Source of the DNA: Candidatus Desulfofervidaceae bacterium
Lineage (GTDB): Bacteria; Desulfobacterota; Desulfofervidia; Desulfofervidales; Desulfofervidaceae
DNA: 14,781 bases
Direction: 5' to 3'
NCBI GenBank assembly: GCA_021160485.1
Contig: JAGHCL010000085.1
Span: 1-14,781 of the forward strand
Below the pieces are notes generated by a model that saw nothing but the letters and a program-made list of their open reading frames with translations, was not told where the DNA came from and ran no database searches. The translations under genes and the position numbers were made by a program. Below are positions 1 to 14,781 of the stretch, one piece after another (the first letter of the stretch is position 1; every line of letters starts with the position of its first letter).

Positions 1-1
1 G

Positions 2-139
2 TGGTTAGATAAACGGTTGGGGTTTAACTATCCTTGGTTTACAGTAATTTTTTTAGTTTTTGGTGTTATTGCGGGTTTCAGGAATGTCTATATTATTATG
101 AAGAGAATTCAAAAAGAAGAAAAAGAGAGAGGATTATAA
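2..139 (+). CDS. atpZ: AtpZ/AtpI-family F0F1 accessory protein, C-terminal part
   Basis: The last 45 codons of a gene that begins before the window. The visible part has one hydrophobic segment (about PWFTVIFLVFGVIAGF) followed by a short basic-acidic tail ending KEEKERGL and a TAA stop. This is the usual end of the small AtpZ protein, a two-helix membrane protein encoded at the head of F0 operons and thought to help assemble or supply ions to the F1F0 ATP synthase. The atpI, atpB and atpE genes directly downstream support the call. The first half cannot be seen, so the family assignment rests on the tail and the context. Confidence 0.7.
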   Translation, partial: WLDKRLGFNYPWFTVIFLVFGVIAGFRNVYIIMKRIQKEEKERGL

Positions 140-146
140 ACTCCTA

Positions 147-518
147 ATGATATTTGAAACTCTACCAGCAACTTTGAAATGGCGCAACTGGCTTTTATTA
201 AGTCTTTTAGTGGTATTTAGTGGGATATTCTCCCCGTGGCGTTTTGTTTTGGGAGTAGCTATAGGAGGAATAGTGGTAAATCTTAACTTCCATTTCCTTC
301 ATCGCACCTTAGCAAATTTACTTGGAGGGAACGGAAACTCGAGGGGTGTTGTAGCTAAAAATCTACTCCGTTTCTTGATTTCAGGTATAGTTATTGCTGT
401 TGTTCTCAAACAGAACTGGGTGAGTGTAGCTGGATTATTTTTAGGGCTTTCTATAGTAGTTATAAATATAACTGTTTTAGCCTTAGGCCAATTGAAAGTT
501 TTAGTTCTTAAATCATAG
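147..518 (+). CDS. atpI: ATP synthase subunit I (AtpI-like membrane protein)
   Basis: A 123-residue, almost wholly hydrophobic protein with about four membrane segments (roughly residues 13-29, 32-50, 70-86 and 90-115). A short loop at 54-68 carries HRTLANLLGG. Length, topology and position between atpZ and atpB match the poorly conserved AtpI family, which helps assemble the c-ring or load cations and is not part of the finished motor. The start ATG lies 7 bases after the atpZ stop; the purine stretch gagagagga about 15 bases upstream is a plausible but distant ribosome site. Sequence similarity within this family is weak, so the assignment leans on context. Confidence 0.75.
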   Translation: MIFETLPATLKWRNWLLLSLLVVFSGIFSPWRFVLGVAIGGIVVNLNFHFLHRTLANLLGGNGNSRGVVAKNLLRFLISGIVIAVVLKQNWVSVAGLFLGLSIVVINITVLALGQLKVLVLKS

Positions 519-530
519 GGAGGGAAGGAA

Positions 531-1223
531 ATGAAGGAACCGATTTTATTTCTCATGGCTCTCTTTCAAAAAGTAGGATTAGGAGAGTTCGCTGAACATT
601 ACCCGCAAGTAGTTTACAGTTGGTTAGTAATGCTCATTCTAATCTTGGGTACTTTGTTAGTGCGAGGGAAGATAAATCCATTTAATCCCAGTAGACTACA
701 AAGCTTTTTCGAAACACTTATTGAAGGTATAGAAAATTTTATGGTTGATGTTATGGGAGAAGAAGGGCGATTTGCTTTCCCTATTATCGCCACTCTCTTT
801 TTATATATTTTCCTTTGCAATATTTTAGGTTTGATGCCAGGAATGTATTCTCCTACAGCTAACATAAATACCACTCTTTCCTGTGCGCTGGTTAGTTTTG
901 TTATGACCCATGTTATCGGTCTTAAGTTTCATGGGGTTAAGTATATAAAACATTTCACAGGCCCTATTCCATGGCTTATTCCTTTATTTTTCCCTATAGA
1001 GGTTATTGGGCATTGTGCACGGGTGCTTTCTTTGACATTCCGTCTTTTTGGAAACATTATGGCTGAAGATTTAGTTCTGGCTATCCTTATGTTTTTAGCA
1101 GGTGCGTATCTGGCCCCGTTGCCCATGATGTTTCTGTTCATTTTTGCTGACTTTGTACAAGCATTTATTTTTACCCTTTTAACAATGATGTATTTCGCAG
1201 GAGCCATTGAAGAAGCGCATTAA
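531..1223 (+). CDS. atpB: F0 ATP synthase subunit a
   Basis: A 230-residue integral membrane subunit that forms the proton half-channels against the c-ring. The decisive motif is LTFRLFGNIMAEDLVL at residues 168-183. R171 is the essential arginine (E. coli Arg210) that faces the ion-binding carboxylate of subunit c. Q210 lies where E. coli has the functional Gln252. Other family features are the early hydrophobic helix at 30-44, PFNPSRLQ at 50-57 and NILGLMPG at 97-104. Length is normal for the short bacterial form. A strong Shine-Dalgarno sequence (agggagggaagg) precedes the ATG, 12 bases after atpI, so it is translated from the same mRNA. Confidence 0.95.
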   Translation: MKEPILFLMALFQKVGLGEFAEHYPQVVYSWLVMLILILGTLLVRGKINPFNPSRLQSFFETLIEGIENFMVDVMGEEGRFAFPIIATLFLYIFLCNILGLMPGMYSPTANINTTLSCALVSFVMTHVIGLKFHGVKYIKHFTGPIPWLIPLFFPIEVIGHCARVLSLTFRLFGNIMAEDLVLAILMFLAGAYLAPLPMMFLFIFADFVQAFIFTLLTMMYFAGAIEEAH

Positions 1224-1280
1224 GCGGAAGAAGGCCGCAGGAGTCAAAATTTTATTTTTACAGAAAGGGGGTGAAAGAAG

Positions 1281-1643
1281 ATGCGTTCTAAAGTTACTTT
1301 TCTGACCGCTATGTTAGTATTAGGCTTAGCCAGCTTGGCAATGGCAGCAGAAGGTGGCAGTGCAGATTTAAGCTTCTTCATCACTACAGTGTTTGCTGCT
1401 GGTTTTGGTATCGCTATCGCTGCTTTTGGTGGTGCTTTTGGACAGGGTATGGCAGTCAAAAGTGCAGTAGAAGGTATTGCTCGGAACCCTGAAGCTTCTG
1501 GTAAGATCACGGTTACCATGTTGATCGGTCTTGCTATGATTGAGTCTCTCGTTATTTACGCTCTGGTTATTGAGTTGATTCTCCTTTACGCCTACCCAAT
1601 GGCTAAGCCTATTGCCAAGTTTCTTGGTTTAGAAGTAGGCTAA
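1281..1643 (+). CDS. atpE: F0 ATP synthase subunit c, with signal-like leader
   Basis: Ring-forming proteolipid that carries ions through F0. Residues 1-22 resemble a cleavable signal peptide (basic start, hydrophobic core, ending SLAMA), so the mature chain would begin near A23 and be about 98 residues. Helix 1 is about 32-57 and contains GQG at 54-56. The polar loop is ARNPEASGK at 67-75, and helix 2 (about 77-105) holds the ion carboxylate E88. Q55, S89 and Y93 match positions used in Na+-binding rings such as Ilyobacter tartaricus, but the threonine after the serine is L90 here. A second acid, E98, lies 10 residues further on in the same helix, which is unusual. A ggggg Shine-Dalgarno stretch precedes the ATG. 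It is the last gene before the terminator. Confidence 0.95.
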
Positions 1644-1654
1644 CACCAAAATAT

Positions 1655-1683
1655 ATAGGGGCCTGAACAGGCCCCTATTTTTT
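1655..1683 (+). terminator. Intrinsic terminator of the atp operon
   Basis: Ten or eleven base pairs (ATAGGGGCCTG against CAGGCCCCTAT, effective GAAC tetraloop) followed by six T residues at 1678-1683. It lies 11 bases after the atpE stop. On the other strand the stem is followed by TATATATTTT, so it may also act on the uvrA-like transcript that converges from 1719. Confidence 0.93.
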
Positions 1684-1718
1684 AAAATCTTTGCAGTTTT
1701 TAGGAAACAACCAAGAGC

Positions 1719-4106
1719 TCAAGCCCATTCGCTTCGCAGAAGATATCCTCCTTTTTGACCTCCCTCCGGACCCAACTCGATAATGTAATCAGCTGCTTTT
1801 ATTATCTCTGGGTGATGTTCAATCACAATGACGGTATGCCCTCTGGCAATAAGTCTGTCCAAAAGAAGCAAAAGATGATTTATATCCTCTAAATGCAACC
1901 CCATCGTGGGTTCGTCCAGGATATAAATAGTATGACGAGCATTTTTACGGCTCAATTCTTTTGCCAGTTTCAATCGTTGCACTTCACCCCCAGAAAGAGT
2001 GGAAACTGGTTGGCCCAAATGTAAATAACCCAATCCCACTTCTACCAGAGTTCCAAGTTGTCTTTTCAGTTGAGGAATATGACGAAAGAACTCATAGGCC
2101 TCAATGGCCGTCATATCCAACACATCAGCAATATTTTTTCCTTTAAATTTAATTTCTAATGTATCTTCATTAAAACGCTTCCCCTGACAGGCCTCACAGG
2201 TAAGATAGACATCTGGCAAGAATGGCATTTCTATTTTAATTACTCCCTCACCCTGGCAGCTCTCACACCGTCCGCCCTTAACATTAAGACTAAATCTATC
2301 TGGAGTATAACCTCGAGCCCGGGCCTCGGGTAGTTTGGCAAATAATTGCCGGATATAGTTAAAAATGCCTGTATAGGTAGCAGGATTAGACCTATGGCCT
2401 CTTGTTATGGGCCTGGCATCAACCAAAACGACATGCTTAACTTTTTCAATCCCTTTGATGCTATCTATCCCAATTGTTGTTTTTTTCTTTCCATAAAGAT
2501 GTTGTTTTAAATACTGATATAAAACACCAATAATCAGACTACTTTTCCCACTCCCACTTACCCCACATACACAGGTAAAACGATTTAGGGGAATTTTAAC
2601 GGTAATATCTTTAAGATTATTCACCGCCGCCCGTTCTATCACTAGATAACTATTAGTCAAAGCAAGTTTTTTTCGCTGATAAATTCGTTTCTTACCTGAA
2701 AGGTACTGACCAGTAATGGTATCACTTTCTTTGAGCATCAGGGGCGTACCAGTAAAGGTAATCCTGCCTCCCTTTTCCTCTGACCCAGGTCCGATTTCTA
2801 TTACATAGTCGGCACTTAAAATCACTTGTAAATCATGCTCAACTACAATGACCGTGTTGCCCAAATCTTTCAATGCTCTTAAACAAGTAATAAGTTGCTC
2901 CACTTCCTTTGGATGAAGACCGGTAGTGGGTTCGTCTAAAATAAAAATAACATCGCTCAGGGAACTGTTGATGCACATTGCCAATAAAAGACGCCTATAT
3001 TCTCCGGTAGCAAGTTCTGAGATACTCTGGTTAAGAGTAAGGTAACCCAGACCCATCTTTTGTAGGTTACCTGCTTTACTTTTCATCTCCTGCCAAATGG
3101 GTTCTGCAATCTTCTTCTGTCGAGAAGTTAAGACAATTGTGTCAAAAAAAGCAAACATCTCCGTTATAGATAGGCCTGCCAAAGAGGAAATATCCTCACC
3201 TGCTATTTTTACAGCCAGCGCCTCTGGCCTCAGCCGCTTACCAGCACAGGCAGGACATACCTGTTTCCCTGTTTTTCCCAAGCCCTGACACAAATGACAT
3301 GCACCCAGAGGAGAGTTAAAAGAAAATAGAGTAGGGCTGATAGGAGGGAAATTAAAACCACATTGAGGGCATATAGCTTTTAAACTAAAAAATAGTGTTT
3401 CCTTTTCAGGTAACTCTACTTTGAGTTTGCCTCCCGAGAGCTTTAAGGCCAACTCTACTGAATCCCTGAGCCTAGTTTCAATCCCGGGTTTGACAATCAA
3501 ACGATCAATAATCACTTCTGGATTGTGCGGGATTGCCGGAGGTTCTTCTTCGGTCAAATCATAAATACGGCCATTTACTTTAACCTTTATAAACCCATCT
3601 TTTAAATAATCCTTCCACCATTCCTTTTTATCTGAAGGAGGCAGTGGGGCCAGTAAAATGATTCTTTCTCCCTTAGGTAGGGAGAGAATTTCCTGAACAA
3701 TTTCAGGAATGGTATGAACAGATAGGGGTTTTCCACATTGAGGACAATGAGGGATGCCTATTTTGGCATAAAGGACACGTAAAAAATCGTATATCTCTGT
3801 CAGGGTACCTACAGTAGAACGAGAAGAAAATAAACCTTGCTGTTGCTTTAAGGCCAAAGCAGGAGAAAGACCGGAAATTGCTTTCACTTTGGGTTTGGCA
3901 AAGGGAGGAAACTCTTTTCTTACTGAAGAAGACAGGGTATTTAAATATCGTCTTTGGGCTTCTTTATAAAGCACATCAAACACCAGGGTGGATTTACCTG
4001 AACCACTTACCCCGGTAATGACAACAAATTTACCTTTGGGAATAACAACATTAATGTCCTTTAAATTATGCTCTGTTGCTCCGTGAATAATAAGTTCCCC
4101 TTGCAT
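1719..4106 (-). CDS. uvrA: Short UvrA-family excinuclease ATPase lacking the insertion domain
   Basis: A 795-residue tandem ABC ATPase of the UvrA family (DNA damage recognition in nucleotide excision repair); ordinary UvrA is about 940. The first Walker A is GVSGSGKST at 32-40 and the first Walker B ILDEP at 389-393. The second Walker A is GVSGSGKSS at 515-523, with LSGGE at 704-708 and ILDEP at 729-733. The UvrB-binding region (about 116-245) is present, as are the zinc cysteines C246/C249/C270/C273 and C614/C617/C637/C640. Between CHLC (270-273) and CPAC (284-287) there are only 10 residues; E. coli UvrA has well over 100 there, the DNA-contacting insertion domain. The first signature is LATGEYRRLLLA (365-376) instead of LSGGEAQRIRLA. 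It may be a paralogue rather than the main UvrA. The ATG at 4106 is preferred over an in-frame TTG at 4154 that would lie inside the tRNA, because a promoter points exactly at 4106. Confidence 0.85.
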   Translation of the reverse strand: MQGELIIHGATEHNLKDINVVIPKGKFVVITGVSGSGKSTLVFDVLYKEAQRRYLNTLSSSVRKEFPPFAKPKVKAISGLSPALALKQQQGLFSSRSTVGTLTEIYDFLRVLYAKIGIPHCPQCGKPLSVHTIPEIVQEILSLPKGERIILLAPLPPSDKKEWWKDYLKDGFIKVKVNGRIYDLTEEEPPAIPHNPEVIIDRLIVKPGIETRLRDSVELALKLSGGKLKVELPEKETLFFSLKAICPQCGFNFPPISPTLFSFNSPLGACHLCQGLGKTGKQVCPACAGKRLRPEALAVKIAGEDISSLAGLSITEMFAFFDTIVLTSRQKKIAEPIWQEMKSKAGNLQKMGLGYLTLNQSISELATGEYRRLLLAMCINSSLSDVIFILDEPTTGLHPKEVEQLITCLRALKDLGNTVIVVEHDLQVILSADYVIEIGPGSEEKGGRITFTGTPLMLKESDTITGQYLSGKKRIYQRKKLALTNSYLVIERAAVNNLKDITVKIPLNRFTCVCGVSGSGKSSLIIGVLYQYLKQHLYGKKKTTIGIDSIKGIEKVKHVVLVDARPITRGHRSNPATYTGIFNYIRQLFAKLPEARARGYTPDRFSLNVKGGRCESCQGEGVIKIEMPFLPDVYLTCEACQGKRFNEDTLEIKFKGKNIADVLDMTAIEAYEFFRHIPQLKRQLGTLVEVGLGYLHLGQPVSTLSGGEVQRLKLAKELSRKNARHTIYILDEPTMGLHLEDINHLLLLLDRLIARGHTVIVIEHHPEIIKAADYIIELGPEGGQKGGYLLRSEWA

Positions 4107-4113
4107 ACGCACA

Positions 4114-4142
4114 AAGGTAACGAGGGGAAAAAGGATTGTCAA
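4114..4142 (-). promoter_or_regulatory. Promoter of the uvrA-like gene, leaderless arrangement
   Basis: TTGACA at 4142-4137, a 17-base spacer and TACCTT at 4119-4114, with seven bases left before the ATG at 4106. The predicted transcription start is therefore at or one base from the ATG. The 5' side (tcccctcgttacc) is pyrimidine-rich and has no Shine-Dalgarno sequence. The -35 element begins on the base right after the CCA end of the tRNA gene. Confidence 0.65.
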
Positions 4143-4235
4143 TGGAGGGAACAAGGGGAATTGAACCGCCTTTGACCTTTTTAGGGTCAGCCAACGGGTT
4201 TGCGGCCCGCGGGGTGCACCAGCACCATTGCCCCC
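4143..4235 (-). tRNA. Sec-like cysteine tRNA (anticodon GCA, long variable arm, 8/4 fold)
   Basis: A 93-base gene including an encoded CCA. I fold it as follows: acceptor GGGGGCAA/TTGTTCCC (8 pairs, two G-U); one linker T; D-stem GGTGC/GCACC with a 4-base TGGT loop; anticodon stem GCGGG/CCCGT with loop CCGCAAA; variable arm TGACC/GGTCA with a 7-base loop; T-arm GG(C)GG-TTCAATT-CCCC, that is 4 pairs with one bulged C; discriminator U73; CCA. The 5-bp D-stem with a tiny loop, the long variable arm and the 8-bp acceptor are traits of bacterial tRNA-Sec. The GCA anticodon and U73 are the main CysRS identity elements, while SerRS and SelA expect G73. Published surveys (Mukai and colleagues) describe minor 8/4 cysteine tRNAs with one bulge and Sec-mimicking cysteine tRNAs in delta-proteobacteria. 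Position 33 is C, not U, so its decoding ability is uncertain. It has its own promoter. Confidence 0.85.
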
Positions 4236-4244
4236 TGAAAGTAG

Positions 4245-4273
4245 ATTTTATTTTGATATTTGTGATAAGTCAA
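4245..4273 (-). promoter_or_regulatory. Promoter of the Sec-like tRNA gene
   Basis: TTGACT at 4273-4268, exactly 17 bases, then TAAAAT at 4250-4245. Each box matches consensus at five of six positions. The predicted start is about 4238, some three bases before G1 of the tRNA at 4235. This argues that the tRNA is transcribed in its own right rather than only by read-through from glyS. Confidence 0.78.
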
Positions 4274-4319
4274 ATAAAAACTTTACCTATCGCCCGTCAC
4301 GCATTACTGACTACGGAAT

Positions 4320-6386
4320 TTATATCGGAATTTTACTTAGATCAGCAACTTTAAGGAAAAGCTGTTTCACCTGCGTAAGCAGGGCAAGGCGATTTTTCCG
4401 GAGAACTTCATCATCCACCATCACCATGACATGGTCAAAGAAGTCATCAATAAACGATTTCAGTCCACCCAGTGTCTCTAACGCCTCTTTATAAGACTTT
4501 TCTACAAGCAGTTTCTCCACCTTTTCCTTTGTTTCCAGATATTTCTCATAAAGGCTTTTTTCTTCAGGGGCAACAAACAGTTCAGGTTTAGGAGGTGCAG
4601 TCACAGGGGCTTCAATAATTCGGTGTGCCCGTTTATATGCAATGACCAGAGGCTCAAATTGGGCTGATTTAGAAAAGGTTGTAAGGGCTTCTGCTTTGGC
4701 AAAGGCAGCCGGAATATCTCCATCAAATACAGCTAAAATGGCTTCGGTAACAGCATAATCATTACCTTTTTCCATAAGCAAGTGAGCTAGGCGATTTTTG
4801 AAAAATTGGAGAACTTGAGTTTTAATCTCTTCTTTTTTTGCCTTAAACCGATCGGCATAAGCCTTTAATCCCAATTCAATTAAAGATAATAAAGATAATG
4901 GAATGTCCTTTTCATTTAAAATACGCACTATACCAATGGCCTGTCGGCGTAAGGCAAAGGGATCGGTCGTACCTGTAGGAGTGAGTCCTACCCCAAAACA
5001 GCCAATGATAGTGTCTATTTTGTCAGCCAGGCTCAGGAGGGCCCCGGCAAAACTTTGAGGCAACTCACCACCAGCCTCGGTGGGTAAATAATGTTCTGAA
5101 ATCGCCCGGGCAACTTCCTCAGGCTCTCCCTGCTTTTGGGCATAAATACCCCCCATGATACCCTGGAGTTCAGGGAATTCATTAACCATCTCGGTAGTTA
5201 AATCTGCCTTACACAGAAAAGCAGCTTGCACAAATGTATCTTTTTTTTCGGGCAAAGTGACTTCTGCCAGCCAGGCGCAAAGCTGCTTAAGCCGTTCGGT
5301 TTTTTCCCATACTGTCCCCAAATCTGCTTGAAAAATTACTCCTTTAAGTTGAGATACACGATTGGAAAGTGGTGTTTTTAAATCACTTTCGTAGAAAAAT
5401 CTTGCATCAGCCAGGCGGGCACGTAACACCCTTTCCAAACCTGTTTTTACCGAATCCAAATCCGTTACCGGCGTATTGATAACAGCCACAAAAGCAGGTA
5501 ATAAATGTCCATCTATATCAGTAATAGCAAAATATTTCTGGTGGTGTTTCATAACCGTAATTAAAACAGCCTCAGGAAGATTAAGAAATTCTTGGTCAAA
5601 CTGTCCTGCCACAGCCACCGGATATTCTACTAAAAAATTGACCCAGTTAAGCAAATCCGCATCCAACAAAGGTTTTCCATTGGTAGCTTGAGCTGCCTTT
5701 TCTACTAATTCAACAATGAGTTTTTCTCTTTTCTTGTGGTCAACAATCACATTGTATTTTTCTAAGGTAGGAAGATAGTTATCGGGGTGAGAAACAATAA
5801 TAGGTTCTTTGGTTACAAACCGATGTCCATAGGAAACATTCTCACTTTTTATCCCATCTAAAGAAAGAGGGATGGTCTTTTCATCAAGCAGGGCCAATAT
5901 CCAGTGGATAGGACGGGCAAAACGGATTTTTCCTGTATGCCAACGCATGGATTTGGGAAAGGAAAGAGAAAGAATATATCCTGGGAGCAATTCTGCTAAC
6001 ACTTCGGCAGTAGGCCGACCAGTTTCATGAATTTTTACTCCTACATACTGCCCTTTGGGTGTATCTATCACCTGTAATGCTTCTACACTTACCCCCTGCT
6101 TCTGGGCGAACCCAAAGACAGCCTTTGTTGGTTTACCTTCATTATCAAAGGCGACTCTATAAGGCGGCCCAATAACTTCCTCCACTTTATCGGCCTGTTT
6201 TTCAGGCAAACCAGTCACAAAAACCACTAACCGTCGGGGAGTCGCCAGGGGGTTAATATGTTTATAACTTAACCCGGCTTCTGCTAGCTTTTTTGCCAGC
6301 AGGGTCTCCATATCTGCGAGGATTTTAGGAAAAATGCTAACCGGTAACTCTTCTGTGCCTATTTCTAAAAGTAATGTCTTACTCAT
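4320..6386 (-). CDS. glyS: Glycine--tRNA ligase, beta subunit
   Basis: A 688-residue beta chain of the bacterial heterotetrameric glycyl-tRNA synthetase, which with GlyQ charges tRNA-Gly. It starts with the family hallmark [14 protein letters not shown] and has typical internal blocks: PTRRLVVFV-like (TPRRLVVFV, near 48-56), [31 protein letters not shown] and [17 protein letters not shown]. The C-terminal third is the tRNA-binding/anticodon region. Full length, no gaps. Its ATG overlaps the glyQ stop in an ATGA junction, with aaggaaaag as ribosome site, indicating coupled synthesis of the two subunits. Confidence 0.97.
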
Positions 6387-7258
6387 CTTTTCCTTTTTAA
6401 CAGGGGATATCCCAATTTTTCTCTCTGGGCAAGATATACTTCAGCTGCCATACGTGCCAGACGCCGCACCCTAGCAATATATTGTGTCCTTTCGGTAACA
6501 CTAATAGCACCCCTTGCATCAAGGAGATTAAAGATATGCGAACATTTGAGGCAACATTCATATCCAGGTAAAATAACCCCTGCCTGTAATAATTTTTCGC
6601 CCTCTTTTTCAAAGTCATTAAATAAGCGTAAGAGCACATTCACATTAGCCAATTCAAAATTATATTTAGAACCCTCCAATTCTGCCTGAAAATGGATGTC
6701 ACCATAAGTGATTCCAGGGGACCACTGGATTTCAAAAACATTATCTACGCCCTGAAGATACATGGCGATGCGTTCAAGGCCATAAGTGATCTCAGCAGAA
6801 ATGGGATCAAGGTCAATACCACCTACCTGTTGGAAGTAAGTAAACTGGGTCACTTCCATGCCATCAAGCCACACCTCCCAGCCCAGACCCCAGGCACCAA
6901 GGGTGGGTGATTCCCAATCGTCTTCTACAAAGCGCACATCATGTGCTTTTAAATCAATCCCCAAAGCCTCAAGACTTTCCAAATACAAATCCTGTACATC
7001 CAGGGGAGAGGGTTTTAAAATGACTTGGTATTGATAATAATGCTGAAGGCGGTTGGGATTCTGACCATAACGCCCATCTGTTGGGCGTCGAGAGGGTTGC
7101 ACATAGGCCACTCGCCAAGGCTCAGGTCCCAAGACCCGCAAAAAGGTTGCGGGGTGAAAAGTCCCTGCGCCTACTTCTATGTCATAAGGCTGTTCAATTA
7201 CACAGCCCTGACTAGCCCAATACCTTTCCAGAGCAAATATAATTTCCTGAAAATACAT
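6383..7258 (-). CDS. glyQ: Glycine--tRNA ligase, alpha subunit
   Basis: A 291-residue catalytic alpha chain of the alpha2-beta2 glycyl-tRNA synthetase; it forms glycyl-adenylate. From the ATG at 7258 the protein begins [19 protein letters not shown], the usual N-terminus, and carries [44 protein letters not shown], and [15 protein letters not shown]. The frame stays open to a TTG at 7318, which would add 20 residues not seen in the family. The shorter start is chosen from homology and because a promoter ends exactly there. There is no Shine-Dalgarno sequence before the ATG, so translation is probably leaderless. Confidence 0.96.
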
Positions 7259-7265
7259 GGGCTGT

Positions 7266-7294
7266 GAATTACCATCGGAATGAACAATTGTCAA
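7266..7294 (-). promoter_or_regulatory. Promoter of glyQS, leaderless arrangement
   Basis: TTGACA at 7294-7289, 17 bases, then TAATTC at 7271-7266 and seven bases to the glyQ ATG at 7258. The distance from the first T of the -35 to the A of ATG is 36, the same as for the uvrA-like gene. No ribosome site is present. The -10 is only a partial match (TA plus one more position). Confidence 0.6.
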
Positions 7295-7333
7295 CTGCGA
7301 AAGTTCAGACTTTTTCAATTTGAGTAAGACAAA

Positions 7334-7384
7334 ACAGGCATTACTGATAAAATTTTGCCTGTCCAGTTTTTCACAGGACAGGCA
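7334..7384 (-). terminator. Probable glnB terminator region with two alternative hairpins
   Basis: Read on the - strand, three related segments occur: TGCCTGTCC (7384-7376), GGACAGGCA (7364-7356) and TGCCTGT (7340-7334). The middle one can pair with the first (9 bp, 11-base loop, then AAAATTTT) or with the last (7 bp, 15-base loop, followed directly by TTTG). It lies after the glnB stop and before the glyQ promoter, so terminating glnB is the simplest role. Neither U-run is strong. Confidence 0.5.
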
Positions 7385-7407
7385 TTTTAAACAAGCTGAA
7401 ACAGTCT

Positions 7408-7770
<363 letters not shown>

Positions 7771-7772
7771 TC

Positions 7773-7796
7773 AACATATTAATTAACATATTAACT
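7773..7796. repeat. 12-bp tandem duplication in the glnB leader
   Basis: AACATATTAATT at 7773-7784 and AACATATTAACT at 7785-7796, matching at 11 of 12 positions. It is AT-rich and lies 27-50 bases upstream of the glnB start, inside the predicted leader. It may be a regulator site or simple slippage; nothing in the sequence decides. Confidence 0.45.
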
Positions 7797-7877
7797 TTAT
7801 TTATTAAAAAATACAATCATTGCATTCCCTCTTCTGGATAAGCAGTAATGCGGTGAATAGACAGGAGAGAAAATAAG

Positions 7878-7893
7878 TGCAAACAGAATGCCT
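7878..7893 (-). promoter_or_regulatory. Sigma-54-type -24/-12 promoter upstream of glnB
   Basis: On the - strand AGGCATTCTGTTTGCA carries the invariant GG and GC dinucleotides exactly 10 bases apart and matches the GGCA and TTGCA cores of the TGGCAC-N5-TTGCW consensus. The predicted start is near 7867, leaving a leader of about 120 bases before glnB. Many glnB/glnK genes are RpoN-dependent, which supports the reading. I see no clear NtrC-type dyad upstream. Confidence 0.55.
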
Positions 7894-8001
7894 CCAACCC
7901 AAAATTGCTCTATTGCTGCCTAAATTAATGAAATGACGGAGGAGCAAAGACAAAATAGTTTTTTGCGAAACAATTTGAGAAGGAAAAGCTACGGGAAATA
8001 T

Positions 8002-8445
8002 TTACTTTTTTGAACGCTTGTAAGCCTGAATAGGCGACAGGGTTTCAGAAATTGCCTTAAGTTGGTTTAAAAAGCTAGACCGAATCTTCTTCCCCATAGT
8101 TCTGAGCTTTTTGATCATGTAAATCTCTTCTGGTGTAAGAGGTAAAATTTCCTTTATTTCGTTAGAAATGAGTTCAAAAGGATGTCCTTCTTCTTTTACC
8201 TGGCCTTCGGCTTCAAAATTTTGGAAAAAATAATAGATGGGCACATCTAAAGCCCGGGCAATTTGTTGTAAGCGCTCAACAAAAATTCTATCTTTTCCTT
8301 TTTCATATTTCTGAATTTGCTGAAAAGACACTCCAACCCTTTCGGCTAGTTGCATTTGGGTCAAGCCTTTCTGCTTGCGGATAAACCTTATCCTTGCACC
8401 TATCTCGGTATTGGCAATAATTTTATAATCTTTTTTCTTTCTCAT
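8002..8445 (-). CDS. XRE/Cro-C1-type transcriptional regulator
   Basis: A 147-residue protein with a Cro/C1 helix-turn-helix at about 15-70: IGARIRFIRKQKGLTQMQLAERVGVS is the scaffold plus first helices, and FQQIQKYEKGKDRI the recognition helix and following turn. The C-terminal half (about 75-147) is charged and helical (LTPEEIYMIKKLRTMG), with no ligand domain I recognise. It probably represses or activates nearby genes, possibly itself or the divergent receiver gene 97 bases away. The start ATG has no convincing ribosome site and follows a promoter by a very short leader. Target genes cannot be read from the sequence. Confidence 0.85.
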   Translation of the reverse strand: MRKKKDYKIIANTEIGARIRFIRKQKGLTQMQLAERVGVSFQQIQKYEKGKDRIFVERLQQIARALDVPIYYFFQNFEAEGQVKEEGHPFELISNEIKEILPLTPEEIYMIKKLRTMGKKIRSSFLNQLKAISETLSPIQAYKRSKK

Positions 8446-8459
8446 TTTCAGTGCTTCAA

Positions 8460-8488
8460 TAAATACCTTTATTTTTAAAAAGTGTCTA
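8460..8488 (-). promoter_or_regulatory. Promoter of the XRE regulator gene
   Basis: TAGACA at 8488-8483, a 17-base spacer and TATTTA at 8465-8460. The predicted start is near 8453, leaving a leader of only about eight bases without a Shine-Dalgarno sequence. It is back-to-back with the receiver-gene promoter; the two -35 boxes are about 20 bases apart, so one bound protein could affect both. Confidence 0.5.
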
Positions 8489-8507
8489 TAAACTGACTAT
8501 TGCAATC

Positions 8508-8536
8508 TTGACATTTACAACCAACAATGGTATTGC
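8508..8536 (+). promoter_or_regulatory. Promoter of the receiver-domain gene, leaderless arrangement
   Basis: Perfect TTGACA at 8508-8513, 17 bases, then TATTGC at 8531-8536 and six bases to the ATG at 8543. The -35 to ATG distance is 35 bases. No ribosome site lies between them. An ATTGCAAT palindrome at 8499-8506, just upstream, is a possible operator. Confidence 0.62.
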
Positions 8537-8542
8537 TTTAAT

Positions 8543-8896
8543 ATGCCTAAGGTGTTATTGGTAGAAGATAATTCTTCTGTAGCTGAAATAGTGACTGAAT
8601 TTCTCAAACTTTTAGGGTATTCTACCCACGTTGCCTATAATGCAAGTTCAGCCCTCAACTTCCTTATGAAACATAACTACACTCTCCTTATCGTTGACGG
8701 CCAGCTACCTGACAAGGAAGGTCCATGGTTGGTTAAAGAAGTTAAGCGTAAATACCCTCACTTACCTATCATAGGCATAAGTGGTAATTGTTACCTTGAT
8801 GCCTTTTCCCGTGCCGGAGCCGAAGCCTACCTTGCCAAACCCTTCACCTTCCATCAATTAAAGGAAAAAGTAACTGCTTTAATACCTTTTCCTTAA
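8543..8896 (+). CDS. Stand-alone response regulator (receiver domain only)
   Basis: A 117-residue CheY-like receiver with no output domain. The acidic pair is E8/D9 (LLVEDN), the phospho-acceptor D52 (LLIVDGQLPD), the switch residue S80 (IIGISG) and the conserved lysine K99 (AKPF), so it should be phosphorylated normally. It probably acts by protein-protein contact, like CheY or Spo0F. No histidine kinase is in the window, so its partner is unknown. The N-terminus needs the first ATG because the first strand (PKVLLVED) starts at once. Its mRNA appears leaderless. A TCCCC-TTT-GGGGA dyad follows the stop but has no T-run. Confidence 0.92.
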   Translation: MPKVLLVEDNSSVAEIVTEFLKLLGYSTHVAYNASSALNFLMKHNYTLLIVDGQLPDKEGPWLVKEVKRKYPHLPIIGISGNCYLDAFSRAGAEAYLAKPFTFHQLKEKVTALIPFP

Positions 8897-8974
8897 ATCC
8901 CCTTTGGGGAGTAGTGTAACCGTTTTGGGTCAAAAAACCAGACTTCTAACAAAATTTTCCTCCTTGCTGTGTGC

Positions 8975-9003
8975 TTGACATAAAGAAAATAACTTTTTAC
9001 CTT
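8975..9003 (+). promoter_or_regulatory. Promoter of deoC-cca, leaderless arrangement
   Basis: Perfect TTGACA at 8975-8980, 17 bases, then TACCTT at 8998-9003 and six bases to the deoC ATG at 9010. The -35 to ATG distance is 35 bases, and the -10 hexamer is identical to that of the uvrA-like gene. The bases before the ATG (tgcttt) contain no ribosome site. Confidence 0.62.
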
Positions 9004-9009
9004 TGCTTT

Positions 9010-9684
9010 ATGCAAAACGTCTCTCTTCCCTATAGTAATTATATTGACTATGCCTTGTTAAAACCCACCATTACCCCAGATGAGATTAAAAAAGGCTGTG
9101 CAGAGGCAATTAAATATAAATTTACCTCTGTTTGCGTTCCCCCTACCTATGTTAGGCTAGCGGTGCGTGAATTGGAAAATACTTCGGTAAAGGTAGGAAC
9201 TGTGATTGGATTCCCCTTAGGTTATGTCACTTCTAAGACAAAAGCGTATGAAGCCCAAAAGGCAGTAGAAGAAGGGGCAAAAGAATTGGATATATTGATC
9301 CAAATCGGTCTGGCCAAAGCAGGTTATTATGAAAAAGTCGCAGCAGAAATAACAGATATAGCAAAGAGGTTTTATAAGAATATTACTTTAAAGGCCATCC
9401 TAGAATTGGGTTACTTTTCTTTAGCTGAAAAACAGAAACTTATCCTGGCTTTAAAATCTACGCCGGTGCATTTTTTAAAGACGGGCACTGGCTTTGGTCC
9501 GGAAGGAGCTACTTTGGAAGATATCCATCTCATGAAGCGCTTGCTTAAAGGAGAAAAGGAGATTAAGGCGGCTGGTGGAATAAAAGATGCTGCTACTTTC
9601 CTGGCCATGTTAAAGGCCGGTGCTACCCGGATTGGTACAAGCAGTGGAATAGCCATTATACAAGAGTTATGCAAGAAGAGTTAA
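9010..9684 (+). CDS. deoC: Deoxyribose-phosphate aldolase
   Basis: A 224-residue TIM-barrel class I aldolase that splits 2-deoxyribose 5-phosphate into glyceraldehyde 3-phosphate and acetaldehyde during deoxynucleoside breakdown. Catalytic residues are visible: Schiff-base lysine K157 (FLKTGTGFG), relay lysine K186 (IKAAGGI) and D94 (ELDILIQIG). Other family blocks are IDYALLKPTIT at the start, SVCVPP, GTVIGFPLG and the phosphate-binding GTSSG at 209-213. A GTG at 8971 is in frame but lies upstream of the promoter, so the ATG at 9010 is the start. Its last 16 bases overlap cca; no other nucleoside-catabolism gene is nearby. Confidence 0.95.
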   Translation: MQNVSLPYSNYIDYALLKPTITPDEIKKGCAEAIKYKFTSVCVPPTYVRLAVRELENTSVKVGTVIGFPLGYVTSKTKAYEAQKAVEEGAKELDILIQIGLAKAGYYEKVAAEITDIAKRFYKNITLKAILELGYFSLAEKQKLILALKSTPVHFLKTGTGFGPEGATLEDIHLMKRLLKGEKEIKAAGGIKDAATFLAMLKAGATRIGTSSGIAIIQELCKKS

Positions 9685-11117
9685 TTTATAAAGGCCTTTT
9701 TAGCCCCTTTTTAAAATCACATTGGGATAACCTTCAAAAAATTGCTTCCAAAAGAAATATAAAAGAAGTTTATCTTGTTGGAGGAGCACTGCGAGATTTA
9801 TTCTTGCAAAGGCCAGTACAGGACTGGGATATTGCCCTTAAAAAAGAAGTGAAAATGATAGCTCATCTCTTTGCCCAGGCAATAAAGGCGCATTTTGTGG
9901 TATTAGATGAAAAGTGGGAAACATATCGGGTTATAAAAGAAAAACAAATATTTGATTTTACCCCACTGCGTGGGAAGGACATCTTTGAGGACTTAAAAGA
10001 ACGTGACTATACCATCAATGCCATGGCTATCAACCTCATAAACCCCCAAGGTATTATTGACCCAACTCAAGGCAAACAGGATTTGCAAAAACGGTTGTTA
10101 AGGGTAATAAGCCCAAGGGCCTTCTGGCAAGATCCCTTACGTATCTTGCGGGGGGTTCGCCTGGGGGCAGAACTCAATTTCTCCCTGGAAAGAGAAACAC
10201 GCCAGTTAATGAAGCGTTACGCTCCGCTTTTAAAAAATATCCCAGGAGAAAGAGCCTATCAGGAATTTAAGCGTCTTTTTTTGACAAACAGGGCAGCTGC
10301 TTGGACAAAAGAAATGGGTAATTTAGATATTTTTAAAGCGCTCTTACCTGAAATAGAGGCCATGAAAGGAGTTACTCAAGATGGCTTTCATCACCTGGAT
10401 GTTTATGCCCATTCTTTACTTACCCTGGAAAAGATGGAAGAAATCATTATCCAACCGGAAAAATTCTTCCCGGAACCAGCCACTAGTCACCAATCCCCAG
10501 TCACTAATTATTTGTGTCTTCCTTTTCATATCTTTTGCCTAAAATGGAGCGCTCTCTGCCATGATATTGGTAAGCCCTCCTGCCGTGCACAGGGGGAAAA
10601 ACGCATTACCTTTTACCGTCATAACAAAGTCGGAGCCAATTTATTTGAAAGGATTGCGCAAAGATTGCGTTTTGCTAGCAAAGAAAAAGAATTAATCACT
10701 TTTTTCATCACCCAACATATGTGGCCATTTCATCTGCTTGCTCTTTTTTTAAAACAAGAGCTCAGCTTGCGTGCAGTGCATCGTTTTATCCGCAAGGCCG
10801 AACCTCACACCATTGGGCTCTTCATCTTGGCCATGGCTGACAATCAAGCCGCGCAAGGTCCAGGTAAACCCCCAGAATATGACAAGGCATTTCTTGCCTT
10901 TTATCAATATGTGTTGAGAATTAGAGCTCAATACTTAAAATTAAAACAACAGCCCCCTTTGGTCACCGGACATGACATTATACATTGGTTTCAACTTAAA
11001 CCGGGACCAATTATCGGCAAATTACTTAGAGAGATAGAGGAAGAAAGGTTCAGAGGAAATATAAAGACGAAAGAAGATGCTCGAATTTGGCTGGAAAAAC
11101 GACTGGATATGCATTAA
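9669..11117 (+). CDS. cca: tRNA nucleotidyltransferase (CCA/poly(A) polymerase family) with HD domain
   Basis: A 482-residue class II nucleotidyltransferase that repairs or adds the 3' CCA of tRNA. The head domain has GGALRD (38-43) and the metal-binding DWD (52-54). Next come ERDYTINAMA (111-120), the neck motif DPLRILRGVRLGAEL (155-169) and GERAYQEFKRL (193-203). An HD hydrolase-type domain follows, with HLDVYAHSL at 242-250 and CHDIGKP at 297-303. CCA-adding versus A-only or CC-only activity cannot be decided, since some lineages split the task. Residues 270-280 are encoded by a degenerate heptamer repeat just before the HD core and look like an inserted loop. The start lies inside deoC, and no strong ribosome site is seen, so translation is probably coupled. 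Confidence 0.88.
   Translation: MQEELIYKGLFSPFLKSHWDNLQKIASKRNIKEVYLVGGALRDLFLQRPVQDWDIALKKEVKMIAHLFAQAIKAHFVVLDEKWETYRVIKEKQIFDFTPLRGKDIFEDLKERDYTINAMAINLINPQGIIDPTQGKQDLQKRLLRVISPRAFWQDPLRILRGVRLGAELNFSLERETRQLMKRYAPLLKNIPGERAYQEFKRLFLTNRAAAWTKEMGNLDIFKALLPEIEAMKGVTQDGFHHLDVYAHSLLTLEKMEEIIIQPEKFFPEPATSHQSPVTNYLCLPFHIFCLKWSALCHDIGKPSCRAQGEKRITFYRHNKVGANLFERIAQRLRFASKEKELITFFITQHMWPFHLLALFLKQELSLRAVHRFIRKAEPHTIGLFILAMADNQAAQGPGKPPEYDKAFLAFYQYVLRIRAQYLKLKQQPPLVTGHDIIHWFQLKPGPIIGKLLREIEEERFRGNIKTKEDARIWLEKRLDMH
10476..10510. repeat. Degenerate CCAGTCA heptamer array inside cca
   Basis: Five consecutive 7-base units: CCAGCCA, CTAGTCA, CCAATCC, CCAGTCA and CTAATTA, consensus CCAGTCA. The preceding CCCGGAA could be a further decayed unit. 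The array is in the coding frame of cca and encodes about PATSHQSPVTN. Period 7 is not a coding period, which suggests an inserted repeat kept open by selection. Confidence 0.6.
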
Positions 11118-11124
11118 CGCATAA

Positions 11125-11583
11125 TTATTTAATCTTATAATGCCGCAAGATGGTTCTTTCTTCGTCTCTCCGTTTAATTTCCTCTCTTTTATCTATCTTC
11201 CTCTTGCCCCGACCCAAACCCAATTCTACCTTTGCCTTCCCATTACGGAAGTAAACGCGCAAGGGGACAAGAGTTAGCCCTCGTTCTTTCAATTTGCCAA
11301 TTAAACGTCTAATTTCCTTTTTGTGTAGTAACAGTTTTTTGGGACGAAGGGGATCATGTCCCTCGTGCGTAGCAAAAGGATAGGGAGAAATATGGCAATT
11401 AACCAGATAAATCTCGTTACCTCTTATCTCAGCGTAACTATCTCCAAGGCTAACCCTGCCTAAACGTAAAGACTTGACTTCTGTGCCCTTTAGCACCAAA
11501 CCAGCTTCATATACTTCTTCAATATTATAGTTAAAATGGGCTTTTTTATTCGTGCAAACAATCTTTTTGGTGTTCTCTTTCAT
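11125..11583 (-). CDS. smpB: SsrA-binding protein SmpB
   Basis: A 152-residue partner of tmRNA in trans-translation; it delivers tmRNA to stalled ribosomes. The early block NKKAHFNYNIEEVYEAGLVLKG leads into GTEVKSLR, the family hallmark. LGDSYAEI, YLVNCHISPY and KKLLLHKKEI follow, and the basic C-terminal tail KRKIDKREEIKRRDEER becomes helical in the mRNA channel. Length is normal. The start has a good Shine-Dalgarno sequence (gaggtagg) and lies 38 bases inside the end of ptsI, so it is the last gene of ptsH-ptsI-smpB. It converges on cca with 7 bases between the stops. The tmRNA gene is not in the window. Confidence 0.96.
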   Translation of the reverse strand: MKENTKKIVCTNKKAHFNYNIEEVYEAGLVLKGTEVKSLRLGRVSLGDSYAEIRGNEIYLVNCHISPYPFATHEGHDPLRPKKLLLHKKEIRRLIGKLKERGLTLVPLRVYFRNGKAKVELGLGRGKRKIDKREEIKRRDEERTILRHYKIK

Positions 11584-13360
11584 ATCCTACCTCTATTCTT
11601 TCTCTTCCACTTATCACTAGTATATCTTTAAACCACTGTTTTAAGGCATTGAAATAATATTCTTTTATTTCTTGAATTGTTCCCATGCCCACAATCTTCT
11701 CGGCCAACATTTGGGCTTCTTTAAAGTTGAAAGACCGAAGCACTTTTTTAACTACAGGTATATTCTGGGCATTTAAACTCATCTCATCTACACCCAATCC
11801 GACCAATACTGGAATGTAACAAGGGTCTCCCGCCATTTCCCCACATACACTTACGGGAATACCTGCCTTGTGCCCAACTTCAACCACTTGCTTTATCATC
11901 TTCAATACAGCCGGGTGTAAGGGTTCATAAAGATAGGCAACATGCTCATTATTTCTATCAATCGCCAGGGTATATTGGATGAGGTCATTCGTCCCAATGC
12001 TTAAAAAATCAGCCTCTTGAGCCATAAAATCAATCAGAGTTACTGCCGAAGGAACCTCTATCATGACCCCAATAGGAATGTGAGAGGAAAAGGCATAACC
12101 TTCACGGGTTAATTCCGCCTTTAAGGTCTCTAAGAATTCCTTTGTTTCTATTATTTCTTCAAAACTTGAAATCAAAGGCAATAAAAGTCGCACCTTTCCG
12201 TGAATGCTTGATCTTAAAATAGCCCGTAACTGTGTGCGAAAAACATCCTTTTGTTTCAGGCAAAACCGGATCGCCCTCAACCCTAAAGCAGGATTTACTT
12301 CCTTCCCAAAATCTAACTGAGAACTAAATTTATCCCCGCCCAAGTCTAAGGTTCGAAAAGTGACTGGATAGGGAGAAATGGCCTTGACCACCTTAGAAAA
12401 ATACTCATACAAGAGCTCCTCGTCAGGGAGTGTTTTTTGCTGCAAATAGAAAAATTCGGTCCGAAAAAGGCCAATACCTTCAGCTCCCCTTTCCAACACC
12501 GAAGGTATCTCCTCAAACAGCTCTACATTAGCCATCACTTTTAACTTGTGTCCATCTAGTGTTTGGGCAGGTAAATAGGCATAATGCTCAACCTCTTTAC
12601 AGTAGCGAAGGTATTTCTCCTGTCTTTTTTTATACAGCTGCAAAGTCTCTGGGTCAGGAGCTATAATTACTTCTCCCGAAAGCCCATCCACAATCACCAA
12701 ATCTCCCGGTTTCACCTTCTGAGATATATTTTCCACACCTACCACGGCTGGCAGTTTCAGTGCCTGGGCAACAATTGCCGTATGAGAAGTGCGTCCGCCA
12801 GTTTCTGTAACAAAAGCGGCTATTAGTTTAGAGGGTAATTGGATTGTTTCTGCAGGGGAGAGATCGCGGGCAATAATAATAGATCCAGGCGATAATTGGG
12901 TGTTTGTCTCTGTTTTTTTGTGTAAGAAAGCCAAAATGCGGTTAACGACATAATGGACATCTTGCACCCTTTGCTTAAGATACTCATCTTCAATCTCACT
13001 AAAAATTTTTTCAATCTCTTCTAAAGACCTGATTAATGCCCATTCAGCGTTAATTTTTTCCTCTTTAATCCGGTTAATTGTGGCCTTAAAAAGCATGGGG
13101 TCAGAGAGAATACCCATATATGTATCCAGAATCTGCTTAACCTCTTTGAAAGGAGCCCGATGTCCCAAATCTTTTTTAAGTTGTTTAAACTCCTTTTTTA
13201 CTTCTTCAATTGCTTTCTTAAAACGAGCTACCTCTTTGTTTATCTCTGAGTCGTTAAGTAAAAATTGATACACAAGACGTGGCTTTTTATCTTCTAGAAC
13301 CGTTGCCTCACCTATACCGATACCAGGCGACACTCCTATTCCTTTAAATCTAACTTCCAT
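11546..13360 (-). CDS. ptsI: PTS enzyme I (PEP-protein phosphotransferase)
   Basis: A 604-residue cytoplasmic enzyme I that takes phosphate from phosphoenolpyruvate and passes it to HPr. The N-terminus is VRFKGIGVSPGIGIGEA. The phosphorylated histidine is H193 in ETGGRTSHTAIVA. The PEP-binding barrel has GIGLFRTEFF, FRTLDLGGDK, the IGVMIEVPSA block, FLSIGTNDLIQYTLAIDRNN and the catalytic cysteine in VCGEMAGD. Usual enzymes I end about 25-30 residues earlier; the extra basic-acidic tail runs into smpB. The start overlaps ptsH by 11 bases and is preceded by aggagagag. No enzyme II component is in view, so its final acceptor here is unknown; a regulatory or mannose-type PTS is possible. Confidence 0.96.
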   Translation of the reverse strand: MEVRFKGIGVSPGIGIGEATVLEDKKPRLVYQFLLNDSEINKEVARFKKAIEEVKKEFKQLKKDLGHRAPFKEVKQILDTYMGILSDPMLFKATINRIKEEKINAEWALIRSLEEIEKIFSEIEDEYLKQRVQDVHYVVNRILAFLHKKTETNTQLSPGSIIIARDLSPAETIQLPSKLIAAFVTETGGRTSHTAIVAQALKLPAVVGVENISQKVKPGDLVIVDGLSGEVIIAPDPETLQLYKKRQEKYLRYCKEVEHYAYLPAQTLDGHKLKVMANVELFEEIPSVLERGAEGIGLFRTEFFYLQQKTLPDEELLYEYFSKVVKAISPYPVTFRTLDLGGDKFSSQLDFGKEVNPALGLRAIRFCLKQKDVFRTQLRAILRSSIHGKVRLLLPLISSFEEIIETKEFLETLKAELTREGYAFSSHIPIGVMIEVPSAVTLIDFMAQEADFLSIGTNDLIQYTLAIDRNNEHVAYLYEPLHPAVLKMIKQVVEVGHKAGIPVSVCGEMAGDPCYIPVLVGLGVDEMSLNAQNIPVVKKVLRSFNFKEAQMLAEKIVGMGTIQEIKEYYFNALKQWFKDILVISGRERIEVGYEREHQKDCLHE

Positions 13361-13631
13361 TTTTTACTCTCTCTCCTATTTCAGATTCGAGCAAACACAG
13401 AATTAACCCAAAGGCCTTTACTTCATCTTCTCCATTTACTTCTATTTTTATCTTATCCTCAAACTTACACGCCAGGGTCAGTAAATCTAATATACTCTTT
13501 GCATCTGCCTCTTTATTATTTTTAACCACTTTTATCTCGGCGTGAAAGTTCCTGGCTAAATTGGCCAGTTTAGCCGCTGGACGTGCATGTAGCCCTAACT
13601 TATTTTTTATCCTTAAGTAGCAGGTAAGCAT
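13350..13631 (-). CDS. ptsH: Phosphocarrier protein HPr
   Basis: A 93-residue HPr with the active histidine H15 in NKLGLHARPAAKLANLA. Position 46 is serine (ADAKSILDLLTLA), the site used by HPr kinase/phosphorylase in organisms that have it, so dual control is possible. It accepts phosphate from the enzyme I encoded next. The 11-base overlap with ptsI implies coupled translation. The ATG is preceded by a T-rich stretch (ttagaaatttttt) without a ribosome site, and its promoter is placed for a leaderless mRNA. The C-terminus (SEIGERVKNGS) is a little longer than the usual 85-88 residues. Confidence 0.95.
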   Translation of the reverse strand: MLTCYLRIKNKLGLHARPAAKLANLARNFHAEIKVVKNNKEADAKSILDLLTLACKFEDKIKIEVNGEDEVKAFGLILCLLESEIGERVKNGS

Positions 13632-13637
13632 AAAAAA

Positions 13638-13666
13638 TTTCTAACATAAAGCCGTAAGGGGGTCAA
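13638..13666 (-). promoter_or_regulatory. Promoter of ptsH-ptsI-smpB, leaderless arrangement
   Basis: TTGACC at 13666-13661, 17 bases, then TAGAAA at 13643-13638 and six T residues to the ptsH ATG at 13631. The -35 to ATG distance is 35 bases, as for deoC and the receiver gene. There is no Shine-Dalgarno sequence. Confidence 0.6.
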
Positions 13667-13801
13667 TGAAGGGTCATGGGTAAATCTCAAACACTGTTCA
13701 CCCATTATGGACATTACATTACCGATATACCAACAAACTCTGGGGGAAATATTCAACGCTCTGTAAAATATTTATTTCACAGGTCAAGGATAACATAAAG
13801 A
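13667..13801. other. Non-coding stretch between ptsH and the small ORF, with a dyad
   Basis: No convincing gene on either strand. An inverted repeat ATGGGTAAA (13676-13684) / TTCACCCAT (13697-13705) has one mismatch and a 12-base loop just upstream of the ptsH promoter, so it could be an operator. TAACATAAAG occurs at 13791-13800 and again at 13642-13651 inside the ptsH promoter. The remainder shows nothing I can name. Confidence 0.35.
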
Positions 13802-13830
13802 TTGCCAAAAAACTTATTTGGGAGTATAAG
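13802..13830 (+). promoter_or_regulatory. Promoter of the 39-codon ORF, leaderless arrangement
   Basis: TTGCCA at 13802-13807, 17 bases, then TATAAG at 13825-13830 and seven bases to the ATG at 13838. Each box matches consensus at five of six positions, making this one of the best promoters in the window, and the spacing again places the transcript start at the ATG. Confidence 0.6.
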
Positions 13831-13837
13831 TAAAATT

Positions 13838-13957
13838 ATGAAATGGCTACGTCGTTTATGGTCAAAAATAAAAGCAGAATGGGCAAAAAAACCTCAAAGA
13901 CATCTTCTAGTTTCACCCCATCGGGTAAAATCTTCATCAAAAACTTGTCCTACCTGA
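13838..13957 (+). CDS. Small basic protein of unknown function (39 aa)
   Basis: I do not recognise this ORF. It reads MKWLRRLWSKIKAEWAKKPQ for the first 20 residues, then HLLVSPHRVK, and ends SSSKTCPT before TGA. It is strongly basic with three tryptophans in the first 15 residues, so the N-terminal half could form an amphipathic helix that binds membrane or nucleic acid. The case for it is the near-consensus promoter whose predicted start coincides with its ATG, the arrangement seen at five other genes here. The case against it is short length, absence of a ribosome site and no known homologue. It converges on pyrF with a 26-base gap. The promoter might instead drive a small RNA. Confidence 0.42.
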   Translation: MKWLRRLWSKIKAEWAKKPQRHLLVSPHRVKSSSKTCPT

Positions 13958-13983
13958 ACTATTAAACGTCCACCCGGTCGGGG

Positions 13984-14715
13984 TTAAACGGTATCGGCCA
14001 GAGCACTGGCAATTTCTTTCACTATTTGCTCGGCTGCCCTTGATGGATTAGGAGTAGAACGAATGCTCCTGCCTACCACAATATAATTACTACCATTCTT
14101 AATCGCCTCATAAGGAGTGGTAACACGTTTTTGGTCTTGGACAGAGTCGCTTTTAAGGCGAATACCAGGGGTAATGACTAAAAATTCCTGGCCGAAATGC
14201 TCTTTTATATATTTTACTTCCTGCCCTGAACAAACCACACCCGCACATCCGGCCTCTTTGGCCAAAGCAGCCCTTTTTAGAACCAATTTATAAGGCGCCT
14301 GCGCAAGCTCTTCAGTTATTCCCATAGCCCGCAGATCCGGAGTATCTAGACTTGTCAAAACCGTCACCCCAATGATTTTAGTAGGAGATGACCTAAACTC
14401 CTGAAACAAACCATGTCGATAAATGGCATGAACAGTAACAAAATCTACCCCGTATTTTTGTGCCTGACGACAGGCGGCCAATACGGTAGCTGGGATATCA
14501 TGAAATTTAAGATCCAGAAAAACGCCAGCCCCGGTGGTATCTTTAATTAACCTCACAATTTGAGGGCCAACACCGAGAAAAAGCTCCAGACCGACCTTAA
14601 AAACACCAACTTTATCTTTAAGGAGATTAAGCCAATATTTAGCCTTCTCCTCCTCTGGCATATCTAAAGCAAAAATAAGTCTATTTTTAGCCTCTTCATA
14701 AATGTTTGCGTTCAT
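13984..14715 (-). CDS. pyrF: Orotidine 5'-phosphate decarboxylase
   Basis: A 243-residue TIM-barrel enzyme for the last step of UMP synthesis. The catalytic array is D68-K70-D73 in FLDLKFHDIPATV. Other substrate contacts are D18 (FALDMP), K40 (FKVGLELF), T-V-H in VDFVTVHA, and the phosphate-binding VVGRSI near the C-terminus, with PGIRL before it. Length is typical. The ATG at 14715 has aggtgg about eight bases upstream; a GTG four codons earlier would lie on top of that ribosome site. The start overlaps the end of the preceding reading frame by 20 bases, so it is probably translated as part of an operon coming from outside the window. Confidence 0.95.
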   Translation of the reverse strand: MNANIYEEAKNRLIFALDMPEEEKAKYWLNLLKDKVGVFKVGLELFLGVGPQIVRLIKDTTGAGVFLDLKFHDIPATVLAACRQAQKYGVDFVTVHAIYRHGLFQEFRSSPTKIIGVTVLTSLDTPDLRAMGITEELAQAPYKLVLKRAALAKEAGCAGVVCSGQEVKYIKEHFGQEFLVITPGIRLKSDSVQDQKRVTTPYEAIKNGSNYIVVGRSIRSTPNPSRAAEQIVKEIASALADTV

Positions 14716-14779
14716 CTTCGCGCCCACCTAAAATTTGTTGGCGATAAGCCTTACCTTCTTCCACAAATTCACCGAAGCT
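14696..14779 (-). CDS. C-terminal end of an unrecognised protein
   Basis: A frame open from the window edge encodes 27 residues ending GKAYRQQILGGREDERKHL and a TGA. The composition is charged and soluble, and the codons resemble those of its neighbours. It overlaps pyrF by 20 bases and contains the pyrF ribosome site, a common operon arrangement. The family cannot be named from this fragment. Confidence 0.42.
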   Translation of the reverse strand, partial: SFGEFVEEGKAYRQQILGGREDERKHL

Positions 14780-14781
14780 GA

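Follow-up and report, generated by a model that had tools for sequence, protein, structure and literature searches.

The window, that is, the whole stretch of 14,781 nucleotides analyzed, is contig C36 of a draft Candidatus Desulfofervidaceae genome (1.55 Mb in 219 contigs, 81.3% complete), and it holds a real gene for a Sec-shaped cysteine tRNA, flanked by a UvrA-like gene and glyS-glyQ. The features discussed below are as follows.

1719..4106, minus strand: UvrA-like gene, downstream of the tRNA (TIGR00630, 1006 bits, cut-off 729.8)
4143..4235, minus strand: Sec-like tRNACys gene of the selC*/tRNAReC class, CCA included (Rfam tRNA-Sec, 51.3 bits; class model R1, 98.1 bits)
4146, minus strand: discriminator U73, followed by the encoded CCA at 4145-4143
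4168, minus strand: bulged C in the T-stem, read from the sequence
4201..4203, minus strand: anticodon GCA, read from the sequence, in the loop CCGCAAA
4204, minus strand: C33 replacing U33 in the loop sequence, common to the second copy on contig C57
4245..4273, minus strand: promoter-like TTGACT-N17-TAAAAT just upstream of the tRNA (shuffle scan)
4320..6386, minus strand: glyS, the upstream neighbor (TIGR00211, 844 bits)
6383..7318, minus strand: glyQ (TIGR00388, 499 bits)

The family matches bear out the neighbors named in the initial annotation, a UvrA-like gene and glyQS. The UvrA-like gene was taken to begin with the ATG at 4106; a start at the listed TTG (4154) would make the gene overlap the tRNA. 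The tRNA gene is solitary, with uvrA next to it and no adjoining selB*. Around glyS in four genomes of the same family (G001-G004), tblastn detected no uvrA within 1.5 kb and the class model detected no class tRNA, a type to which ARAGORN is blind; in G005, the comparison covers only 281 bases past glyS. The promoter scan returned one site against 0.6 (sd 0.7) expected in shuffles, which by count is within chance, so the weight of this site lies in its -35-like block, TATTTGACTTAT, which is common to the window, C57 and G004 copies.

Read directly, the tRNA is 93 bases long on the minus strand, with its 5′ base at 4235 and its encoded CCA at 4145-4143. Its acceptor stem has 8 bp, two G.U pairs among them, its 5-bp D-stem closes a 4-base loop, its variable stem has five paired positions and a C.A at the sixth, and its T-stem, GG(C)GG/CCCC, carries the single bulged C; every fold element that the initial annotation had described, the 5-bp variable stem included, is therefore present, as are GCA (4203-4201) and U73 (4146). 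The Rfam tRNA-Sec model scores the gene at 51.3 bits (E 4.8e-8), above its gathering score of 47, so that in the covariance-model check suggested by the same annotation the molecule does not fall below tRNA level; ARAGORN reported no tRNA in the whole window. The Rfam alignment pairs A4236 with U4146, but the better reading, given the CCA at 4145-4143, has U4146 as U73 and base 1 at G4235. The molecule differs from canonical bacterial tRNASec (G73 and UCA) in having U73 and GCA, from standard tRNACys (7/5 branch, short variable loop) in its bulged 8/4 branch and long variable arm, and from the allo-tRNAs (SerRS identity, G73) in its U73. It has the 8-bp acceptor stem, 4-bp bulged T-stem and long variable arm of selC* tRNACys, reportedly named tRNAReC by Vargas-Rodriguez in 2018, together with the U73 and GCA (or UCA) of that class, except that its bulge is C where a review names A51a. 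That review describes the class by U73, GCA or UCA, the A51a bulge and selB* (PMC7609411). By sequence and context, the window tRNA belongs to this published class, and the kinship proposed in the initial annotation, to the minor 8/4 cysteine tRNAs that Mukai and co-workers described, is supported.

An exact anticodon-arm pattern, run over a named genome collection, yielded 71 stretches, a set limited by that pattern, and the class model accepts the tRNA in 60 of them (E 0.001). Twenty-five class members of the 8/4 type, the window tRNA included, fit a 28-pair structure with 98.9% paired cells, against 43.3-61.9% for slid structures on the same sequences; 15 pairs have double changes, and 70 cells are double-changed as compared with a shuffled mean of 17.1 (0/500), the structure having been drawn from the same 25 sequences on which it was tested. 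The stems thus covary in relatives, another check that had been proposed; the evidence lies in the acceptor, D and variable stems, since the T and anticodon stems hardly vary. Among 395 genomes of the phylum, 66 match the class model at 1e-7, the lower matches including canonical tRNASec. The strong matches (at least 83 bits) number 38, in 37 genomes, this one alone having two; 26 have GCA and 12 UCA, 36 have U73 and two have A, and 33 are bulged and five are of an 8/5 type without a bulge. The bulge base is A in 32 of the 33, with C confined in this phylum set to the window copy; C recurs in one stretch of the named set (L113). A second set of Sec-like GCA tRNAs (L091, L097, L112, L118, L126, L132, L133, L135, L137, L145, L147, L148 and L153), with ends mostly of the GGCCGG type and 39.7-57.3 bits under the class model, comes from metagenome-assembled genomes titled Acidobacteria, Planctomycetota, Spirochaetes, Syntrophaceae and others.

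Co-occurrence with SelA was tested in 39 genomes, 36 of which have it: G293 and 35 of the 37 strong-match genomes. The misses are G010 and G081, of one genus (79% and 62% complete), and G001, which is 99% complete and has a tRNA of the 8/5 type. In G001 (L061:4632-4725, L084:4066-4159, L168), SelB and a canonical tRNASec accompany this U73/GCA tRNA, with no match to SelA or to a TGA-bearing FdhA; the genome has masked stretches that could hide selA.

A second tRNA-Sec match in this genome (58.6 bits), outside the window and absent from the initial annotation, as was the base at position 33, lies on contig C57. It likewise has GCA, U73, CCA and C33, scores 108.1 bits under R1 compared with 98.1 for the window copy, and precedes the listed selB* reading frame by 24 bases on the same strand. 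Its SelB* is a 653-residue SelB homolog (TIGR00475, 304.9 bits, cut-off 242.25), and the downstream selB* stated for some delta-proteobacterial groups is therefore found at the C57 copy and not at the window copy; no cysS is among the reading frames listed on C57. Canonical SelB (TIGR00475, 390.9 bits) is on a separate contig, C54, SelA on C116 and CysRS on C38, and an FdhA-like gene with one in-frame TGA, below the curated TIGR01591 cut-off, is on C69. A second CysRS-like match above the family cut-off (C153:3193-4575 in this genome) lies in frames of 776-795 residues in all five family genomes searched, including G002, which has no class tRNA.

Of the Sec machinery and canonical tRNASec in whose company the class is found, the search for partners recommended in the initial annotation recovered selA and selB, while neither a standard tRNACys nor a canonical tRNASec was seen in this 81.3%-complete draft, from which only 16 tRNAs were read (a 17th, a partial match, is not counted). 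Both are likely gaps of the draft. Each of G001-G004 has a standard tRNACys, which together with the low tRNA count makes the absence of this tRNA uninformative, and each has a canonical tRNASec with UCA and G73. The latter gene is located beside ispH-ubiA in G001, G002 and G004 and adjoins an integrase-like gene in G003; a search of the draft, run without a positive control, did not find the ispH-ubiA locus gene either. We do not claim a loss of canonical tRNASec from this genome, given that its neighbor in three of four relatives is missing too.

The gene is a variant of the published class, and what is new here is that both copies carry C33 where U33 is expected. C33 occurs in two of the 38 strong phylum matches, both from this genome, and U33 in all 16 other tRNAs read in it. 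In the pattern set, 13 of 71 stretches have C33, and the class model accepts two of these as tRNAs, L117 (Desulfofundulus thermobenzoicus) and L125 (a Zipacnadia MAG), the only C33 cases among the 60 named-set tRNAs. Sequencing error is an unlikely cause, since the base recurs in the second copy on another contig. U33 makes the U-turn contacts, and mammalian initiator tRNA has C33 (PMC8080527). Among the literature matches listed, we recognized no paper on C33 in this class or on the class in Desulfofervidaceae, and the primary papers could still show it.

SelB-like matches were found in the fetched stretch, sometimes a short one, of 24 of the 71 class rows; the match in L113 is a weak fragment, and three of the loci are counted twice. 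A tree that left out L102 (a duplicate of G383) and G104, G327 and L159 (no usable frame) places 20 SelB* and 21 SelB on opposite sides of one 100/100 branch, with two rows long. The first position of the LGFA motif is L or I in 21/21 SelB and P, S, A or V in 20/20 SelB*, and the SRKY lysine of the last winged-helix domain is K in 21/21 SelB and 0/20 SelB*. Going by SelB structures, these sites presumably lie close to the amino acid and to the SECIS RNA. SelB domain IV comprises four winged-helix domains and recognizes SECIS (PMC8124441). Three residues at the ligand site are mostly shared with SelB (in SelB*, D of IDRV is kept in 20/20 and R in 14/20, and R of GQR in 20/20), which speaks against a wholly new pocket and gives no sign of a Cys-specific one. 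The positions at which SelB* departs from SelB make Cys selectivity and a separate mRNA signal testable.

The histories of the two proteins are in conflict. This genome (G000) and G004 share 93.8% identity in SelB*, against 72.7% in SelB, 71.9% in SelA and 67.8% in GlyS, whereas G003 and G004, listed in one genus, share 59.8% in SelB* and 71.3% in SelB; the SelB tree pairs G003 with G004 and the SelB* tree pairs G000 with G004, both at 100/99. A single 2,377-bp block of 92.3% identity between C57 and G004 spans the tRNA and selB*; beyond it, the stretch compared shows no match, and the neighbors of the C57 cassette differ from those in G004. The simplest reading of these comparisons is that the tRNA-selB* cassette moved between these lineages. 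Contamination of C57 as the source of the conflict is not favored, given the different neighbors and the presence of C33 in the window copy, on another contig; the identities of the C57 RuvB (76% to G003, 82% to the next named relative, Ca. Desulfofervidus auxilii) do not settle the matter because the database is clustered at 90%. The tRNA-selB* pair was also observed in L103, a MAG placed in Actinomycetota (Ca. Geothermocultor).

No recoding target mRNA was found in class-bearing loci among frames with in-frame TGA or at formate dehydrogenase sites. Of the 357 TGA-spanning open frames in these loci, those that match from one locus to another are, among the matches listed, mostly near-identical copies in close relatives, with no target in common. 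In L069, L102 (the same contig as L230) and L108, the tRNA lies ~100 bases downstream of the end of a Cys-type formate dehydrogenase-like gene. As a target this gene was rejected: the codon at its site is TGC, and the 48 bases that start there give z scores of -0.29, 1.55 and 0.42, with no SECIS-like signal; the UGA FdhA sites of four family genomes give -1.47 to 0.05 in the same test, which thus has little power. In L095, near 831 on the plus strand, a peroxiredoxin-like frame has its in-frame TGA where the active site is expected and probably encodes an ordinary selenoprotein. Genes near the tRNA in seven of 35 loci (L072, L129, L140, L155, L222, L229 and L235), which we take to be 2-hydroxyacyl-CoA dehydratases of the double-cubane type, are accompanied by an activator-like ATPase in five of the seven.

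We consider it likely that the window carries a second, probably functional Sec-like tRNACys gene whose product, charged with cysteine, would be delivered by SelB or SelB* for recoding. CysRS, for which U73 and GCA are identity elements, would charge the tRNA with cysteine. Through its 8-bp acceptor stem, long variable arm and short bulged T-stem, the tRNA would be routed to SelB/SelB* and away from EF-Tu, and cysteine would enter at marked sites, either (i) SECIS-bearing Sec UGA codons, as for the published relative, or (ii) sites marked by a signal particular to SelB*. The C33 of the two copies may adapt the anticodon loop to this decoding or weaken ordinary UGC/UGU decoding. Support for the recoding role comes from the fold and identity bases, class covariation, a C33 paralog upstream of selB*, a genome with SelA, SelB, SelB*, CysRS and UGA-FdhA, the SelA found in 35 of 37 strong-match genomes, the clean split between SelB* and SelB, the pairs kept in the window copy and the published member that decodes UGA. 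Counted against it are the position of the window copy away from selB*, its two G.U acceptor pairs and variable-stem C.A, the lack of a second strong copy elsewhere in the phylum, a promoter-like count within chance, structure trials at 9.1% and 2.3%, the shared ligand-site residues, the absence of a target mRNA among those sought and the canonical tRNASec missing from the draft. Of the roles that the initial annotation had offered, insertion of cysteine at SelB-type Sec sites fits this set of partners and the published activity of a class member, while nothing was found in support of a general second cysteine donor or a regulatory role.

The C57 copy could alone work with SelB*, the window copy being a recent duplicate drifting toward a pseudogene, which we think unlikely. 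The window copy is solitary and scores below the C57 copy; its stems contain two G.U pairs and a mismatch, its bulge base is unusual, and it differs from the C57 copy at eight positions, as compared with two between C57 and G004. Every other genome with a strong phylum match has just one such match. Yet seven of the eight changes that separate the window copy from a presumed ancestor (G004 given C33) fall in stems and break one pair, leaving 27 of the 28 intact, with both partners changed in two pairs. In 200,000 trials with changes placed at random within stems, pairing was preserved as well in 1.0%; the share is 9.1% when changes may fall anywhere and 2.3% when the C57 copy is taken as the ancestor. 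U73, GCA and CCA are retained, and the -35-like block matches that of other copies. The window copy is therefore probably a lineage-specific, structurally intact duplicate that would still be functional. Nor do we expect an extra tRNACys that reads UGC/UGU in general translation via EF-Tu, a very improbable role even with GCA, U73 and no standard tRNACys seen in the draft: the relatives G001-G004 each carry the standard tRNA, only 16 tRNAs were read, the class keeps its Sec-like fold and, in 24 of 71 rows, includes a SelB-like gene within the stretch fetched, and a class member does not interact with EF-Tu, as stated in review passages. SerRS requires G73, and U73 in both copies, against G73 and UCA in the four family tRNASec, makes it extremely unlikely that this is a tRNASec inserting Sec at UGC/UGU; the Sec-like fold, the SelA and SelB of the genome, and the existence of such a tRNA in Aeromonas salmonicida (per the review passages) speak for that role.

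A bolder extension of the recoding proposal, which we put forward tentatively and regard as rather doubtful, is that the tRNA and SelB* make up a mobile cassette of two genes that recodes at an mRNA signal of its own. Switch 1 of SelB*, near the amino acid, would be reshaped, its SECIS-reading domain would differ and C33 would help to confine the tRNA to SelB*-dependent sites. If so, recoding with sulfur would run through a second channel next to that for Sec, amplified here by a solitary extra tRNA gene. The review passages cited here describe the class and tests of it, not the role of Sec-like cysteine tRNAs in their own hosts. In this genome, two tRNA copies with an abnormal anticodon loop can be studied next to a matched pair of SelB and SelB*, with signs that the tRNA and selB* travel together.

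Among known systems, as far as the source passages describe them, selC* tRNACys (Mukai 2017) is like the window tRNA in its Sec-like fold, 8-bp acceptor stem, 4-bp T-stem with one bulge, U73 and GCA, with selB* directly downstream, as here at the second copy; the present case departs from it in the C33 of both copies, the bulged C in place of A in the window copy, and the two copies in one genome, one without selB*. A published class member decodes UGA with cysteine via SelB, according to the review passages. The selC*-selB*-cysS* operon of Desulfobacterales shares the selB* partner found beside the second copy, but here the anticodon is GCA, not UCA, there is no A1:U72 pair and no cysS is listed on C57 (PMC7609411). 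The GCA tRNASec of A. salmonicida likewise combines a Sec-like tRNA with a Cys anticodon but carries Sec, whereas U73 here points to CysRS. Finally, allo-tRNAs (8/4 or 9/3) resemble the window tRNA in its 8/4-type acceptor branch but have SerRS identity, in contrast to the Cys identity bases and bulged T-stem seen here (PMC7609411).
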